DNA of 63,763 nucleotides. It comes from Pseudomonadota bacterium. GTDB lineage: Bacteria; Desulfobacterota; Binatia; Binatales; Binataceae. A program made the position numbers and the translations under genes. Location: assembly GCA_021325355.1 (NCBI GenBank), contig JAJPHI010000025.1, positions 1 through 63,763 of the forward strand. Direction: 5' to 3'. The notes beneath the pieces were generated by a model. The model did not search any database. It was not told the DNA's origin and worked only from the letters and a program-made list of their open reading frames with translations. Of the stretch, positions 1-63,763 are shown piece after piece. The first letter of the stretch is position 1. Every line of letters begins with the position of its first letter.

Positions 1-110
1 CCCAGAATCCGGAGTTAAATCGCTACGCCGGATTTTCAAGGACAAGGCGTGATCGCAGCCAAGGTCGACAAACCCGCTTGAGGAACCCTACTATTCAGTT
101 GTCGAAAAGT

Positions 111-230
111 TTCCGGTCGTCATGGCGGAGGTGAAACACCCGTTCCCATCCCGAACACGGCAGTTAAGCCCTCCAGCGCCGATGGTACTGTGACCGTAGG
201 CGTCACGGGAGAGTAGGACGCGGCCGGGAA
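111..230 (+). rRNA. rrf: 5S ribosomal RNA
   Basis: The terminal stem pairs ttccggtcg at 111-119 with cggccgggaa at 221-230. Between them lie the conserved 5S blocks: the loop B/C segment around cccgaacacgg (150-160), cagttaagccc (161-171) and gatggtactg (181-190). It is the last gene of an rRNA operon whose 16S and 23S genes would lie left of the window. Bases 1-110 hold no recognisable 23S 3' end and look like the 23S-5S spacer. Confidence 0.95.
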
Positions 231-236
231 ATCCCA

Positions 237-272
237 GCGCCGGTGCCCCTAAAGCACCGGCGCTTTGCTTTT
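237..272 (+). terminator. Rho-independent terminator of the rRNA operon
   Basis: A perfect 10-bp stem (gcgccggtgc at 237-246 with gcaccggcgc at 254-263) closes a 7-base loop and is followed by the T-rich run tttgctttt. It begins 7 bases after the 5S end, as expected for rRNA operon termination. Confidence 0.9.
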
Positions 273-566
273 GGCCCCGCCGGTTCGCGTATCGGTCACG
301 TCAGTCGACGCCTCCTTACCGTTGCCGACCCTCGCCCGGGGGAAAGAGCCCGGCATTCAGCGCTGCAGTCTTCGAAGCGACCGAGAAGCGCGAGCGATGC
401 GCTGTTGCAATCTTGATATCAGGCCGAGCCGCGAGATCTTTTGCCGGCGCTAGTGTCACTCCGATCAACGCACATCCCGCAATAGCTCCGCCGCGCCGCC
501 TTTGGCGGGAGCGCCAGAAGAAGCTACTCTAAAAAGTGACGCTTGCAGGTTTCAGTTGGAGTCGCG
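273..566. other. intergenic region without a recognisable gene
   Basis: The region lies between the rRNA terminator and the macrodomain gene. A 62-codon open frame starting at 265 begins inside the terminator and has no Shine-Dalgarno sequence or recognisable protein features. I see no tRNA, repeat or promoter I would defend here. Confidence 0.6.
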
Positions 567-1091
567 ATGAGTCGAGATTGGCGCGATGTTGTGAGCCTGC
601 GTCAGGGCGACCTCACCGATGCGCAGGTGGATGCGATCGTTAACGCCGCCAATAACGATTTGATTCTCGGCGGCGGCGTGGCGGGCGCGATCCGGGTTAA
701 GGGCGGACCGACGATTCAGCAGGAATGCGACGCGATCGGGCGAATCCCTCTCGGCGAGGCGGCAATCACCGGGGCGGGCAAGCTCAGGGCGCGCTATGTG
801 ATCCATGCTGCCAGCATGCAGCTCGGCGGTCGGACGACAGAGCAGCACTTGCGCGAAGCGACGCGCAACGCGCTCGCTCGCGCCCGGGAGAAGGACCTCG
901 AGTCGATTGCCTTTCCGGCAATCGGCACCGGTATCGCGGGTTTTCCCCTTGCTCGCTGCGCCGAAGTGATGCTGGAGGAGGTGCGGGAGCATCTGGCCGG
1001 CGGAAGCTCGCTGAAGCGAATCGAGTTCGTGCTGTATGATCGACCGGCGCTGGCCGCTTTTGAACAGGCGTTGGCTGCGCTGGGGAATTGA
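567..1091 (+). CDS. macrodomain protein (ADP-ribose / O-acetyl-ADP-ribose hydrolase family)
   Basis: A 174-aa single-domain macro protein. The ADP-ribose pocket motifs are visible: NAANN at about residues 26-30, the glycine loop GGGVAGAI at about 34-41, and PAIGTGIAGFP near residue 120. Family members bind ADP-ribose, and many remove O-acetyl-ADP-ribose or protein-linked ADP-ribose; the exact substrate cannot be told from sequence. I chose the ATG at 567 because GGAG lies 5 bases upstream; an in-frame TTG at 543 has no such site. The gene converges on the molybdo-oxidoreductase with a 12-base gap. Confidence 0.88.
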   Translation: MSRDWRDVVSLRQGDLTDAQVDAIVNAANNDLILGGGVAGAIRVKGGPTIQQECDAIGRIPLGEAAITGAGKLRARYVIHAASMQLGGRTTEQHLREATRNALARAREKDLESIAFPAIGTGIAGFPLARCAEVMLEEVREHLAGGSSLKRIEFVLYDRPALAAFEQALAALGN

Positions 1092-1103
1092 TCGCACGGC
1101 GCT

Positions 1104-3923
1104 TCAGGATTTCGCGAGAGGCTCGGGTTTCAGATAGAAAGCCTCGGTCGCCGGGCGGTAGGCGCGCGGCAGCCATAACGGCCGACGGAGACCGTCGGGA
1201 CCGGGAGCCGGCCGCGTTTCGGACATCCAGCGAAGATAGACCTGATGAGACTTGTTGGTATCGACGAAGATATCGCCATAGCGATCTTCCGGGCCGGCTT
1301 TCGCGACGGTCACCTTCTGATGCCAGCAGTGGGCGCCGCTGACGGGGTCGGGCTGAACCGGAAAGATGAGGTTCTGGTGGACGCCGGCATCCTCCCACCA
1401 TACGCGCGCTGAGTCAGGGTCGTCGCTGACAAAGGGGCGGACGCCGTGTACCTGGCGCATCCGCCACTGTCCGGGTGCGATTTGCTTTAGATCGACCAGG
1501 GCGGTGGACCATTTTTCACCACCGAGGTCCTCGGCGAGGCGCCACCGGCCCAGGTGATGGGAGCAGGCCAGCACGCCGGGTCGGATACCTTCGGTGATCC
1601 AGACGCGATCGACGAAGTAGCCGATTTCGGTTGAGACCTTGACGAGTTCGTCGGTCCCGACACCGAGCCGCTCAGCGTCCTCGGGATGAATCCAGAGCGG
1701 GTTGCGATGAGAGATTTCATTGAGCCATTTGGCATTGCCGCTGCGCGTGTGGACGAGGGTCGGCAGGCGGAAGGTGGGCATCAGGAGCATCTCACCGCGC
1801 GCGCGGTCGATACGATCGCGGCTGACATGACTCGGCGCATAGGTCGGGATGGCGAGCTCGGGCCAGCGCCAATCCTTCAAGGTTTTGGAAAAGAATTCGA
1901 GTTTGCGGGAGGGGGTCGGAAAGCCGACCCGGGCGACGCCGTCGATTTCGACTCCAAGCGGAGTGCCGGCCTTGCTCACCACACCGGTGCCGTTAATGGT
2001 GGCGCCTTCGAGCTGTGCCGCGGCGAGCGGCTTTTCGGAGGCGTGGTATCCGCCTTCGTCGATGAGGAAGGCGCCGTATTTGCGCATATAGGCGAGCGGC
2101 GTGAGGCCTTCTTTGGCGGCGGCTTCGGGCAATCCGGGGACGCCGTGCTCGAAGATCCAGCCGTAGAATTCATCGACCGTGAGTTTCGTCCCTGGGTTGG
2201 TGGGCGATTCGAAATACTTCCGGATGCCCATCGCGCCGTCGGGATCGATCCGCCACGAAAGCTCGATCCAGAACTCATCTTCCTCCCAGACCTCGCCCAG
2301 CCCCGCGGCACTATGCGCCTCCCATGTGGTGGCGAAATGTCGGCCCTGACGCTCCAGGGCGACGCGCAGGACCGGCTGGCGAAAGCCAATCCAACGCGCC
2401 GCGTGCGTCTCCTGGCTCATCAGGTCATGCCGTTCGGAGGCGAGACCCATCGGCAGGACGTAGTCGGCGAACCAGGCGGTTTCGCTCCAGGTCGGCGTGA
2501 GGCAGGCATGGCGCTCGATCAGATGCTCATCGCTTAGAACCTCGATCCAGGTCATGCCGTCGGGGTTGGTCCAGACCGGGTTGTAAACGCGGGTGAAGTA
2601 GGTCGCGAGCTTGCCGCGCCCTTCCTTGAGAAAATGGGGCAACAGGAAACTCATCTCGAAGAAGCCGAGCGGAAACTCGCGCGGCCAGGTCAGTTCGTTC
2701 CAGGCCCGCGGTGCCGGCGGCATCAGGGGCGGGGTCGGGATAATCTTGTTGAAGGCGGCGGGAACGGTACCGCCGACCGTGGCGATGGCGCCGACCAGCA
2801 CCGAGAGCAGTTCGAGCGCGCGCGCGACCTGCCATCCGCCAAGGTTGCCTGCCGCGGCATTGCGCCAGATGTGCGCGGCGAAGGCATGACCGGCGCGGGC
2901 GATTTCGCGCGCCACCTCGACGATTACGCGGGGATCGGCGCCCGATTCCGCGGTCGCGAACTCCGGCGTGTACTGGGCATAGACTTCGCGCAGCACGGCG
3001 ATGAACTCGTCGAAGGTGACGGGCCGGGAGGGGAACTCCTCGCGCAAATATTCCTGCCAATTGACCCAGCGCCGGATGAATTCACGGTCGAACAGTTCCT
3101 CGCGCAGGATCACGTTGCACATCGCGAGCAGCACCGCGGCTTCGCTGCCAGGCCAGGTCGAGAGCCAGTAATCCGCGCGGGCGGCGGTGTTGGACAACCG
3201 CGTATCGATTACGCACAAGCGCGCGCCTTGCGCCTTGCCGTCAATGATGCGCTGGGCGTGCGGATTGAAGTAATGTCCGGCTTCGAGATGCGAACTGAGC
3301 AACAGGATGAACCTGGCATTCGCGTAGTCGGGCGAGGGGCGATCGTAGCCCTGCCAGAATGCATAGCCCGCGCGCGCGGCGGCCGAGCAGATGTTGGTAT
3401 GGCTGTTGTGGCCGTCGATGCCCCAGGCGTGCAGCACCCGCTGATTGTAAATCAACTCGTGGCCGGGACGGCCCACATGATAAAGGATTTCGTTGTGCCG
3501 GCCTTCGCGGAGCGCGGCGCGGATCCGCCCCGCAAGATCATCAAGCACCTCGTCCCACGAGACGCGTTCCCACTTGCCTTCACCGCGGCGGCCGACGCGC
3601 TTTAGCGGATAGCGAATCCGCTCAGGGTCGTTCACCTGATTCAGCGTCGCCGGCCCCTTCGCGCAATTGCGGCCGCGGCTGCCGGGATGCGCCGGGTTAC
3701 CCTCGAACTTGCGGATTTTGCCGGTATCCTTGTCGATGTAGGCCAGCAGACCGCATCCGGCTTCGCAGTTGAAGCAGATCGTCGGAATGAGCGAATAGTG
3801 TCTTTCAACCTTGCGCGGCCACGCTGCGGGGTCAAACTCCGTCCAGTCATCCCAGCGCGAAGGCGGCGGAGCGGAGGTGAGCGCCGCGGATGGATCAAAC
3901 GGGGGTATCAAGGATTTCATCAC
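1104..3923 (-). CDS. molybdopterin oxidoreductase, catalytic subunit (DMSO-reductase superfamily)
   Basis: A 939-aa large subunit. Residues about 47-105 carry an N-terminal [4Fe-4S] motif, Cys50-x2-Cys53-x3-Cys57-x29-Cys87. The body is a molybdopterin-binding region, and a C-terminal dinucleotide-binding domain spans roughly residues 725-850. Cys179, in HTNICSAAAR, is in the place of the Mo-coordinating residue, as in polysulfide/thiosulfate reductase and formate dehydrogenase-like enzymes, so serine- and aspartate-ligand groups (DMSO and nitrate reductases) are less likely. There is no twin-arginine signal, so the enzyme probably stays in the cytoplasm. It follows the Fe-S/NrfD fusion gene by 24 bases and surely forms a complex with it. 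The start is GTG at 3923 or ATG at 3920. The substrate is unknown. Confidence 0.88.
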   Translation of the reverse strand: MMKSLIPPFDPSAALTSAPPPSRWDDWTEFDPAAWPRKVERHYSLIPTICFNCEAGCGLLAYIDKDTGKIRKFEGNPAHPGSRGRNCAKGPATLNQVNDPERIRYPLKRVGRRGEGKWERVSWDEVLDDLAGRIRAALREGRHNEILYHVGRPGHELIYNQRVLHAWGIDGHNSHTNICSAAARAGYAFWQGYDRPSPDYANARFILLLSSHLEAGHYFNPHAQRIIDGKAQGARLCVIDTRLSNTAARADYWLSTWPGSEAAVLLAMCNVILREELFDREFIRRWVNWQEYLREEFPSRPVTFDEFIAVLREVYAQYTPEFATAESGADPRVIVEVAREIARAGHAFAAHIWRNAAAGNLGGWQVARALELLSVLVGAIATVGGTVPAAFNKIIPTPPLMPPAPRAWNELTWPREFPLGFFEMSFLLPHFLKEGRGKLATYFTRVYNPVWTNPDGMTWIEVLSDEHLIERHACLTPTWSETAWFADYVLPMGLASERHDLMSQETHAARWIGFRQPVLRVALERQGRHFATTWEAHSAAGLGEVWEEDEFWIELSWRIDPDGAMGIRKYFESPTNPGTKLTVDEFYGWIFEHGVPGLPEAAAKEGLTPLAYMRKYGAFLIDEGGYHASEKPLAAAQLEGATINGTGVVSKAGTPLGVEIDGVARVGFPTPSRKLEFFSKTLKDWRWPELAIPTYAPSHVSRDRIDRARGEMLLMPTFRLPTLVHTRSGNAKWLNEISHRNPLWIHPEDAERLGVGTDELVKVSTEIGYFVDRVWITEGIRPGVLACSHHLGRWRLAEDLGGEKWSTALVDLKQIAPGQWRMRQVHGVRPFVSDDPDSARVWWEDAGVHQNLIFPVQPDPVSGAHCWHQKVTVAKAGPEDRYGDIFVDTNKSHQVYLRWMSETRPAPGPDGLRRPLWLPRAYRPATEAFYLKPEPLAKS

Positions 3924-3947
3924 GATTGCCGACAGCAGTAAAAAAAT

Positions 3948-5486
3948 TCAGCTCAGCGGCGGGGCCTGACCCGCGGTAATCCATATATCGTCAAAGACAA
4001 AGAGCCCCACGAGCGCGCTCAGCGCGGCGATAAAATTGATTGCCACCAACGGGCGGCCGGAGGTGGCAGCGCCGGCAATAAGCGCAAGCGGCAGGACGGT
4101 GCCGCCGAGAATCGCCAGCGCCCAGAATCGATAGCGGAGGGCTCCTGAAACGAATACGCGGATGGCGCGGGTCGCGTCCTCCGTCTCGGTGGGCGTAGCG
4201 ATCAAAGTAAGGATAATCAGAGCGTGGGCCGCCAGCGCTCCGCCGAGCCACTGCGGCAGCGTGCTCGCCGCGATCGCATCAGCACCGGACCAGCACTCCA
4301 GCAGCAGCAGGATCGCGCTTCCCGCCGCCGCCGCTTGCGCAATCAGCAACCAGAGAAAAAGCGGACTTTGCCACAGGTCGCGGCCCTTGGCCTGGGCGAA
4401 AAGGAAAGCTGAATAGCCCGCCGTGGCCAGCGCCAGCAGGAGGCTCAGCAAATACACGAGCGCAGGTATGGATTTTCCCAGTATGAACAGGCCGACCCAG
4501 ATAACCGTGAGCATCGAGTAGGCCATCAGAATCCAGGTGCCGCGCACCAACCACGAGCGCGGGTTCGGCTTTATCAAGATGTAGTAAAAGCGATCAGGTC
4601 GCTTGAGATGCCCGATAAGAAATAGCGCGGTGATGCCGGTGAACAGGATAGCAGCCAGCGGCGCCGCGACCGGATACCGGGTTACACGTGAAAGCGGCCG
4701 CAACGAAGGAAGCCACATCGCGAGGACCGCAACGATAACCACGCCGGCGGCAATCGATTTGGTCCAGAGGTACGCCGCCGACATCCAGTCCCAGGCCTGC
4801 CGATGGGCAACGTCATAGGCGGCCCGCGTGTCGGCTCCAGGAGAGCTTGCGCTCTCGATCAGGGAATAATCATTGTTGGCCGGATTATGGCCGGCGAAAA
4901 GATGACTCGATTGCGGCTGGATCGAAGCGGGCTGCAGAAAGGCGCCGTCGATTCCCAGATAGAAGAGTTTTGGTCGCGTACCCTTGTAAGGTTTGCGCAC
5001 GGCGGTCTTCTGCGTGGCGACGATGGTGCCGACATTGCTGGCGGCGTTGTCGAGGTCACCGGCGCTGATCGCCCGCGTCGGACAGACGACGACACAGGCG
5101 GGTTCGAGATTCAGTTCCACGCGATGGGCGCAGAAGTTGCATTTGGCCGCGGTATGGCTCGCGGGATCAATGTAAAGCGCATCGTAGGGGCACGCCTGCA
5201 TGCAGGACTGGCAGCCGATGCAGCGGCGGTTGTCGAAATCGACGATGCGGTCTTCGCGATAGAACAGGGCGCTGGTCGGACAGATTTCGACGCAGGGGGC
5301 CGCGTCGCAGTGATTACAGCGCATCACTGCGAAGTGACGACTGGCGTTCGGGAAGGTGCCCTTTTCGATATATTTGACCCAGGTCCGGAACACGCCGAGG
5401 GGAGTGCCGTGCTCCTCCTTGCAGGCGACGGTGCAGGCATGGCAGCCGATGCATCGATTCTGGTCGATGACGAATCCGTAGCGCAT
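3948..5486 (-). CDS. fused four-cluster ferredoxin / NrfD-type membrane anchor subunit
   Basis: A 512-aa fusion of the electron-transfer and membrane subunits that are usually separate (PsrB plus PsrC, DmsB plus DmsC). Sixteen cysteines in the first 135 residues form four [4Fe-4S] sites: Cys12/15/18/22, 57/60/65/69, 89/92/95/99 and 116/119/131/135. From about residue 240 to the end there are about eight hydrophobic segments of NrfD/DmsC type, where quinone would react. No Tat signal is present, so the ferredoxin and its catalytic partner should face the cytoplasm. The 77-base gap to the upstream kinase gene holds a TATCAT box 9 bases before the ATG, so this gene and the next may have their own promoter. 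Confidence 0.88.
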   Translation of the reverse strand: MRYGFVIDQNRCIGCHACTVACKEEHGTPLGVFRTWVKYIEKGTFPNASRHFAVMRCNHCDAAPCVEICPTSALFYREDRIVDFDNRRCIGCQSCMQACPYDALYIDPASHTAAKCNFCAHRVELNLEPACVVVCPTRAISAGDLDNAASNVGTIVATQKTAVRKPYKGTRPKLFYLGIDGAFLQPASIQPQSSHLFAGHNPANNDYSLIESASSPGADTRAAYDVAHRQAWDWMSAAYLWTKSIAAGVVIVAVLAMWLPSLRPLSRVTRYPVAAPLAAILFTGITALFLIGHLKRPDRFYYILIKPNPRSWLVRGTWILMAYSMLTVIWVGLFILGKSIPALVYLLSLLLALATAGYSAFLFAQAKGRDLWQSPLFLWLLIAQAAAAGSAILLLLECWSGADAIAASTLPQWLGGALAAHALIILTLIATPTETEDATRAIRVFVSGALRYRFWALAILGGTVLPLALIAGAATSGRPLVAINFIAALSALVGLFVFDDIWITAGQAPPLS

Positions 5487-5563
5487 CGCAGTCGGATGAT
5501 ACGCGGTTCGCGGATCTGGAAGATAGTAGGAAAGATTAATCGCGGCGTCGCCGTCGGCGGCGG

Positions 5564-6679
5564 TCAGGCGGCGAGGATCGCGCCGGCGGGAAGCTGAACC
5601 GTCAACTGCAGGCCCCAGCCATCGCCCGAGCTTGCCAGGATACGGCCACCGTCGGCAGTGACCAGACGACTGGCAATATAGCGGCTGAGCGCGATCGACG
5701 GCGGGGCCTTAGTCGCCGAGTCGGGACGCGAGAAAATCTCGGCGATCTCCTCCGCCGTCACGCGCGGACCGGTATCGCTCACCTCGATCATCAGGTGGCC
5801 GTCGCGCTGAAAGCTGCGCACACGGATCGCGCCGGCCGCGGTGCGGCGCACGGCGCTAGCGAGCAGGTTGGTGATGATCCGTTCGAGGTGGAGCGGATCG
5901 AGTCTGACCGGTCCTACGCCACCGGGCTCGATATGGACGTCGAGGCCCTTGAGACGCGCTTCAATTGCGCAACGTTCAGCGGCCTCGACCAGGATCGCGT
6001 CCGGATCAACCGGGCGGGAATTGGACTTCACGCGGTTTTCGTCCGCAAGGTAAAGATCGAGCAGATTCTTGATCAGCAAGTCGAGCGAGGCGGCGGTCGT
6101 CCAGATGCGCGCCAGCAGATGCCTTTGCTGAGCGTCGTCGCTCTGCGCCTCCATCAGCAACGTCACGAGGCCGGAAAGGGCGGCCAGCGGGCTCCGGATA
6201 TCGTGCATCATGGACGCGAGCTGCGCCTCGTGCGCCGCCGCGGCGTCGAGCAGCTTGGTGATGCGGCGTTCGGCGCGGGCGCGCCATCGGTCGAACTTGA
6301 GGGCGATAAGCTGAACGAGCGTCAAGCCCGCGGCAATCGTGCCGAGCCACGCCGCGCGCAAAGATTCTGACATTGGGGTCATCAACAGAGTTGCGGCGGC
6401 GGCGACCAGACACGTTGCCGATAGTGCAGCCTGCCAGCGCGCGCCCCAGTTGACGAGCGCGAGAGTCGCAACCGGCACCAGCCCGGCGGCGGCGCAGGCA
6501 ATGATCGGACTCGCGGCGGCGCGACTCGCTGCGACGGCCGCGGTGAGAACCACGCTGCATCCCAGCAACAACCACAGTCGCCAATGGCGGCTCAACCCTG
6601 CGATGGAGCGCGCGACGCCGAAGCTGGAACTGCGGTTGACCGCGCGACGCGAGACGCTGGAGGTCGTGATCGCTGCCAT
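5564..6679 (-). CDS. membrane sensor histidine kinase with degenerate ATPase domain
   Basis: A 371-aa protein. Four hydrophobic segments (about residues 35-53, 58-78, 82-101 and 107-127) lead into a HisKA helix with the H-box MMHDIRSPLAAL (His159). An N-box-like segment sits near residue 270. The ATP site is eroded: the G1 box reads DTGPR, losing the second glycine of DxGxG, and the expected GxGLG of the G2 box reads PPSIALS. Autophosphorylation is therefore doubtful, and the protein may be a phosphatase or a partner of another kinase. It begins 6 bases after the aminotransferase stop, so it belongs to the same transcript. No response regulator gene is adjacent. Confidence 0.78.
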   Translation of the reverse strand: MAAITTSSVSRRAVNRSSSFGVARSIAGLSRHWRLWLLLGCSVVLTAAVAASRAAASPIIACAAAGLVPVATLALVNWGARWQAALSATCLVAAAATLLMTPMSESLRAAWLGTIAAGLTLVQLIALKFDRWRARAERRITKLLDAAAAHEAQLASMMHDIRSPLAALSGLVTLLMEAQSDDAQQRHLLARIWTTAASLDLLIKNLLDLYLADENRVKSNSRPVDPDAILVEAAERCAIEARLKGLDVHIEPGGVGPVRLDPLHLERIITNLLASAVRRTAAGAIRVRSFQRDGHLMIEVSDTGPRVTAEEIAEIFSRPDSATKAPPSIALSRYIASRLVTADGGRILASSGDGWGLQLTVQLPAGAILAA

Positions 6680-6685
6680 GTCCCC

Positions 6686-7882
6686 TCATGCGCTGGCCGT
6701 GGCGGCGGTCGCCATCACGCTCAGCGCGAAGTCGGCTTCATCTTGACTCAGAGTTAGCGGCGGCGCCAGACGCACGACACGGTCGGCATTGAGCGTCCAA
6801 TTGACGATAACGCCGCGCGCGATACACCCATGGACGAAGGTCCGCGCCTTTTCGGGCGAAGCGAACTCGACGCCGATGAGCAGGCCGAGGCCGCGTACTT
6901 CGCGAATTCCCTCTAGATGCGACTCGCGCAGCCGGCGCATCAGGTAGTCGCCGATGGTCCGCGCACGATCGTACAGCCGTTCCTCGACAATCAAAGTCAG
7001 GGCCGCGAGGGCGGTGGCGCAGGACAGCGGATGCCCGCCGAAGGTGGTGATATGACCCAGCGGCGGGTCGTGGGAGAGCACGCCGATTACGTCGTCCCGA
7101 CCGCAGAACGCGCCGAGCGGAAGGCCGCCGCCGAGCGCCTTGGCCAGTACTATCAGGTCGGGGACGACGCCGAAGTGCTCCAGGGCGAAGAGGCGTCCGG
7201 TGCGACCCAGCCCCGTCAGCACTTCGTCGAAGACGAGGAGCGATCCGGTGGCGTCGCAGCGCGCGCGGAGCGCGTGCATAAAGTCAGCAGAGGGAATCCG
7301 GACGCCGCCTTCCGCCTGCACCGGCTCGATCACGACCGCCGCGGTGTCCGCATCGATGAGGTCGAGGGCGCCGGCGTCGCCATACGGCAGATGTTTTACC
7401 GGACCCGTCAGCGGACCGAAGGGTCGGCGAAAATCAGGATTCCCCGCCAAGGCGAGTGCGCCCATAGTGTCCCCGTGATAGGCTCCCTCGAAGGCGACAA
7501 ACGCTTGCCTCTGCGTGAACTTACGCGCCGCTTTCAAGGCGCCTTCGATCGCCTCCGCCCCGCTGTTCGTGAAATACACCCGCGTCAAACTTGAGGGAAG
7601 CAGATTCGCGAGGCGCGCCGCGAGCTGGGTCTGGCTTTCGAGGACATACTCGCCGTACACCATGACGTGCAGATGGCGTCGAGCCTGCTGTTCGAGCGCG
7701 GCGAGGATTGCGGGATGACCGTGGCCCAGCGCCGTTACGCCAATACCCGCGATCAGATCGAGATAACGGCGGCCATCGCGGGCAACGAGCCACGATCCCT
7801 CGGCCCGCACAATCTCAAGCCCGAGCGGCGTGGCCGAGGTCTGCGCGAGATGCCGGTCAAAGTCGTGGCGGGCGCTGCTCAT
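6686..7882 (-). CDS. class III pyridoxal-phosphate aminotransferase
   Basis: A 398-aa fold-type I, class III aminotransferase of the acetylornithine/omega-amino acid group. The conserved features are the phosphate-binding NSGAEAIEGALKAAR (106-120), YHG (135-137), Asp219 of FDEV, which pairs with the pyridine nitrogen, and Lys248 of LAKALGGGLP, which forms the Schiff base. The start ATG at 7882 overlaps the stop of the acyl-CoA reductase gene (ATGA), so translation is coupled. The frame is open 28 codons further upstream, but that stretch lies inside the neighbour. Enzymes of this class often use aldehydes as amino acceptors, and the gene follows two aldehyde-forming genes, so a fatty or omega-functional aldehyde is the inferred substrate. 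Confidence 0.88.
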   Translation of the reverse strand: MSSARHDFDRHLAQTSATPLGLEIVRAEGSWLVARDGRRYLDLIAGIGVTALGHGHPAILAALEQQARRHLHVMVYGEYVLESQTQLAARLANLLPSSLTRVYFTNSGAEAIEGALKAARKFTQRQAFVAFEGAYHGDTMGALALAGNPDFRRPFGPLTGPVKHLPYGDAGALDLIDADTAAVVIEPVQAEGGVRIPSADFMHALRARCDATGSLLVFDEVLTGLGRTGRLFALEHFGVVPDLIVLAKALGGGLPLGAFCGRDDVIGVLSHDPPLGHITTFGGHPLSCATALAALTLIVEERLYDRARTIGDYLMRRLRESHLEGIREVRGLGLLIGVEFASPEKARTFVHGCIARGVIVNWTLNADRVVRLAPPLTLSQDEADFALSVMATAATASA

Positions 7883-9144
7883 GGTTTCGCCCCCAGCGCG
7901 CGCAGGAAGGCGCCGCCGCCATGCGGCCAATCGAGGGGCGGCTGGTGTATCGTACCCGCCTTGCAAAGGTAGGATGCGCCACTTGCCCGCAGGATCGCTC
8001 GGGCGTGGCTCATTTCGTCGGGATCATCGAGGCGCGGTTGATACTCGACAGCAAACGCTTCCAGCCGTCCCGGCAACGTCGCCAGGCGCTGCGCCAGATT
8101 GTCAGCCGCCGACACGAAGACCGTCCGGTAGCCCGGCGAGACCCGGAAAGAGGCGTCGCGATCAAAGATCACGGTCGAGCCCCGACCTTCCCACAGCCGG
8201 ACGCGACCTGGCGTGGCGCGCCAGCGCGTGTCTTCGCGCAGGCCGCGGATCTGCGCGGCAGCCTCGAGCGGCACGCGTCGCGCAGGCGGCAGCGGACCGA
8301 CAGTGAGCTCGGCGATTGCCTCGGCGAGCAGCGCGGCGAAGGCTTCAGCGCGGCCGGAGGGGCGATCGACGACAAAGATGTGATGGGGCGAGAGACAGCC
8401 GCACTGTTCGAACAGGACGATATCGGTAGCGAGCCGCCGCGCGGTCTGCGCGTCGGCCGCGGTTGAACTTACGAATGCTCCACTGATGCGGGAGCCGAAG
8501 CCGCTCAGGGGGATCGCCTGATCGATTGCCGCCAGGCGGTCGAGCGTTTCGTCGCTGCCCAGAGCGACCACGCGATCGGAGCTTTCAAGAAGTGAACGGG
8601 TAAATGTCTCCGCTGCGCGCGGCCATCGAAACATCACCAGGCGCGCCGCCAGGTCGGGAGCGATTTGCTCGAGCAGTTGCGCCAGGCCATCGAAGAAAGC
8701 GACCTCCGCGACCGATGCCTTGAGCAGCGCGGCACGCCCGGTCAAAAGGGTCAGCATGACTTCGTGCAGGCCGCCGCCGGGGATATTGCCGGGCATGATG
8801 AAGCCTATGACCTCGGCCCGGGATTCCAACCGGTGGCCAATGAGCGCGAGGCTGTGAGCATCCGCGAGCGGGGCCCAAAGGGCGGCAAGCGAAGCCTGCA
8901 CGAGAGCCGTGGACCATCCGCGACGGTCAGCGATCGCGGCGACGGTCTCGCGGACGAGCGGGTCAGACGCTTGGCTAAACGTCCGGCTGACCTGGGCTAT
9001 CGATGCCGCCGCCCGCGCGACATCGTGGGAGCGGGTCAGCTCCGCTCTCAGGCGGGCGGCTGCGGCGGGAATCGCTCCGGGTCGCGGCGCGAAGTCGGAG
9101 TTGGGATCAGTGTCGTGCCGAGTTTGATCGGCGAAAGCAGCCAC
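7879..9144 (-). CDS. LuxC-family acyl-CoA reductase
   Basis: A 421-aa LuxC-like protein (fatty acyl reductase, ALDH superfamily). The nucleotide-binding segment FIMPGNIPGGG lies at about 115-125 and the nucleophile region EQCGCLSPHH at about 246-255; Cys250 aligns with the acyl-accepting cysteine of LuxC. The family reduces an acyl thioester to an aldehyde with NADPH, the acyl group being delivered by LuxE or acyl-CoA. The GTG start at 9144 is 9 bases after the LuxE-like stop and has no strong Shine-Dalgarno sequence, so a slightly later start is possible. No luxA/luxB pair is adjacent. One LLM flavoprotein lies 49 kb away but is not linked. The aldehyde is therefore probably meant for the downstream aminotransferase rather than for light emission. 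Confidence 0.85.
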   Translation of the reverse strand: MAAFADQTRHDTDPNSDFAPRPGAIPAAAARLRAELTRSHDVARAAASIAQVSRTFSQASDPLVRETVAAIADRRGWSTALVQASLAALWAPLADAHSLALIGHRLESRAEVIGFIMPGNIPGGGLHEVMLTLLTGRAALLKASVAEVAFFDGLAQLLEQIAPDLAARLVMFRWPRAAETFTRSLLESSDRVVALGSDETLDRLAAIDQAIPLSGFGSRISGAFVSSTAADAQTARRLATDIVLFEQCGCLSPHHIFVVDRPSGRAEAFAALLAEAIAELTVGPLPPARRVPLEAAAQIRGLREDTRWRATPGRVRLWEGRGSTVIFDRDASFRVSPGYRTVFVSAADNLAQRLATLPGRLEAFAVEYQPRLDDPDEMSHARAILRASGASYLCKAGTIHQPPLDWPHGGGAFLRALGAKP

Positions 9145-9153
9145 GGGCAGGAG

Positions 9154-10257
9154 TCAATCCGACGAAGCTTGCGAGCTCGGATTAAACTCGGCGATAGCCA
9201 GCGCGCATCCGCGCGGCTCAGCCGTGGCCGAGCGGCCAAGGAGCCGCACCGCATCCTCGTTGACGATGCCGATATCCTCCGTGAGCAGCATCGAAACCGA
9301 CCCGACGTTGGCGAGATCGAAGAACGCGAGCAGACCGGGTTCGCCGGCGGCGAGCGGGTGCAGGTCGAGGGGGTCGAGCGCGAAGGCACGCAGCCACGGC
9401 GGCGGCAGTTTCCAGCGGTGACCGGGGGGCTCGGCGCGCGTGGAATTGAACGCGGTCGCATCGTAAAACTGCGAGCACATCTCGGTCATCCCATATTCGT
9501 TAATGGTCATCGAGGGCGGGATGCCGAGTTGATGTTCAGCGTGGGCGACGACCTCGGCGGGGGTCAGCGGAATGGTCTGGCCCTTGGCGCCGCCGGTGTC
9601 CATCAGACGCGAGCCCCGGGGCAGCTTGAGGCGAATCGCGGAAGCGGCCAGCGCCGAGAAAAGTGCGGCGCACGCTGCCGTCGTCGCGAGGATACATACC
9701 GGACGGTCGCGCCGTTCCTGCTCGCGCAGGAAGCTTATCGCCGCGGCGATATCAACCTGCTGAGGTGTTGCCGCGCAGAGTTTCTCATCGCCGCCGAACT
9801 CTTCGATACACCACGTGATCATCTGCGAAAGCGACGAATGCGGCATCAGCCCGGCGGTGGGATGGAGCGCGAGCATCGCGGGGCGCATCGCGTCGGGGAA
9901 GAGCATGCGGCGCAGATGGGCGATCGCGGAGGCGCGATAGACGTCCGGACGGACGACCCCGTGACGGCCGCGATCGTGAGGGCCTTGGGTGGTGCCGCTG
10001 GTAAAGAAAACGCGCAACTCGTGCGGTGGCGCGGCGTCTGAAGCCTCGAGGGCAGCGTATTTGAAGGCCCGCGTGCTGAGCGGCGGAATGGCGTCGAGCC
10101 GCGTCACGTGGGCCGGCTTGATGCCGTGAGATGCGATGAAGTGCTGGTATGGCGCGACGTGAGCGCATTGATACCGGAACACGGCCAACGCCAACGGCTC
10201 AAAGCCCTCAGCCACGGGATGGCGGATAAAGGCGAGGACCTCATCGAATATGGACAT
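9154..10257 (-). CDS. LuxE-family acyl-protein synthetase
   Basis: A 367-aa member of the LuxE/acyl-protein synthetase family, related to adenylate-forming enzymes. The nucleotide-binding loop FFTSGTTQGP is at about 84-93, and INEYGMTEMCSQFYD near residue 290 matches the adenylate-forming core motif. LuxE activates a fatty acid with ATP, holds it as an acyl-enzyme and passes it to LuxC. The ATG at 10257 has GAGG 6 bases upstream. It is the first gene of the minus-strand run and sits back to back with the small exported protein at 10422 over a 164-base region that should hold its promoter. Confidence 0.85.
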   Translation of the reverse strand: MSIFDEVLAFIRHPVAEGFEPLALAVFRYQCAHVAPYQHFIASHGIKPAHVTRLDAIPPLSTRAFKYAALEASDAAPPHELRVFFTSGTTQGPHDRGRHGVVRPDVYRASAIAHLRRMLFPDAMRPAMLALHPTAGLMPHSSLSQMITWCIEEFGGDEKLCAATPQQVDIAAAISFLREQERRDRPVCILATTAACAALFSALAASAIRLKLPRGSRLMDTGGAKGQTIPLTPAEVVAHAEHQLGIPPSMTINEYGMTEMCSQFYDATAFNSTRAEPPGHRWKLPPPWLRAFALDPLDLHPLAAGEPGLLAFFDLANVGSVSMLLTEDIGIVNEDAVRLLGRSATAEPRGCALAIAEFNPSSQASSD

Positions 10258-10399
10258 ATATCCTCAGGTAAACGGTCGCGGGGCGCCGCTCGTCCAAATC
10301 ATCGCATCGCGAAGGCTGATGGTTCAATCCGGGGGGAGCACAGGGAAGACTTGGATGCATTGCTTCGGCGGATTTGCTAACATCGACTTTGCTTGTGTT

Positions 10400-10419
10400 T
10401 ACCGCTTGGAGGAGCGGTA
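10400..10419 (+). promoter_or_regulatory. hairpin presenting the Shine-Dalgarno sequence in its loop
   Basis: TACCGCT (10400-10406) and AGCGGTA (10413-10419) form a perfect 7-bp stem around the 6-base loop TGGAGG, which contains the GGAGG ribosome site for the ATG at 10422. The stem ends two bases before the start codon. Such a structure could gate translation by temperature or by a binding protein. The structure is seen directly; its role is inferred. Confidence 0.5.
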
Positions 10420-10421
10420 GA

Positions 10422-10838
10422 ATGAAGCAGTTTAGCGTGGGCGTGATGCTTGGGGTTCTGGCGACGTGGGGAATCGGCCATGCGGCAAACAATATCAACC
10501 ATAATGGCGAGTTCTGGAACAGCCTGAACGGCGCCGCCAAAAATGGTTACGTTGCGGGTTACGACGACGCGATGCAGGTGAGTACGGGCAAGCTCGAAAG
10601 CCTTTCAATCGCCGCCAACCTGTTTCACTGGAAGGGCGCCGATAAGATTATCCATCAACTGACGACTGAGTTGTCGGACGGCGGGATGACGCAGGACGAG
10701 ATCGTCCGCCAGCTCGATAAGCTCTACGCGAATCCGAAGTATAGCGAGCTGGATTTGGGCCAGGCGCTGCAGCTTCTGGCAGCGAAGACGTCATTTGACG
10801 AGGGCGGCAATCCCCCGCCGACCGCTACGAGCAATTAG
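10422..10838 (+). CDS. small exported protein of unknown function
   Basis: A 138-aa protein with a signal peptide (MKQ, then a hydrophobic stretch to about residue 20, cut near HAAN). The mature part begins with GEFWNSLNGAAKNGYVAGYDDA, which loosely recalls the W-x2-L-x3-K-x-GYV-x-G pattern of Rap1a/Tai-like small periplasmic proteins; I do not claim homology. The C-terminal tail is Pro/Thr-rich. The start ATG at 10422 has GGAGGAG 7 bases upstream, inside a hairpin loop. It is divergent from the LuxE-like gene and has no co-directional partner. Confidence 0.7.
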   Translation: MKQFSVGVMLGVLATWGIGHAANNINHNGEFWNSLNGAAKNGYVAGYDDAMQVSTGKLESLSIAANLFHWKGADKIIHQLTTELSDGGMTQDEIVRQLDKLYANPKYSELDLGQALQLLAAKTSFDEGGNPPPTATSN

Positions 10839-10979
10839 GCAGCGCAGCCGCGACCAGCGTTAGGCTCCCGCGCGAGCGCGCGGCGCTCTCACGCGGCGTC
10901 GACCGCTACAGGTGCGTCCAACGTGGTTTATACGTTGTCGGGACGGGTTTGCGCGTGGGTCTCGCGCCCGGGAAGCGGC

Positions 10980-11606
10980 TCAGGCCGCGTCGATGAAAAA
11001 CCGTCCCTGGATGATGTTCGAGATCTCGCGCCAGTAGGTTTCCTTGTCGGTTTTTTCGAGCAGTCCGGTCCCGGTTGACCATCCGGAACACAGCATGTGG
11101 ACCGCCTCGACGACGCTGGCCACATCCTCCACCTGCATCAGCGCCATCTCGCGGCCGCGTTTGAGCACGCTGCCGAGCGAGGAGAGGTAAGGCTCGAGTA
11201 TGGTCTGGAGCGACGCCTTATAGCGCTGTCGGCGGGCCAGGTAGCGCACTTCGTGATTGAGCACCGCGAACGCTTCGCGGTAGCGGTCGATGATGTCGAG
11301 GACGCGTCGCATGATACCGAGGAGTTCGCGGCGCGGATCGCCGGCGCTGTCGGCGCGAATCTCCGGCAGCCCTTCGACCAGTTCACCCACCATCGAATCG
11401 GCCAACAGCAGAAGGATTTCGTCCTTGCTGCGCAGATAGAGATACACCGAGCCGGCCGCGATACCCGCTTCGAGCGCAATCTCCTTCACCGTGGCCTGAT
11501 GAAACGACTTGCGCGCCAGCACGCGACATGCCGCCAGGAAGATCTGGCGCCGGCGGGTTTTAATCAGCGACTCGTCCTGATGCGGGATTTTTACGGCTCC
11601 GGCCAT
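10980..11606 (-). CDS. TetR/AcrR-family transcriptional regulator
   Basis: About 208 aa from the ATG at 11606; an in-frame start at 11654 is possible. The N-terminal helix-turn-helix is typical: RRRQIFLAACRVLARKSF, then VKEIALEAGIAAGSVYLYLRSKDEI. The C-terminal part is an all-helical ligand/dimer domain of the FadR or QacR kind. It is divergent from the MFS transporter at 11700 with 93 bases between them, so it probably represses that gene, itself, or both. The ligand cannot be told; many such regulators respond to acyl-CoA or to the transported compound. Confidence 0.85.
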   Translation of the reverse strand: MAGAVKIPHQDESLIKTRRRQIFLAACRVLARKSFHQATVKEIALEAGIAAGSVYLYLRSKDEILLLLADSMVGELVEGLPEIRADSAGDPRRELLGIMRRVLDIIDRYREAFAVLNHEVRYLARRQRYKASLQTILEPYLSSLGSVLKRGREMALMQVEDVASVVEAVHMLCSGWSTGTGLLEKTDKETYWREISNIIQGRFFIDAA

Positions 11607-11699
11607 CAAACGGACAGCATATGCGCAAGCGCGAAAATATTCCATTGAACGCATGTTCAGTTTTGCCTATTTTGCGACAGTTCCTGCGAGGTGCGGGTT

Positions 11700-13007
11700 A
11701 TGAGCGAGATCATCAGCGAGATCGCTGCGGCCGCGTCGCCGACCGCCGAAGGGGCGGCGCTAAGCGAGGAGTCGAGCTCGCGAACCGTGCGTGCGGTCTT
11801 TGCCGTCCTGAGCTATCAGGGGTATGCGTTTTCGCTATTGGGCGTTGCCGCGCCATTTGTGGCGAAGGGCTTCGGCCTCGATCAGACGGGAATCGCGCGG
11901 ATGTATGCGTGGATCTCCCTCAATGCTTTCGGCGCGCTGCTGCTCTCGCGTCTGGCGGACAGGATGGGCCGCCGCCGCGTGCTGCTGTTCGCTCTCTTGC
12001 TGACGCCGCTCTGTTCCCTTGGTGCGGCGCTCTCGACGATCAATGCATGGTTTATTGCGTTCGAAATCGTCGCTTATGCGGCGATTGGCGCTTCCTTTAC
12101 GAGTGCTATCGTGATGCTGGCGGAAGCGCTGCCGATTGACCAGCGCTCGCGCGGTCAGGGACTGGCAAATCTGGCGATCGGCACCGGCGGCGGTCTCTGC
12201 GTGATTCTGGCGCCGGTCCTGAGTCACTTCGGCTGGTCGTGGCGATGGTTGTTCGCGCTGCCGACGATCGGTATCGCGCTGGTTCCGGCGATGATCAGGA
12301 TGGTGCCGGAGAGTGGGCGTTGGGAGGCCGCGTCGGCCGCCGGGGTGACCGAACGCAGCCACTTTTATGACATCTTCAGTACGGCTTACCGCGGGCGTGC
12401 GATTCCCCTGCTGATCGCGACGCTGCTCGGCGAAGTGGCCGGCGCCGCGGTGCCGACCTGGGTTTATTATCACGCGGTGTCGATCGTGAAGCTCTCGCCC
12501 TGGCAGGGTTCGGTGATTCTGCTGGTCGGCGGCACGATCAGCGTGGCCGGCTTGGTGCTTGGCGTGTGGATGGCCGAGCGGGTCGGGCGCGTGCGCACGA
12601 TTGTCATTCTGGGGCTGGCGGGGGTCGTCGGCGTGCTCGCGTTTTATTGGGGTCCGCCCACCAACTGCGCATGGCCGACGCTCTGGCTGCTGCTGGCGCA
12701 TACGTGGTTCGCGACCACCGGGCGCGGGTTAACGGTCGCCGCGAACTCGGCGGTGACGGAGCTTTTTCCGACGGCGCTGCGCGGGACAATCATGGGATGG
12801 TTGCTGTTCTGCATCACCCTTTCGGCAATCAGCGCGCAGGTGACGATATCGATCCTCGCGCGACCGCTGGGCGGTCTGTCGAACGTGGTCGGATGGCTCG
12901 CGCTTCTGACCATCCCCTCGGTACTGATTTGGGGATGGTTCATGGATGAGACGCGCGGACTGTCGCTCGAAGTTGCGGCCAAGGAGGCGGCCGCAGTGGT
13001 CGCCTGA
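11700..13007 (+). CDS. major facilitator superfamily transporter
   Basis: A 435-aa MFS permease with about 12 hydrophobic segments in two halves. The loop 2-3 signature is present as LADRMGRRRVLLF, and a related ERVGRVRTIVILG motif is in the second half. The overall pattern recalls the sugar/metabolite:H+ symporter group (aromatic acid and sialic acid carriers), but the substrate is unknown. I chose the ATG at 11700, with GAGGTG 6 bases upstream, over an in-frame GTG at 11691. It is probably controlled by the divergent TetR gene. Its stop is 19 bases from the end of the convergent methyltransferase gene. Confidence 0.85.
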   Translation: MSEIISEIAAAASPTAEGAALSEESSSRTVRAVFAVLSYQGYAFSLLGVAAPFVAKGFGLDQTGIARMYAWISLNAFGALLLSRLADRMGRRRVLLFALLLTPLCSLGAALSTINAWFIAFEIVAYAAIGASFTSAIVMLAEALPIDQRSRGQGLANLAIGTGGGLCVILAPVLSHFGWSWRWLFALPTIGIALVPAMIRMVPESGRWEAASAAGVTERSHFYDIFSTAYRGRAIPLLIATLLGEVAGAAVPTWVYYHAVSIVKLSPWQGSVILLVGGTISVAGLVLGVWMAERVGRVRTIVILGLAGVVGVLAFYWGPPTNCAWPTLWLLLAHTWFATTGRGLTVAANSAVTELFPTALRGTIMGWLLFCITLSAISAQVTISILARPLGGLSNVVGWLALLTIPSVLIWGWFMDETRGLSLEVAAKEAAAVVA

Positions 13008-13026
13008 AGTTTGTCGTTGGCGCGGC

Positions 13027-13872
13027 TCAACTCGGCCGCGCCGGCTTTTCACCAATAAACAGCGGCTCCGGATGGACCGCGAGCTCGGCCTGCTGGCCGG
13101 GCGGCAGGACGCGCGCGAGCCAAACCAGCCGGGCGCGAAGCTTCATCGCCTCGAGACGGTCGAGCAGATCGCAGCCGTAGTTGCGCCAATGGCCCTGCCA
13201 ATCGGGCTCGGCGAAGGCGATCGTCGGGCGCGTTTCGCAATCACGAACGGTCGGCGCCATGATCAGGACGCTGCCGCCCGGTATCGTCACTCGCGCCATC
13301 TCCGCCAACGCTGCGGTATCGTCCCTGACGTGCTCGAGCAGATGGCACGACAGGACGAGATTGAACGTTTCGGCACGAAACGGCAGCGCGGTAACGTCGG
13401 CGCGGAGGTCGCGTGCCCGCCGATCGCGATCCACCCCGACGTAGCGTAGCCGCGGCGACTGGGCGAAAACGCGGACGAGCGCCCGCTCCGGCGCAAAATG
13501 GAGCACGGCGGCGTCGACGGGCAGGGTCGCGAGATGATCAACGAGGAAAGCGCTGAGCGCGCGATGGCGCGGTTGACTGCGACAGCGGGGACAGACGATG
13601 CCGGGAGTGACGCGAGTCTCGCGCACGAAGTCCAGAAATCGCGCCCCGCGCCATCCGCAGCACGGACAGCGATGACGCGCCGGACCGACGAGGTTGACTA
13701 GGCGAAAGATGCGGTTCCGCAGCCGCATCCAGCGATAGCGCGCATAGCCGGCGGCGCCGAGCCGCCCGACGCGCGCCAAGTCGCGGGGAATTGCCGGGCG
13801 GCGCGAATCCGCCGATGGAACCGGGCTCAATCCGGATTGCAAGGCTGAGTCAACACCCCGAATGAACCCCAA
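13027..13872 (-). CDS. class I SAM-dependent methyltransferase with N-terminal zinc ribbon
   Basis: Up to 281 aa. A zinc-ribbon-like segment (Cys69, Cys72, Cys94, Cys97) comes before a type-11-like methyltransferase fold: VLHFAPERAL replaces the glycine-rich motif I, VGVDRDR ends strand 2, and DVTALPFRAETFNLVLSCHLLEHV carries motifs II-III. The substrate is unknown. If the ATG at 13872 is used, the first 15 codons overlap the end of the upstream peptidase gene by 46 bases. Starts further in, for example the ATG at 13728, would remove a basic N-terminal stretch but keep the ribbon. It probably shares a transcript with the peptidase gene. Confidence 0.78.
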   Translation of the reverse strand: MGFIRGVDSALQSGLSPVPSADSRRPAIPRDLARVGRLGAAGYARYRWMRLRNRIFRLVNLVGPARHRCPCCGWRGARFLDFVRETRVTPGIVCPRCRSQPRHRALSAFLVDHLATLPVDAAVLHFAPERALVRVFAQSPRLRYVGVDRDRRARDLRADVTALPFRAETFNLVLSCHLLEHVRDDTAALAEMARVTIPGGSVLIMAPTVRDCETRPTIAFAEPDWQGHWRNYGCDLLDRLEAMKLRARLVWLARVLPPGQQAELAVHPEPLFIGEKPARPS

Positions 13873-14798
13873 CAGGCATTGAACCCGTCAAGTGTCGAGT
13901 TCGGTGACGAAACCACCGAGGTTTGTCCCCAGATGTTATTGAACGATTCGCCCGGATTCGATTCATCGCCGGTGTAGGTGGTTGCGGTCAAGGGATCGCC
14001 GGTGAGATAGACGCTGTCACCCGTGCCGAGATTGGCTTGCGCATTGTTGGCAGTGGCGGAGCTGAAACTCGCGGTGCCGTAATCGGCCATCGGCAGATAG
14101 CCGGGATGCTTCTGCTTCTTGAACTCGAAGCCGTACGGCGCCTCTTCGATCCAATCTGCCGAGAGCTCGGAGGCCTTGTACTTAAGCTTCTTGGTCCAGT
14201 TCGAACCATTGGTCGCGTCGGTCATCGTCAACTGCCAGGTCTGCTGCTTCTTGTCGCAGTGCTTGATGCAGGAGAGCGACGCGGTGATGGTGTCGCCGGG
14301 ATTGACCACGAACTTCTTAATCAGCTTGCTCGCTGCCGGTAGCTTCTCGTACCAGGCGTAGTAGGCCGTCGTGAGGATACCGTTTACGTCGTAGGCGTCC
14401 TGCTCGGTGCCGAGCTGGATGAGGCTGGTGTCACCGGTGAAACAGTCAGCATCCTCACAATATCCGCCGATTCCGACCCAGCTCGACGAGAATTCGTAAT
14501 CAACGTTAAGGAAGCTATCCTCGAAGTCGAAGGTGACCGCCGGAACGACCCAGGTGGCGGTTGCCGCGGTGTAGGTTTGCCCCGTCTCGAAATTCGGCAG
14601 CACGTAACCTGACCAGTTGTAGCTGAGAACGCCGGTTGCGTTGGATAGATGGAGCGCCTTACCACCGCGGTCGCGCAGCACCTTGATTGGGGCGTGGCGC
14701 GCCGGGGCCGCATAGCCAGCGCGTCCGGAGACCATCAGAAAGATCAGCGTGAGCGCCCCGATGCCCAGGCGCGCGGCCAACCCCCATCGTTTTGCCAT
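13827..14798 (-). CDS. secreted G1-family (eqolisin) glutamic endopeptidase
   Basis: 323 aa with a Sec signal (MAKR, hydrophobic core, AYAA-like cut near residue 30) and a short propeptide. The mature domain follows the eqolisin pattern: NWSGYV (61-66), ATWVVP (81-86), SSWVGIGG (105-112), SLIQLG with Gln128, YYAWYEKLP (146-154) and ADWIEEAP with Glu218/219. In scytalidoglutamic peptidase the catalytic pair is a glutamine and a glutamate; Gln128 and Glu219 align with them. These enzymes cut proteins at acid pH and were first known from fungi. The ATG at 14798 has AGAGG 5 bases upstream; a frame open 36 codons further upstream lacks one. Four cysteines suggest disulfides. Confidence 0.88.
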   Translation of the reverse strand: MAKRWGLAARLGIGALTLIFLMVSGRAGYAAPARHAPIKVLRDRGGKALHLSNATGVLSYNWSGYVLPNFETGQTYTAATATWVVPAVTFDFEDSFLNVDYEFSSSWVGIGGYCEDADCFTGDTSLIQLGTEQDAYDVNGILTTAYYAWYEKLPAASKLIKKFVVNPGDTITASLSCIKHCDKKQQTWQLTMTDATNGSNWTKKLKYKASELSADWIEEAPYGFEFKKQKHPGYLPMADYGTASFSSATANNAQANLGTGDSVYLTGDPLTATTYTGDESNPGESFNNIWGQTSVVSSPNSTLDGFNACWGSFGVLTQPCNPD

Positions 14799-14900
14799 AA
14801 CCACCTCTTCCGCAGAACCGTCGGGAAATACGCTTATCAAGATAGGCTCCGAGCAGCCAGCGGCTTTTTGCGCGCGGCCCGTGCTGCGGCCCTCCCGGCA

Positions 14901-14913
14901 ATGCAATTTGCAT
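14901..14913. promoter_or_regulatory. upstream palindrome 1, candidate enhancer for the Kdp NtrC-type activator
   Basis: The perfect palindrome ATGCAA-T-TTGCAT is centred at 14907, about 121 bases before the predicted kdp transcription start, in the normal range for a sigma-54 activator site. It shares GCAATGCA with the second palindrome. Binding is inferred. Confidence 0.5.
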
Positions 14914-14931
14914 CAGTGGTCTTGCGGTCTT

Positions 14932-14942
14932 CTGCAATGCAG
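14932..14942. promoter_or_regulatory. upstream palindrome 2, candidate enhancer for the Kdp NtrC-type activator
   Basis: The perfect palindrome CTGCA-A-TGCAG is centred at 14937, about 91 bases before the predicted kdp transcription start and 30 bases (close to three helical turns) from palindrome 1, so both would lie on the same face of the DNA. Confidence 0.5.
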
Positions 14943-15001
14943 GACCGATCCGGCTGACCGATCATCGCGCGCTTGATGCGCCTTTGCTTAGCCAATGCTT
15001 G

Positions 15002-15017
15002 CGGCACGTCCGGTGCT
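15002..15017 (+). promoter_or_regulatory. sigma-54 (-24/-12) promoter of the kdp operon
   Basis: CGGCACG-tccg-GTGCT matches the consensus TGGCACG-N4-TTGCW at 10 of 12 defined positions, with the invariant GG (15003-15004) and GC (15015-15016) at the required 10-base spacing. Transcription should begin near 15028. This fits an operon that encodes its own NtrC-type, sigma-54-dependent regulator. The predicted start leaves almost no leader before the ATG at 15031. Confidence 0.65.
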
Positions 15018-15030
15018 TTAGATGCCGACC

Positions 15031-15114
15031 ATGCTGGACGCTGCATTTATCATCGCGACAGTGGCTTTTTTCGCGATCGCCGTCGCTTACGTATGGGGGT
15101 GCGAGAAGTTATGA
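15031..15114 (+). CDS. 27-aa membrane peptide upstream of kdpF
   Basis: This short frame encodes one transmembrane helix (about residues 4-22) and ends with the tail VWGCEKL. Its stop overlaps the kdpF start (ATGA at 15111-15114), the usual sign of coupled translation, and the stretch is open and hydrophobic. I recall similar small peptides before kdpF in other genomes, but I cannot check this here. It would be a leaderless or near-leaderless first gene if the sigma-54 promoter start is right. A role in Kdp assembly or as a coupling leader is inferred. Confidence 0.55.
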   Translation: MLDAAFIIATVAFFAIAVAYVWGCEKL

Positions 15115-15203
15115 CGTCGTGGGAACTGGTGCTGGGCGGATTGATGGCGGTGGGACTGACCGCGTACCTGGTTTACGCGATGCTCCGGCCGGAAAAGTTC
15201 TAA
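15111..15203 (+). CDS. kdpF: KdpF, small subunit of the K+-transporting ATPase
   Basis: 30 aa, the usual length for KdpF: a single transmembrane helix (LVLGGLMAVGLTAYLVYAML) followed by the typical RPEKF tail. KdpF stabilises the KdpABC complex in the inner membrane. It lies directly before kdpA with a 15-base gap and is coupled to the small peptide gene upstream. Confidence 0.9.
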   Translation: MTSWELVLGGLMAVGLTAYLVYAMLRPEKF

Positions 15204-15218
15204 CCTGGGAGCCTCATC

Positions 15219-16943
15219 TTGTTAAACGCAATTATCCAGGTCGGGCTTTTCACACTGATCGTTACGGTTGTGAGCGTGCCGTTAGGGCTTTATATGGCGC
15301 GCGTCTTCCGGCGCGAGCCGACGTTTCTCGATGTGGTCCTGCGACCGCTCGAGCGGCTCGTCTATCGCGTCTGCGGCGTGCACGAAAATACCGAGCAGGA
15401 CTGGATCGAATATACGATCGCGATGCTGCTGTTCAGCGCGGTCGGGATGCTTTTGCTCTACGTGCTCGAGCGCCTGCAGTTCTATTTGCCGTTGAATCCG
15501 CAGGGGTTCGGCGCGGTCGCGCCCGATCTGGCGTTCAATACCGCGGCGAGTTTTACGACCAATACGAACTGGCAGGCCTACGCTGGCGAGTCCACGATGA
15601 GCTACTTCACCCAGATGGCCGGACTTGCCTTCCATAATTTCGTCTCGGCCGCGGCCGGAATTGCGGTGGCGATCGCCGTCATTCGCGGCTTCGTGCGCCG
15701 AAGCGCGAAAACTATCGGCAATTTCTGGGTTGACCTTACGCGAGCGACGCTGTGGGTGCTGCTGCCAATTTCGATTGTGCTCACGCTGGTCCTGGTGTGG
15801 CAGGGCGTGCCGGACAACTTCAACACCTACACGCACGTCAAAACCCTGGAGGGGGCGGAGCAGGTGATCGCCCAGGGCCCGGTCGCGTCGCAGGAGAGTA
15901 TCAAGGAGCTGGGCACCAACGGTGGCGGCTTCTTCAATGCCAACTCGGCGCATCCCTACGAAAACCCGACGCCCCTCAGCAACCTGATCGAAATGGTGGC
16001 GATTTTCGCCATCGGCGCGGCGCTGACCCATACGTTCGGCGCGATGGCAGGTGATCGGCGCCAGGGATGGGCGCTGTTCGCCGCGATGGCGCTGCTGTTT
16101 CTGATGGGGGCCGCGATCGCAATCCGCGCCGAGCAGCGCGGCAATCCTCAATTCACCCGACTCGGCATCGATCAGCACGCCAGCGCGACCCAGAGCGGCG
16201 GCAACATGGAGGGCAAGGAAGTCCGCTTCGGCATCGTCAACTCGGCGCTATGGGCAACGGTTACCACGGATACATCGTGTGGGGCGGTCAACGCGATGCA
16301 CGACAGCTTCACGCCGCTCGGCGGCCTCGTCCCGCTGGTCAACATGCAGATTGGCGAGATTATCTTCGGCGGCGTTGGCTCCGGACTGTACGGGATGCTG
16401 GTGATGGCGGTGCTGTCGGTCTTTATCGCGGGCCTGATGGTCGGGCGCACGCCGGAGTATCTCGGCAAGAAGATCGAGGGCCGCGAGATGAAACTGGCCA
16501 TGCTGTTTATCCTGATCTTCCCCGCCGTAATCCTGGTGCCCGCCGGCATCGCGATGGTGACGAAGGCGGGTCTGGCGGGAATCTCCAATCCCGGACCGCA
16601 CGGTTTTTCGCAGGTCCTTTATGCCTACACCGAGGCGTCGGCGAACAACGGATCGGCCTTCGCCGGTCTCAATGCCAATACGCCCTTCTACAACGTGACG
16701 CTCGCCTTCGTGATGCTGTTCGGGCGCTTCCTGATGAAGGTGCCAGTATTGGCGCTGGCGGGTTCGCTGGTCGCCAAGAAGTCGATTCCGCCGAGCGCCG
16801 GAACGTTTCCGACCAACGGTTTGATCTTCGTGCTGCTGCTGGTCGGCGTGATCATCATCGTCGCGGCGCTGACCTTCTTCCCGGCCGATGCGCTGGGTCC
16901 GATCGTCGAACATCTCGCCCTGGCAACGGGCAGGCTCTACTAG
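15219..16943 (+). CDS. kdpA: KdpA, K+-binding channel-like subunit of the K+-transporting ATPase
   Basis: 574 aa, close to the family length, with about ten membrane helices. The selectivity-filter-like loops are visible: TNTNWQ (near residue 112), [16 protein letters not shown] (about 231-246), [11 protein letters not shown], and [13 protein letters not shown] near residue 475. It binds and passes K+ within KdpFABC. The start is a TTG at 15219 with GGGAG about 7 bases upstream; no ATG fits the N-terminus. Confidence 0.96.
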
Positions 16944-16965
16944 CTGTTTGAGGGACGTTTTTCCG

Positions 16966-19005
16966 ATGGCTGATCGCAAGGCGACTCCGTTGTGGGACAG
17001 AAAGATCGTGCGCGAGGCGTTCGCGGCTTCGTTGACCAAGTTCGATCCGCGCGTGCAGGTGAAGAATCCGGTGATGTTCGTGGTCGAGGTCACCGCGCTC
17101 GCGGTCACGCTGATCCTCGCTCGCGATCTGTACCAGGGCCACATGAAGCTCGCGGGCTTCGAGTTTCAGATCGCGCTCTGGCTGTGGTTCACCGTCGGCT
17201 TCGCCAATTTCGCGGAAGCGATGGCCGAGGGGCGCGGCAAGGCGCAGGCGGAGAATCTCCGCCGGACCAGGACCGAGACCCAGGCGACGCTGCTCAAGGA
17301 CGGTCGGGAGATCACCGTGCCAGCACCGTCATTGCGCCGCGACGATATCGTGATCGTGCGCGCGGGCCAGATTATTCCCGGCGACGGCGAAGTGATCGAA
17401 GGCGTGGCCGCGGTAAACGAATCGGCGATCACCGGCGAATCAGCGCCGGTCATCCGGGAAAGCGGCGGCGATCGCAGCGCGGTGACCGGCGGCACCGCGG
17501 TCATCTCGGACTGGATCAAGGTGCGGATCACGGCAAATCCCGGCGAGACCTTTCTCGATCGCATGATCGCGCTGGTCGAGGGCGCGCAGCGGCAGAAGAC
17601 GCCCAATGAAATCGCCCTGAGCATCCTGCTCGCCGGACTCACGATTATCTTCATGCTGGTGTGCGTGAGCCTCTACCCGTTCGCCCTCTACGGCGGAACG
17701 TCGCTCTCGCTACCGGTGCTGGTGGCGCTGCTGGTCTGTCTCATCCCGACGACTATCGGCGGACTGCTTTCGGCGATCGGGATCGCGGGAATGGACCGCC
17801 TGGTTCAGCACAACGTGCTGGCGATGTCGGGTCGCGCGGTCGAAGCCGCCGGCGACGTCGATACGCTGCTGCTGGACAAGACCGGCACGATCACGCTCGG
17901 AGATCGGATGGCCTCGGAGTTCATTCCGGTCGGCGACGTCACGCGCGAGGAGTTGGCGGATGCGGCGCAGTTGGCGTCGCTCGCCGATGAAACGCCGGAG
18001 GGACGTTCGATCGTCGTGCTGGCGAAAAAGGAATTCAATCTGCGCGGGCGCGAGCTCGCCGACAAGGATGCGGAATTTATCCCGTTTTCGGCCACCACCC
18101 GCATGAGCGGGGTGAACCTCGACGGTCGGGAGATTCGCAAGGGGGCCGGCGAACAGATCGTCAACTTTGTCAGGGAACGTGGCGGCGTCATTCCCCTGGA
18201 ACTCACCCCGGTAGTCGAGCGTATCGCCAAAGCCGGCGGCACCCCACTGGTGGTGGCCGAGGGCGCGCGGGTGATGGGCGTGATCTATCTCAAGGATATC
18301 ATCAAGGAAGGTATCCGCGAGCGCTTCGAGCGGCTGCGCGCGATGGGCATGCGCACCGTCATGATCACCGGCGATAATCCGCTGACTGCGGCGGCGATCG
18401 CGAGCGAGGCAGGCGTCGACGATTTTCGCGCCGAAGCGACTCCCGAAACCAAGCTCCGCCTGATTCGCGAGGAACAGGCGCAGGGCAAGATGGTGGCGAT
18501 GATCGGCGACGGCACCAACGACGCGCCGGCGCTGGCGCAGGCCGACGTCGGGATCGCGATGAACGCCGGCACGCAGGCGGCGCGCGAGGCCGGCAACATG
18601 ATCGACCTCGATTCGAATCCGACGAAGATCATGGAAGTAGTCGAGATCGGCAAGCAGTTGCTGATCACGCGCGGTGCGCTGACCACCTTCTCGATCGCCA
18701 ATGACGTGGCGAAATACTTCGCGATTATTCCGGCGATGTTCGTGCTTGGCTACCCGATGCTGCAGCGGTTGAACATCATGCATCTGGCGACGCCCCAAAG
18801 CGCGATCCTGTCGGCGGTCATTTTCAATGCCCTGATCATTATCGCGCTGATCCCGCTGGCGCTGCGCGGCGTGCAGTATCGTCCGGTCGGTGCGGCCGCC
18901 ATCCTGACGCGCAATCTACTGATTTATGGCGTCGGCGGAGTGATCGTTCCGTTCATCGGCATCAAGGCGATCGACCTGGTGGTCGCCGCACTGCATCTCG
19001 CGTAG
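16966..19005 (+). CDS. kdpB: KdpB, P-type ATPase catalytic subunit
   Basis: 679 aa, normal for KdpB. The P-type signature DKTGTITLG is present with the phosphorylated aspartate at residue 304; other motifs are TGES in the actuator domain (ITGESAPV), the nucleotide-binding KGAGEQI region and [18 protein letters not shown] of the P domain. It hydrolyses ATP to drive K+ uptake by KdpA. The ATG at 16966 has GAGGGA 10 bases upstream. Confidence 0.97.
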
Positions 19006-19015
19006 GGAGAATTCG

Positions 19016-19609
19016 ATGCGTATCGGCATTGCCGTCCGGATGACTCTCGTGCTGACCCTGCTGACCGGGATTGTCTACCCGATCGCGATGGTCGCGACCG
19101 CCCATCTGCTGTTTCCGCGTCAGGCGGACGGCAGCCTCGTCGAGCGCAACGGCGAGGTGGTGGGAAGCTCGCTCATCGGACAGAACTTTACTTCGCCGCG
19201 CTACTTTCACGGTCGGCCGTCGGCGGCGGGCGACAAGGGTTATGACGCGACGAATTCCGGCGGATCGAATCTCGCGCCAACCAACAAGGCGCTAATCGAT
19301 GCGGTCAAGGCGCGGGTGCGCGCGTTGCGGGAGAGCGATCCGGCGCTCAACCACGACCCCATTCCCGTTGATCTAGTGACGACCTCGGGCAGCGGGCTCG
19401 ATCCCGCGATCACGCCGGCCGCCGCCGCGGTGCAGGTCCCGCGCGTGGCGCGCGCGCGCGGGCTCAGCGAAGCGACCGTGCGGGCGCTGGTCGCGGCTCA
19501 TACCAGCGGACGCACCCTGGGGCTTCTGGGCGAACCGGCGGTGAATGTGCTCGAGCTCAATCTGGCGCTCGACGCGCTGTCGAGCCCCGCGCAGACCGCG
19601 GCGCGTTGA
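19016..19609 (+). CDS. kdpC: KdpC, K+-transporting ATPase accessory subunit
   Basis: 197 aa with one N-terminal membrane helix (about residues 8-28) and the periplasmic KdpC domain: [20 protein letters not shown] and [26 protein letters not shown] are typical. Near the C-terminus is [18 protein letters not shown]. It completes the KdpFABC complex and starts 10 bases after kdpB. Confidence 0.96.
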
Positions 19610-19699
19610 GGTGTCCGCGTGGCTCGCCCGGGAGCACGCGGCAAGCGGCTTTTAAGGGTAGAATAGGGAGGTGATCGCCTCGCTTGCGAATGAGCGCTT

Positions 19700-20860
19700 A
19701 TGAACGGCGATGACGGCCGCGACCCCGCCGCGTTCCTCGATCTGGTGGCCGGCGCGCAGAAGGGCCGACTCAAGGTTTATCTGGGTGGGGCGGCGGGAGT
19801 CGGCAAAACCTATCGCATGCTCGAGGAAGCCCACAGGCTGCGCGCGCAGGGCCGCGACGTGGTGCTGGCTTTCGTCGAGACCCACGGTCGGCGCGAAACC
19901 GCCGAGCGCATCCGGGATTTGGAGCAGGTGCCGCTGCGCGAGATTCCGTACCGCGGGGTGACGCTGCGCGAGATGGACCTCGACGCCATCCTGGCGCGCC
20001 AGCCGGAATTCGCGATCGTCGACGAGCTGCCCCATACGAACGCCCCAGGCTCGCGTCATAACAAGCGCTACCAGGATGTCGAAGAGCTGATCGCCGCGGG
20101 CATCAACGTGATCACCGCCTTCAACGTTCAGCATCTCGAGAGCCTCAATCAGGTGGTGCGCCGGATGACCGGCGTAGAGGTGCGCGAGACCGTTCCCGAC
20201 ACGTTCCTGCATCGCGCAGATCAGGTCGTCATGGTGGATATCACGGTCGAGGAGCTGCGCCAGCGTTTGCGGGAGGGGAAGATTTATCCGCCGGAGCGGG
20301 TCGAGGCGGCGCTCAAGAATTTTTTTCGCCCGGCGAATCTGGCGGCGTTGCGCGAACTCGCTCTGCGCGAAGTCGCCCGCGACCAGGGTCGGTTGCGCGA
20401 AGAGGCGGAGCAGCTCAAGCGCGAGGGCGGGCGCCGCACGCTTGTCAGCGAGCGCCTGATGGTCTGTCTCTCGGCCAATCCTGACGGCAGCGACGAGCTC
20501 CTGCGCAAGGCGGCGCGCAGCGCGGCGCGGCTGAATGCCAACTGGTTCGCCGTGCACGTCGAAACGCCGGACGAATCGGTGCAGAAAATCAGCACGGCCG
20601 ACTTCCGCGCCCTGCTGGATAATATCAATCTGGCGGCCGACCTCGGCGCCGAGACCGTCTGGCTCAAGGCGGACAATGTGGTCAAGGCTTTGATCAATTA
20701 TGCGACCGAGAACCGTATCACCCATATCGTGATCGGGCGCACGCGCGAGAGCTGGTGGACGCGCCTGCTCGGACGCTCAGTGAGCAACCGGCTGATCGCA
20801 GCCGCCAAAGACTTCGATATCGAGCTGGTCAGTCACGGCGAACCGGGAGAATCACGATGA
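19700..20860 (+). CDS. KdpD N-terminal cytoplasmic half encoded alone (KdpD/USP domains)
   Basis: 386 aa holding only the N-terminal part of KdpD, which is about 890 aa in E. coli. Walker A GGAAGVGKT is at residues 29-37. The KdpD domain continues through FVETHGRRET and DELPHTNAPGSRHNKRYQDVEELI. A universal-stress-protein domain fills roughly residues 250-386 and includes HIVIGRTRESWW. The membrane helices, GAF and kinase parts are missing here and are partly supplied by the next gene, whose ATG overlaps this stop (ATGA). An in-frame TGA at 19691 fixes the start at 19700. A GGAGGTGATC sequence at 19667-19676 lies too far upstream (23 bases) to serve it simply. Confidence 0.9.
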   Translation: MNGDDGRDPAAFLDLVAGAQKGRLKVYLGGAAGVGKTYRMLEEAHRLRAQGRDVVLAFVETHGRRETAERIRDLEQVPLREIPYRGVTLREMDLDAILARQPEFAIVDELPHTNAPGSRHNKRYQDVEELIAAGINVITAFNVQHLESLNQVVRRMTGVEVRETVPDTFLHRADQVVMVDITVEELRQRLREGKIYPPERVEAALKNFFRPANLAALRELALREVARDQGRLREEAEQLKREGGRRTLVSERLMVCLSANPDGSDELLRKAARSAARLNANWFAVHVETPDESVQKISTADFRALLDNINLAADLGAETVWLKADNVVKALINYATENRITHIVIGRTRESWWTRLLGRSVSNRLIAAAKDFDIELVSHGEPGESR

Positions 20861-22642
20861 AAACCGTTTCGCTCCGCTCACGTATCCGCAACGGTGCGTT
20901 GCTGATGCTCGCCATCGCGCTCGTCTTCGGCGCTTTCACCGTGACTTCGGTGCACCATCTGGGCGGCGCCATCCGGGCAACCCTGATGCGCAACTACATC
21001 AGTATCGAGGCCGGTCAGCATATGCACGAGGCGCTCTATCGCGCGCAGATTGCGCTGGCGAAGGGCGCTGCGGCGGCGAACCTGGACGAGGAGCGCGAGC
21101 TGTTCACCCATTGGATCAAGGTCGAATTGGGCGATATCACGGAAAACGGCGAAGGGCCGCTGGCGCGTCAGATTGAACAGCGCGGCGCGCTGCTGTTTGC
21201 CGCGATCGCTCGCGGCCAACGGCCGTCCGACGCGGAGTTCGCCGAGCTGCACGACTTGATCGATCGCCTGATCGACCTTAATCAGACCGCGATGTTCAAG
21301 GCCGACAGCCGCTCGATGCAGCTCAGCAACGGCTTGGCCTATGAGTACGCCGGCGGTCTCGCGCTGCTGCTGCTCGTCGGTATCGTGCTTTCGTGGACAC
21401 GCGCGCGGGCCCTGGCGGCGCCGCTCGCCGAGTTCGCCGAGCATCTGCGGAGCTTCAGTCTGCGCGGGCCCTCGGTCCGGGTCGGCCCGCAACCGCTCAG
21501 CGAACTGCAGGCGGTCGCTTCGGAATTCAATCGGATGGCCGAGCGCCTCGAAGAATTCGAGAAGCTCAACGTTGATCGCCTGATTTACGAAAAAGGCAAG
21601 ACCGAGGCGATTATCGAGAGCCTCGAGGACGGCGTCGTGCTGATTGATCCGAGCGGGATCGTCACGCATATCAACGAAGTTGCCGGAATTATCCTGGGGA
21701 TCGGCCGCGCGGAGGCGCTCGGCAGCGCCTTCGACGATCTCGACTCGAACTCGCCGCACTACCTGCGGGTGCGCTCCGCTCTGCACGGTCTGGGCGGCGC
21801 GGGGCCGGAGGCGGAACGGGTCGAAGTGGACTTGCACGTGCGCGGTCGCGATCATACCTACCTGCTGAAACCGGTGCCGCTGCGGCAGGATGACGGCAGA
21901 TTTTTCGGGACGATTCTGATTTTGCAGGACATCACCTATCTGCGCGACCGTGACCGTGCGCGAACCAATCTGGTCGCGACGCTTTCCCATGAGCTCAAAA
22001 CGCCGTTGACCTCGCTCGGGCTTTCGGCGGAGCTGCTGATGCGGCGCGGGCAGTGGGACGACGAGACGCGCGAACTGCTGAAATCGATCCAGGAGGACAT
22101 TGCGCGGATGCGGCGGCTCGCGGCCAATCTGCTGGATTTGGCCAGCGGCCAGGGGCCGGCGATTGCGGTGCAGTACGTGCCGACCGATTTGATCCAGCTC
22201 TTGCACGGCGTCACCAGGGGCTTCGCGCTGCAGGCTGAGCAGAAGAACGTCGAGCTTGTCGAGCAATACGCAGTGACGGCACTCGAGCTTGCGGCCGACC
22301 CGGTCAAGCTCTCATGGGTGATAACCAATCTGATCGCCAATGCCCTGCGCTACACGCCGGCGGGCGGGCGGATCGTTGTGACGGCCGGCCCGACGGACGA
22401 CGGCGCGCGGATCGAAGTGCGCGATACCGGTCCCGGAATTCCGCCGGAGATTCGCGAGCGCCTGTTCGAGCGTTATGCGCAGTGGAACGTCAATGGCGCG
22501 GAACCCGGCTCGGCGGGTCTCGGACTCGCCATCGCCAAGGAAATTGTCGACGCGCACGGCGGGCGGATCTTTGTCGCCAGCGAACCCGGTCAGGGTACGG
22601 CCTTTACGGTTGAACTGCCGCGCGCCGCGCTGGAGTTGGTCG

Positions 22643-22668
<26 letters not shown>
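20857..22668 (+). CDS. membrane sensor histidine kinase of the kdp locus
   Basis: 603 aa. Helix 1 (about 13-31) and helix 2 (about 161-180) flank a roughly 130-residue periplasmic sensing domain. A HAMP-like stretch, a PAS-like domain (IIESLEDGVVLIDPSG onward), HisKA with SHELKTPLTSL (His378) and a complete HATPase domain (NLIANALRYT, DTGPGIP, GSAGLGLAIAKEIV) follow. It is not the kinase part of KdpD, which has four clustered helices, but sits in its place and is coupled to the KdpD N-terminal gene. It probably phosphorylates the following NtrC-type regulator in response to K+ or osmotic state, with the KdpD half acting in trans. Confidence 0.88.
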
Positions 22669-23977
<1,309 letters not shown>

Positions 23978-24179
23978 TTAAATATCAATAAATTAGCTTT
24001 TACACCAAAGAATCGTCGCGCAACGAACTGTTATGTGACTAGTAGAGCCTGATTCGCGCGCGATTAGAGCGGAATCGGAGCGCTCAGATAAGCGATTGTA
24101 AAACGCGCACATCAACGGATATAAGCGCTACAAACTGCATATATCAAATTACAGCTTCCTAAAAAGTGTATTGTTGCTA

Positions 24180-24208
24180 TTGCGCGACAGCCACAATCCA
24201 GCCATAAA
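24180..24208 (+). promoter_or_regulatory. candidate sigma-70 promoter of the orphan activator gene
   Basis: TTGCGC (24180-24185) and CATAAA (24203-24208) are separated by 17 bases in an AT-rich stretch. Transcription would start near 24215 and give a leader of about 84 bases that includes the inverted repeat at 24241. Confidence 0.35.
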
Positions 24209-24240
24209 TATACGGCTGACCGGCATACGACAGTCTGGGC

Positions 24241-24261
24241 ATTTGGATCCCAACTCCAAAT
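24241..24261 (+). repeat. inverted repeat in the leader of the orphan sigma-54 activator
   Basis: ATTTGGA (24241-24247) and TCCAAAT (24255-24261) are perfect inverted copies with a 7-base centre, 38 bases before the start codon. It could be an operator for autoregulation or an RNA hairpin; it has no T-run, so it is not a terminator. Confidence 0.45.
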
Positions 24262-24298
24262 CAGGGGGAAACGCGGTCAGCGTTTTTTGGAGTGCTGT

Positions 24299-25480
24299 AT
24301 GGAGACCAAGGGGGAAGACCTGCTCGAAGTTTCGGAGCTCTGCCGTGGTTCGTATGAGTTCGGTGGCATGCTGGTTAAGTCGGCGGAGGACCAGCGGCTT
24401 GCGCGCACCATCGCGCGGCTCGCCCCGTATCGTTCAACCGTGCTCATCCAAGGGGAATCCGGCACGGGCAAGGATCTCGCGGCGCAGGCGCTGCACAAGT
24501 TCGGTCCCGACCCGGAGGGACCGTTCGTCAGCTTCAACTGTTCGAATCTGATTCCGTCGCTGGCCGAATCGCAGTTATTTGGACATGTCAAAGGCGCCTT
24601 CACGGACGCCCGCGAGGAGATGATTGGCTACTTTCGGTCGGCCAACGGCGGCACGTTGTTCCTCGATGAGATCGGCGAACTGCCGCTCGCCCTGCAGCCA
24701 AAGCTGTTGCGTACGGTCGAAACGCACGAGGTGCAACCGGTTGGCGCCGCGCGGCCCTGCAAGGTCAATATACGGCTGATCGTCGCCACGAATCGCGATC
24801 TGCGCGCGATGGTGGCGGCCGGAACGTTTCGTGCCGACCTTTACTACCGGCTCAACGCAACGATGCTGAAGATTCCCCCGCTGAGTCTGCGGCGGGACGC
24901 AATCGATGCGTTTGTGGGACACTTCATCCGTTTGAGCAACGAGCGTTACAAGAAGCGGATCGCCTACATCGCGCGCGACGCGCTCGAGCTGCTGCAGAGC
25001 CGCCCGTGGCCCGGAAACCTGCGCGAGTTGCGCCACGCGATCGAGGCAGCGGTAATTCTGGCGGAAGACGACCGGATCGACCTCAGCGCGCTCCCGGAAT
25101 CAATATTTGAAAGCGACCAGCAGGCGGCGGCGAGCAACGACTTCCAGTTTCTCGACGAGTACCGGACGCGCGAACCTTTTCCCGCCGTGGCTTCGGTACG
25201 CCGCCCGCTGAGCGGCGCCAGCGGCCATCGCCTTTACCGCGAGGATCACTATCCGCCGTCTGCGGATTCGGCGCCCGGCTCATACACGCTCGATGACGCT
25301 ATCAAGTCGGCGTTGTTGCGGGCGCTGCACAAAACCAACGGCAATTGCCATCACTCGGCGCAATTGCTGGGCATCTCGCGGTACACGGTTTACCGGATGA
25401 TGACGCGGTATGGTCTCGGACAGGTCAGGAATTATCGCGAGAGCCCGCCCGGCCTCGACCCGAGCCGCAAAGCTTCATGA
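24299..25480 (+). CDS. orphan sigma-54-dependent transcriptional activator (no receiver domain)
   Basis: 393 aa. A short N-terminus (about 45 residues) leads straight into the AAA+ domain: Walker A GESGTGKD (52-59), the GAFTDA variant of the sigma-54 contact loop, Walker B GGTLFLDEIGEL, and RPWPGNLRELRHAIEAA. A 60-residue linker precedes a Fis-type DNA-binding region ending HHSAQLLGISRYTVYRMMTRYGL. With no receiver, PAS or GAF domain it resembles PspF or HrpR-like activators, which are controlled by a partner protein or by their own level. The ATG at 24299 has GGAG 6 bases upstream. Its targets are unknown; the stop is 1 base from the convergent tRNA-Cys. Confidence 0.87.
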   Translation: METKGEDLLEVSELCRGSYEFGGMLVKSAEDQRLARTIARLAPYRSTVLIQGESGTGKDLAAQALHKFGPDPEGPFVSFNCSNLIPSLAESQLFGHVKGAFTDAREEMIGYFRSANGGTLFLDEIGELPLALQPKLLRTVETHEVQPVGAARPCKVNIRLIVATNRDLRAMVAAGTFRADLYYRLNATMLKIPPLSLRRDAIDAFVGHFIRLSNERYKKRIAYIARDALELLQSRPWPGNLRELRHAIEAAVILAEDDRIDLSALPESIFESDQQAAASNDFQFLDEYRTREPFPAVASVRRPLSGASGHRLYREDHYPPSADSAPGSYTLDDAIKSALLRALHKTNGNCHHSAQLLGISRYTVYRMMTRYGLGQVRNYRESPPGLDPSRKAS

Positions 25481-25481
25481 G

Positions 25482-25557
25482 TGGAGGCGGCGAGCGGATT
25501 CGAACCGCTGAATGGAGGTTTTGCAGACCTCTCCCTTAGCCACTTGGGTACGCCGCC
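25482..25557 (-). tRNA. tRNA-Cys (GCA)
   Basis: On the minus strand, a 7-bp acceptor stem GGCGGCG/CGCCGCC, the T-loop GGTTCGAATCC and the anticodon GCA (plus-strand tgc at 25522-25524) in CTGCAAA define a cysteine tRNA. The 3' CCA is encoded (25482-25484), with T as discriminator base before it. Confidence 0.95.
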
Positions 25558-25709
25558 GGGCCCTGGTGAGACTTCCGAGCGATCGAAGGTAGCACGCTTT
25601 TTTCGCGCGCCAAACACCATCGGGCGCCGGCTGTGATCTTTCGGCGGTTCTCGCCGAAGCCTACCCGCGCCGACGATCTCCGGCTGAGGCGCGGCGGCCG
25701 GGCAGATAC

Positions 25710-26570
25710 TCACCGCTGCTGAGTGCGCCCGCCGGCGCCGAGTCCGTCCATTATGCCCTGCGCCGTGGCCAGGCGTTCCTCCTCGCGGGCGATTCGCTTC
25801 GGCGAGGCGCGCAGGAGGCGCGCGGCAAACAGGCGAGCGGCGGCGAGGACGATCGTAAAGCGGGTCTTGGTCCTGTGATGATGCTCGTGCAGGGCACGAC
25901 AATAGCCGCGTTCGCGGGCAATCCGGATGAAGCGTTGGCGTGAAGCCCGCGACGGGTCAACCTCGTGATAGACGATCGCCGCCGGCGCATAGCCAATCCG
26001 ATAGCCGTAACGGCGGAGCCGTTGCGACATCTCGGTCTCTTCCTCGTGGCCGGCGGCGCCCGGCCCGAGGCGCTCGTCGAAGTGTCCGACCTGGCGCAAG
26101 GCTTCGGCGCGAAAGGCCATATTGGCACCGATTACGCCATGAACGTCGCGTACCCGATCGCCCTCATCGACGAGCGGAAGACCGAGATAGGGCGCGAGGT
26201 CGCCGACCACCGACGGATCGCTTGCCGGCAGCACGCGGCCCTTCATTGCGGCATACTCGGGATGAGTGTCGAAGAACTCCTCGACCGCAGCGAGGTAGTG
26301 CTTCGCGACGGTGAGGTCGTCGTCGAGGAAGACGATAATCTCGCCCAGCGCCGCTTCGAGAGCGCGATTCTGAATCCGGCACTTGCCTGGTCGTGGATCG
26401 TGCAGATGGGTCGCCGCGAACGGCAGCGACAGCGTGAGCGGCGCGCTGGTGCCGTTTTCGGCGACGAACAGCTCGTGCCGATTGGGATCAAATTGCGTAC
26501 TGAGACTTTCAAGCAGCTTCTTCAGGGAGTCCGCGCGTCGATGGGTCGCAATCACAATCGAGAGCTTCAT
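25710..26570 (-). CDS. family 2 glycosyltransferase
   Basis: 286 aa, GT-A fold. The N-terminal strand MKLSIVIATHRRADSLKKLLESL is the nucleotide-sugar half; FLDDDLTV (about 80-87) is the DxD metal motif; GANMAFRAEALRQVGHFDERLG and the HEEETEMSQRLRRYG segment, with the ED-like catalytic base region, follow. The C-terminal 80 residues are basic and amphipathic, perhaps for membrane contact. It would move a sugar to an unknown acceptor, probably a cell-surface glycan. It stands alone between tRNA-Cys and tRNA-Leu, so no pathway context helps. Confidence 0.87.
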   Translation of the reverse strand: MKLSIVIATHRRADSLKKLLESLSTQFDPNRHELFVAENGTSAPLTLSLPFAATHLHDPRPGKCRIQNRALEAALGEIIVFLDDDLTVAKHYLAAVEEFFDTHPEYAAMKGRVLPASDPSVVGDLAPYLGLPLVDEGDRVRDVHGVIGANMAFRAEALRQVGHFDERLGPGAAGHEEETEMSQRLRRYGYRIGYAPAAIVYHEVDPSRASRQRFIRIARERGYCRALHEHHHRTKTRFTIVLAAARLFAARLLRASPKRIAREEERLATAQGIMDGLGAGGRTQQR

Positions 26571-26657
26571 GCACGGAGTGGGCGGTAGGAGAATCAGGGT
26601 GTGCGCCTATGGTATCTTGAATTGAAGAGGGCGGACAGCTAAATCGATTCAGCACCC

Positions 26658-26743
26658 GCGAGAGTGGCGGAACGGCAGACGCGCAAGGCTCAGGACCTTG
26701 TGAAGGCAACTTCGTGGGGGTTCAAGTCCCCCCTCTCGCACCA
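26658..26743 (+). tRNA. tRNA-Leu (CAG)
   Basis: An acceptor stem GCGAGAG (26658-26664) pairs with CTCTCGC (26733-26739). The anticodon CAG at 26691-26693, a long variable arm (tgtgaaggcaacttcgt), the T-loop GGTTCAAGTCC and an encoded CCA (26741-26743) mark a class II leucine tRNA of 86 bases. Confidence 0.95.
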
Positions 26744-26982
26744 ATTCTCGTCGCCGCCGATGTCGTGGCGCGGTTAACGTCCCAAATCGGTCGTTCCCGG
26801 ATGCTGGCGCGGAGCGGCGACCGTATCGGTCGTCCTCGCATCGCGTCGCGCACGATCCGGCCCGCGACTTCGATCACGCAATCATCGTGCGAGATGGAAC
26901 GCGGCGCGCGTGCATCGGCCGCGAATCGCCGTGCGGCACCGTTTTACTTGGGGGCTCTGGCGGCGACGGTTGCGCCGGACGG

Positions 26983-27011
26983 TTGGTTATTGGGCGGCCC
27001 TTGCATATCAT
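26983..27011 (+). promoter_or_regulatory. candidate promoter of valS with leaderless start
   Basis: TTGGTT (26983-26988), a 17-base spacer and TATCAT (27006-27011) predict transcription from about 27018, one base before the GTG start of valS. No Shine-Dalgarno sequence precedes that codon. Confidence 0.45.
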
Positions 27012-27018
27012 CGGTTGA

Positions 27019-29733
27019 GTGGAGCTGACCAAGACATTCGAGCCGAAGGCCGCCGAAGAGCGCTGGTTTCAACTATGGATTGATAAGGGCTACTTCACCG
27101 CCGACCCAACCCGTCCGGGGCCGGTCTTTTCCGTCGTTATCCCGCCGCCGAATGTCACCGGCCAACTGCATCTAGGGCATGCACTTAATGTAACACTTCA
27201 AGATGCGATCGTGCGCGCGCGGCGAATGCAGGGCTATAATACGCTCTGGCTGCCGGGCACCGACCACGCCGGAATCGCGACGCAGAATGTGGTCGAGCGC
27301 GAGCTGGCGAAAGAGGGCAAGACGCGTCACGACCTCGGCCGTGAGGAGTTCGTCAAGCGCGTATGGGCGTGGCGCGAGACCTACGGCGGCCGCATTCTCC
27401 ATCAGCTAAGGCGCCTCGGCGCGTCGTGCGACTGGAGCCGCGAGCGCTTTACCCTCGACGAAGGGCTCTCGCGAGCGGTGACCAAGGTCTTCGTGATGCT
27501 CTATCGCGACGGCCTGATTTATCGCGATTTCCGCCTGATCAACTGGTGTCCGCGATGCGAGACGGCGCTCTCCGATCTTGAAGTGGAGCATAAAGAAACC
27601 CAGGGCAGCCTCTGGTACATCCGCTATCCGCTGGTCGACGGCAGCGGCGTCGTTACGGTCGCGACGACGCGCCCCGAGACGATGCTCGGAGACACGGCGA
27701 TCGCGGTCCATCCGAAAGACCCTCGCTTCGCCGGTCTCGTCGGCAAAAATGTGCGGGTGCCGCTGACCAATCGCGAGATTCCGCTTATCGCTGACGATAC
27801 GGTGGACAAGGATTTCGGTACTGGCGCGGTGAAGGTCACCCCCGGCCATGATTTTGCCGACTTCGCCATCGGACGCCGCCACGGTCTCGCGCAGATTTCA
27901 GTGATGGATACGCGGGGGCGGATGACGGCCGAGGCCGGGCCGTATCAGGGATTGACGCGCGAGGCGTGTCGGCAGCGCGTCGTGGCCGATCTCGAAATTC
28001 AAGAATTACTTGAAAAAACCGAAGCACATCGGCTGGCTCTGGGGGTCTGCTCGCGCTGCGAGACGGTGGTGGAACCGCGCCTTTCCTATCAATGGTTCCT
28101 CGCGGTCAGCAAGCCGGACGCGCACGGCGGGGGCGAATCGATGGCGGCGCGGGCGATCCGCGCGGTGGAGCAGGGGGCGACGAAGTTCTTTCCACAGTTC
28201 TGGGAGAACACCTACTTCGCCTGGATGCGCAACATCCAGGACTGGTGCATCTCGCGCCAGCTCTGGTGGGGCCATCGCATCCCGGCCTACTGGTGCGATA
28301 GCTGCGAGAATCCGTCGCCTATCGTCGCCGAGGAGCGACCATTGGCTTGTCCCCGGTGCGGCGGCGCGAGCCTGCGCCAGGAAGAGGACGTCCTCGACAC
28401 TTGGTTTTCGTCGGGCCTGTGGCCGTTCACGACGCTCGGATGGCCCGCCGCGACGGCGGATCTGGCGACCTACTATCCGACCAGCGTGCTTATCACCGGC
28501 TTCGATATCATCTTTTTCTGGGTCGCGCGGATGATGATGTTCGCGCTGAAGATTAATCCGAAAGGGGACGAAGCGCTCGAAGATCAGGTACCGTTTCGCG
28601 ACATCTATATTACGCCGCTGATTCGCGACAAGTTCGGCAAGAAGATGAGCAAGTCGCGCGGCAACGTCGTCGATCCGCTGGAAATTATGGACCGTTACGG
28701 CACCGATGCGGTGCGCTTTACGCTGGCGCAACTGAGTATCCAGGGGCGCGACCTGGTTCTTTCCGACGAGCGACTGGCGGCGTCGCGGGCGTTCGCCAAC
28801 AAGGTCTGGAACGCCGCGCGCTTTATCCTGATGAACCTTGAGAGCGCGCTGCAGCCGTTGCCGGCGGTGCCACTTGACCGGCTCGATCTCGCGGAGCGTT
28901 GGATACTCAGTCGGTTGGATGAAGCGACTGCCAAAATATCCAAAGAAATTGATGCGTACGAACTGAATAATGCGGCGATGACCGTTTATCAGTTCATCTG
29001 GCACGAGTTCTGTGACTGGTATATCGAGCTTGCCAAGGAGCCGCTCAAGGCGGGCGGCGAACGTCAGGCGGCGGCGCGCTACGTGCTGATCACGGTGTTT
29101 GACCGCCTGTTGCGACTGCTGCATCCGTTCATGCCGTTTATCTCCGAGGAGCTCTGGCAGGCGATTCGGCCGTATTCTTCGGAGGCTGCGGCGAGCGCGC
29201 ATCTGGCGGTCGCGAGCTGGCCCCGGCCGTCCGGCGAAGCGTGGCTCAGCGACGCTGAACGCCGGGATATGCAATACGTGGTTTCGGCGGTCGAGACCTT
29301 GAACTCGCTGCGCTCCACCACCGGTTGGCATCCGGGGCAGCGGGTTGAATCCCGGGTAATTCTTTATGATGGTACAGAGGTGGCGGCGGTCGAGAATTTC
29401 AAGCGCTACGTGCGGACGCTGGCGAAAACCGAGCTCCTGGTCGAAGCTTCGCGCGATCAGGCTGACCGTAAGGGCTTCATATTCAGGGTGACGAGTTGGG
29501 CTGACGTGGGGATAAGGACGCCCGAGGGCTTTGATCTGGCGGCGGCGCGCGCCGCGGTGTGCAAAAAGCTGGATGAGGTGCGCGGCCATCTCGAACGCAA
29601 TCGGGGCCGCTATGAGAATCCGGGTTTTCGAGCCAAGGCGGACCCGGATACCGTCGCCGAGATCGCCGAGAAGATTGACGAATTGACCACTCAGAGCAGA
29701 TTGCTCGAAATGCAACTCGAGCAGCTACAGTGA
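27019..29733 (+). CDS. valS: valyl-tRNA synthetase
   Basis: 904 aa, class I. The HIGH motif reads HLGH (51-54) after PPPNVTGQL; KMSKS is intact at 542-546, followed by RGNVVDP. The editing (CP1) domain includes TTRPETMLGDTAIAVHP. The anticodon-binding domain has DWYIELAKE, and the C-terminal coiled-coil tRNA-binding arm covers about the last 65 residues (LDEVRGHLERN to LEMQLEQL). It charges tRNA-Val with valine. The start is a GTG at 27019 with no ribosome site; a -10-like box lies 7 bases upstream, so a leaderless mRNA is likely. Confidence 0.97.
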   Translation: MELTKTFEPKAAEERWFQLWIDKGYFTADPTRPGPVFSVVIPPPNVTGQLHLGHALNVTLQDAIVRARRMQGYNTLWLPGTDHAGIATQNVVERELAKEGKTRHDLGREEFVKRVWAWRETYGGRILHQLRRLGASCDWSRERFTLDEGLSRAVTKVFVMLYRDGLIYRDFRLINWCPRCETALSDLEVEHKETQGSLWYIRYPLVDGSGVVTVATTRPETMLGDTAIAVHPKDPRFAGLVGKNVRVPLTNREIPLIADDTVDKDFGTGAVKVTPGHDFADFAIGRRHGLAQISVMDTRGRMTAEAGPYQGLTREACRQRVVADLEIQELLEKTEAHRLALGVCSRCETVVEPRLSYQWFLAVSKPDAHGGGESMAARAIRAVEQGATKFFPQFWENTYFAWMRNIQDWCISRQLWWGHRIPAYWCDSCENPSPIVAEERPLACPRCGGASLRQEEDVLDTWFSSGLWPFTTLGWPAATADLATYYPTSVLITGFDIIFFWVARMMMFALKINPKGDEALEDQVPFRDIYITPLIRDKFGKKMSKSRGNVVDPLEIMDRYGTDAVRFTLAQLSIQGRDLVLSDERLAASRAFANKVWNAARFILMNLESALQPLPAVPLDRLDLAERWILSRLDEATAKISKEIDAYELNNAAMTVYQFIWHEFCDWYIELAKEPLKAGGERQAAARYVLITVFDRLLRLLHPFMPFISEELWQAIRPYSSEAAASAHLAVASWPRPSGEAWLSDAERRDMQYVVSAVETLNSLRSTTGWHPGQRVESRVILYDGTEVAAVENFKRYVRTLAKTELLVEASRDQADRKGFIFRVTSWADVGIRTPEGFDLAAARAAVCKKLDEVRGHLERNRGRYENPGFRAKADPDTVAEIAEKIDELTTQSRLLEMQLEQLQ

Positions 29734-29814
29734 GCGTCGCGATGCTATCGAGGTGACTTCATCGCCGGGTCGCCGCGTGACGCCAGGACGGACGGATCAC
29801 CGAGAAGACCGTGG

Positions 29815-30666
29815 ATGGAACTGTTACAACAATCGGATTTGGTTGATTTGCTGCGGCGGGCGCTCGCCGAAGATATCGGGCAGGGCGATATCACGACCGC
29901 AGCCACCGTGCCGCACGGCGCGCGTGGACGCGCTCGCATTACGGTTAAGGAAGCCGACGGAATCGTCTTTTGCGGCGGTCTCATCATCGAGCAGGTCTTC
30001 GCGCTGACCTTCGCCGAACCGATAATCAACTCGCTGGCGGCCGAAGGCGCGCGACTGCATAACGGGGTCGTGGCTGCGGATATCGAAGGCGATCTGGCGG
30101 GCCTGCTCAGTGGCGAGCGCGTCGCGCTCAACTTTGCCCAGTTGATGTCAGGAATCGCGACCACCACGGCTCACTACGTCGCCGCGGTAAAGGGTACCCG
30201 CGCCCGTATCATCGATACCCGCAAAACCCATCCCGGACTGCGCGCGATCGAGAAGTACGCCGTGCGATGCGGCGGCGGCACCAACCATCGCTTCGGCCTC
30301 GATAGCGGCGTCCTGATCAAGGAAAATCACATCGCGGCAGCCGGCGGGGTGCGAGCGGCGCTTGAGGGGGCGCGGCGGCTCGCGCCGCATACTTTGCGCA
30401 TCCAGATCGAGTGCGAGACGCTGGCCCAGGTCGAAGAAGCGGTGGCCAATGGCGCCGGCGCGATTCTGCTCGACAACATGTCGCTCGAAGAGATGCGCCG
30501 CGCGCGCGCGATGGTCGGACCGGCGATCATTCTCGAGGCGTCGGGCGGCGTCACGCTCGAGACCGTGCGGGCGATTGCCGAAACCGGAGTGGATCTCATT
30601 TCCGTTGGCGCGCTGACCCATTCGGCGCGTGCGGTGGATTTGAGTATGCGGATCGAAGTGCGCTAA
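29815..30666 (+). CDS. nadC: nicotinate-nucleotide pyrophosphorylase (carboxylating), quinolinate phosphoribosyltransferase
   Basis: 283 aa, typical length. It makes nicotinate mononucleotide from quinolinate and PRPP in de novo NAD synthesis. Motifs: EDIGQGDITT at the N-terminus; LNFAQLMSGIATTT; TRKTHPGLRAIEKYAVRCGGGTNHR with the quinolinate-binding Arg/Lys/His residues; KENHI; and EASGGVTLETVRAIAETGVDLISVG near the end. It is the first of three co-directional genes (nadC, haem-oxygenase-like, birA). nadA and nadB are not in the window. Confidence 0.95.
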   Translation: MELLQQSDLVDLLRRALAEDIGQGDITTAATVPHGARGRARITVKEADGIVFCGGLIIEQVFALTFAEPIINSLAAEGARLHNGVVAADIEGDLAGLLSGERVALNFAQLMSGIATTTAHYVAAVKGTRARIIDTRKTHPGLRAIEKYAVRCGGGTNHRFGLDSGVLIKENHIAAAGGVRAALEGARRLAPHTLRIQIECETLAQVEEAVANGAGAILLDNMSLEEMRRARAMVGPAIILEASGGVTLETVRAIAETGVDLISVGALTHSARAVDLSMRIEVR

Positions 30667-30697
30667 CGATGCATCAGCAACTGACGAGGTAAGGACG

Positions 30698-31375
30698 ATG
30701 GACACAGCGACGTTTCATCGGGAGATCGAGAAGATCGTCGACGAGTATCGACTGAGCCGGCATCCGTACGTCAAGCTGGTCAACGAGGGCAGGGCGACGC
30801 GCGAACAGCTCAAGGGCTATCCGATTCAGCACTACGAGATGACGGTGCGCGATTCGGCCCCGCTTTCGGCCGAGGTGTTTCTGCGCATGAACCAGCTCGA
30901 TCCGGCGGCGAGTCGCGGCGCCGCCAAGAGTTTCGCCGAGGAGGCCCTGGGCATCTACAGCAATTCGGCGGGCCACTGCGACCTGTTGTTCGAGTTATGG
31001 GAGGGCGGACTCGGCCAGCCGCGCGCGGAATTGCTCAATGCGGTCGGTTCGCCGGATGCGATCGCCTTCAACGCGTGCATGTACCGCTTGATCCGGTTGA
31101 AACCGCAGTTCATCAGCGCGATCGGTCTGATGGAAGAGATCGAGGTCGAGGCCTATAAGATGCTGTGGGAAGGGATGGAACGTCATTACGGCATCCCGCT
31201 GCGGCATCTGCGGTTCTTCACCGTCCATTATGAGGCGGACAAGGAGCACGGCGCCGCCGGCCATCGGGGAATCGATCGCTTCGTTACGGGAACCGGTCGC
31301 GAAGAGGAATTCCTGAAGGAAGCGCGGACTTTGGCGCAGTTCTTCTGGAAGGGTTTTGACTCGATGATGAATTAA
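30698..31375 (+). CDS. haem-oxygenase-like / PqqC-TENA-family protein, possible metal-dependent oxidase
   Basis: A 225-aa all-helical protein of the haem-oxygenase-like superfamily. Conserved ligand-type residues recur as in di-iron HDO enzymes: HYEMTVRD, EEALGIYSNSAGHCDLLFELWEGG, EIEVEAYKMLWEGMERHYG and HYEADKEHG. PqqC closes the PQQ rings; other relatives act on pyrimidines, amino acids or fatty acids. No pqq gene is in the window, so PqqC itself is unlikely. It lies between nadC (32-base gap, AAGGA before the ATG) and the biotin ligase, which suggests cofactor-related chemistry, but this is only guilt by association. Confidence 0.72.
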   Translation: MDTATFHREIEKIVDEYRLSRHPYVKLVNEGRATREQLKGYPIQHYEMTVRDSAPLSAEVFLRMNQLDPAASRGAAKSFAEEALGIYSNSAGHCDLLFELWEGGLGQPRAELLNAVGSPDAIAFNACMYRLIRLKPQFISAIGLMEEIEVEAYKMLWEGMERHYGIPLRHLRFFTVHYEADKEHGAAGHRGIDRFVTGTGREEEFLKEARTLAQFFWKGFDSMMN

Positions 31376-31409
31376 CTCGGCTTCGCTCGCCGCCTGCAGA
31401 GCACGTACG

Positions 31410-32207
31410 ATGGCGCGGAATCCCTATAGTGAAATCGAGCGCGGGGAGCCGGGCGCGATTGGCTGGCGCATTCATTATTTCGAGCAAGTTGATTCGACCC
31501 AGCAGGTGGCCGCCGAGCTGGCCGGGCAGGGCGCTGCGCAGGGGACGATCGTCGTCGCGGAACTGCAGACGGCGGGGCGGGGACGGCTCGGCCGCACCTG
31601 GCATTCGCCCCCCGGCGTCAATCTTTATGCGACAACGATTCTGCGCCCCCGGATGCCGCTCAGCGAAGTTCCCCGGCTGACACTGGTCGCCGGTATCGCC
31701 GCCGCCGAAGCGCTCGGCACCGTGGCCCCCGGGATGGTGGCGCTTAAGTGGCCCAATGATCTGTGGCTCAAGGGGCGCAAGGCCGGCGGGATCATCGCCG
31801 AGGCGCTCACCGACAAGGGCCAGGAGTTGAGCTGCGTCCTGGTCGGCATCGGCCTCAATCTGAATCTGGCGCTCCACGAGATTCCCGCGGACCTGCGCGA
31901 CAAGGCGACCTCGGTGCGGATCGTGACGGGCCGGCGCTGTGATCGAATCGCCGTCGCGCAGGCGCTGTTTGAACGCCTCGGGGCGCGTTATGCGGAAGTC
32001 CAGCGGGACGGCTTCGCCGCGCTGAGCGACGAATACGCCAGGTATTTCGCGCTCGCCGGCAAACGGGTCACGATCGTCGACGGCACGAGGCACGTGTCCG
32101 GCGTCGCCATCGGAATTGACCGCACGGGTGCGCTGCTCCTCGAAACGCCGACCGGCAATACGCGGGTAATCGCGGGTGAGGTAAGCGTCGAAGGCGTCTA
32201 CCAGTGA
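31410..32207 (+). CDS. birA: biotin-[acetyl-CoA-carboxylase] ligase (catalytic and C-terminal domains only)
   Basis: 265 aa. It activates biotin as biotinyl-AMP and attaches it to the carboxylase carrier protein. Motifs: VDSTQQ, the biotinyl-AMP loop AGRGRLGRTWHSPPGVNLY (about 57-75, slightly variant from GRGRRGR), LKWPNDLWLKGRKAGGIIAE and VGIGLNLN. The C-terminal SH3-like domain starts near residue 215. The N-terminal DNA-binding domain of BirA-type repressors is missing, so it cannot be the biotin repressor. Confidence 0.93.
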   Translation: MARNPYSEIERGEPGAIGWRIHYFEQVDSTQQVAAELAGQGAAQGTIVVAELQTAGRGRLGRTWHSPPGVNLYATTILRPRMPLSEVPRLTLVAGIAAAEALGTVAPGMVALKWPNDLWLKGRKAGGIIAEALTDKGQELSCVLVGIGLNLNLALHEIPADLRDKATSVRIVTGRRCDRIAVAQALFERLGARYAEVQRDGFAALSDEYARYFALAGKRVTIVDGTRHVSGVAIGIDRTGALLLETPTGNTRVIAGEVSVEGVYQ

Positions 32208-32302
32208 GTTTCAGGGCGATGCGGCCGGTGATCGAAAAGGAGCCGCAGGTCTTTACGCGCGTGCATCAAGATTAGGAGAATGTTGCGACGAGGTGAACGG
32301 TT

Positions 32303-34414
32303 ATGCCAGTGGAGGAAATCGGTCGGCTGAGAACCATCGCGATTGTCGGGCAGGGCGGAACCGGGAAAACCCAATTAGCCGAAGCGATGCTGTTCACGGC
32401 GGGGGCCATCACGCGGATCGGCCGCCCGGAGGACGGCACGGCCGCGATGGTGACCGAACCGGAGGAAACCACGCGGCAGATTTCGATTACGTCCTCGTTC
32501 CATCATCTGAACTGGAAGCGCACGGAAGTCATTATCGCCGACACCCCGGGCTACTCGGCGTTTCTGCCGGATAGCTTCGCGACGATGCAGGCGGTCGACG
32601 CGGTGGTGTTCGTTGCCTCGGGCGGCGGAGACCTTAAGGTTGAAGCCGAGAAGCTCTTTGCGCGGGTCAAAGCGGCGGAGCTGCCCCGGCTGGTCTTCGT
32701 GTCGCGCCTCGACAAGGAGCGGATAAGTTTCGACGCCGCGCTCGGCGACCTCGAAAAGACCCTCGACGCGAAGCCGGTGGCGTTGACGTTGCCGCTTGGC
32801 AGCGAGCTTAACTTCAACGGCGTCATCGACGTGCTCGCGATGAAAGCGCTCACTTACGGCGATACCTCGGGCAAACCGAGGGAGGAATCGCTGACGGGTG
32901 AGTTGAAAACGCGCGCCGATGAGGCGCGGACGAAGCTCTGCGAGGCGGTCGCCGAGACCGACGATGCGCTCCTGGAGAAATATCTCGAACAGGGTGAGCT
33001 CGACGAGGAAGAGCTGCGGGCGGCGCTGCGCGCTGCCGTGATGGCGGGCAAGCTGACGCCGGTCTTCTGCGGGTCAGGCGTGAAGAATATCGGCATCGGT
33101 CCCTTGCTCGATGCCGTTGCCGCACTGTTGCCGGCGCCCAACGAACGTCCCGCATGGAAGGGCGCGGGACCTTCCAACGGCACGCCGATTGAACGTCCGG
33201 CTGACCCCGCAGCGCCGTTTTCCGCCTTCGTCTTCAAGACCGTGATCGACCCCTTCGCCGGCAAGCTGTCAATCTTTCGCGTCGTCTCCGGAACCGCCCA
33301 CAGCGATGCGAATGTGTTGAATTCCACGCGCTCATCGAAGGAACGGTTTGGGCAGCTCCTGCGGCTCGAGGGCAAAAAACAGTCGCCGGGCGGCACGGCA
33401 ATTGCCGGTGAGATCGTCGCGGTCGCCAAGCTCAAGGATACGACCACCGGCGACACTCTGTGCGACGAAAAGGCGCCGATTACCTATCCGGCGCCCGAGA
33501 AACCGCTGCCGGTAATCTCCTTCGCGATTCGACCCAAGACTCGCGCCGACGAGGAAAAGGCTTCGCAGGCGCTCGCCCGCCTGGTCGAGGAAGACCCCTC
33601 CCTCGAGACCCATCGTGATCCGCAGACTCACGAAATTATTCTGTCCGGCACGGGGCAGATGCATATCGAGGTTACCGTCGAGAAGTTAAAGCGAAAGTTT
33701 AATGTTGAGGTCGAACTGACCGCGCCCAAGGTGCCCTACAAGGAGACGATCAAGGGCCGCGCCGAGGCGCAGGGCAAATACAAACGCCAGTCTGGCGGAC
33801 GCGGTCAGTACGGCGACTGCTGGCTGCGGATCGAGCCGCTGCCGCGCGGCGGCGGTTTCGAGTTTGTTGACCAGATCGTCGGCGGCGCGATTCCTCGACA
33901 ATACATTCCGTCGGTCGAGAAGGGCGTCCGCAATACGCTGGCGGAGGGCTTTCAGGCCGGATATCCGATGGTGGATATCAAGGTGACGGTGTACGACGGC
34001 AGCTATCACGAAGTCGATTCATCGGACATGGCGTTCCAGATCGCCGCCTCGATGGGCCTCAAGAACGCACTCGAAAAGGCGCGCCCGGTGCTGCTCGAGC
34101 CGATCATGGCGATCGAGGTGAGTTGTCCGGACGAATGCATGGGCGACGTCATCGGCGATTTGAACTCGCGTCGCGGCCGCGTGCTCGGGATGGAAGCGAA
34201 GGGCGGCGTGCAGGTCATCAAGGCGTTGGTGCCGATGAGCGAAATTCTCAAGTATGCTCCCGACCTGCGTTCGATTACCTCGGGACGCGGCGCCTTCGAG
34301 CAGCGCTTTTCGCACTATGACGAAGTGCCCGCGCCAATCGCCGAGAAGGTAATCAAGGAGGCCAGGGAGGCGAAGGAAGCGGGCGGGCAGGGCGCCCACG
34401 CGGCCGGCCATTGA
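32303..34414 (+). CDS. divergent elongation factor G paralogue
   Basis: 703 aa with the full five-domain EF-G layout. The G domain is unusual: G1 is GQGGTGKT (16-23); the switch I motif RGITI is replaced by TRQISI; G3 is DTPGY rather than DTPGH, losing the catalytic histidine; and G4 is SRLDKE in place of NKMD. Domains III-V are well kept (GTGQMHIEVTVEKL, GRGQYGDCWL, EPIMAIEVSCPDECMGDVIGDLNSRRG). It is far from any rpsL-rpsG-tuf cluster. Such paralogues may lack normal translocase activity or act in ribosome recycling or stress; the role here is unknown. GAGGTG lies about 8 bases before the ATG. Confidence 0.88.
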   Translation: MPVEEIGRLRTIAIVGQGGTGKTQLAEAMLFTAGAITRIGRPEDGTAAMVTEPEETTRQISITSSFHHLNWKRTEVIIADTPGYSAFLPDSFATMQAVDAVVFVASGGGDLKVEAEKLFARVKAAELPRLVFVSRLDKERISFDAALGDLEKTLDAKPVALTLPLGSELNFNGVIDVLAMKALTYGDTSGKPREESLTGELKTRADEARTKLCEAVAETDDALLEKYLEQGELDEEELRAALRAAVMAGKLTPVFCGSGVKNIGIGPLLDAVAALLPAPNERPAWKGAGPSNGTPIERPADPAAPFSAFVFKTVIDPFAGKLSIFRVVSGTAHSDANVLNSTRSSKERFGQLLRLEGKKQSPGGTAIAGEIVAVAKLKDTTTGDTLCDEKAPITYPAPEKPLPVISFAIRPKTRADEEKASQALARLVEEDPSLETHRDPQTHEIILSGTGQMHIEVTVEKLKRKFNVEVELTAPKVPYKETIKGRAEAQGKYKRQSGGRGQYGDCWLRIEPLPRGGGFEFVDQIVGGAIPRQYIPSVEKGVRNTLAEGFQAGYPMVDIKVTVYDGSYHEVDSSDMAFQIAASMGLKNALEKARPVLLEPIMAIEVSCPDECMGDVIGDLNSRRGRVLGMEAKGGVQVIKALVPMSEILKYAPDLRSITSGRGAFEQRFSHYDEVPAPIAEKVIKEAREAKEAGGQGAHAAGH

Positions 34415-34485
34415 TAATCGTGGCGGGCGCGCCGGAAGCGTCGGCGTGTGCTCGCGGATGACAGTTGCTACACTGTGGATCAGCG

Positions 34486-34707
34486 ATGGTGAATCTCGCG
34501 AAAATGCTGATCACGCTCGGTGTAGCGATCGTGGCGCTCGGCGTTTTGCTGTGGCTGGGCGGTTCGGTCGCCGGATTCGATCGCATTGGGCGCCTCCCCG
34601 GTGATATCTACTTGAAGCGCGGCAATTTCACTTTTTACTTTCCGCTCACCACATCGATAGCCGTAAGTATAATTCTGACCGTAATCCTGTTGCTGTTGAG
34701 ACGGTAG
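34486..34707 (+). CDS. DUF2905-family small membrane protein
   Basis: 73 aa with two transmembrane helices (about residues 5-24 and 50-70) and the family core RIGRLPGDIYLKRGNFTFYFPLTTSI between them. Function unknown. It ends 2 bases before the GTG start of the NtrY-like kinase, so it is in the same transcript. The ATG at 34486 is preferred to an in-frame TTG at 34465. Confidence 0.82.
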   Translation: MVNLAKMLITLGVAIVALGVLLWLGGSVAGFDRIGRLPGDIYLKRGNFTFYFPLTTSIAVSIILTVILLLLRR

Positions 34708-34709
34708 TA

Positions 34710-36935
34710 GTGGCTGCGGCCCAATCCGACCATGCCCTGAAAGCCGCCGAAGCCAAACGTCGGCGCCGGGAGCTGCTCGCGGTGGGCATCGCGTCAGCGA
34801 TCCTGGTGGCCTTCGTTCTGGCGCAAACGACGCTGCCGCCGCTCAGCTCGCACACTTCCCTGGTTTCGAATGTCGTCGTAATTCTGCTGTTCGACTTCAG
34901 CTTCATCCTGATGGGGCTGATGCTGGTGCTGGTCGGGCGCAACCTGGCCAAAGCCTTCTTCGAGCGCCGGCGCGGATTGATCGGATCGAAACTGCAGGCC
35001 CGGCTGGTGTTCGGTTTCAGCATCGTGGCGCTGGTGCCGAGCGTCTTTCTACTTTACGTTTCCGGCGCGTTTCTGCATTCGGATATCGATAGCTGGTTCC
35101 GGCCTGAATACGAAAAGGTGCTGGACGACTCGCTCGAGGTTGCGAAAGTTTACTATCTGCATTCGGCCAACACGGCAGCGCACTTCGCGCGCGTGCTGGC
35201 GACCGGAGTGTCAGAAAAGCAACTGCTGGAGCCGCAGAAGCGTCCCGAGCTGCGCCGCTTTCTGACCGAGGCGCAGCATCAATACGGTCTCGGCACAATC
35301 GAAGTCTTTGCCGAGCATCGCCGGCTCGTGATGCTTATGCTGAGCGCGCAGACCCCGACGGGTATCGGCGTGAGCCCCGACTCGTCGATCGTAAGCGAGA
35401 CGCTGAAGGGGCGCGCCGTGACCCGCACCGACCGCTTCGGCAAGTCCGATGTGATTCGCGGCAGTTCACCAATCTTTGCTTCGCCCGACTCGGACACGGT
35501 CGTCGGCGCAATCGTAATCGATTATTACCTGCCGCGCAGTCTGGCCGATCGTGCCGCGGGGATTTCGCGCGGCGTTCAGGAGTATTTCCAGTTGCGCATC
35601 CTGCGCCAGCCGATCATGCATAGCTATATCCTGGCGCTGGTGCTGATCGGACTGGCGGTCGTCCTGCTGGCAAGCTGGTTCGGGATGTATATCGCGCGTG
35701 GCATAACCAATCCGATCAAGCTGCTCGCGGAGGGAACGCAGCTCGTCGCCTCGGGCAACCTTAATGTCTCGGTGCCGGATATCGGCGATGACGAAATCGG
35801 TCATCTGATCAGTTCGTTCAATCGCATGACGGCGGATTTGCGCAGTTCGCGCGCGGAAATCGAAAGGCGCCGCCGCTATACCGAAACCCTCCTGCGCTAT
35901 GTTTCCGCCGGCGTTATCGGACTCGACGCCGATCATCGCCTGACCGCGATCAACCGCTGCGCCGAACAGATGCTCGAGGTTAAGGCGGCGCAGGCGCTCG
36001 GCTCGTCCTATGAGACATGGCTGCCGGCCTCGCTGGCGCGGCTGCTCAGCGATCATCTGCGGGCCGGTCCGCTGAATGGCGAGACGAGGTTTCCACTCAA
36101 GTTGAATCAGGGCACCGACCTGATGGTTACGCTGACGCCCTTTGAAGTTGAGAGCGCGACGGGCGAGGATCGCAACCTCGGCCTGGTGGTTTTTCTGGAA
36201 GACGTGAGCCAGATTGCGAAGATCGAGCGGATGGAAGCGTGGCGCGAGGTCGCGCGGCGCGTGGCGCACGAGATCAAAAATCCGCTGACCCCGATCCAGC
36301 TATCGGCCGAGCGGATCAGGCGCCATGCGGGTGGAGACGGCGTCGGCGGACTTATCGATGAATGCACGCGGACGATTATCAGTGAGGTTGAGGATCTGAA
36401 GCGATTGGTGAACGAGTTCGCCGCCTTTGCCCGGATGCCGCAGCTTAATCCAGCTCCGGCAGATCTCAATGCTCTGGTAGCCGAAGTGGTGAATCAGTTT
36501 CGCAGCGCTTATCCGGCGGTTGCGATCACCGCGCATCTCGAGAGCGCTCTGCCGTGGGTGGCCTTCGATCGCGAGGCGCTCAAGCGCGCGCTCGTCAATC
36601 TGCTCGACAACGCGATCGCCGCGGCAACCGGTATTGCGCATAACGGCGAAGGGCCGCAGGTCCGCATCACGACCACGCTCAACACCGCCAGCGGCGTCGT
36701 TATCGTCGCCGTCGAGGACAACGGACCGGGAATCGACCCGCAGTTGCGCAAACGAATTTTCGAACCCTATTTTTCCACCAAGAATAATGGGACGGGGCTC
36801 GGTCTTGCCATCGTCGCGAGCATCGTCACGGACCATCGCGGTTTCGTCCGGGTTTATGATCGCGCGCCCCACGGAAGTAGATTCGTGCTTGAATTTCCTA
36901 TAAAAGACCAGCCAATTGCTCACGCGTCTGCATGA
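34710..36935 (+). CDS. NtrY-like membrane sensor histidine kinase
   Basis: 741 aa. The layout is that of NtrY: three N-terminal helices (about 24-42, 50-74 and 93-117), a periplasmic sensor region, another helix near residue 310, HAMP (about 325-385), PAS (about 390-490), HisKA with RRVAHEIKNPLTPIQLSAERI (His near 522) and a complete HATPase domain (NLLDNAIAAA, DNGPGID, GTGLGLAIVASIV). The start is a GTG at 34710. NtrY normally pairs with NtrX, a sigma-54 activator; here the next gene, 54 bases on, has an NtrX-like receiver but it is joined to LpxC. The kinase therefore most likely phosphorylates that enzyme. Confidence 0.9.
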   Translation: MAAAQSDHALKAAEAKRRRRELLAVGIASAILVAFVLAQTTLPPLSSHTSLVSNVVVILLFDFSFILMGLMLVLVGRNLAKAFFERRRGLIGSKLQARLVFGFSIVALVPSVFLLYVSGAFLHSDIDSWFRPEYEKVLDDSLEVAKVYYLHSANTAAHFARVLATGVSEKQLLEPQKRPELRRFLTEAQHQYGLGTIEVFAEHRRLVMLMLSAQTPTGIGVSPDSSIVSETLKGRAVTRTDRFGKSDVIRGSSPIFASPDSDTVVGAIVIDYYLPRSLADRAAGISRGVQEYFQLRILRQPIMHSYILALVLIGLAVVLLASWFGMYIARGITNPIKLLAEGTQLVASGNLNVSVPDIGDDEIGHLISSFNRMTADLRSSRAEIERRRRYTETLLRYVSAGVIGLDADHRLTAINRCAEQMLEVKAAQALGSSYETWLPASLARLLSDHLRAGPLNGETRFPLKLNQGTDLMVTLTPFEVESATGEDRNLGLVVFLEDVSQIAKIERMEAWREVARRVAHEIKNPLTPIQLSAERIRRHAGGDGVGGLIDECTRTIISEVEDLKRLVNEFAAFARMPQLNPAPADLNALVAEVVNQFRSAYPAVAITAHLESALPWVAFDREALKRALVNLLDNAIAAATGIAHNGEGPQVRITTTLNTASGVVIVAVEDNGPGIDPQLRKRIFEPYFSTKNNGTGLGLAIVASIVTDHRGFVRVYDRAPHGSRFVLEFPIKDQPIAHASA

Positions 36936-36989
36936 TTCTCGATGGTCGAGACCAGCGGCGACATCGACCGACCGGAGGTAATTTAAAGA

Positions 36990-38249
36990 GTGAGCGCGAC
37001 CGTCCTGGTGGTGGATGATGAGGAGCGGATTAGGTCGTCTCTACGCGGTATCCTGACTGACGAAGGATACACGGTCCTCGACACCGGAAGCCCCGCGTTA
37101 GCAATGGAGTTGGTGGCCCGCCAGACGCCCTCGCTGGTGCTGCTGGACGTCTGGATGCCGGAACTCGACGGCATCGAGCTGCTGCGCAAGATTAAGCAGG
37201 TGCGACCGGATCTTCCCGTGGTGATGATCTCCGGCCATGCGAATATCCAGAACGCGGTCGCGGCGACGCGCCTGGGCGCCGCCGACTTCATCGAAAAGCC
37301 GTTTTCACTCAATGGCCTGCTCGCGATTTTGAATCGAACGCTGTCCGGCGAAGCCGCTCGCGAGCCGGCCGTGGCCGGGACCTCGGCGAACGGCGTCGGG
37401 CTTGGCGGCCGCGTGTCGGCGACGGCGGCGACGCGTCCGCAAAAAACGCTCGCGCAGCCGCTGGTGATTGGCGGTCACGGTTTGCACTCGGGACTGAAGA
37501 GCGGCGTCATTCTTCACCCGGCCGAACCCGACACGGGTATCATTTTTTCATCGCTGGCGGATCAATCGGAAATTCCAGCGCGTCTCGATTACGTGAGCGA
37601 GACCGGTTATAACACGACCCTCAGTCGCGGCGGCCATTCGATTCGCACCGTTGAACATTTGATGTCGGCATTGCATGGCCTCGGCGTGACCAATGCCTTC
37701 GTCAAAACCGACGACGAGGTGCCCGCGCTCGATGGTTCCGCGATCGAGTTCTGCCGCAGTCTCCGTCAGGCGGGGATCGTCGAGCAGGCGGCGCGGACGG
37801 CGCCCATCAGAGTCACCAAGCCGTTCACGATTGGCCAGGGCGCCGAATCGATCCGCGTCGAACCCGCCGACGTGCTGACGATTGAATACACGGTTGATTA
37901 TCCGGCACCGATCGGCGTCCAGACGGTCAGCTTCACGCTCGATTCGGCCGCGAGCTATGAACGCGAAATCGCGCCGGCGCGGACCTTCGGTTTCGTCAAC
38001 GAGTTCTCGAAGATGTCGGCAATGGGTCTGGCGCGCGGCGGCCGGCTCGACAATCTGATTCTCGTCGATTCGGAGAAGATCGTTAACACCACTCTGCGCT
38101 TCGCCGATGAGTTCGCGCGCCACAAGATTCTCGATCTGATCGGTGATCTTTATCTGCTCGGCCGTCCGCTCGTGGCACGTATTATCGCGGCGCGCACCGG
38201 CCACTCGGATAATCTCGCCCTGATTCGGCACATTGCGAAACTTCAGTAA
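36990..38249 (+). CDS. lpxC: response-regulator receiver fused to LpxC (UDP-3-O-acyl-N-acetylglucosamine deacetylase)
   Basis: 419 aa in one uninterrupted frame. Residues 1-118 are a complete CheY-like receiver: acidic pair Asp9/Asp10, phospho-acceptor Asp53, Ser81 and Lys103. An Ala/Gly/Thr-rich linker (about 120-150) joins LpxC (about 152-419). All LpxC residues are present: Glu222 and His223 in TVEHL (E. coli Glu78/His79), His378, Lys379 and Asp382 in RHKILDLIGD (His238, Lys239, Asp242) and His405 in TGHS (His265), with identical spacing between the last three sites. The enzyme removes acetate in the first committed step of lipid A synthesis. The GTG at 36990 has GGAGG about 11 bases upstream. 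The kinase gene ends 54 bases before it. Confidence 0.95.
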   Translation: MSATVLVVDDEERIRSSLRGILTDEGYTVLDTGSPALAMELVARQTPSLVLLDVWMPELDGIELLRKIKQVRPDLPVVMISGHANIQNAVAATRLGAADFIEKPFSLNGLLAILNRTLSGEAAREPAVAGTSANGVGLGGRVSATAATRPQKTLAQPLVIGGHGLHSGLKSGVILHPAEPDTGIIFSSLADQSEIPARLDYVSETGYNTTLSRGGHSIRTVEHLMSALHGLGVTNAFVKTDDEVPALDGSAIEFCRSLRQAGIVEQAARTAPIRVTKPFTIGQGAESIRVEPADVLTIEYTVDYPAPIGVQTVSFTLDSAASYEREIAPARTFGFVNEFSKMSAMGLARGGRLDNLILVDSEKIVNTTLRFADEFARHKILDLIGDLYLLGRPLVARIIAARTGHSDNLALIRHIAKLQ

Positions 38250-38270
38250 CACTTCAACTTCCGATCAACC

Positions 38271-39005
38271 ATGGAACTGAAAGAGCGCGTCGCGTTGGTC
38301 ACCGGGGCCGGCAAACGGGTCGGACGCGCGATCGCGCTCGCTCTCGCGGCGCGCGGCGCCGCGCTCGCGATCCATTATCGAAGCTCACGCAGTGAGGCCG
38401 AGAGCGCGGTCCAACAGATTATTGCGGCGGGAGGGCGCGCCGCCGCGTTTGCGGCCAACCTCGAACGCGTCGCCGATATCGAGCAGATGGTTGCGCAGAT
38501 CCTCGAGCGGTTCGGGCGAATCGATGTGCTGGTCAACTCCGCTTCGGTCTTCTATCGCAAGCCGCTCGAGGAGCTGACCGAAGCCGACTGGGATATCAAT
38601 CTTGATACTAACTTGAAGGCACCATTTTTCCTGGCGAAGGCGGCGGGATTGGCGATGCGCCGGCAGGGCGCCGGCAAAATAGTCAATATCGGCGACTGGG
38701 CGGGCATCAGGCCCTATAACAACTATCTGCCTTACACGGTTTCGAAGAGCGGGCTTATCGGTTTGACACGGGCGCTCGCCAAAGCGCTCGCCCCCGAGGT
38801 CCAGGTCAACTGTGTCGCCCTGGGTCCAGTGATGCCGCCCGAGGACTACGATGCCGAGGAGATTGAGCGGCTGCGCCGTGCAACTTTGACCAGGACGCTG
38901 GGCACGCCCGAAGACGTGGCGCGCGCGGTCCTCTATCTGTGCGAGGGCGCCGATTTCACCACCGGCGCGACCTTGATGGTCGACGGCGGTCGCCTACTCA
39001 ACTGA
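38271..39005 (+). CDS. short-chain dehydrogenase of the pteridine reductase / FolM type
   Basis: 244 aa SDR with Rossmann motif TGAGKRVGRA (11-20) and NADPH-type HYRSSRSEA after strand 2. The catalytic region is NIGDWAG...YTVSK: Tyr155 and Lys159 are standard, but the usual serine is Asp142. That replacement, with the TGxxxRVG motif, is the mark of pteridine reductases (PTR1) and FolM, which reduce dihydropterins or dihydrofolate. FabG-type enzymes keep the serine, so a simple 3-oxoacyl-ACP reductase call is less likely. It lies 21 bases after lpxC and 20 before the QueC-like gene. Confidence 0.82.
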   Translation: MELKERVALVTGAGKRVGRAIALALAARGAALAIHYRSSRSEAESAVQQIIAAGGRAAAFAANLERVADIEQMVAQILERFGRIDVLVNSASVFYRKPLEELTEADWDINLDTNLKAPFFLAKAAGLAMRRQGAGKIVNIGDWAGIRPYNNYLPYTVSKSGLIGLTRALAKALAPEVQVNCVALGPVMPPEDYDAEEIERLRRATLTRTLGTPEDVARAVLYLCEGADFTTGATLMVDGGRLLN

Positions 39006-39025
39006 ACCGTTTGACGCGCGCGCCG

Positions 39026-39757
39026 ATGACTGCAAAAGCAGGTGCCACGCCGGCATTCGATTATCGAATAGAGGCGCTTCCGGAACGCGTCGCGATCCTT
39101 GCGAGCGGCGGCCTCGACAGTTCGGTGCTGCTCGGGGTGCTCGCGCGCCGCCGCCGCGAAGTATATCCGGTGTACGTCCGCACGGGCCTTGTTTGGGAAA
39201 GCGCGGAAGTGATGACTCTGCGCCGCTTTATTCGCGCGCTGCGGCTCAACAACGTGCGGCCGGTGACGATTCTCAGATTGCCGATGAATGATCTGGCGGG
39301 CGACCATTGGAGCATGACCGGGCGCAACGTGCCGGGCTACGATGCGGCCGTGACGTCCAATTATATACTCGGGCGTAATCTCACTCTGTTGAGCAAGGCC
39401 GCGATCTTCTGCGCGCGCATGCAGATTGGCGAGATCGCCATGGCGCCGCTCGAGAGCAATCCGTTTCCCGACGCGCGTCCTGAATTCTTTCGCGCCGTCG
39501 GTCGCGCGGTCGAACTCGGAGTTGGAATCAAACTCAAAGTGACGACTCCGTTTGCCGGTCTCAGCAAGGCCGAGGTGATTCGGCGGGGAAGCGGCATGCC
39601 GCTCGTATTGACGCTCTCCTGCGCGCGTCCCCAGCGCGGTATCCATTGCGGCGGATGCACGAAATGCGCGGAGCGTATTGAAGGCTTTCGTGAAGCCGGC
39701 ATCGCGGATCCGACAGTCTATGCGTCCGCGGGGCGGCGAAAACCGGCACAGCGGTAA
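39026..39757 (+). CDS. QueC-like ATP-dependent enzyme (7-cyano-7-deazaguanine synthase family)
   Basis: A 243-aa PP-loop protein: SGGLDSS (27-33) binds ATP phosphate, and the C-terminal CxnCxxCxxC-type zinc site reads SCARPQRGIHCGGCTKC. QueC makes preQ0 from 7-carboxy-7-deazaguanine, ammonia and ATP, for queuosine or deazapurine DNA modification. Sequence between the motifs departs from typical QueC (LNNVRPVTILRLPMNDLAGDHWSMTG), and queD, queE and queF are not in the window, so a related amide- or nitrile-forming activity is possible. The ATG at 39026 is preferred over an upstream in-frame start that would overlap the SDR gene by 67 bases. Confidence 0.78.
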   Translation: MTAKAGATPAFDYRIEALPERVAILASGGLDSSVLLGVLARRRREVYPVYVRTGLVWESAEVMTLRRFIRALRLNNVRPVTILRLPMNDLAGDHWSMTGRNVPGYDAAVTSNYILGRNLTLLSKAAIFCARMQIGEIAMAPLESNPFPDARPEFFRAVGRAVELGVGIKLKVTTPFAGLSKAEVIRRGSGMPLVLTLSCARPQRGIHCGGCTKCAERIEGFREAGIADPTVYASAGRRKPAQR

Positions 39758-39956
39758 ACTCCGATCGAGTTCTGGCGGGGCGGGTGTTGAGCTGCAACGC
39801 CGGAGCGACATTCGGCCGCCGCGCAATTTTACCGTATCGGCGCGGAGCGTCGGCTTCGACATTATCGGTGATTATCCACCGGGCGATTGCCGACTGACTT
39901 GGGGCCGACGCTTGCGCCGGCGGCGACGCTCTCAGGCGGCGCTTTGGCCTTCCCGA

Positions 39957-41324
39957 TCAATGGAGACTGTCCGTCGGCGGTGCGACGAGCGTCTTTTGCA
40001 CCAGCGCGGTGACCGGCTTGCATCCGACGGCAACATTGTCCGTAGGAAAGAGCAACGAGCATTGCGGCGTAAGCGTCGTCGCCTTCCACACCGCCGGGGC
40101 GAGCTGACTGAACTTTGCGGCCGGCGGTCCAATGACGATCAGCACCGCATTGTCGCGAGCTTCCAGGTGATGGGATTTTGAGCGCGGCTCCTCGAGGTTG
40201 TCGAGAATCGAGGAGTAAGCGGTGGCGAAGTCCCGCGCCGCATCCGAAGTGTTAAAGGCAATCAGCCAGAGGACGCAGAGCTGGTCGCCCTTCTGCAGGA
40301 TCACCATCCGGTCGCCGCGCCAGGTTTTCTCGATTGAATCGGCGGCCGCTGAGGAATCGGCGAGGTTGCGCTGGAAAATAACGCGCAAAAGCAGCACCCC
40401 GAAAGTATCGGTGTCCATCTGCTTCCAGCCGGGCAACAGCGTCTCGTAGCCCTTCAGATCAATCTGCATCGGCGGCGCCGGCGTCTCAAAGTAGAGTGAC
40501 GGATCGATTATCTCCTGCGACGACTGCGGCGGATTGTGATACAAGGCGTTGACTTCGCTCCATCCACCGCGCTCCCAGGCTTCGGCGACGAAACGCGTGC
40601 CCGCCGAATACTGGAACATCAGTGAGGCGCTGAGCGCCAGCGGGGTGCCGCTGGACTCGGGCTCAAAACTGTCGGGCAACGCGGCAAACCGCGTGACGAT
40701 GTCCTCCACGTTCTTTTCCGTCGAATCGCCCGAGACATACGTCAAACCGGCCAGGGTGGCATCGCCCTCGATCAAAGAGTGCAGGGCAATCTCCTCGTCA
40801 TCGTTGTCCTTGACCCGACTGAGCATCGCCTGCAGGCCGAAATGCTGATCCTGCAGGGCGTGGGTCAGTTCATGGGCTTCGAGCAACTCGTCCGAGAAGA
40901 CCGTGCGGCCCATCATCGAGCTGCCCAGCACGCTCTGGCCGCGAACCTGAACCATCACTTTAAGTTTCGGATCATAAAAACCGGCGATCTGCTGGCGCGC
41001 CAGCCTGAGCTCGGCCTGCTTCAGGTCGGTGCCCGGTGGAAAGAGCCCGGTCATCGCGCCGGCCGTGCCAGAAAGTCGCATCTGCTGCTCGGTGCTGTCG
41101 CGGCTCAGGTTGGCCTCGATCATGCGCTGCGCCTCATCGGGGCTTTTGACCGTGAAGGGAACGTCGCGTACGAAGTTGAGCTGGCGCAGCTCGGCGAGAT
41201 TCTCCTTGAGCTGCGCCGCGCTATGGCGATCCATCGCAGTGATACATCCGGCGAGCGTACCCATCGCCACGACGGCCAGTAGCGCCGCCCATCGAATGCA
41301 TCCTTGTCCCCGTAGGGTGCACAT
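39957..41324 (-). CDS. zinc-metallopeptidase-like lipoprotein
   Basis: 455 aa with a lipoprotein signal peptide: Arg11, a hydrophobic core and the lipobox TLAGC (Cys27). The gluzincin-like motif HELTHALQD (151-159) gives His151, Glu152 and His155, and Glu186 in HSLIEGDA is a likely third metal ligand. The rest is not assigned. It should sit on the outer membrane or in the periplasm and cut proteins or peptides, substrate unknown. No clear ribosome site precedes the ATG at 41324. It is separated by 23 bases from the rlpA gene upstream on the same strand, so the two may share a transcript, pointing to envelope maintenance. Confidence 0.75.
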   Translation of the reverse strand: MCTLRGQGCIRWAALLAVVAMGTLAGCITAMDRHSAAQLKENLAELRQLNFVRDVPFTVKSPDEAQRMIEANLSRDSTEQQMRLSGTAGAMTGLFPPGTDLKQAELRLARQQIAGFYDPKLKVMVQVRGQSVLGSSMMGRTVFSDELLEAHELTHALQDQHFGLQAMLSRVKDNDDEEIALHSLIEGDATLAGLTYVSGDSTEKNVEDIVTRFAALPDSFEPESSGTPLALSASLMFQYSAGTRFVAEAWERGGWSEVNALYHNPPQSSQEIIDPSLYFETPAPPMQIDLKGYETLLPGWKQMDTDTFGVLLLRVIFQRNLADSSAAADSIEKTWRGDRMVILQKGDQLCVLWLIAFNTSDAARDFATAYSSILDNLEEPRSKSHHLEARDNAVLIVIGPPAAKFSQLAPAVWKATTLTPQCSLLFPTDNVAVGCKPVTALVQKTLVAPPTDSLH

Positions 41325-41347
41325 CGATTGTTAGCTGATAGCGAGCG

Positions 41348-42001
41348 TCATTCGGTAATGATTATAGGACTATAGCCCAGACGCTGCAGATTACCAGCCT
41401 GTGATTCGGCGGCCCTGCGCTCAGTGAAGACGCCGGTTCGCACGCGATAGAGATGCGCGCCGTGGTCTTCGGCTTCGACGATGGTCGCGTCGGGACAGAA
41501 GGGCACGATCCGTTCGCGCAGCCGTCGCGCGGTGGACAGGTTATGAAACGAACCGATCTGGATGCAGTAGCGGAGGCCGACCGGCGGTCCGCCCGGCGGA
41601 CTGTGCAAAACCTCCATCCGCACCGGCGTCGTGCCGCGGCCGATCATCCCGATGGTGCGTGCCGCCTTATGCGATAAATCAAGTGTCCGTCCCTTAACGT
41701 AGGGGCCGTGATCGTCGACCGTGACGACCACGCTGCGCTGATTCCTCAGATTGGTGACGCGCAGCACCGTGCCCAGCGGAAACACGGTCGAGGCTGCGGT
41801 GAGGCTGTCCTGATGATAAGTGGCGCCGCTCGAGGTGCGGCGGCCGTCGAAGCCCGGGCCATACCATGAGGCGATGCCGAGGACCGCACCCGAACGCGCC
41901 GGGGAGGGCGGGGGCGCCAGGGGTTGCGGCGACGAAGTTGCACAGGCTGCACAATAGATTGCCAGCCCCGTGACGAGCATCGCGCGAGCAAGCTTCCACA
42001 C
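41348..42001 (-). CDS. rlpA: RlpA-like septal ring lytic transglycosylase lipoprotein (DPBB + SPOR)
   Basis: About 217 aa from the GTG at 42001, which has GGGAGAGAG upstream and gives a proper lipoprotein signal (VWKLARAMLV, lipobox CAAC). The frame is open to 42109, but that start would place about 35 residues before the signal. The double-psi beta-barrel carries GIASWYGPGFDGRRTSSG, LPLGT-like FPLGTVLRVTN, and DDHGPY with the catalytic aspartate, then LDLS. The C-terminal SPOR domain starts near YCIQIGSFHN and binds denuded glycan at the septum. RlpA cleaves peptidoglycan strands lacking stem peptides during division. Confidence 0.88.
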   Translation of the reverse strand: MWKLARAMLVTGLAIYCAACATSSPQPLAPPPSPARSGAVLGIASWYGPGFDGRRTSSGATYHQDSLTAASTVFPLGTVLRVTNLRNQRSVVVTVDDHGPYVKGRTLDLSHKAARTIGMIGRGTTPVRMEVLHSPPGGPPVGLRYCIQIGSFHNLSTARRLRERIVPFCPDATIVEAEDHGAHLYRVRTGVFTERRAAESQAGNLQRLGYSPIIITE

Positions 42002-42118
42002 CGCCAGGCTCTCTCCCGCGGCCGAATATACGCCTATTTCCCGCGCCTGTGCATAGAGTAAAGCGCACGGCCATTCGGTCGAGCCGAACGGGCATGATAA
42101 TGTTGACACTATCGACTG

Positions 42119-43297
42119 ATGCTCCGTTCAAGAACTGACCTTGAAGAACTCGAGGCCGGCACTTTGGCGCCGTATGCGATGCCGGCGCGCGCAAGTCGCG
42201 GGCGGCGGATAGCGGAGCCAGCGCATCCGATGCGCACCTGTTTCCAGCGCGATCGCGATCGCATTATTCACTGCGCGGCGTTTCGTCGGCTCGAATACAA
42301 GACCCAGGTCTTCGTCAACTATGAAGGCGATTACTACCGCACGCGGTTGACCCATACGATCGAGACGACGCAAATCACCTGCACGATCGCGCGCACACTC
42401 GGCCTGAACGGCGATCTGGCCGAGGCGGTCGCCCTCGCGCACGATCTGGGCCACACGCCCTTCGGCCATGCCGGGGAGCGGGTGTTGAACGAGCTGATGC
42501 GACCGTACGGCGGGTTCGACCACAACGAGCAGAGCCTGCGCATCGTCGACCAGATTGAAACGCGCTACCCGTCCTTTCCCGGCCTCAATCTCACCTACGA
42601 GGTCCGCGAAGGCATCATCAAGCACTCCGCCTTCAAGCGTCGCGCCGCCGCACAGGAATTCGATCCCTCCACCTATCCGTGCCTCGAAGCGCAAATCGTG
42701 GATCTCGCCGATGAGATCGCTTACCTGAGTCACGACGCGGACGACAGCGTGAAAGCCGGGATGCTGACGGTTGAGGACCTGGAAACCGTAAGCCTGTATC
42801 GGGAAGCGCGGGATCGCGTGCGCGCCGGCGCGGTTATCACCGACCCGCGCATCATGCGCTATCAGACCGTGATCCGCATGATCGATCTGATGGTCACCGA
42901 TCTGGCCACGAGCATCGCCGGGGCGCTCGATGCGGCCGGGATCCGGAGTGTCGAGGAGGTCCGTCGCGCGGGTAGGGCGTTGGCCCATTTCAGTCCGGCG
43001 ATGGACGAGCAGGTCGCCGAGCTCAAGCGCTTCATGCGCGATCGACTCTACCGCCATTACCGCGTCAGCCGCATGACGGAAAAGGCGGGCCGGGTCCTGC
43101 GAAGCCTGTTCGAGGCCTACATGGCCGAGCCGCGGCAGATGCCGCCGCACGTGTTCGAGCGTGCGCATCAACTTGAAGCGCAAGGTGAAGGCAGGGGTAC
43201 GCTGGCGCGCGTCGTCGCCGATTATATCGCCGGGATGACCGATCGCTTCGCGCTCGACGAATATCGAAAACTGTTCGACCCCAGTGAACGGGTTTGA
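42119..43297 (+). CDS. dgt: deoxyguanosinetriphosphate triphosphohydrolase-like protein (HD domain)
   Basis: 392 aa, the length of the short dGTPase-like family. Motifs: RDRDRIIHCAAFRRLEYKTQVF, YRTRLTHTIE (His79), HDLGHTPFGHAGE with His108/Asp109, His112 and His117, and a later Asp in EIAYLSHDADD that completes the HD metal site. It splits dNTPs to deoxynucleoside and triphosphate, keeping the pool balanced. It is divergent from rlpA; GATAAT at 42097-42102 is a possible -10 box. The TPR gene follows 23 bases on. Confidence 0.92.
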   Translation: MLRSRTDLEELEAGTLAPYAMPARASRGRRIAEPAHPMRTCFQRDRDRIIHCAAFRRLEYKTQVFVNYEGDYYRTRLTHTIETTQITCTIARTLGLNGDLAEAVALAHDLGHTPFGHAGERVLNELMRPYGGFDHNEQSLRIVDQIETRYPSFPGLNLTYEVREGIIKHSAFKRRAAAQEFDPSTYPCLEAQIVDLADEIAYLSHDADDSVKAGMLTVEDLETVSLYREARDRVRAGAVITDPRIMRYQTVIRMIDLMVTDLATSIAGALDAAGIRSVEEVRRAGRALAHFSPAMDEQVAELKRFMRDRLYRHYRVSRMTEKAGRVLRSLFEAYMAEPRQMPPHVFERAHQLEAQGEGRGTLARVVADYIAGMTDRFALDEYRKLFDPSERV

Positions 43298-43320
43298 CGC
43301 GGCAGGGTGGGGTGGCTCGG

Positions 43321-43959
43321 ATGAAACGAATCTCGCAGCACCGCCGCCTGGTGATTCTCCGGGAGGACCATATCGGCGAGCCGCTCGGCGCGGTTTTTCT
43401 CGACCAGTCGCCGGAGCGCGCCGAGACCAACCTGTCCCTGCTTCGCACCTACCTCGGTCCGCGGGTGCAGATTCTTCAGGTCGAGCTGTTCGCCGATCGC
43501 ATTCAAGTTCAGGTCGAGATTCAGGCCTTCGCCGACGAGGCGACCCGCCTTGCCGCCGTTGCCGACGACCTTGTGAACAAAGGCGCGCCGCGCAACGCCC
43601 TCGAGCTGTTTCGGCGCGCCCTCGAACTCGATCCGTTGAATTGTCATGCCGCACGCGGTGCGGGAGCCCTGTTCATGCGGCAGGGCCGCTATCAGGAAGC
43701 GCTCGAGATGCTGCGACGGGCGCGGGAAACCGGTCCGGAAAACGCTGATGTGCTCTATGCGATGGGGCAGGCGGCGCTCAAGCTGGAGCGCCTGGCGACG
43801 GCGACCGCCTACCTCGAGCGCGCCTTCGAACTGGCGCCCGATCACTTCGCGGCGCGCCGCGCCTTGACCGAACTGGGCCGCCGGCCCAAGCCCGTTTCGC
43901 GTCCGCGAGCCAACGGCGCGCGCACCACGACGCTCTCACTCGAACGCGGCCAGCGTTAG
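43321..43959 (+). CDS. tetratricopeptide-repeat protein
   Basis: 212 aa from the ATG at 43321; an in-frame start at 43294 exists. About 80 residues of mixed fold come before three TPR units: VNKGAPRNALELFRRALELDP, LFMRQGRYQEALEMLRRARETGP and ALKLERLATATAYLERAFELAP. The C-terminal 30 residues are basic and low in complexity. It has no signal peptide and probably is a cytoplasmic scaffold. It is co-directional with dgt over a short gap; a functional link is not evident. Confidence 0.78.
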   Translation: MKRISQHRRLVILREDHIGEPLGAVFLDQSPERAETNLSLLRTYLGPRVQILQVELFADRIQVQVEIQAFADEATRLAAVADDLVNKGAPRNALELFRRALELDPLNCHAARGAGALFMRQGRYQEALEMLRRARETGPENADVLYAMGQAALKLERLATATAYLERAFELAPDHFAARRALTELGRRPKPVSRPRANGARTTTLSLERGQR

Positions 43960-44017
43960 ACGCCTCACCTGTCAACAAAAGCGCGCGAAACCGGTAGCGC
44001 GGCTGCGTCGGGCTCTC

Positions 44018-44023
44018 TATGAT
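44018..44023 (+). promoter_or_regulatory. candidate -10 box of the DsbA-like gene
   Basis: TATGAT at 44018-44023 ends 9 bases before the ATG at 44033, predicting a leader of only about 3 bases. There is no good -35 element and no Shine-Dalgarno sequence. Confidence 0.35.
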
Positions 44024-44032
44024 TGCGCGACT

Positions 44033-44959
44033 ATGAGAATCATACGGGTTGGCCTGAGGTTGCTGGGTCTATGGGCAATCAGTTCACTGGTAGCGGCTAG
44101 TTTACATAATATATCTTATGCGAACCTTGGGCCAGCAACCGCCTCGGCCGCCGAAGCCGCGCCGACCGATGCCCAGCTCAAGGCGGCCCTGCAAAAGCGC
44201 TTGCTGGTGCCCGACCCGGCGATGATCACGCTCGGCCCGCCCTCGCCCGGGCCGCTCGCGGGCATGACTCAGCGGACGGTAACGATCAGCAACGAACAGG
44301 GTCAGAAGATCGAATTGAAGTACTTTGCCACCGGCGAGAACGGCAAGGGTCTCGTCGTGCAGCAGTACGCGCTCGTTGACGACGCGCATCCGTGGCAGCG
44401 GGTCGAGCTCAATAAACTCAAGCTCGATGACCGGCCCACGTTGGGACCGGCGGCGGCGCCGCTTACGATCGTCGAATTTGCCGATTTCGAGTGTCCGTTC
44501 TGCGCGCGCGCCTTCAACGAGGTCGAAAACCTCGTGAACAACACCTACAAGGGAAAGGTGCGATTGATCTGGAAGAACTATCCCATCACCGGCCATGCGT
44601 GGGCGGAACAGGCGGCTATTGCCGCACGCTGCGCCTATGACCAGAATCCCTCAGCGTTCTGGGATTTCGCCCAGAGTCTCTACCGCGACCAGGGCGAGAT
44701 TACGCCGGAAAACCTGCGCCAGCATATCGACCAATACGCGGGCGCCGCGAGCCTCGATTTGAAGGCGTTCAATGCCTGCCTGTTGAACGACAAGACCGAA
44801 GCTCTGGTGACGCAGGACAAGAAGGACGGCGACGCGATTCATGTCAACTCGACGCCAACCTTCCTGATAAACGGCGTCGAGGTTCCCGGCCTGCCGAGCA
44901 GCAACGTCTTCGATTACGTCATCACCTCGCAACTGGCGGAGAAATCGGGCGGACGCTGA
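44033..44959 (+). CDS. DsbA-family thiol:disulfide oxidoreductase
   Basis: 308 aa. An N-terminal signal (RVGLRLLGLWAISSLVAASL) exports it. A roughly 100-residue N-terminal region, possibly a dimer or docking domain as in DsbC/DsbG-like proteins, precedes a thioredoxin fold with the redox centre Cys154-Pro-Phe-Cys157 and the cis-proline segment STPTFLINGVEV. Inserted helices (YRDQGEITPENLRQHIDQY, LNDKTEALV) are typical of the DsbA group (thioredoxin_4). It forms or repairs disulfides in the periplasm. It stands alone, convergent with the next gene. Confidence 0.9.
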   Translation: MRIIRVGLRLLGLWAISSLVAASLHNISYANLGPATASAAEAAPTDAQLKAALQKRLLVPDPAMITLGPPSPGPLAGMTQRTVTISNEQGQKIELKYFATGENGKGLVVQQYALVDDAHPWQRVELNKLKLDDRPTLGPAAAPLTIVEFADFECPFCARAFNEVENLVNNTYKGKVRLIWKNYPITGHAWAEQAAIAARCAYDQNPSAFWDFAQSLYRDQGEITPENLRQHIDQYAGAASLDLKAFNACLLNDKTEALVTQDKKDGDAIHVNSTPTFLINGVEVPGLPSSNVFDYVITSQLAEKSGGR

Positions 44960-45029
44960 TGGTGCTCGATCCTGTCGGGCAATCACAAGCGATCAAAAAG
45001 AAGCGAAAATTGTCTGATTAGCGGAAACG

Positions 45030-45761
45030 CTACTTCTTGACGGTAACTGGAATCGATGCCGTCGGATTCGCCGGCGGAGTTTCGGGCGTCGCGCCGAGGT
45101 CTGCCAGCGCATCGACCACGATGGCCCGTTCCTGGGTGAACGGATGCTCACGCAGCAGGCGCTGATAGGCGGCGACGGCGCCCTGCTTGTCGCCCCGCTG
45201 GGCCATCAGGCGGGCGGCGTTAAGCGCGGCGCGTTCCTGTTCCGGCCCATTGAGTGAAGCAGCGTCTTCGTAAGCTTTCTGCGCGCCGGCGGTGTCGCCG
45301 AGGTTCTCGTCGGCCACCCCAAGCTGCATCAGCGCCATCTCGCGAAACGTCGGCCGATCAGCGGTGGCGAGGTACTGACGATAAGCATCGCGCGCCCGCG
45401 CGTTGTCGCCCAGCGCAAGATATGCGTTGCCGGCGTAGAAGCGCGCGAGCTGACCCAGCGGCGTTGCGGGATAAGCCTGAGCCAACTGCGCATAGGCAGT
45501 TGCGGCCGTCCTGAAGTCTTTGCGATCGAGCGCCGAGGTCGCCTGATAAAAGGCTTCCGCGGCGAGATTCCGTTGGCGGGCGAAATAGGCGCGGACCCCC
45601 ATCAATCCGAAGATCAGGACTATGGCGGCGGCGACGACGGCGAGAATCCTGAGGAGATTTTCGCCGATAAAGGTCGTCGTTTTCTCGATAATATTCTGGA
45701 ACTCGTCGGGTTGGCGGAGTTCCTTGCGCGTGATGCGCCGATGGTGGGTGGTGGTGGCCAT
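45030..45761 (-). CDS. YfgM-like membrane-anchored TPR protein
   Basis: 243 aa. A basic N-terminus (HHRRITRKELRQPDEF) precedes one transmembrane helix (about 38-57); the rest is periplasmic with about three TPR-like repeats (AAEAFYQATSALDRKDFRTAATAYAQL and so on). This is the plan of YfgM, the SecYEG-associated chaperone partner, although its usual neighbour bamB is absent. The Pro/Thr-rich tail is unremarkable. It is 90 bases after the bifunctional nuclease gene on the same strand. Confidence 0.78.
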   Translation of the reverse strand: MATTTHHRRITRKELRQPDEFQNIIEKTTTFIGENLLRILAVVAAAIVLIFGLMGVRAYFARQRNLAAEAFYQATSALDRKDFRTAATAYAQLAQAYPATPLGQLARFYAGNAYLALGDNARARDAYRQYLATADRPTFREMALMQLGVADENLGDTAGAQKAYEDAASLNGPEQERAALNAARLMAQRGDKQGAVAAYQRLLREHPFTQERAIVVDALADLGATPETPPANPTASIPVTVKK

Positions 45762-45851
45762 CAGGTTAGGATCGACCCCACCCGCCCGAGAGCGCGCAGC
45801 CGTCAGGGCCGGAGAGGTCGAAGGCGAGGGACAGCCGGTCGTGGGCGGCGA

Positions 45852-46391
45852 TCACATCTTGTACTTGAAATCCTCGGGTGACATCTTTTCGAGGATTTCA
45901 GACCACTTGTCCCGCGATACACTGGCCAGGTTCTGATCGGATGCCGCCCCGCTCTGCTGCTCGGCCGCCTCGTGCAGTTCGCTTGAGGTTTCGAGGACCT
46001 GTTTGGCCACGTAAATCGGCGACTTGGTGCGCAGTGCGATCGAGATGGCGTCGCTCGGCCGGGAATCCAACTGCATGGTCGAGCCTTCACGGGTGCGCAG
46101 CTCGATGCGCGCGTAGTAGGTATTATCGCGCAGCTCGGTAATCTCCACCGCCTCGACCGTGGTGCCGAGCTCGCCCAGCAGATTGCGCATCAGGTCGTGG
46201 GTCATCGGCCGCTGCGGCTTGTAACCCTCGATCTCGGTCGCCATCGAGGCCGCCTCGAGCGGACCGATCCAAATCGGCAGGTTCAGTTTGTTATCCGGGT
46301 CGCGCAGGACCACTATGGGCATCTTGGTGTTCGGATCGAGCGTTAAGCCGCCGACCACCATCAGAATGAAATCTTCCTTGGGAGCAGCCAT
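45852..46391 (-). CDS. bifunctional nuclease family protein (DUF151)
   Basis: 179 aa. The core is typical of the DUF151/BFN domain: LPIWIGPLEAASMATEIEGYKPQRPMTHDLMRNLL, YYARIELR and LDSRPSDAISIALRTKSPIYV. Plant and Thermotoga members have DNase/RNase activity; the bacterial role is unsettled. The C-terminal 35 residues are charged and Gln/Ser-rich. I chose the ATG at 46391 because the domain begins directly after it; the frame is open to 46640, but that stretch overlaps the end of the VWA gene and looks non-coding. Confidence 0.87.
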   Translation of the reverse strand: MAAPKEDFILMVVGGLTLDPNTKMPIVVLRDPDNKLNLPIWIGPLEAASMATEIEGYKPQRPMTHDLMRNLLGELGTTVEAVEITELRDNTYYARIELRTREGSTMQLDSRPSDAISIALRTKSPIYVAKQVLETSSELHEAAEQQSGAASDQNLASVSRDKWSEILEKMSPEDFKYKM

Positions 46392-46525
46392 ATTCACTTT
46401 GCGCCGGTTCGACGACGGTTCAGCCGGTCGCCTACGGCAGGTCGCTTGCGGACTTGGTTTTATCTTGGCCCATAGCCCCTCAACCGTCAACCTGACCAAC
46501 CGCGAGAGACGCTGAACCGACCTCC

Positions 46526-47941
46526 TCAGCGCGGCACCAACTGATCGATCACGCGATACAGTTGGTTCAGGTTGCGGCACTCCTCCACCAGGTCGCAGTG
46601 AACTGCGTACCGTTCCATCTCGCTGTCGCCAAATCCCCACGTATTACGGCTTTCCGGATTGAGCCAGATCACGCGACGAGCGCGCTGCTTGACCTCGCGC
46701 AATGCCCAATCGTGCGGGAGATTATAATTGTTGCGCGCGTCACCGAGAACAATCACCGTGGTGCGTTTGTTGACGGCGCCCAGGTGCTCGGTGGCAAAGG
46801 TGCGGAAAGCGCGACCGAAATCCGAATGCGCATAAACGTTGATGATGTCGCCCTTCAGCGCCACGTCGAGCGCTTCCTTGACGTCGTTGGTGCGAAAGCT
46901 TTCCGTCACCTCGCCGATATCCGAGACGAAAACGAAGCTGCGCACGCGCGAATAGAGATCCTGCAGGGAGTAGACGAACTGCAGCATGAAGCGCGAGGCA
47001 TTGCGGACGGAATCCGACACGTCGCACATGATCAGGATCTGCGGTTTTTCGCGTTTACGCTTTTCAAAGCAGAGCTTGAACGGAACGCCGCCGTTGACGA
47101 GGTTCTTGCGCAGCGTGCGCTTGATATCGAAGCGGCCCTTCTTCATGCGCTTGCGGCGGACCGCGATGATGTTCTTGAGGCGCTGGGCGAGCCGTGTCAC
47201 CGCCTCGCGCATCTTCTCGAGCTCCTCGTCGCTCAGGTAGTAGAAGCTTTTGTCCGCAAGCTGGTTCATGCGGGCTTCTTCGCGCGACTTGAGGTCGCGC
47301 TTTTCGCGCTCCTGGCGGACGTAGCGCCGGATGATATCGTCGAGCATCTTCAGCCGGCGATCGAGATACTCTTCCATCTTGGCGCGAAACGCCGAGCCCA
47401 TGTCGAGCTTCGAAAGCTGCTCGCGCAGTTCCTTGATCTCCTGTTCGAGCTTGTCGAAACCCAGCGCGCGAGCGAGCGCGCGGGCGAAGTAGTTCTCCTC
47501 AATCGTGCGCTGGATGCCCTGCATCCGGATGGCCCGCGCGGCCTCGCGCATCATGCGCTCGAGCTGGCCGTCGCGATTCTGCAGGAGCTGCTTCGCCAGT
47601 TCCGACAGTTCGTCGCCGTGCTGTTTCAGCATGTTCTCGACTTCGTCCAGGAAGTCCTGAAAATCCTGGTCCGACATCGAGAGCGCGTCCTGCACCTGCT
47701 TGCTCGCGGTCTTGATGATCTCGCCGAGGCCGCTGAAATAGACGTCGAACAGCTCCTCGAAGACCGGAATCTCGTGCGCGCGCTTGATCATGGTGGCGCG
47801 CAGCGAGGAACGGAACAGCTCGCGTTCGTTAAGTCCTGACACCTCCGCGGCGCTGATCGCATCCAGCGTCTCGGCGAGCGAAACGCGCACGCCGTTCTGG
47901 CGCAGCAGATTCGCGAATTCGACCAGCTTTTCTTCGAACAT
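46526..47941 (-). CDS. VWA-domain protein (CoxE-like), partner of the MoxR ATPase
   Basis: 471 aa. The first 290 residues are helical, charged and coiled-coil-prone. The C-terminal VWA domain has the MIDAS motif DVSDS in MCDVSDSVRNASRF, a later threonine/serine-bearing loop and VIVLGDARNN. CoxE-like proteins work with a MoxR AAA+ ATPase to insert metals or mature enzyme complexes, as with carbon monoxide dehydrogenase CoxDE. The gene follows the MoxR gene by 50 bases on the same strand. No obvious client (cox or mox genes) is in the window; the Mo-oxidoreductase 42 kb away is a possible but unproved target. Confidence 0.88.
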   Translation of the reverse strand: MFEEKLVEFANLLRQNGVRVSLAETLDAISAAEVSGLNERELFRSSLRATMIKRAHEIPVFEELFDVYFSGLGEIIKTASKQVQDALSMSDQDFQDFLDEVENMLKQHGDELSELAKQLLQNRDGQLERMMREAARAIRMQGIQRTIEENYFARALARALGFDKLEQEIKELREQLSKLDMGSAFRAKMEEYLDRRLKMLDDIIRRYVRQEREKRDLKSREEARMNQLADKSFYYLSDEELEKMREAVTRLAQRLKNIIAVRRKRMKKGRFDIKRTLRKNLVNGGVPFKLCFEKRKREKPQILIMCDVSDSVRNASRFMLQFVYSLQDLYSRVRSFVFVSDIGEVTESFRTNDVKEALDVALKGDIINVYAHSDFGRAFRTFATEHLGAVNKRTTVIVLGDARNNYNLPHDWALREVKQRARRVIWLNPESRNTWGFGDSEMERYAVHCDLVEECRNLNQLYRVIDQLVPR

Positions 47942-47991
47942 GTATGGTACCGCCGGTTATGCCGCTCGCGCGGGCGATGCGGCCAGCCTGG

Positions 47992-48975
47992 TTAGTTCAG
48001 CAGGTCCTTGTCGCTCACGGGTTTGCCGGTGGCCGCGGCCGCCTCCGTGCCGCCGCGCTTGGCGCGCACCCTCCGCATGTACTCCTTGAGTTCCTCCTGC
48101 GCCTTGCGCACGTCGCCTTCGTACTTGACGATCGTGTCGAGCGTCTCATCGACCAGCGCGCTGTCAAGATTCTGCACGTTCAACAGCGTCAAGGCCTTGA
48201 CCCAGTCGAGCGTTTCACTGATACCCGGCGTTTTCTTGAGGTCGAGCTTGCGCAGCGATTGCACCACCTGAACGACCTCGTCGGCCAGCTTGTCGGCGGC
48301 ATCGGGCACCTTCAGCCGGATGATCGCCAATTCCTGATCCTTGCTCGGGAAGTCGATATAGAGATGCAGGCAGCGGCGTTTCAGCGCGTCGGACATCTCG
48401 CGGGCATTGTTCGAGGTGAGGATGACCAGCGGGATGTTCTTGGCCTTGAAGGTGCCGATTTCCGGCACGGTCACCTGGAAATCCGACAGGAGCTCGAGCA
48501 GGAAGGCTTCAAACTCGGCGTCAGCCTTGTCGATTTCGTCGATCAGCAAGACCACTGGCTTGTCCGAGTTGATGGCGCGCATCAGCGGACGCGGCAGGAC
48601 GAACTTCTCGGAGAAAAACACCTCGTCCTCAGCCGCAATCCGATCGACCGCCTGCGAGAGACTCTTGGTGCCGGTCAGCACCTCGCTGATCTTGTCCTTG
48701 AGGATCTGGGTGTAAAGCAGTTGCTTGGCATACTCCCACTCGTAGAGGGCCTTGCCTTCATCGAGCCCCTCGTAGCACTGCAGGCGGATCAGCTCGTAAT
48801 CCAGGGCGGAGGCCAACACCTTGGCCAGATCGGTTTTGCCCACCCCGGCGGGCCCTTCGACCAGCACCGGCTTGCCCATCGCGGTGGCCAGATAGACCAC
48901 GGTCGCAATCCGCCGACTCGCAATGTAATTGTTCTTGGCAAACCGATCGATTACTTCGTCAATCGACTGGAACAT
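47992..48975 (-). CDS. MoxR-family AAA+ ATPase
   Basis: 327 aa. Walker A is EGPAGVGKTDLAKV (about 39-52), Walker B VLLIDEIDKAD (about 144-154), followed by sensor 1 (VILTSNNAREM) and the MoxR lid region. It is a chaperone-like ATPase acting with VWA proteins. The ATG at 48975 has a strong GGGAGG about 5 bases upstream. First gene of the MoxR-VWA pair. Confidence 0.92.
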   Translation of the reverse strand: MFQSIDEVIDRFAKNNYIASRRIATVVYLATAMGKPVLVEGPAGVGKTDLAKVLASALDYELIRLQCYEGLDEGKALYEWEYAKQLLYTQILKDKISEVLTGTKSLSQAVDRIAAEDEVFFSEKFVLPRPLMRAINSDKPVVLLIDEIDKADAEFEAFLLELLSDFQVTVPEIGTFKAKNIPLVILTSNNAREMSDALKRRCLHLYIDFPSKDQELAIIRLKVPDAADKLADEVVQVVQSLRKLDLKKTPGISETLDWVKALTLLNVQNLDSALVDETLDTIVKYEGDVRKAQEELKEYMRRVRAKRGGTEAAAATGKPVSDKDLLN

Positions 48976-49109
48976 TCACCCTCCCATTGCTGCGGTTGGG
49001 TACGCCTTTCCGCGCAATCCAATTTCCTTATCATGATGGGCCGGTCAGGGGAAACCGGCGCGCGATCGCCGCGCCCGGCCCGCGATCGTCGTGAGCCCGC
49101 GCCGCGCAT

Positions 49110-50324
49110 CTAGATATGCAGCTCCTCCGGCGCCAGCGCGCCGGTCTCAAAGCGCTCCCGCCCGAGCGCCGACGCTTCGAAATCGCGATAGGCCCCGGTG
49201 GTGATCAGTTCGGCGAGCGCCTGCCCTGCCCCATAGGATTGCATCGCACCGCGTCCACTGAACGAATGGGCTTCGAATACCCGCGGGGCGGCGCGGCCGA
49301 TAATCGCGCTGCGGTCCGGACTCAACTCGTACAATCCGGCCCATCCGCCGACGTGGCGCAGCCGCTCGCAACAGCTCATCCGCGCATACATCCGGGGCCA
49401 GATTTCATTGAGAAAAAAGGGCTCGCCGTCATATTCAAAATGATGGCCCGGCGGCGTGTCGGGCGGCGAGTAGCCGGCCAGGATATGCGTCCCCTCATTG
49501 TGGAAGTAGAGGCCCGAGGTGTCGACGATCATGCCGTACGGCGCGAAGTTCGTTGCGCGATTATCAACGATGCAGATCTGGCGCCGCACCGATTCGCTGT
49601 AGTTCCGGAGCCCGAACAGCCGGAGCACGTTGTCCGACCAGGCGCCCGTGGTGATCGCCACCGCCGTCGCACGCAATTCGATGAGTTGACCGCGGGCCGC
49701 CGCGCCGCGGTCGTCCTCGGTCATCAACCGGGCGAGCTCGGCGTCGCTCAGCGCGCTCTCCGCCTGCCAGCACTCGAGCCGCACTTCATCCGCCTCGACC
49801 GCGGCCGCATCGACGAAAACCTGATCCAGGAACACGGCGCCGTGGGCGCGTGCGATTCTCCGGTAGTGCTCCTTGAGCAGGTTCGGATTGATCAGTCCAT
49901 CATCGGGGGAGAACGTCGCGCCGGCGATATCGTCGAGCCGGTCGATCTCGGGGACCCGCCGATTCACTTCGGCGGCGCTTAAGGTCTCGATCCGATGACC
50001 GAGCGATCGCTGCAGTTCAAGATGGGCCAGCGCCTGCGGCCAGGTCGCCTCGTCGTAAAGCCATAGATAGCCCTTCTGGCGAAAGCCGACCTCCGTGCGA
50101 ATCGATTCGTAGTAGCGGATCGAGGCGCGGCACAGCGCGATATTGACCGGCTGCCACCAGGTTGCGCGGACGCCGCCCGCGTTCTTCTCGCTCGAGCTCA
50201 GCCGTCCGCTGAGATCGATATCGGCGACGACGACGCGCGCGCCGCGCTGCGCGAGGCCCATCGCCACCGCGCTGCCGATAATGCCGCCGCCAATCAGCGC
50301 CACGTCGTAACGTTCGCCGGCCAC
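49110..50324 (-). CDS. FAD-dependent oxidoreductase of the DAO (glycine oxidase / sarcosine oxidase-like) family
   Basis: 404 aa. The N-terminal dinucleotide fold DVALIGGGIIGSAVAMGLAQRG holds FAD, with Asp at the end of strand 2 (VVADID). Substrate-domain sequence includes GGVRATWWQPVNIALCRASIRYY, AVAITTGAWSDNV and GGWAGLYELSPDRSAIIG near the second FAD contact. Relatives oxidise amines or amino acids such as glycine, sarcosine or N-methyl compounds. The start is a GTG at 50324, with TAGCAT 6 bases upstream on the same strand and no ribosome site, so a leaderless mRNA is possible. It is divergent from the NRDE gene. Confidence 0.87.
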   Translation of the reverse strand: MAGERYDVALIGGGIIGSAVAMGLAQRGARVVVADIDLSGRLSSSEKNAGGVRATWWQPVNIALCRASIRYYESIRTEVGFRQKGYLWLYDEATWPQALAHLELQRSLGHRIETLSAAEVNRRVPEIDRLDDIAGATFSPDDGLINPNLLKEHYRRIARAHGAVFLDQVFVDAAAVEADEVRLECWQAESALSDAELARLMTEDDRGAAARGQLIELRATAVAITTGAWSDNVLRLFGLRNYSESVRRQICIVDNRATNFAPYGMIVDTSGLYFHNEGTHILAGYSPPDTPPGHHFEYDGEPFFLNEIWPRMYARMSCCERLRHVGGWAGLYELSPDRSAIIGRAAPRVFEAHSFSGRGAMQSYGAGQALAELITTGAYRDFEASALGRERFETGALAPEELHI

Positions 50325-50330
50325 ACTTCG

Positions 50331-50336
50331 ATGCTA
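50331..50336 (-). promoter_or_regulatory. candidate -10 box of the FAD-dependent oxidoreductase
   Basis: On the minus strand, TAGCAT ends 6 bases before the GTG start at 50324, so transcription would begin at or next to the start codon. The -35 region (TCGAAC, 17 bases upstream) is weak. Confidence 0.3.
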
Positions 50337-50461
50337 ACCGTATCGGAGGCGCGGTTCGAGTCGTCAATCGGGTCGCCATCGCGCTGAGAGCCGACGGCTC
50401 GAGCTTCGGGTGATGGGACGAGCGCTTGTGCTATGCCGCCATCTTTTGGCACTTTGGCGAC

Positions 50462-51316
50462 ATGTGCACCCTGGCCATCTATTTTCGTGCCTTTGCGGAC
50501 TATCCCGTGATAGTCGCGGCCAATCGCGACGAATACCTGGCGCGCCCGGCCCTGCCGCCAACCTTGCTCTGCAGCGAACCGCGGGTGGTGGGCGGCAAGG
50601 ATTTGCGCGCGAACGGCACCTGGCTGGGGATTAACGAGCACGGCATTATCGCCGGGCTGCTCAATCGTCGCAACGGCGCGGCGGTCAACAATCCTGAGCT
50701 GCGTTCGCGCGGGCTGCTCTGTCTCGACGCGCTCCGCTGCCGCACCGCGGCCGAAGCCGCCGAGACGGTCGCCCGGCAAAGCGGCGCGGATTACAATCCG
50801 TTCAATCTGCTGATCGCGTCGCGTGACCAATCCTTCGTCGCCTACAACCGCTTCGGACAGATTGAGCTGGTGGAACTCACCCCCGGACTCCATCTGCTGA
50901 CCAATATCGATATCGACGATTTCGAATGCCCGCGTATCAGTCGCTCCTACGGGCGCTTCGCGGCCCTCGTCTGTCATCCGGAATTTGCGCGCGATCCGGT
51001 CGCCCATCGCGAAGAGCTCCATCGTCTGCTGGCGGATCACTCGACGCAGCTCGATCCGCGCACCGGTGACACTATAGCCGGCATGAGCCGCGAAGAATTC
51101 GAGAAGCTCACCGATTTGGAGCGCGCGCGCGTCGGCGGCGTGCGTTCCCTCTGTGTGCATCTGGGCGAGTACGGCACGTGCTCGTCGAGCCTCATCTTCA
51201 TGGGACGCGACCCGGGGCGGATCGAGCATTTCTTTGCTCCTGGTGCGCCGTGCACCAATTCGTACCAGCCGGTCGTGACGCCGTTTCAGGTCGCTACCGT
51301 CAGCGTGGCGACCTGA
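50462..51316 (+). CDS. NRDE-family protein (TANGO2-like)
   Basis: 284 aa. It begins MCTLAIYFRAF and has the family signature ANRDEYLARPA near residue 24. Cys2 would become N-terminal after Met removal, as in Ntn-type hydrolases. Other blocks are GGKDLRANGTWLGINEHG and LLNRR. TANGO2 in eukaryotes affects secretion and lipid or haem handling; the bacterial function is unknown. The ATG at 50462 was chosen over an in-frame ATG at 50426 because Cys2 and the conserved block follow it. Its last 17 bases overlap the convergent ROK gene. Confidence 0.87.
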   Translation: MCTLAIYFRAFADYPVIVAANRDEYLARPALPPTLLCSEPRVVGGKDLRANGTWLGINEHGIIAGLLNRRNGAAVNNPELRSRGLLCLDALRCRTAAEAAETVARQSGADYNPFNLLIASRDQSFVAYNRFGQIELVELTPGLHLLTNIDIDDFECPRISRSYGRFAALVCHPEFARDPVAHREELHRLLADHSTQLDPRTGDTIAGMSREEFEKLTDLERARVGGVRSLCVHLGEYGTCSSSLIFMGRDPGRIEHFFAPGAPCTNSYQPVVTPFQVATVSVAT

Positions 51317-52235
51317 GGTGATCGCCGCCGCTTTCTGACCACAACAGGGCCGCGCCACGCACCCCGCTCGAATCGCCGAATCGCGCCGGCACGATAGGCG
51401 TCGTAAAGCCGTCGGCGAAGACGTAGTCGGTCAGCAACTGCGGCAGGGAATGATAGAGGCGGCGGATATTCGACAGCCCGCCGGCCAGCACGATCACGTC
51501 AGGGTCGACGATGTTGACGACGTGCGCGAGACCGCGCGCCAGGCGGCTTTCGTACTGTGCCATCGCCCGCACCGCTTCGCCCTCGCCCGCCGCAGCCGCC
51601 GCCGCGATCTGTGCCGGACTGAGGCTCCGTGAGGTCGCCGCGGCGAAGAGCCTCGCCATCGCCGGTCCCGAAAGGAACGTTTCGAGACAACCGCTCTTTC
51701 CGCAATAACACGGCGGTCCGGGTTGTTCATCGGCCGTCGGCCACGGGAGCGGATTATGGCCCCATTCACCGGCGACTCGATTTCGTCCACTGACCAGCCG
51801 TCCATCAACGGTAAGGCCGCCGCCGACTCCAGTGCCGAGGATCACGCTGAAGACGGTCGCCGCGCCGCGCCCCGCCCCATCGCGCGCTTCCGATAGCGCG
51901 AGACAGTTGGCGTCGTTCTCGAGTCTGACCGGCCGCTGCAGCGCCTCGGCCAGATCGCGATCGAGCGGCCGACCGTTGAGTACGAGGCTGTTCGAGTTGC
52001 GAATCAGGCCGGTGCGCGGCGAAATCGATCCGGGCGTGCCGATACCCAATGTGCCCGCCTGACCGAGTTGTCGCTCGACGTCGGCTACGAGTTCCACGAT
52101 CGCGTTCAGGATACCGTGATAGTCGCCCGCAGGGGTCGGTATGCGCCGGCGATACACTTCGCCACCGGCCTGGTCGAGAGCGATCGCCTCGATCTTCGTT
52201 CCGCCGAGGTCAATCCCGATACGCAGGGTCTTCAT
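51300..52235 (-). CDS. ROK-family sugar kinase (glucokinase-like)
   Basis: 311 aa. ATP-binding DLGGTKIEAIALD at the N-terminus; catalytic LENDANCLALSEA with the base aspartate; GTGVGGGLTVDGRLVSG; and the ROK zinc site PPCYCGKSGCLETFLSGPA (Cys residues plus an upstream GHNP histidine). It probably phosphorylates glucose or an amino sugar. There is no helix-turn-helix, so it is a kinase, not a ROK repressor. The ATG at 52235 fits the conserved N-terminus; the frame is open to 52325 but overlaps the upstream gene. It ends 17 bases inside the opposite NRDE gene. Confidence 0.92.
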   Translation of the reverse strand: MKTLRIGIDLGGTKIEAIALDQAGGEVYRRRIPTPAGDYHGILNAIVELVADVERQLGQAGTLGIGTPGSISPRTGLIRNSNSLVLNGRPLDRDLAEALQRPVRLENDANCLALSEARDGAGRGAATVFSVILGTGVGGGLTVDGRLVSGRNRVAGEWGHNPLPWPTADEQPGPPCYCGKSGCLETFLSGPAMARLFAAATSRSLSPAQIAAAAAAGEGEAVRAMAQYESRLARGLAHVVNIVDPDVIVLAGGLSNIRRLYHSLPQLLTDYVFADGFTTPIVPARFGDSSGVRGAALLWSESGGDHLRSPR

Positions 52236-52251
52236 CGTCGTAACTGACCGA

Positions 52252-53058
52252 TTATTTGCGGCGAAGCACCGCGAGCCAACGTCCCCGGCATCGCGCAAGC
52301 GGTCGGTCGAAGCGATTATCGGCACAGCACGCGATCATCTCAAAGCATCCCGACGCGCGCGCCGCAAGGTCCATCAGGGTCGGCGTGGTGTAGCGTACCG
52401 GAATGATGTCGCGGGTGGTGACGACGCGGTCGGCAAAATGGATCCGGCACTCCAGCTCGTAAATCGAGTGCAGTCCCTCATCCCAGGCGATTGGCCGATA
52501 GAACTCGCGCACGTCGATGCGGATCGCTCCGACCCTCACCTTGCGCTCGCGCCATTGTCGGCGCTGCGTGATTAGCTCGACGCCGGCGTGACGATCGATA
52601 TCGATGCAATAGAGACCGCCGGAGCGGAGCGCGCGCGCCACGGCGGCGAGATGGGTCAACAGGTCGGCGTTGCGCGTGATGATGGGAAACGTCTCGGACA
52701 TGAAGATCGCGGCGTCGAACGGCGGCTCGGGCAGAGTGAAGCGTTCGATCCGGCGTCGATAAAACTTCAACCGCGGGTTTTTGGCGGCCTGCGCCCGGCC
52801 CGCCGCGATCATGGTCGGCGAGCGGTCGATGCCGACCACCGCGAGACCCTGGCGGGCGAAAATCTGGCCGTGCGGCGAATCACCCGCCCCGATATCCAGC
52901 AGGCGCCGCACCGGCCGTTTCAGGTACCTGCTCCAGACCTGCACGAGAAATTTTACTTCACGCTGGATGTCCCCGGGCCGTTCCATGTGGACGCGTCGAA
53001 ATAGCTCCGGAAATTCGTAGATGCTGCGTTCCATCGGCGTCCCGGTCTGGCCCGTCAT
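52252..53058 (-). CDS. class I SAM-dependent methyltransferase
   Basis: 268 aa from the ATG at 53058; starts at 53067 or 53034 are also possible. Motif I is LLDIGAGDSPHG, followed by VVGIDRS at strand 2 and AAIFMSETF at motif II-III. The N-terminal 40 residues (IYEFPELFRRVHMERPGDIQREVKFL) are typical of small-molecule methyltransferases. Substrate unknown. It lies 16 bases upstream of the ROK kinase gene on the same strand and is divergent from the CoA-transferase gene. Confidence 0.82.
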   Translation of the reverse strand: MTGQTGTPMERSIYEFPELFRRVHMERPGDIQREVKFLVQVWSRYLKRPVRRLLDIGAGDSPHGQIFARQGLAVVGIDRSPTMIAAGRAQAAKNPRLKFYRRRIERFTLPEPPFDAAIFMSETFPIITRNADLLTHLAAVARALRSGGLYCIDIDRHAGVELITQRRQWRERKVRVGAIRIDVREFYRPIAWDEGLHSIYELECRIHFADRVVTTRDIIPVRYTTPTLMDLAARASGCFEMIACCADNRFDRPLARCRGRWLAVLRRK

Positions 53059-53130
53059 TTCCCGCAAACCTTGCCCTTCATTCCGGCGATGCTAAGCTCT
53101 CGACACTTCTTTAGCGGAGCATAAACGGAG

Positions 53131-54339
53131 ATGAGCAAGCCGCTTGAGGGCATCAAGGTTATCGAGATCGGCCAGGAGATCCAGGGGCCGTTTGCCGGAC
53201 TCTTTCTGTCCGATCTCGGGGCCCAGGTCACCAAAGTCGAGAATCGCGAGACCGGCGACCTTAGTCGCTGGCTGCTGGCTCGCCTGATCGGCGGCAGCAA
53301 GGTCAAGAATGCCAACGTGTCCCACTATTTCCTCGCGATGAATCGGGGCAAGCGCAGTATCACTGCGAACCTCAAAAAGCCCGAGGGCGCCGAGGTCGTC
53401 CGCCGGATGGCGCGGAGTTATGACATTCTCCTGACCAACTACCGACCAGGCGTGCTCGATCGTTTGGGTCTCGGCTTCGAGGATCTGAGAAAGGTCAACC
53501 CGCGCATCATTTTCGCGCAGGCGAGCTCCTGGGGTCCGATCGGTCCGTGGGCGATGCGCCCGAGCCGCGATACCCTGGCCCAAGCCGCGAGCGGAATCAT
53601 GTCCAAACAGGGGATGCCCGGCCAACCGCCCGCTCCCGCCGCCGCGGCGATCGCCGACCAGACCGGCGGCCTGTCGCTGGCCGCGGGCATCCTGGCGGCC
53701 CTGTTCAACCGCGAACGCACGGGCCAGGGGCAACGCGTTGACGTATCGATCTACGGCACGATGATCGCCGGGCAAGCGTTCGAGCTCAACTACACCGCGC
53801 TGACCGGCGAGGAGCCCGAGCGCGCGGGCCGTGGCCATCCGTTCCTTCATGGCATCGTCGGCGCTTTCCCCACCAAGGACGGTTATATTGCGATGATCGG
53901 CGTGGATGACCAGCGCTGGCCGCGCTTCTGCGAGATTCTCGGCATTCAGCATCTCCAGAACGATCCCGAATGCGACAACGTCGCACGGACCTTCCACGGC
54001 CAAAAGATCGAAAAGGTGCTCGACGAGGTTTTCCCGACCAGGACCACGGCGGAATGGATGAAGCTTTTGACCGACGCCGATATCCTCGTCAGCGAGGTCG
54101 TCGATTACCGCCAGGTGCTCGCCAGCGAACAGGCCCGGATCAACGGCTATGTGCGCGAGATGGAGCATCCGGTGGCGGGCAAGATGGTGGTGACGGGCTC
54201 ACCGATCACGCTCAACGGCGAGGTCACGCGCACGGCCGAGCCGCCCGCCGAACTCGGTCAACATACGGAGGAGGTGTTGCTCGAACTCGGCTACTCGTGG
54301 GAGGAAATCGGCCGCCTGCGTGAGGTCGAGGCGATCTGA
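53131..54339 (+). CDS. CaiB/BaiF-family (class III) CoA-transferase
   Basis: 402 aa, normal length. N-terminal LEGIKVIEIGQEIQGPFAGLFLSDLGAQVTKVE is the CoA-binding fold; ITANLKKPEGAEVVRRMARSYDILLTNYRPGVLDRLGLG and FAQASSWGPIGP follow; the catalytic aspartate of class III enzymes should be in the AAAIADQTGGLSLAAGILAAL segment (near residue 177). It moves CoA between organic acids, activating a substrate for beta-oxidation-like breakdown. The next gene may be its partner. A short GGAG stands directly before the ATG; GGAG further upstream may help. Confidence 0.92.
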   Translation: MSKPLEGIKVIEIGQEIQGPFAGLFLSDLGAQVTKVENRETGDLSRWLLARLIGGSKVKNANVSHYFLAMNRGKRSITANLKKPEGAEVVRRMARSYDILLTNYRPGVLDRLGLGFEDLRKVNPRIIFAQASSWGPIGPWAMRPSRDTLAQAASGIMSKQGMPGQPPAPAAAAIADQTGGLSLAAGILAALFNRERTGQGQRVDVSIYGTMIAGQAFELNYTALTGEEPERAGRGHPFLHGIVGAFPTKDGYIAMIGVDDQRWPRFCEILGIQHLQNDPECDNVARTFHGQKIEKVLDEVFPTRTTAEWMKLLTDADILVSEVVDYRQVLASEQARINGYVREMEHPVAGKMVVTGSPITLNGEVTRTAEPPAELGQHTEEVLLELGYSWEEIGRLREVEAI

Positions 54340-54463
54340 GTGATCGGGGCGCGCCCGGACTCCATCGATCAGCTCGCGCTCCCGGCTTGACGCTGGACAA
54401 GCACGGTCAGGAAGTGGGAATCTGCGAACGAACGCGCTCTAACCGCAACGGAGGATATCCCCA

Positions 54464-54838
54464 ATGGCTAAGAAATACACCTTCGTGGTCCTGACCAATC
54501 CCACGCCCGGCAAGGAAGAAGAGTTCAACCGCTGGTACAACGAACAGCACATTCCCGACGTTTTGCAGGCGCGCGGCTTCGTCGCGGCGCAGCGCTTTCG
54601 CCTTGCCGACCAGGGCAACGCGCCTGACGCCGATCGCAGCCACAAGTACCTCGCGCTCTACGAGATCGAAACCGATGATATCGAGGCGAGCCTGAAGGAT
54701 CTGATGTCGCGCCGCGGCACGGCCGACATGATCATGAGCGACGCCATCGACCTGAAGAGCGCGAGCGCGCGCATCTTCGAACCGGTGGCGGAAAAGGTGA
54801 ACGCCAAGGACGTCGCCCGTCCGCGCCGCGCCGCCTGA
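54464..54838 (+). CDS. EthD-like dimeric alpha-beta barrel protein
   Basis: 124 aa. The N-terminal strand TFVVLTNPTPGKEEEFNRWYNEQHIPDVLQARGFVAAQRF is typical of EthD/ferredoxin-like dimeric barrels, where the WYNEQHIPD block lines the active cavity. Such proteins are small accessory enzymes in breakdown of ethers, polyketides or aromatic compounds. It is 124 bases after the CoA-transferase and shares its direction; a terminator follows at once, so the two are likely one transcript. Confidence 0.8.
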   Translation: MAKKYTFVVLTNPTPGKEEEFNRWYNEQHIPDVLQARGFVAAQRFRLADQGNAPDADRSHKYLALYEIETDDIEASLKDLMSRRGTADMIMSDAIDLKSASARIFEPVAEKVNAKDVARPRRAA

Positions 54839-54849
54839 GCCACGCTTGA

Positions 54850-54879
54850 CCGGGCTGGAGGGCGCTCCAGCCCGGTTTT
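54850..54879 (+). terminator. Rho-independent terminator
   Basis: A perfect 11-bp stem, ccgggctggag (54850-54860) with ctccagcccgg (54865-54875), has the 4-base loop ggcg and is followed by tttt. It closes the CoA-transferase/EthD-like unit and insulates purD. Confidence 0.92.
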
Positions 54880-54892
54880 CCGATCCCGCCCG

Positions 54893-54921
54893 ACGACACC
54901 GTTCCTGCGGCTCGCTATAAT
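54893..54921 (+). promoter_or_regulatory. promoter of the purD operon
   Basis: ACGACA (54893-54898), a 17-base spacer and a perfect TATAAT (54916-54921) predict transcription from about 54928, two bases before the purD ATG. The transcript would be essentially leaderless. Confidence 0.6.
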
Positions 54922-54929
54922 TCGTTCCG

Positions 54930-56264
54930 ATGAAGGTCCTGGTTATCGGCAAGGGCGGGCGCGAGCACGCCTTGTGCTGGCGATTACATCAAAGCCCCAG
55001 TGTTTGGGGCCTCTATTGCACCGGCGATAACCCGGGAATCGCGAAGATCGCCGAACCCTGTCGGGTCTCGTCCAGTGACTTCGACGGCCTCGCCGCGTTC
55101 GCCGCGCGCGAAAAGATCGACCTGACCGTAGTCGGGCCCGAGGACCCGCTGGCCGCGGGCGTCGTCGATCATTTCAAGGCGCGGGGTCTAACGATCCTGG
55201 GACCATCGAAAGCCGCCGCCCAGCTCGAGGCGAGCAAGAGCTTCGCCAAATCCGTGATGCGCGCGGCCGGAGTGCCGACCGCCGCCGCGGAATCCTTCAC
55301 CGATATCACCGAAGCCCTCGACTACGTCAGGAGCCGTCCGTATCGCGTAGTGGTCAAGGCCGATGGCCTCGCGCTCGGCAAAGGAGTCACGGTTTGCCAG
55401 GATCTCGGCCAGGCCGAAGCGGCGATCGTCGAGGCGCTCGAGCGCAAACGCTTTGGCGCCGCTGGCGCGCGCATTTTGATCGAAGAGCGCCTGGAGGGTG
55501 AAGAACTCTCGTTCTTTGCCCTTTGTAATGGCGTGGAGGCCGTCCCGCTTGGTTTCGTGCAGGATCATAAGGCGGTGTTCGACGGCGATCAGGGGCCGAA
55601 TACCGGCGGGATGGGCGCTTATTCGCCTCTGCCGCACTATGACGATGCCTTCGCCGAGCGCGTGATGACCGAGGTTATCCGCCCCACTCTGCACGAGATG
55701 GCACGGCGCGATATCCCCTTCTCGGGCATTCTGTTCGCCGGCCTGATGGTCACCGGGACACGACTTAACGTGCTCGAATACAACGTGCGGTTCGGCGATC
55801 CTGAATGCGAGTCGCTAATGATGCGCTTCGACGGCGATCTCGGTGCGACCCTGGGAGCGGTCGCCGAAGGTCGCGTGCGCGACGCCGCAGTAAGGCTCTC
55901 GCCGCAGAGCGCGGTCGCCGTCGTGCTCGCGTCCGGCGGTTACCCGGGTGAGTATCGCACGGGTCTGCCGATTGGCGGTCTCGAACAGATAGACGGCGAC
56001 GAGCCGTCGGCATTAAAGACCCGCTGGGCCATCAAACGCACTCGCGTAAAGGTTTTCCATGCCGGGACCACGCTGGCCGACGGCGCGCTGGTCACCAATG
56101 GTGGACGCGTGCTGGTGGTCACGGCGCGCGCCGAATCCGTGCAGCAGGCCGTCGCTGCGGCTTACGAGGCGGCGGATCTGATTCGCTTCGACGGCCTCCA
56201 CCTGCGCCGTGATATCGCTTATCGCGTGCTCGGCACTCCAACCAACCCTATAAACCCGGGATGA
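54930..56264 (+). CDS. purD: phosphoribosylamine-glycine ligase
   Basis: 444 aa, ATP-grasp fold. It joins glycine to phosphoribosylamine in purine synthesis. Motifs: MKVLVIGKGGREHALCW, GPEDPLAAGVVDHF, GPSKAAAQLEASKSFAK, VVKADGLALGKGV, EERLEGEELSFFALCNG, KAVFDGDQGPNTGGMGAYSP and NVLEYNVRFGDPE. The ATG at 54930 has no Shine-Dalgarno sequence, and the predicted transcript start is at 54928. The stop overlaps the start of the next gene (ATGA). Confidence 0.96.
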   Translation: MKVLVIGKGGREHALCWRLHQSPSVWGLYCTGDNPGIAKIAEPCRVSSSDFDGLAAFAAREKIDLTVVGPEDPLAAGVVDHFKARGLTILGPSKAAAQLEASKSFAKSVMRAAGVPTAAAESFTDITEALDYVRSRPYRVVVKADGLALGKGVTVCQDLGQAEAAIVEALERKRFGAAGARILIEERLEGEELSFFALCNGVEAVPLGFVQDHKAVFDGDQGPNTGGMGAYSPLPHYDDAFAERVMTEVIRPTLHEMARRDIPFSGILFAGLMVTGTRLNVLEYNVRFGDPECESLMMRFDGDLGATLGAVAEGRVRDAAVRLSPQSAVAVVLASGGYPGEYRTGLPIGGLEQIDGDEPSALKTRWAIKRTRVKVFHAGTTLADGALVTNGGRVLVVTARAESVQQAVAAAYEAADLIRFDGLHLRRDIAYRVLGTPTNPINPG

Positions 56265-56875
56265 GCGCAGCAGAAATTAATCGAACCCTTGACGAAGCGG
56301 TCGCGGCTCTGCGGGCCGGCGAGATCGTCGCCTTCCCCACCGAGACATTCTATGGTCTGGCGGTCGATCCGGAATCGCCGGCTGCCCTCGAACGTCTGAT
56401 CGCGGCAAAGGGACGCGAGCCTGACAAACCGATCGCGCTTATCGCGCCCGATAGCGCTGCGGCCTTCGCCCTGTTCCGCGAGGTTCCTCCGGCTGCGCGA
56501 CGCCTGGCCGAGCGTTTCTGGCCCGGTCCCCTGACGCTCGTGATGCCCGCGCGTGCGGGTCTTCATCCGGCACTGATCGGAGAGTACGGCGTGGGCGTGC
56601 GGGTCTCGCCACACGCGGTCGCCAGCGCCCTGGCCCGCGGCTTCGGGCGCTCGATTACCGCGACCAGTGCGAACCTGGCCGGGAGGCCCGCGACCACGGA
56701 CGCCGCCGAGGTGCGCCGCACGTTTAACGCGAAACTTAAAGTCTTACTTGAATATACCGAGCCGCCCCGCCATACGGCGCCGTCGACCGTCGTCACCCTG
56801 GTTGGCGACACAATTAAAGTATTACGTGAAGGTGCGCTGGAGCTCGCGACGCTTCGCGCCGCGCTGAATGGTTAA
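56261..56875 (+). CDS. tsaC: L-threonylcarbamoyladenylate synthase (Sua5/YrdC family)
   Basis: 204 aa. It makes threonylcarbamoyl-AMP from threonine, bicarbonate and ATP for the t6A37 modification of tRNA. Motifs: VAFPTETFYGLAVDP, AAKGREPDKPIALI, RFWPGPLTLVMPA, GVRVSPHAVASALA and SITATSANLAGRPATTDAAEV with PSTVV near the end. It lacks the C-terminal Sua5 domain. Translation is coupled to purD by a 4-base overlap. Confidence 0.94.
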   Translation: MSAAEINRTLDEAVAALRAGEIVAFPTETFYGLAVDPESPAALERLIAAKGREPDKPIALIAPDSAAAFALFREVPPAARRLAERFWPGPLTLVMPARAGLHPALIGEYGVGVRVSPHAVASALARGFGRSITATSANLAGRPATTDAAEVRRTFNAKLKVLLEYTEPPRHTAPSTVVTLVGDTIKVLREGALELATLRAALNG

Positions 56876-56878
56876 GCG

Positions 56879-58171
56879 ATGCCGCCTTTGACCGAACGCC
56901 TCGAACCGTTCAGCGCGCTGGTCTTCGACCCGGGCCACGCTGGGCCGCTCGACCGGCTCATCGCGCCGCCCTACGACCTGATCGACCGCGCCCTGCAGGA
57001 CGACCTTTACCGGCGCAGCGATCATAACGTCGTGCGTCTTGAACTGAATCGTGAGCCGGATCCGTACGCTGCGGCCGCCGCTACCCTCGCCCGATGGCGC
57101 GCCGACGGCATCCTGAAGCCGTTGGGCCGCCCGGCGATCTATCACTACACTCAGCGCTTTCGTCATGCCGGACGCGAACTCGTGCGTGTCGGTCTGGTCG
57201 CCCGCGTGCGGCTCGACGAATTCGCCGAGGGGACCGTCCTGCCGCACGAGCATACCTTTCCGAAGGCGAAGGAGGATCGCCTGCGGCTGCTCGCTGCAAC
57301 CCGGCTCAACGTCAGTTCGATCTTTGGCCTCTGCCCGCCACATCCGCCCGCTCTCGCGGGTCTGCTCGAAGAGGTCGCCGCTCGTTCACCGATTCTCCGC
57401 GCGGTCGAGGATTCGGGAGTGATTGACGAGGTGCGGGTTATCGACGATCCGGCGGAAGTGCGAATCGCGCAGCAGGCGCTCGCCACCGCGCGCATCCTGA
57501 TTGCCGACGGTCACCATCGCTACGAAACAGCCCTCGAGTATCGACGCCGCCGCCGTGCCGCCGACCCGCTGAATGAAGGCCCACCGTACGATTACGTCAT
57601 GATGACGCTAGTGGCGTTTGATGACCCCGGCCTGGTGATTCTGCCGACCCATCGCGTGGTGCGTCATCTTGCCGACGATCGTCTCGCGGCGTTCGAGCAG
57701 CGTCTGGTTGAGAGTTTCGTTGCTGAGGATATCGATGATCCCAGTCGGCTGCTCGCCGCACTCGAGGGGCATGGGCGAGGCGCGTTCGGGGTCGCGCTGC
57801 GCGGGCGCTCTCGATTGAAGTTCGTGAAACTCAAGGCGCGCGATTCGGTCGGGCTCGAGACGCTGTTGGCGGATGTTGCTCCGGAACTGCGCGCGCTCGA
57901 CGTCACCGTTCTGCATACCCTCATCTTCGACCGCATCCTTGGCCTGACGGCCGCCGAGATTCGTCGCGGCGGCAACGTCGAGTACACGATCGATGCCCGC
58001 TATGCCCTGGCCGAAGTTGCTTCGGGTCGCGCGGATGCGGCCTTTTTGATGAATCCGCCGACGATCGCTGAAGTCGAGCGCGTGAGCGTCGCCGGCTCGA
58101 CGATGCCGGAAAAATCAACCTACTTCTTTCCCAAGCTGGTCACCGGGATGCTGCTGAATCCGCTCGACTGA
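56879..58171 (+). CDS. DUF1015-family protein
   Basis: 430 aa covering the whole DUF1015 domain. Recognisable blocks are FDPGHAGPLDRLIAPPYDLID at the N-terminus, RFRHAGRELVRVGLVARVRLDEF, LPHEHTFPKAKEDRLRLL, IADGHHRYETALEYRRRR and ADAAFLMNPPTIAEV with PEKSTYFFPKLVTGMLLNPL at the end. The conserved His/Lys/Arg pattern suggests an enzyme acting on phosphorylated or nucleotide substrates, but the function is not established. It starts 3 bases after tsaC and ends the purD operon, converging on the LLM gene. Confidence 0.88.
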   Translation: MPPLTERLEPFSALVFDPGHAGPLDRLIAPPYDLIDRALQDDLYRRSDHNVVRLELNREPDPYAAAAATLARWRADGILKPLGRPAIYHYTQRFRHAGRELVRVGLVARVRLDEFAEGTVLPHEHTFPKAKEDRLRLLAATRLNVSSIFGLCPPHPPALAGLLEEVAARSPILRAVEDSGVIDEVRVIDDPAEVRIAQQALATARILIADGHHRYETALEYRRRRRAADPLNEGPPYDYVMMTLVAFDDPGLVILPTHRVVRHLADDRLAAFEQRLVESFVAEDIDDPSRLLAALEGHGRGAFGVALRGRSRLKFVKLKARDSVGLETLLADVAPELRALDVTVLHTLIFDRILGLTAAEIRRGGNVEYTIDARYALAEVASGRADAAFLMNPPTIAEVERVSVAGSTMPEKSTYFFPKLVTGMLLNPLD

Positions 58172-58186
58172 AGTAGCGTTCGGCCG

Positions 58187-59263
58187 TCAGCGCAGCTTGG
58201 GCATCACCTTCTCGGCAATCAGCTCGATTGAACGCATGATCTTGTCGTGCGGCGTCGTGTACATCTGCATGAACAGCATCGCTTCATCGACCCCAGCATC
58301 CTTGAGATACTGCAGGACGTGCAGACAGGTCTCGGGGCTGCCGATACAGGCGCCGCCGGCCTTGACGATTTCCGACACCGGCACCGACTGCGCCGCCGTG
58401 TACATCGTCTCCTGCCAGTACTTCATGAACCACTCGTAGGAGCGCGGCGGTTTGCCGTCGATCCACGGCGCGAACAAGCCGCGCACCGCGTCGCTGTACA
58501 TCTTGAAGTTCGGCCCCTGGATGGTGAGTGCTTCCTCGTCGGTATCGCAGCAGAGCGTAAAGGTCAGCAGCGCGAACTTGTTGTTAATCGCTCCGCCGAT
58601 CGGCTTGCAGTGCTTGATCCGCTCGCGATAAAGCCGCACATAGTCGTTGGATTGACCCTGCCCGATACCGAAGCCGAGCGCGCCGATTCCATGATCGGCG
58701 GCGAACTCGAGCGTCGCGGGCTGCGTGCACGCGACCCACATCGGTGGATGGGGCTTCTGCACCGGCTTCGGCACCACCTGGCGTTGTGGAATTCTTAAAG
58801 TAGGACTTTCATACTCAAAGGTTTCCTGCATCCACATCCGGGGAATGACGCTCAGGGCTTCCTCCCACTGCGGACGCGTGTCGTCTGGATGGACACCGAA
58901 GGCCGACAGTTCGGATTCCGAGATGGCACGGCCGCCACCGAACTCAACCCTCCCGTTCGACAGCAGGTCGAGCGTGGCGATGCGCTCGGCGACGCGCAGC
59001 GGATGATTGATCGAGAACGGCAGCAGCACGATGCCGTGACCGAGCCGAATCTGCTTAGTCTTCGCCGCCAGGTGGGAAAGGACCAGTTCCGGCGACGAAC
59101 TGTAGGAGAACCCCGGCAGAAAATGGTGCTCGGTAAACCATGCGGCGCGATAGCCCAACCGATCCGCAAGCACGACCTGTTCGATACATTGCTCGAACGT
59201 CCGCCGTACGCCTGCCTCGGACAGGTCCGAGGTCTCCAGTTCAAAGAACAGACTCACATCCAT
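58187..59263 (-). CDS. LLM-class flavin-dependent oxidoreductase
   Basis: 358 aa, bacterial luciferase-like TIM barrel. Signatures: AAWFTEHHFLPGFSYSSSPELVLSHLAAKTKQIRLG, HGIVLLPFSINHPLRVAERIATLDLLSNGRVEFGGGR, and VIPRMWMQETFEYESPTLRIPQR with KPHPPMWVA. It uses FMNH2 or F420 to oxidise a small substrate with oxygen; the substrate is unknown. It is the last gene of a run with an alcohol dehydrogenase and a glyoxalase and is not linked to the luxC/luxE genes 48 kb away. Confidence 0.87.
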   Translation of the reverse strand: MDVSLFFELETSDLSEAGVRRTFEQCIEQVVLADRLGYRAAWFTEHHFLPGFSYSSSPELVLSHLAAKTKQIRLGHGIVLLPFSINHPLRVAERIATLDLLSNGRVEFGGGRAISESELSAFGVHPDDTRPQWEEALSVIPRMWMQETFEYESPTLRIPQRQVVPKPVQKPHPPMWVACTQPATLEFAADHGIGALGFGIGQGQSNDYVRLYRERIKHCKPIGGAINNKFALLTFTLCCDTDEEALTIQGPNFKMYSDAVRGLFAPWIDGKPPRSYEWFMKYWQETMYTAAQSVPVSEIVKAGGACIGSPETCLHVLQYLKDAGVDEAMLFMQMYTTPHDKIMRSIELIAEKVMPKLR

Positions 59264-59340
59264 CGGCGCGCCCCTCCCCGAGTTGTGCTGGGCGAAGTCA
59301 AGGAGAACTCAGTCGACAGGAACCAGGATGTTCATCGCCG

Positions 59341-60357
59341 TCAGTGCGGAAACTCGACCATCACCTTGGCGCGGTTACCCGGGCGCCGCAGCGCCTCGAA
59401 CATCTCGGGGACCTGATCGACCGAGATAATGTCGGTTACCATCGGTTGCGGCCTGATTTTGCCGCTGGTCAGAGCGTTGATGGTTTCGTCGAAGTCGGCG
59501 GGGTCATAGCCGAGCACGAAATCGACGCTGGTCTCCTTCATGATGCCCTGGATTGGACTTATCTGATCCGGCTCCATACAGACGCCGACCACGACGATCT
59601 GTCCGCGCGGCGCGATCATGCTCATCGCCTGATCGAGCGTGCCTTTGACGCCGATACACTCGAAGATCAATTCGGGGCTGCGTCCGGTCAGCTCGCGAAT
59701 CTTATCGACCGGCGGCGTGGTTTTGGGATTGACGACAACGTCGGCGCCGAGCTTGCGCGCCAACTCGCCGCGGCCGTCAGCCAGCTCCGAGACGACGACG
59801 GTTGCGCCCTTGGCCTTCGCCCAGGTCAGCGTGGCGAGTCCGATCGGGCCGGCGCCCATCACCAGCACCGTGTCGCCGGATTCAATCGATGCGCGCTTGA
59901 CCGCGTGGAGTCCGACCGACAGCGGCTCGACCAGCGCGCCGTCGCGCGAGGTCACATTGTCCGGCAGCCGGAAGAGACTCTTTGCCGAACAGGCGACGAA
60001 CTCGGCATAGGCGCCGGGAAGCTGGCCGAGGCCGAGCCCCTTCAGATTATGGCAATGGATCTCCATTCCGCGCTTGCAGCGATCGCATTCCCCGCACATC
60101 ACGAAGGGCAGCGCGCACACGCGTTGACCAATTTCGTAGCCGCGCACGCCCGCGCCAATCTCGGCGATTTCGCCGCAGAATTCGTGACCCATGATCGAGC
60201 CCGACGGCATGCCGAAACCGAATTGGCAGGCGTGCAGGTCCGAACCGCAGATCCCGCAATTGTGCACCTTGAGAACGACTTCGCCGGCTCCGGCCGAAGG
60301 CTTCGGCGCGTCGATAATCGCCATCTCGTTCTGCTTTTTGAAGGCCGCAGCTTTCAT
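59341..60357 (-). CDS. zinc-dependent alcohol dehydrogenase (MDR superfamily)
   Basis: 338 aa. Catalytic zinc ligands are in NCGICGSDLHACQ (Cys36/Cys39 region) and GHEFCGEIAEIGAGV; the structural zinc site is CGECDRCKRGMEIHC, with four cysteines. The NAD(P)-binding motif is VLVMGAGPIGLATLTWAKAKGATVVVSE. It resembles threonine dehydrogenase and sorbitol dehydrogenase-like enzymes; the substrate is unknown. It follows the glyoxalase gene by 27 bases and precedes the LLM gene by 77 bases. Confidence 0.9.
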   Translation of the reverse strand: MKAAAFKKQNEMAIIDAPKPSAGAGEVVLKVHNCGICGSDLHACQFGFGMPSGSIMGHEFCGEIAEIGAGVRGYEIGQRVCALPFVMCGECDRCKRGMEIHCHNLKGLGLGQLPGAYAEFVACSAKSLFRLPDNVTSRDGALVEPLSVGLHAVKRASIESGDTVLVMGAGPIGLATLTWAKAKGATVVVSELADGRGELARKLGADVVVNPKTTPPVDKIRELTGRSPELIFECIGVKGTLDQAMSMIAPRGQIVVVGVCMEPDQISPIQGIMKETSVDFVLGYDPADFDETINALTSGKIRPQPMVTDIISVDQVPEMFEALRRPGNRAKVMVEFPH

Positions 60358-60384
60358 CGCATATTCCCCGTGGTCGCCCGCGCG

Positions 60385-60792
60385 TTATTCGAAACTCAGC
60401 GCCTGGCTGTCCTTCATCTGGACCAGCTCGATCTTGTAGCCGTTGGGGTCCTCGACAAAGGCGATCTCGGGGCCGCCGAACTTCATCGGTCCCGGTTCAC
60501 GCGTTACTTTAACTCCGCGCTGTTTGAGGTCGGCGCATTTTTTGTAGATGTCATCGACGCTGATCGCCAGATGACCGAAGGCGGTGCCCTGGTCGTAGCC
60601 CTTCTGACCCCAGTTGTGCGTGAGCTCGATAACGGCTCCGTCCTTCTCTTCGTTGTAACCGATAAACGCCAGGGTAAACTCGCCGTTGGGGAAGTCGCGC
60701 TTGCGCAACAGCCTCATCCCCAGACCTTCGCAGTAAAACTTGAGGGTTTCGTCGAGGTCGTTGACGCGAATCATCGTATGCAGCAGGCGCAT
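60385..60792 (-). CDS. gloA: glyoxalase I (lactoylglutathione lyase)
   Basis: 135 aa, one VOC-fold unit, as in GloA of E. coli. The four metal ligands are visible: His5 (LLHTMIRV), Glu in VIELTHNWG, His in FGHLAISV and Glu in YKIELVQ. GLGMRLLRKRDFPNGEFTLAF is typical of GloA. It isomerises the hemithioacetal of methylglyoxal and glutathione to lactoylglutathione. It is the first gene of the gloA-adh-LLM unit, with GGGAG about 9 bases before the ATG. A related VOC activity on another substrate cannot be excluded. Confidence 0.88.
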   Translation of the reverse strand: MRLLHTMIRVNDLDETLKFYCEGLGMRLLRKRDFPNGEFTLAFIGYNEEKDGAVIELTHNWGQKGYDQGTAFGHLAISVDDIYKKCADLKQRGVKVTREPGPMKFGGPEIAFVEDPNGYKIELVQMKDSQALSFE

Positions 60793-60953
60793 CGTTCTGA
60801 TCTCCCTGAATCCAGCCGCGTATTAAGGATTTGCCGCCCAATTTCTCGCGATCAGGCGGCCCAAGTCAATCCGTGAACGGCGCCCGCGCAGCGATACGGC
60901 TCGGGCAAGCTGCGACGCGGGCGGCAGCGTAGTGATGGCAGCGGCGCGAAGCC

Positions 60954-62413
60954 TCAGACCTGCATCACCGCGCCAAGCGGGATCGGAGGCATCCCGTGCA
61001 GCGCGGCAAAGAGCTTCGCGACGGGCCCGGCGATTCCGGCAATTCCTTCGACGACGGGCTTCGCCTTTTCGCAGAATGACGCCACCTTGTTCAAAAAACC
61101 GGAGCCCTTGGTCTGGTCCTGCTCGAGGTCTTCGACCTCGCGCAGCAACTGGTCCTTGACCTCCTGCGGCGCCGCGGACGTTTTCAGGGCGGCGGCCAAT
61201 TCCTTCAAATTCTCGCGCTTGCTCTGCTCCAGACCAGCAATCCAGTTGACGGTGTTATTGATCGTCTGATCCATTCTCGCGGCGCTGTTGGCCTCATTCC
61301 TGATATCAAAATGCACACCGAACTTCCCGGTGATACGCGTGATGAGTTCGAGATAATGCTCGGCGGTTTCAGCCAGTTCCCGGTTTTCATCGCAGCGCCG
61401 CCGCCCCTGGCCGACCAGCAAATCGCTCATCAGGCGCAATTCGCTGGCGGTTGCTACTTCGCCCAACCCGAGGGCGCGATTGGCCGCATCATCGAAGCGC
61501 AATTTGGCCGCGGTATATCGTTCCTGGGCGTCGCGCCAGGCGCGGCGATCGCGCTGCTCTTCGGCGCCGAAGTAGGCCTGATACCCCTGGGCGATAAGCG
61601 TGCTCAGCCCGACACGCCGATGGAGCAGTTTCTTCAGGGGCGCGGAACGTTGGCCCGTTCGACCACGCGGTCGGTGTCGTCGAGTTGGCTCAACACTTCG
61701 CCTGCGCGATGGAGTCCCACCGCGAAGTCGCCGCTGATGGCGTCGCTCGACAGCGCGATCATGTACTTGGTGGTTTTGAACCCCATCAGATCCATCAGCA
61801 GGCGATCGCCGTCATCGGCTCCGGCCGAAGGCATCAGGTCACTTTCGAGCGTGCTGATGGCCTGTTCAATCTGTGCCAGCGCCTCGTCGCGCTGACCGCG
61901 CATCGCATAATCATTGCCGGTCGCAAACTGGGCCATCGCCTGCGCGTATTCAGCCAGCGACGAGGCGCCGGGGTCGTCATCCATGTCCGCGTAGAGTTTC
62001 GAGGCACTCTGATAGTAGCCGGCGGCTTCGCGAAAACTCTGTGATTTCAGGGCGTACAGCGCGAAAGCCATCGTCAGCGAGGCGTTTAACCATCCAGGTC
62101 TCTTGAGGATCAGTGCGGCATTCCGGATAAGCGCGCGCGCCTGTTCGTCGGCGCCGCTGCGGCTGAGTACCTCATTAACCTCAGTCTCGGTGAGGGCGCC
62201 GACCTCCTGCGCCAGGTTCGCGGGTATGGAGTTGTACAAGCTGACCGCCTGTTGATAGGCCGGGATTGCCTGGGCCGGGTTGAGATTCGCCAGATGGGCG
62301 TCGCCCGCCTGGACCGACTTGAGCAGGTCCGCGCCTTGCGTGCTGAGCAGCGCGAATACGCGCTCGATTTTACCGTCGCTGACTGACGACGAATCGCTGC
62401 GGTTATCACTCAC
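60954..62413 (-). pseudogene. TPR-containing protein, apparently broken by a one-base frameshift
   Basis: Two frames read as one protein of about 486 aa. The first (GTG at 62413 to the TGA at 61634, 259 aa) has TPR-like helices (LNPAQAIPAYQQAVSLYNSI, KSQSFREAAGYYQSASKLYADM). The second frame is open from inside the end of the first down to 60954 and is protein-like across the join (YQAYFGAEEQRDRRAWRDAQERY), yet has no ATG, GTG or TTG until 61502. A missing C in the CCCC run at 61637-61640 would connect them exactly. This may be a sequencing error, a true mutation or -1 slippage. The C-terminal part (KVASFCEKAKPVVEGIAGIAGPVAKLF) is a helical segment I cannot assign. Confidence 0.6.
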
Positions 62414-62556
62414 GATCGGCTCCCCGGTGGACGGCGACGGATTCCCGCTTCAGCCGTTTTGTGGAATTTTGGCCGCGATGCGAGCTACATAGCATTGTTG
62501 CGCGGCAAAGCGAAAAGCGCGCAGAGTTCATGGCTATTCGCTAAAGGACAGAACGT

Positions 62557-63744
62557 ATGGATTTCAACTACAGCCCGGAGGACGAAGCCTTTCGTCGCGA
62601 GTTCAGAACGTGGCTCGAGCAGAACCGCCCCGACCGCCCGATCCAGAACCTCGCCGGCGGCTTCGAGCAGGACGAAGAGGACTGGCAGCGCAAACTCGCC
62701 TGGTATCGGAAGCTCGCCTCCGGCGGCTGGACCTGCGTCGATTGGCCCAGAGAATTCGGCGGACGCGGTCTCGATACGCTCAAAACCATCATCTATCACG
62801 AAGAGCTGCAGCGCATCGACGCGCCGCTGCCGTTCATCGGTTCCGGCCCGTCGCTGGTTGGTCCCACCCTGATGCAATGGGGCACCGCCGAGCAGAAGCA
62901 GCGCTTCATTCCCAAAATTATCACCGGCGAGGAAATCTGGTGCCAGGGTTACTCAGAGCCGAATTCCGGGTCGGACCTCGCGTCGCTGCAGACCCGCGCC
63001 ACCGAAGAGGGCGATTACTTCGTCATCAACGGCCAGAAGATCTGGACCTCGCAGGCGCAGTATGCCGACTGGGCTTTCGTCCTCTGCCGCACCGATCCCG
63101 ACGCGCCGAAGCATCGCGGCATCAGTTACATCCTGGTCAACATGAAGACGCCGGGTATCACGGTCCGACCGCTGGTTCAGATGAGCGGGGCGCGCGGCTT
63201 CAACGAGGTTTTCTTTGACGACGTTCGCACGCCCAAGAATATGCTGGTCGGGGCGAAGAACCAGGGCTGGCAAGTCGCCATCACCACGCTGATGTACGAG
63301 CGTGGGATGGGCGGCGGCGGTCAACCGCTGATCGCGCTGACCCAGGAGCTGGCCGAGCTCGCACGCCAGGTTGATCGCAACGGCCGGCCCGCCTGGCAGG
63401 ACTCCGACGTGAGACAAAAGATCGCGGAGTTGCGCTGCGAGGCGGAAGCCCTTCGCTACACCGGCTTGCGCAATCTCACTCGTCGTCTGCGGGGTCTGCC
63501 ACCCGGTCCGGAAGGGTCAATTCTCAAGCTGGGCGGCAGTGAACTCAACCTCAGGGCGGAACTGTTCGCGATGGAGCTGCTGGGAGCGCACAGTCAACTC
63601 GAATTCAGGGCGCCGCACGCGATCGACGACGGCCGCTGGTCGTTCCGGATGCTAAGCGCGCGCGGCGGGACAATCGCTGCCGGCACCAATCAGATCCAGC
63701 ACAACATCATAGGCGAGCGCGTCCTCGGCCTGCCGAAGGGTTGA
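62557..63744 (+). CDS. acyl-CoA dehydrogenase
   Basis: 395 aa, the full three-domain ACAD fold. FAD/substrate motifs are WCQGYSEPNSGSDLASLQTRA and INGQKIWTSQAQYADW; YERGMGGG begins the C-terminal helical domain; AAGTNQIQHNIIGERVLGLPKG is the C-terminal FAD contact. The sequence resembles the FadE17/FadE18-like group that acts on branched, cyclic or steroid-type acyl-CoAs more than the straight-chain enzymes, but the substrate is not certain. AAAGGA lies about 7 bases before the ATG. The stop is near the window edge, so downstream partners are not visible. Confidence 0.92.
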   Translation: MDFNYSPEDEAFRREFRTWLEQNRPDRPIQNLAGGFEQDEEDWQRKLAWYRKLASGGWTCVDWPREFGGRGLDTLKTIIYHEELQRIDAPLPFIGSGPSLVGPTLMQWGTAEQKQRFIPKIITGEEIWCQGYSEPNSGSDLASLQTRATEEGDYFVINGQKIWTSQAQYADWAFVLCRTDPDAPKHRGISYILVNMKTPGITVRPLVQMSGARGFNEVFFDDVRTPKNMLVGAKNQGWQVAITTLMYERGMGGGGQPLIALTQELAELARQVDRNGRPAWQDSDVRQKIAELRCEAEALRYTGLRNLTRRLRGLPPGPEGSILKLGGSELNLRAELFAMELLGAHSQLEFRAPHAIDDGRWSFRMLSARGGTIAAGTNQIQHNIIGERVLGLPKG

Positions 63745-63763
63745 GCGCGCTGGCACGACCGGA

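Follow-up and report, generated by a model that had tools for sequence, protein, structure and literature searches.

LpxC carries out the committed step in the synthesis of lipid A, the outer-membrane lipid, and receiver domains are joined to enzymes in response regulators with enzymatic output such as CheB, PleD and RpfG. The CheB receiver is tethered to a catalytic domain that it restrains or gates, and in RssB a receiver serves as a protease adaptor-type module; to our knowledge, the known enzymatic-output response regulators target signalling molecules or chemoreceptors. As described in a 2025 review, LpxC of E. coli is under regulated proteolysis, carries the C-terminal degron LAXXXXXAVLA and is directly inhibited by LapB, that of Pseudomonas is directly activated by MurA, Ght is suggested to position the Neisseria enzyme at the inner membrane, and NtrYX represses lpxC transcription in two alphaproteobacteria (PMC12444477). 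In R. sphaeroides, lpxC mRNA rises 8.8-fold on loss of NtrYX, an effect judged indirect (PMC7240162). The original prediction for the locus described here held that known control of LpxC acts on protein stability, which is incomplete given MurA, LapB and transcriptional control by NtrYX; direct enzyme-level control of LpxC is itself already known (MurA, LapB; PMC12444477).

The window (the whole 63,763-nucleotide stretch of DNA analysed) encodes an LpxC with an N-terminal receiver, downstream of an NtrY-type kinase (Table 1). It shares its receiver–linker–enzyme chain with CheB, PleD and RpfG, but its enzyme is a biosynthetic one, acting at the committed step of a pathway that builds the envelope. 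As with MurA in Pseudomonas and LapB/YejM/FtsH in E. coli, LpxC would be a control point for lipid A, including control at enzyme level (PMC12444477), but those are separate protein partners, whereas REC-LpxC has a built-in phosphorylation domain. Alphaproteobacterial NtrYX is reported to affect lpxC via transcript level (PMC7240162, PMC12444477); here, in contrast, LpxC is the output domain. The bifunctional LpxC-FabZ fusion (NCBIfam NF009667) likewise contains a fused LpxC, but pairs two pathway enzymes rather than an enzyme with a signalling domain, and the window protein scores 200.5 bits against that model, whose cut-off is 465. No description of a REC-LpxC fusion was found in the open-access literature searched.

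Table 1. Features of the kinase and fusion genes, in window coordinates
Feature	Position	Strand	Basis
NtrY-type membrane sensor histidine kinase, 741 aa	34710..36935	+	Pfam NtrY_N, HAMP, HisKA, HATPase_c
Codon of His520, predicted phospho-His of kinase	36267..36269	+	Sequence and column count
54-base gap, kinase to fusion gene	36936..36989	+	Open reading frames
REC-LpxC fusion gene, 419 aa, GTG start	36990..38249	+	Single open frame, Pfam
NtrX-type receiver domain, aa 5-114	37002..37331	+	Pfam Response_reg
Codon of Asp53, predicted phospho-acceptor	37146..37148	+	Sequence and column conservation
Flexible linker, aa 121-150	37350..37439	+	AlphaFold2 pLDDT
LpxC deacetylase domain, aa 151-416	37440..38237	+	Pfam LpxC

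The REC-LpxC gene and its kinase

The prediction had placed a receiver and LpxC in one frame with every required residue, separated by a flexible linker at 120-150 and preceded by an NtrY-like kinase, and all of these elements were borne out by frame, domain, residue and model checks. Pfam assigned Response_reg (105.6 bits, E 2e-30) and LpxC (293.9 bits, E 1.6e-87) to the same frame and gave no AAA+ or HTH match in the fusion protein, while the top NCBIfam response-regulator model for the receiver was NtrX (126.5 bits). The phosphorylation residues D9, D10, D53, S81 and K103 are present, as are the catalytic and zinc residues E222, H223, H378, K379, D382 and H405. The protein thus resembles LpxC in its full deacetylase domain, complete active site and fold, with Aquifex LpxC (1yh8) as top Foldseek match to the LpxC domain (E 6.5e-34), and differs by its N-terminal receiver and a set of signature residues described below. 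In the AlphaFold2 model, pLDDT falls below 50 at aa 123-138 with a well-folded domain on each side, and no fixed REC-LpxC interface is evident because the linker is disordered; none of the 60 chains listed in a PDB search spans both receiver and LpxC.

Within the window genome, the fusion is the sole LpxC found, and LpxB is also present alongside it; deacetylase activity on UDP-3-O-acyl-GlcNAc is predicted. Its receiver is the single NtrX-type receiver, and the kinase is the sole NtrY_N match found in the genome. The C-terminus (ALIRHIAKLQ) is without the E. coli-type degron. A DUF4390 gene lies upstream of NtrY in many relatives; in the window DUF4390 was not directly before the kinase, and the preceding gene encodes DUF2905 (Pfam).

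Spread and conservation of the fusion

A search for receiver plus LpxC across genomes, put forward with the original prediction, recovered the two together in 109/109 fetched loci of the window's class, a count that includes L059, whose receiver is truncated where the contig stops, and L161, which has a TGA inside LpxC. The fusion was also present in 45 of 80 other re-searched genomes of the window's phylum, which were chosen for divergent LpxC, and in 51/60 Nitrospinota, 8/80 Nitrospirota and 3/119 Acidobacteriota genomes. The architecture is old, and its occurrence at all class loci and in other phyla rules out chance or an assembly artefact. A long frame alone was rejected as a sign of fusion, as L107 (432 aa) and L108 (411 aa) are long yet lack a receiver. 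An extra LpxC in genome G415 (L032) groups with Nitrospira and is probably contamination; L201 nests inside the window's class in trees. No viral relative of the LpxC domain was confirmed in viral_contigs.

The phospho-acceptor aspartate, the kinase histidine and the LpxC catalytic residues are essentially invariant. D53 is aspartate in all 152 fused proteins with the region in frame (of 154) and K103 is kept in 154/154, while D9, D10, D53, S81 and K103 all occur in 29/29 further fused proteins, mostly from other phyla. The LpxC catalytic and zinc residues are invariant across the 154 and the further 29, and the kinase phospho-His column, scored by alignment column counts, holds histidine in 112/112 ungapped kinases (2 of 114 being gapped). 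Beyond the last zinc histidine, the C-terminal tail of fused proteins measures 10-34 residues in the 153/154 where the motif was found. Fourteen LpxC positions separate the fused clade from standalone LpxC, with signature residues including G172, K239, C255 and P305; K239 occurs in 86/87 fused proteins, against E or D in 49/62 standalone ones. The window protein is off consensus at four of the 14, and these residues may simply mark the clade instead of forming an interface.

Probable descent from NtrX

The receiver shares 45-53% identity with the receivers of 12 NtrX proteins from related genomes, and the closest solved receiver chains are 4d6x (a Fis-family regulator) and 5m7n ('nitrogen assimilation regulatory protein'), both of which we take to be NtrX. 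NtrX-type receivers were set apart from others by a clear score gap (at least 138.7 bits versus at most 131.7 bits); on this basis 58 of the 61 fused genomes examined had no receiver of this type besides that of the fusion, and 18/18 class genomes tested were without a separate one. In 48 Nitrospinota genomes the listed receiver match falls within the LpxC frame, with no further receiver among the matches listed at E 1e-45. NtrY, whose co-occurrence with the fusion the prediction had also raised, lies directly upstream in 106/109 class loci, the other three being at contig ends. An adjacent kinase is absent in 37/45 non-class fused loci; in the phylum, 36/37 genomes with an unlinked fusion nevertheless contain NtrY, and NtrX adjoins it in one of 30 NtrY loci fetched from such genomes. 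NtrX and fusion are both present in G285, G433 and G436, and since NtrX-type receivers adjoin NtrY there, the kinase could serve NtrX rather than the fusion. Among seven further fused Nitrospirota genomes, a separate NtrX-type receiver is listed for six and a separate LpxC for four.

Like NtrX of the NtrYX system, the fusion has an NtrX-type receiver, intact phosphorylation residues and a gene position after NtrY; unlike NtrX, it is without the AAA+ sigma-54 interaction domain and Fis-type HTH, and its output is LpxC. Its receiver appears to be that of NtrX. The prediction had set the gene where NtrX would follow the kinase, which is correct as to position, but the fusion itself looks like an NtrX descendant.

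Some relatives carry receiver-AAA+-LpxC. In these, GAFTGA, the Walker B DE and the full arginine-finger motif were each found in 0/20, whereas NtrX from genomes with a separate LpxC keeps the motifs in 12/12 (two with GSFTGA). Walker A GK is kept in 20/20 and the AAA lid in all nine three-domain proteins scanned, the tenth scanned protein, L079, being two-domain. Judged by these motifs, the three-domain proteins are NtrX that has lost its sigma-54 loop, Walker B and arginine finger, and they look like visible intermediates between a transcription factor and an enzyme regulator. Given the displacement of NtrX, the retention of NtrY and these decayed relatives, LpxC therefore seems to have replaced the transcription output of NtrX.

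In the LpxC tree, a single branch (SH-aLRT 100) splits the domains of 87 fused proteins from 62 standalone rows; several independent fusions are not supported because the tree requires one change, and the origin of the fusion is apparently single. The branch that carries the seven Nitrospirota rows is long (0.81), which makes their placement less sure. Gain of AAA+ rather than its loss is disfavoured in Nitrospinota, because two-domain L361 is nested within three-domain forms (support 100/100) and the AAA+ domain is NtrX-like and decayed; the tree leaves the fused clade unrooted and so sets no number of losses.

Possible modes of control

We consider a phosphorelay from NtrY to the fused receiver that directly sets LpxC output the best explanation of the comparative data, and a probable one. 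NtrY would sense a signal, which we guess to be envelope or redox in nature, and autophosphorylate at His520; phosphate would pass to Asp53, and the changed state of the receiver would alter LpxC output directly, within one polypeptide. We infer the phosphotransfer, the direction of its effect and the signal. By analogy with CheB, the leading candidate for the mode of action, put forward tentatively and at somewhat below even chances, is a tethered receiver that restrains or gates the catalytic domain, with phosphorylation altering the restraint. The receiver could instead work by dimerising, by placing LpxC at the membrane or by controlling its turnover. The original prediction that an NtrY-type kinase controls LpxC in this way is thus partly supported, and the comparative evidence for it (NtrX displacement, NtrY persistence, near-invariant phosphorylation residues, decayed AAA+ intermediates) is strong. 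A fuller account, in which a transcription factor became a metabolic response regulator, seems to us reasonably likely: after NtrX joined LpxC, its sigma-54 machinery would have decayed and then disappeared in more than one deletion, and NtrY would now set lipid A flux by phosphorylating LpxC as the sole NtrYX output in the whole class and most Nitrospinota.

Phosphorylation might instead set the amount of LpxC and not its activity, if a protease recognised the receiver as a degron or through an adaptor bound to it. The proteolytic control of the E. coli enzyme (PMC12444477) offers a precedent, and the fused tails of 10-34 residues, with no E. coli-type C-terminal degron in the window protein, mean that a control point elsewhere would be needed; domain order and linker fit enzymatic response regulators equally well, however, and we think this unlikely. 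Slightly less probable again is a receiver that serves localisation or complex formation, tethering LpxC to membrane-bound NtrY or dimerising, with phosphorylation secondary. The flexible linker in the model and the suggested placement of Neisseria LpxC by Ght (PMC12444477) would suit such a role, but tethering alone needs no near-invariant D9, D10, D53 and K103 across the window's phylum, Nitrospinota, Nitrospirota and Acidobacteriota.

A retained transcription role through DNA or sigma-54 binding, with LpxC as passenger, draws on the Walker A and AAA lid of the three-domain relatives, but we regard it as highly improbable: those proteins lack the other three motifs, and neither AAA+ nor HTH is matched in the window protein, which is the sole LpxC of its genome and has all catalytic residues. 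A chance fusion whose receiver is an inert relic without regulatory meaning is scarcely credible in view of receiver active sites nearly invariant in 152 to 154 proteins and 29 more, the apparent single origin, the wide spread and the retention of NtrY.

If the phosphorelay operates as proposed, two-component signalling would act straight onto an envelope biosynthesis enzyme, without a gene expression step, and would account for the way in which large Gram-negative groups may control lipid A without an E. coli-type C-terminal degron. The transcript-level link between NtrYX and LpxC in alphaproteobacteria may likewise be part of an older functional association, as suggested by related genomes with a separate lpxC, which often keep the gene beside ntrYX: lpxC lies near ntrY-ntrX in 12 of 20 such stretches, six of the 20 having been preselected.

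The fused protein and the neighbouring kinase

As the original prediction had it, a phospho-receiver domain and LpxC share one reading frame, which was borne out by Pfam domain assignments in the 419-aa protein, and every receiver phosphorylation residue and LpxC catalytic or zinc residue that it listed was present (numbering below follows this protein). AlphaFold2 modelled the fusion with a mean pLDDT of 90.3 and a pTM of 0.72, with low confidence in linker 123–138, and LpxC structures were the top Foldseek matches (1yh8 first, E = 6.5e-34). NtrX was the top NCBIfam response-regulator model for the receiver, at 126.5 bits, far below that model's full-length cut-off of 600. One copy each of LpxC, LpxB and an NtrY_N protein was found in the genome (95% complete). 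The adjacent short-chain dehydrogenase gene starts 22 bases 3' of the fusion gene and perhaps shares its transcript.

Coordinates of the fusion gene, the neighbouring kinase and other features of the window
Feature	Position	Strand	Content
NtrY-type kinase	34710-36935	+	NtrY_N, HAMP, HisKA, HATPase_c (Pfam)
Fusion gene	36990-38249	+	Response_reg aa 5-114 and LpxC aa 151-416 in a single frame (Pfam)
Short-chain dehydrogenase	38271-39005
Consecutive regulatory genes	20755-25480		Second kinase (PAS, HisKA, HATPase), receiver-sigma54-HTH regulator, further sigma-54 activator

Distribution and conservation

The receiver-LpxC fusion is real, ancient and widespread. Within the class, LpxC matches occurred in 140 of 148 genomes, representing 17 family codes, and the receiver accompanied LpxC in all 109 loci fetched from these 140, two of them imperfect (L059, where a contig end cuts the receiver, and L161, with an in-frame TGA within LpxC). 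Among the 31 unfetched loci, 25 had open frames of at least 410 aa and six had frames of 232–309 aa, some at least cut by contig ends. In the phylum sample, LpxC was found in 274 of 297 genomes (12 of the 297 from the class); the best-scoring matches lay mostly in frames of 280–400 aa, and two longer frames among them, L107 and L108, lacked a receiver. A further search of 80 non-class genomes, picked for weaker-scoring, divergent LpxC so that the result is no phylum-wide rate, gave frames >400 aa in 46, with the receiver in frame in 45; in the other (L074) it lay mostly in a different frame. Three loci are broken copies, through assembly error or decay: L161, with its TGA, and L090 and L074, whose receivers are partly or mostly out of frame. 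The second, standalone LpxC of genome G415 (L032) clustered with Nitrospira and is probably assembly contamination.

In other phyla, the fusion was identified in 51/60 Nitrospinota genomes (48 as receiver and LpxC matches in an equal-length frame on one contig, three as a single match spanning both), 8/80 Nitrospirota and 3/119 Acidobacteriota; the remaining nine Nitrospinota genomes yielded no match (five), LpxC alone (three) or the receiver alone (one). A scan of named records recovered at least 12 fused loci among the 80 kept, and the matches listed included Desulfomonile, a Thermodesulfovibrionia, Holophagae, Thermoanaerobaculales, Terriglobia and Nitrospinota MAGs. One acidobacterial locus (L366, genome G525) encodes a receiver-sigma54 regulator and a kinase upstream of the fusion.

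Across 154 fused proteins, D9 and D10 were retained in 152 of 153 aligned, as was D53, for which the exception was L090, where the receiver is out of frame over its 5' half; K103 was present in all 154, and position 81 was S, T or C. LpxC residues E222, H223, H378, K379, D382 and H405 were invariant in 154/154 fused proteins and in 46/46 rows without a detected receiver. In all 29 further fused proteins, from named records and Nitrospinota, Nitrospirota and Acidobacteriota genomes, D9, D10, D53, S81 and K103 were kept, as were all six of these LpxC positions.

NtrY as the putative partner

Of the 154 fused loci, 114 had an NtrY gene immediately 5' of the fusion (106/109 in the class, 8/45 outside it), and the predicted phospho-accepting His of the kinase was invariant in all 112 ungapped rows of 114. 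The three class loci without it (L059, L165 and L185) each have no more than 144 bases of upstream sequence. When 37 non-class fused genomes lacking an adjacent kinase and ten named genomes were searched, NtrY was found in 46 of the 47, the sole miss being the 68% complete G239. Among 30 fetched NtrY loci (one pair from the same genome), one had NtrX next to the kinase (L336, genome G285) and another had the fusion there (L319); the others had neither within a flank of ~1.5 kb, some stretches stopping at contig ends. Outside these 30, an NtrX-type receiver adjoined NtrY in G433 and G436. A DUF4390 gene lies just upstream of NtrY in L203, L281–L283, L285, L286, L290, L292 and many of L320–L348; its product is a candidate NtrY partner, in an arrangement common to fused and unfused genomes.

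A receiver profile applied to 70 genomes separated NtrX-type receivers (138.7–183.2 bits) from others (≤131.7 bits). By this measure the fused receiver was the single NtrX-type receiver in 58 of 61 fused genomes, NtrX being present besides the fusion in G285, G433 and G436, and nine genomes with separate LpxC had one apiece. In the window genome, 13 sigma-54 activators scored above 135 bits, and none of them carried an NtrX-type receiver. Against displacement of NtrX by the fusion stand six of the seven Nitrospirota genomes whose receiver-LpxC is divergent and long-branched (L349–L355): a separate NtrX-type receiver was listed in these six, and a separate LpxC in four of the seven, suggesting that the fusion there may be an accessory second enzyme.

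From this comparative evidence we infer that NtrY would pass phosphate to Asp53, with LpxC as the output, and the comparisons strongly support this putative regulatory control. CheB is a model for a receiver gating a tethered enzyme, and CheB-like gating of LpxC would be a first guess by analogy. A review of LpxC control covers FtsH/LapB/YejM, direct activation by MurA, inhibition by LapB and, for R. sphaeroides and C. crescentus, repression of lpxC transcription by NtrYX; neither 'receiver' nor 'fused' appears in its text (PMC12444477). Another study reports an 8.8-fold rise in lpxC transcript when NtrYX is absent; as the region upstream of lpxC yielded no NtrX binding site, the effect is considered indirect (PMC7240162). 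Receiver-LpxC is apparently undescribed so far; our search of the open-access literature found no description.

Origin of the fusion

In 12 of 20 stretches around standalone lpxC, NtrY and NtrX lay within a few kilobases of it, with DUF4390 between in seven of the 12 and, in L291, NtrX on the opposite strand. Six of the 20 had been preselected for a nearby kinase; the other 14 showed the trio in six. Other genomes join NtrX to LpxC with the middle domain, giving a single protein with Response_reg, Sigma54_activat, AAA_lid and LpxC. In 20 such three-domain proteins (two from one genome), Walker A GK was retained, and GAFTGA, Walker B DE and the full arginine-finger motif were all absent; 12/12 NtrX proteins kept all these motifs, two as GSFTGA. 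A tree built on 42 rows of receiver and LpxC together required at least three changes between three-domain and two-domain (AAA+-less) states on well-supported branches and nested two-domain L361 within three-domain Nitrospinota proteins (100/100), favouring internal loss of AAA+ as the likeliest origin of the two-domain form in that phylum.

A quick-search LpxC tree split 87 fused from 62 standalone rows by one branch (SH-aLRT 100). The fused clade is distinguishable at 14 LpxC positions, among them G172 (87/87 fused rows), C255 (86/87), P305 (83/87) and K239 (86/87; E or D in 49/62 standalone rows), and the window protein departs from consensus at four; they may reflect an interface, or ancestry alone. 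The same kind of test found only one receiver column separating 19 fused from 12 NtrX receivers; the fused receiver has thus remained NtrX-like.
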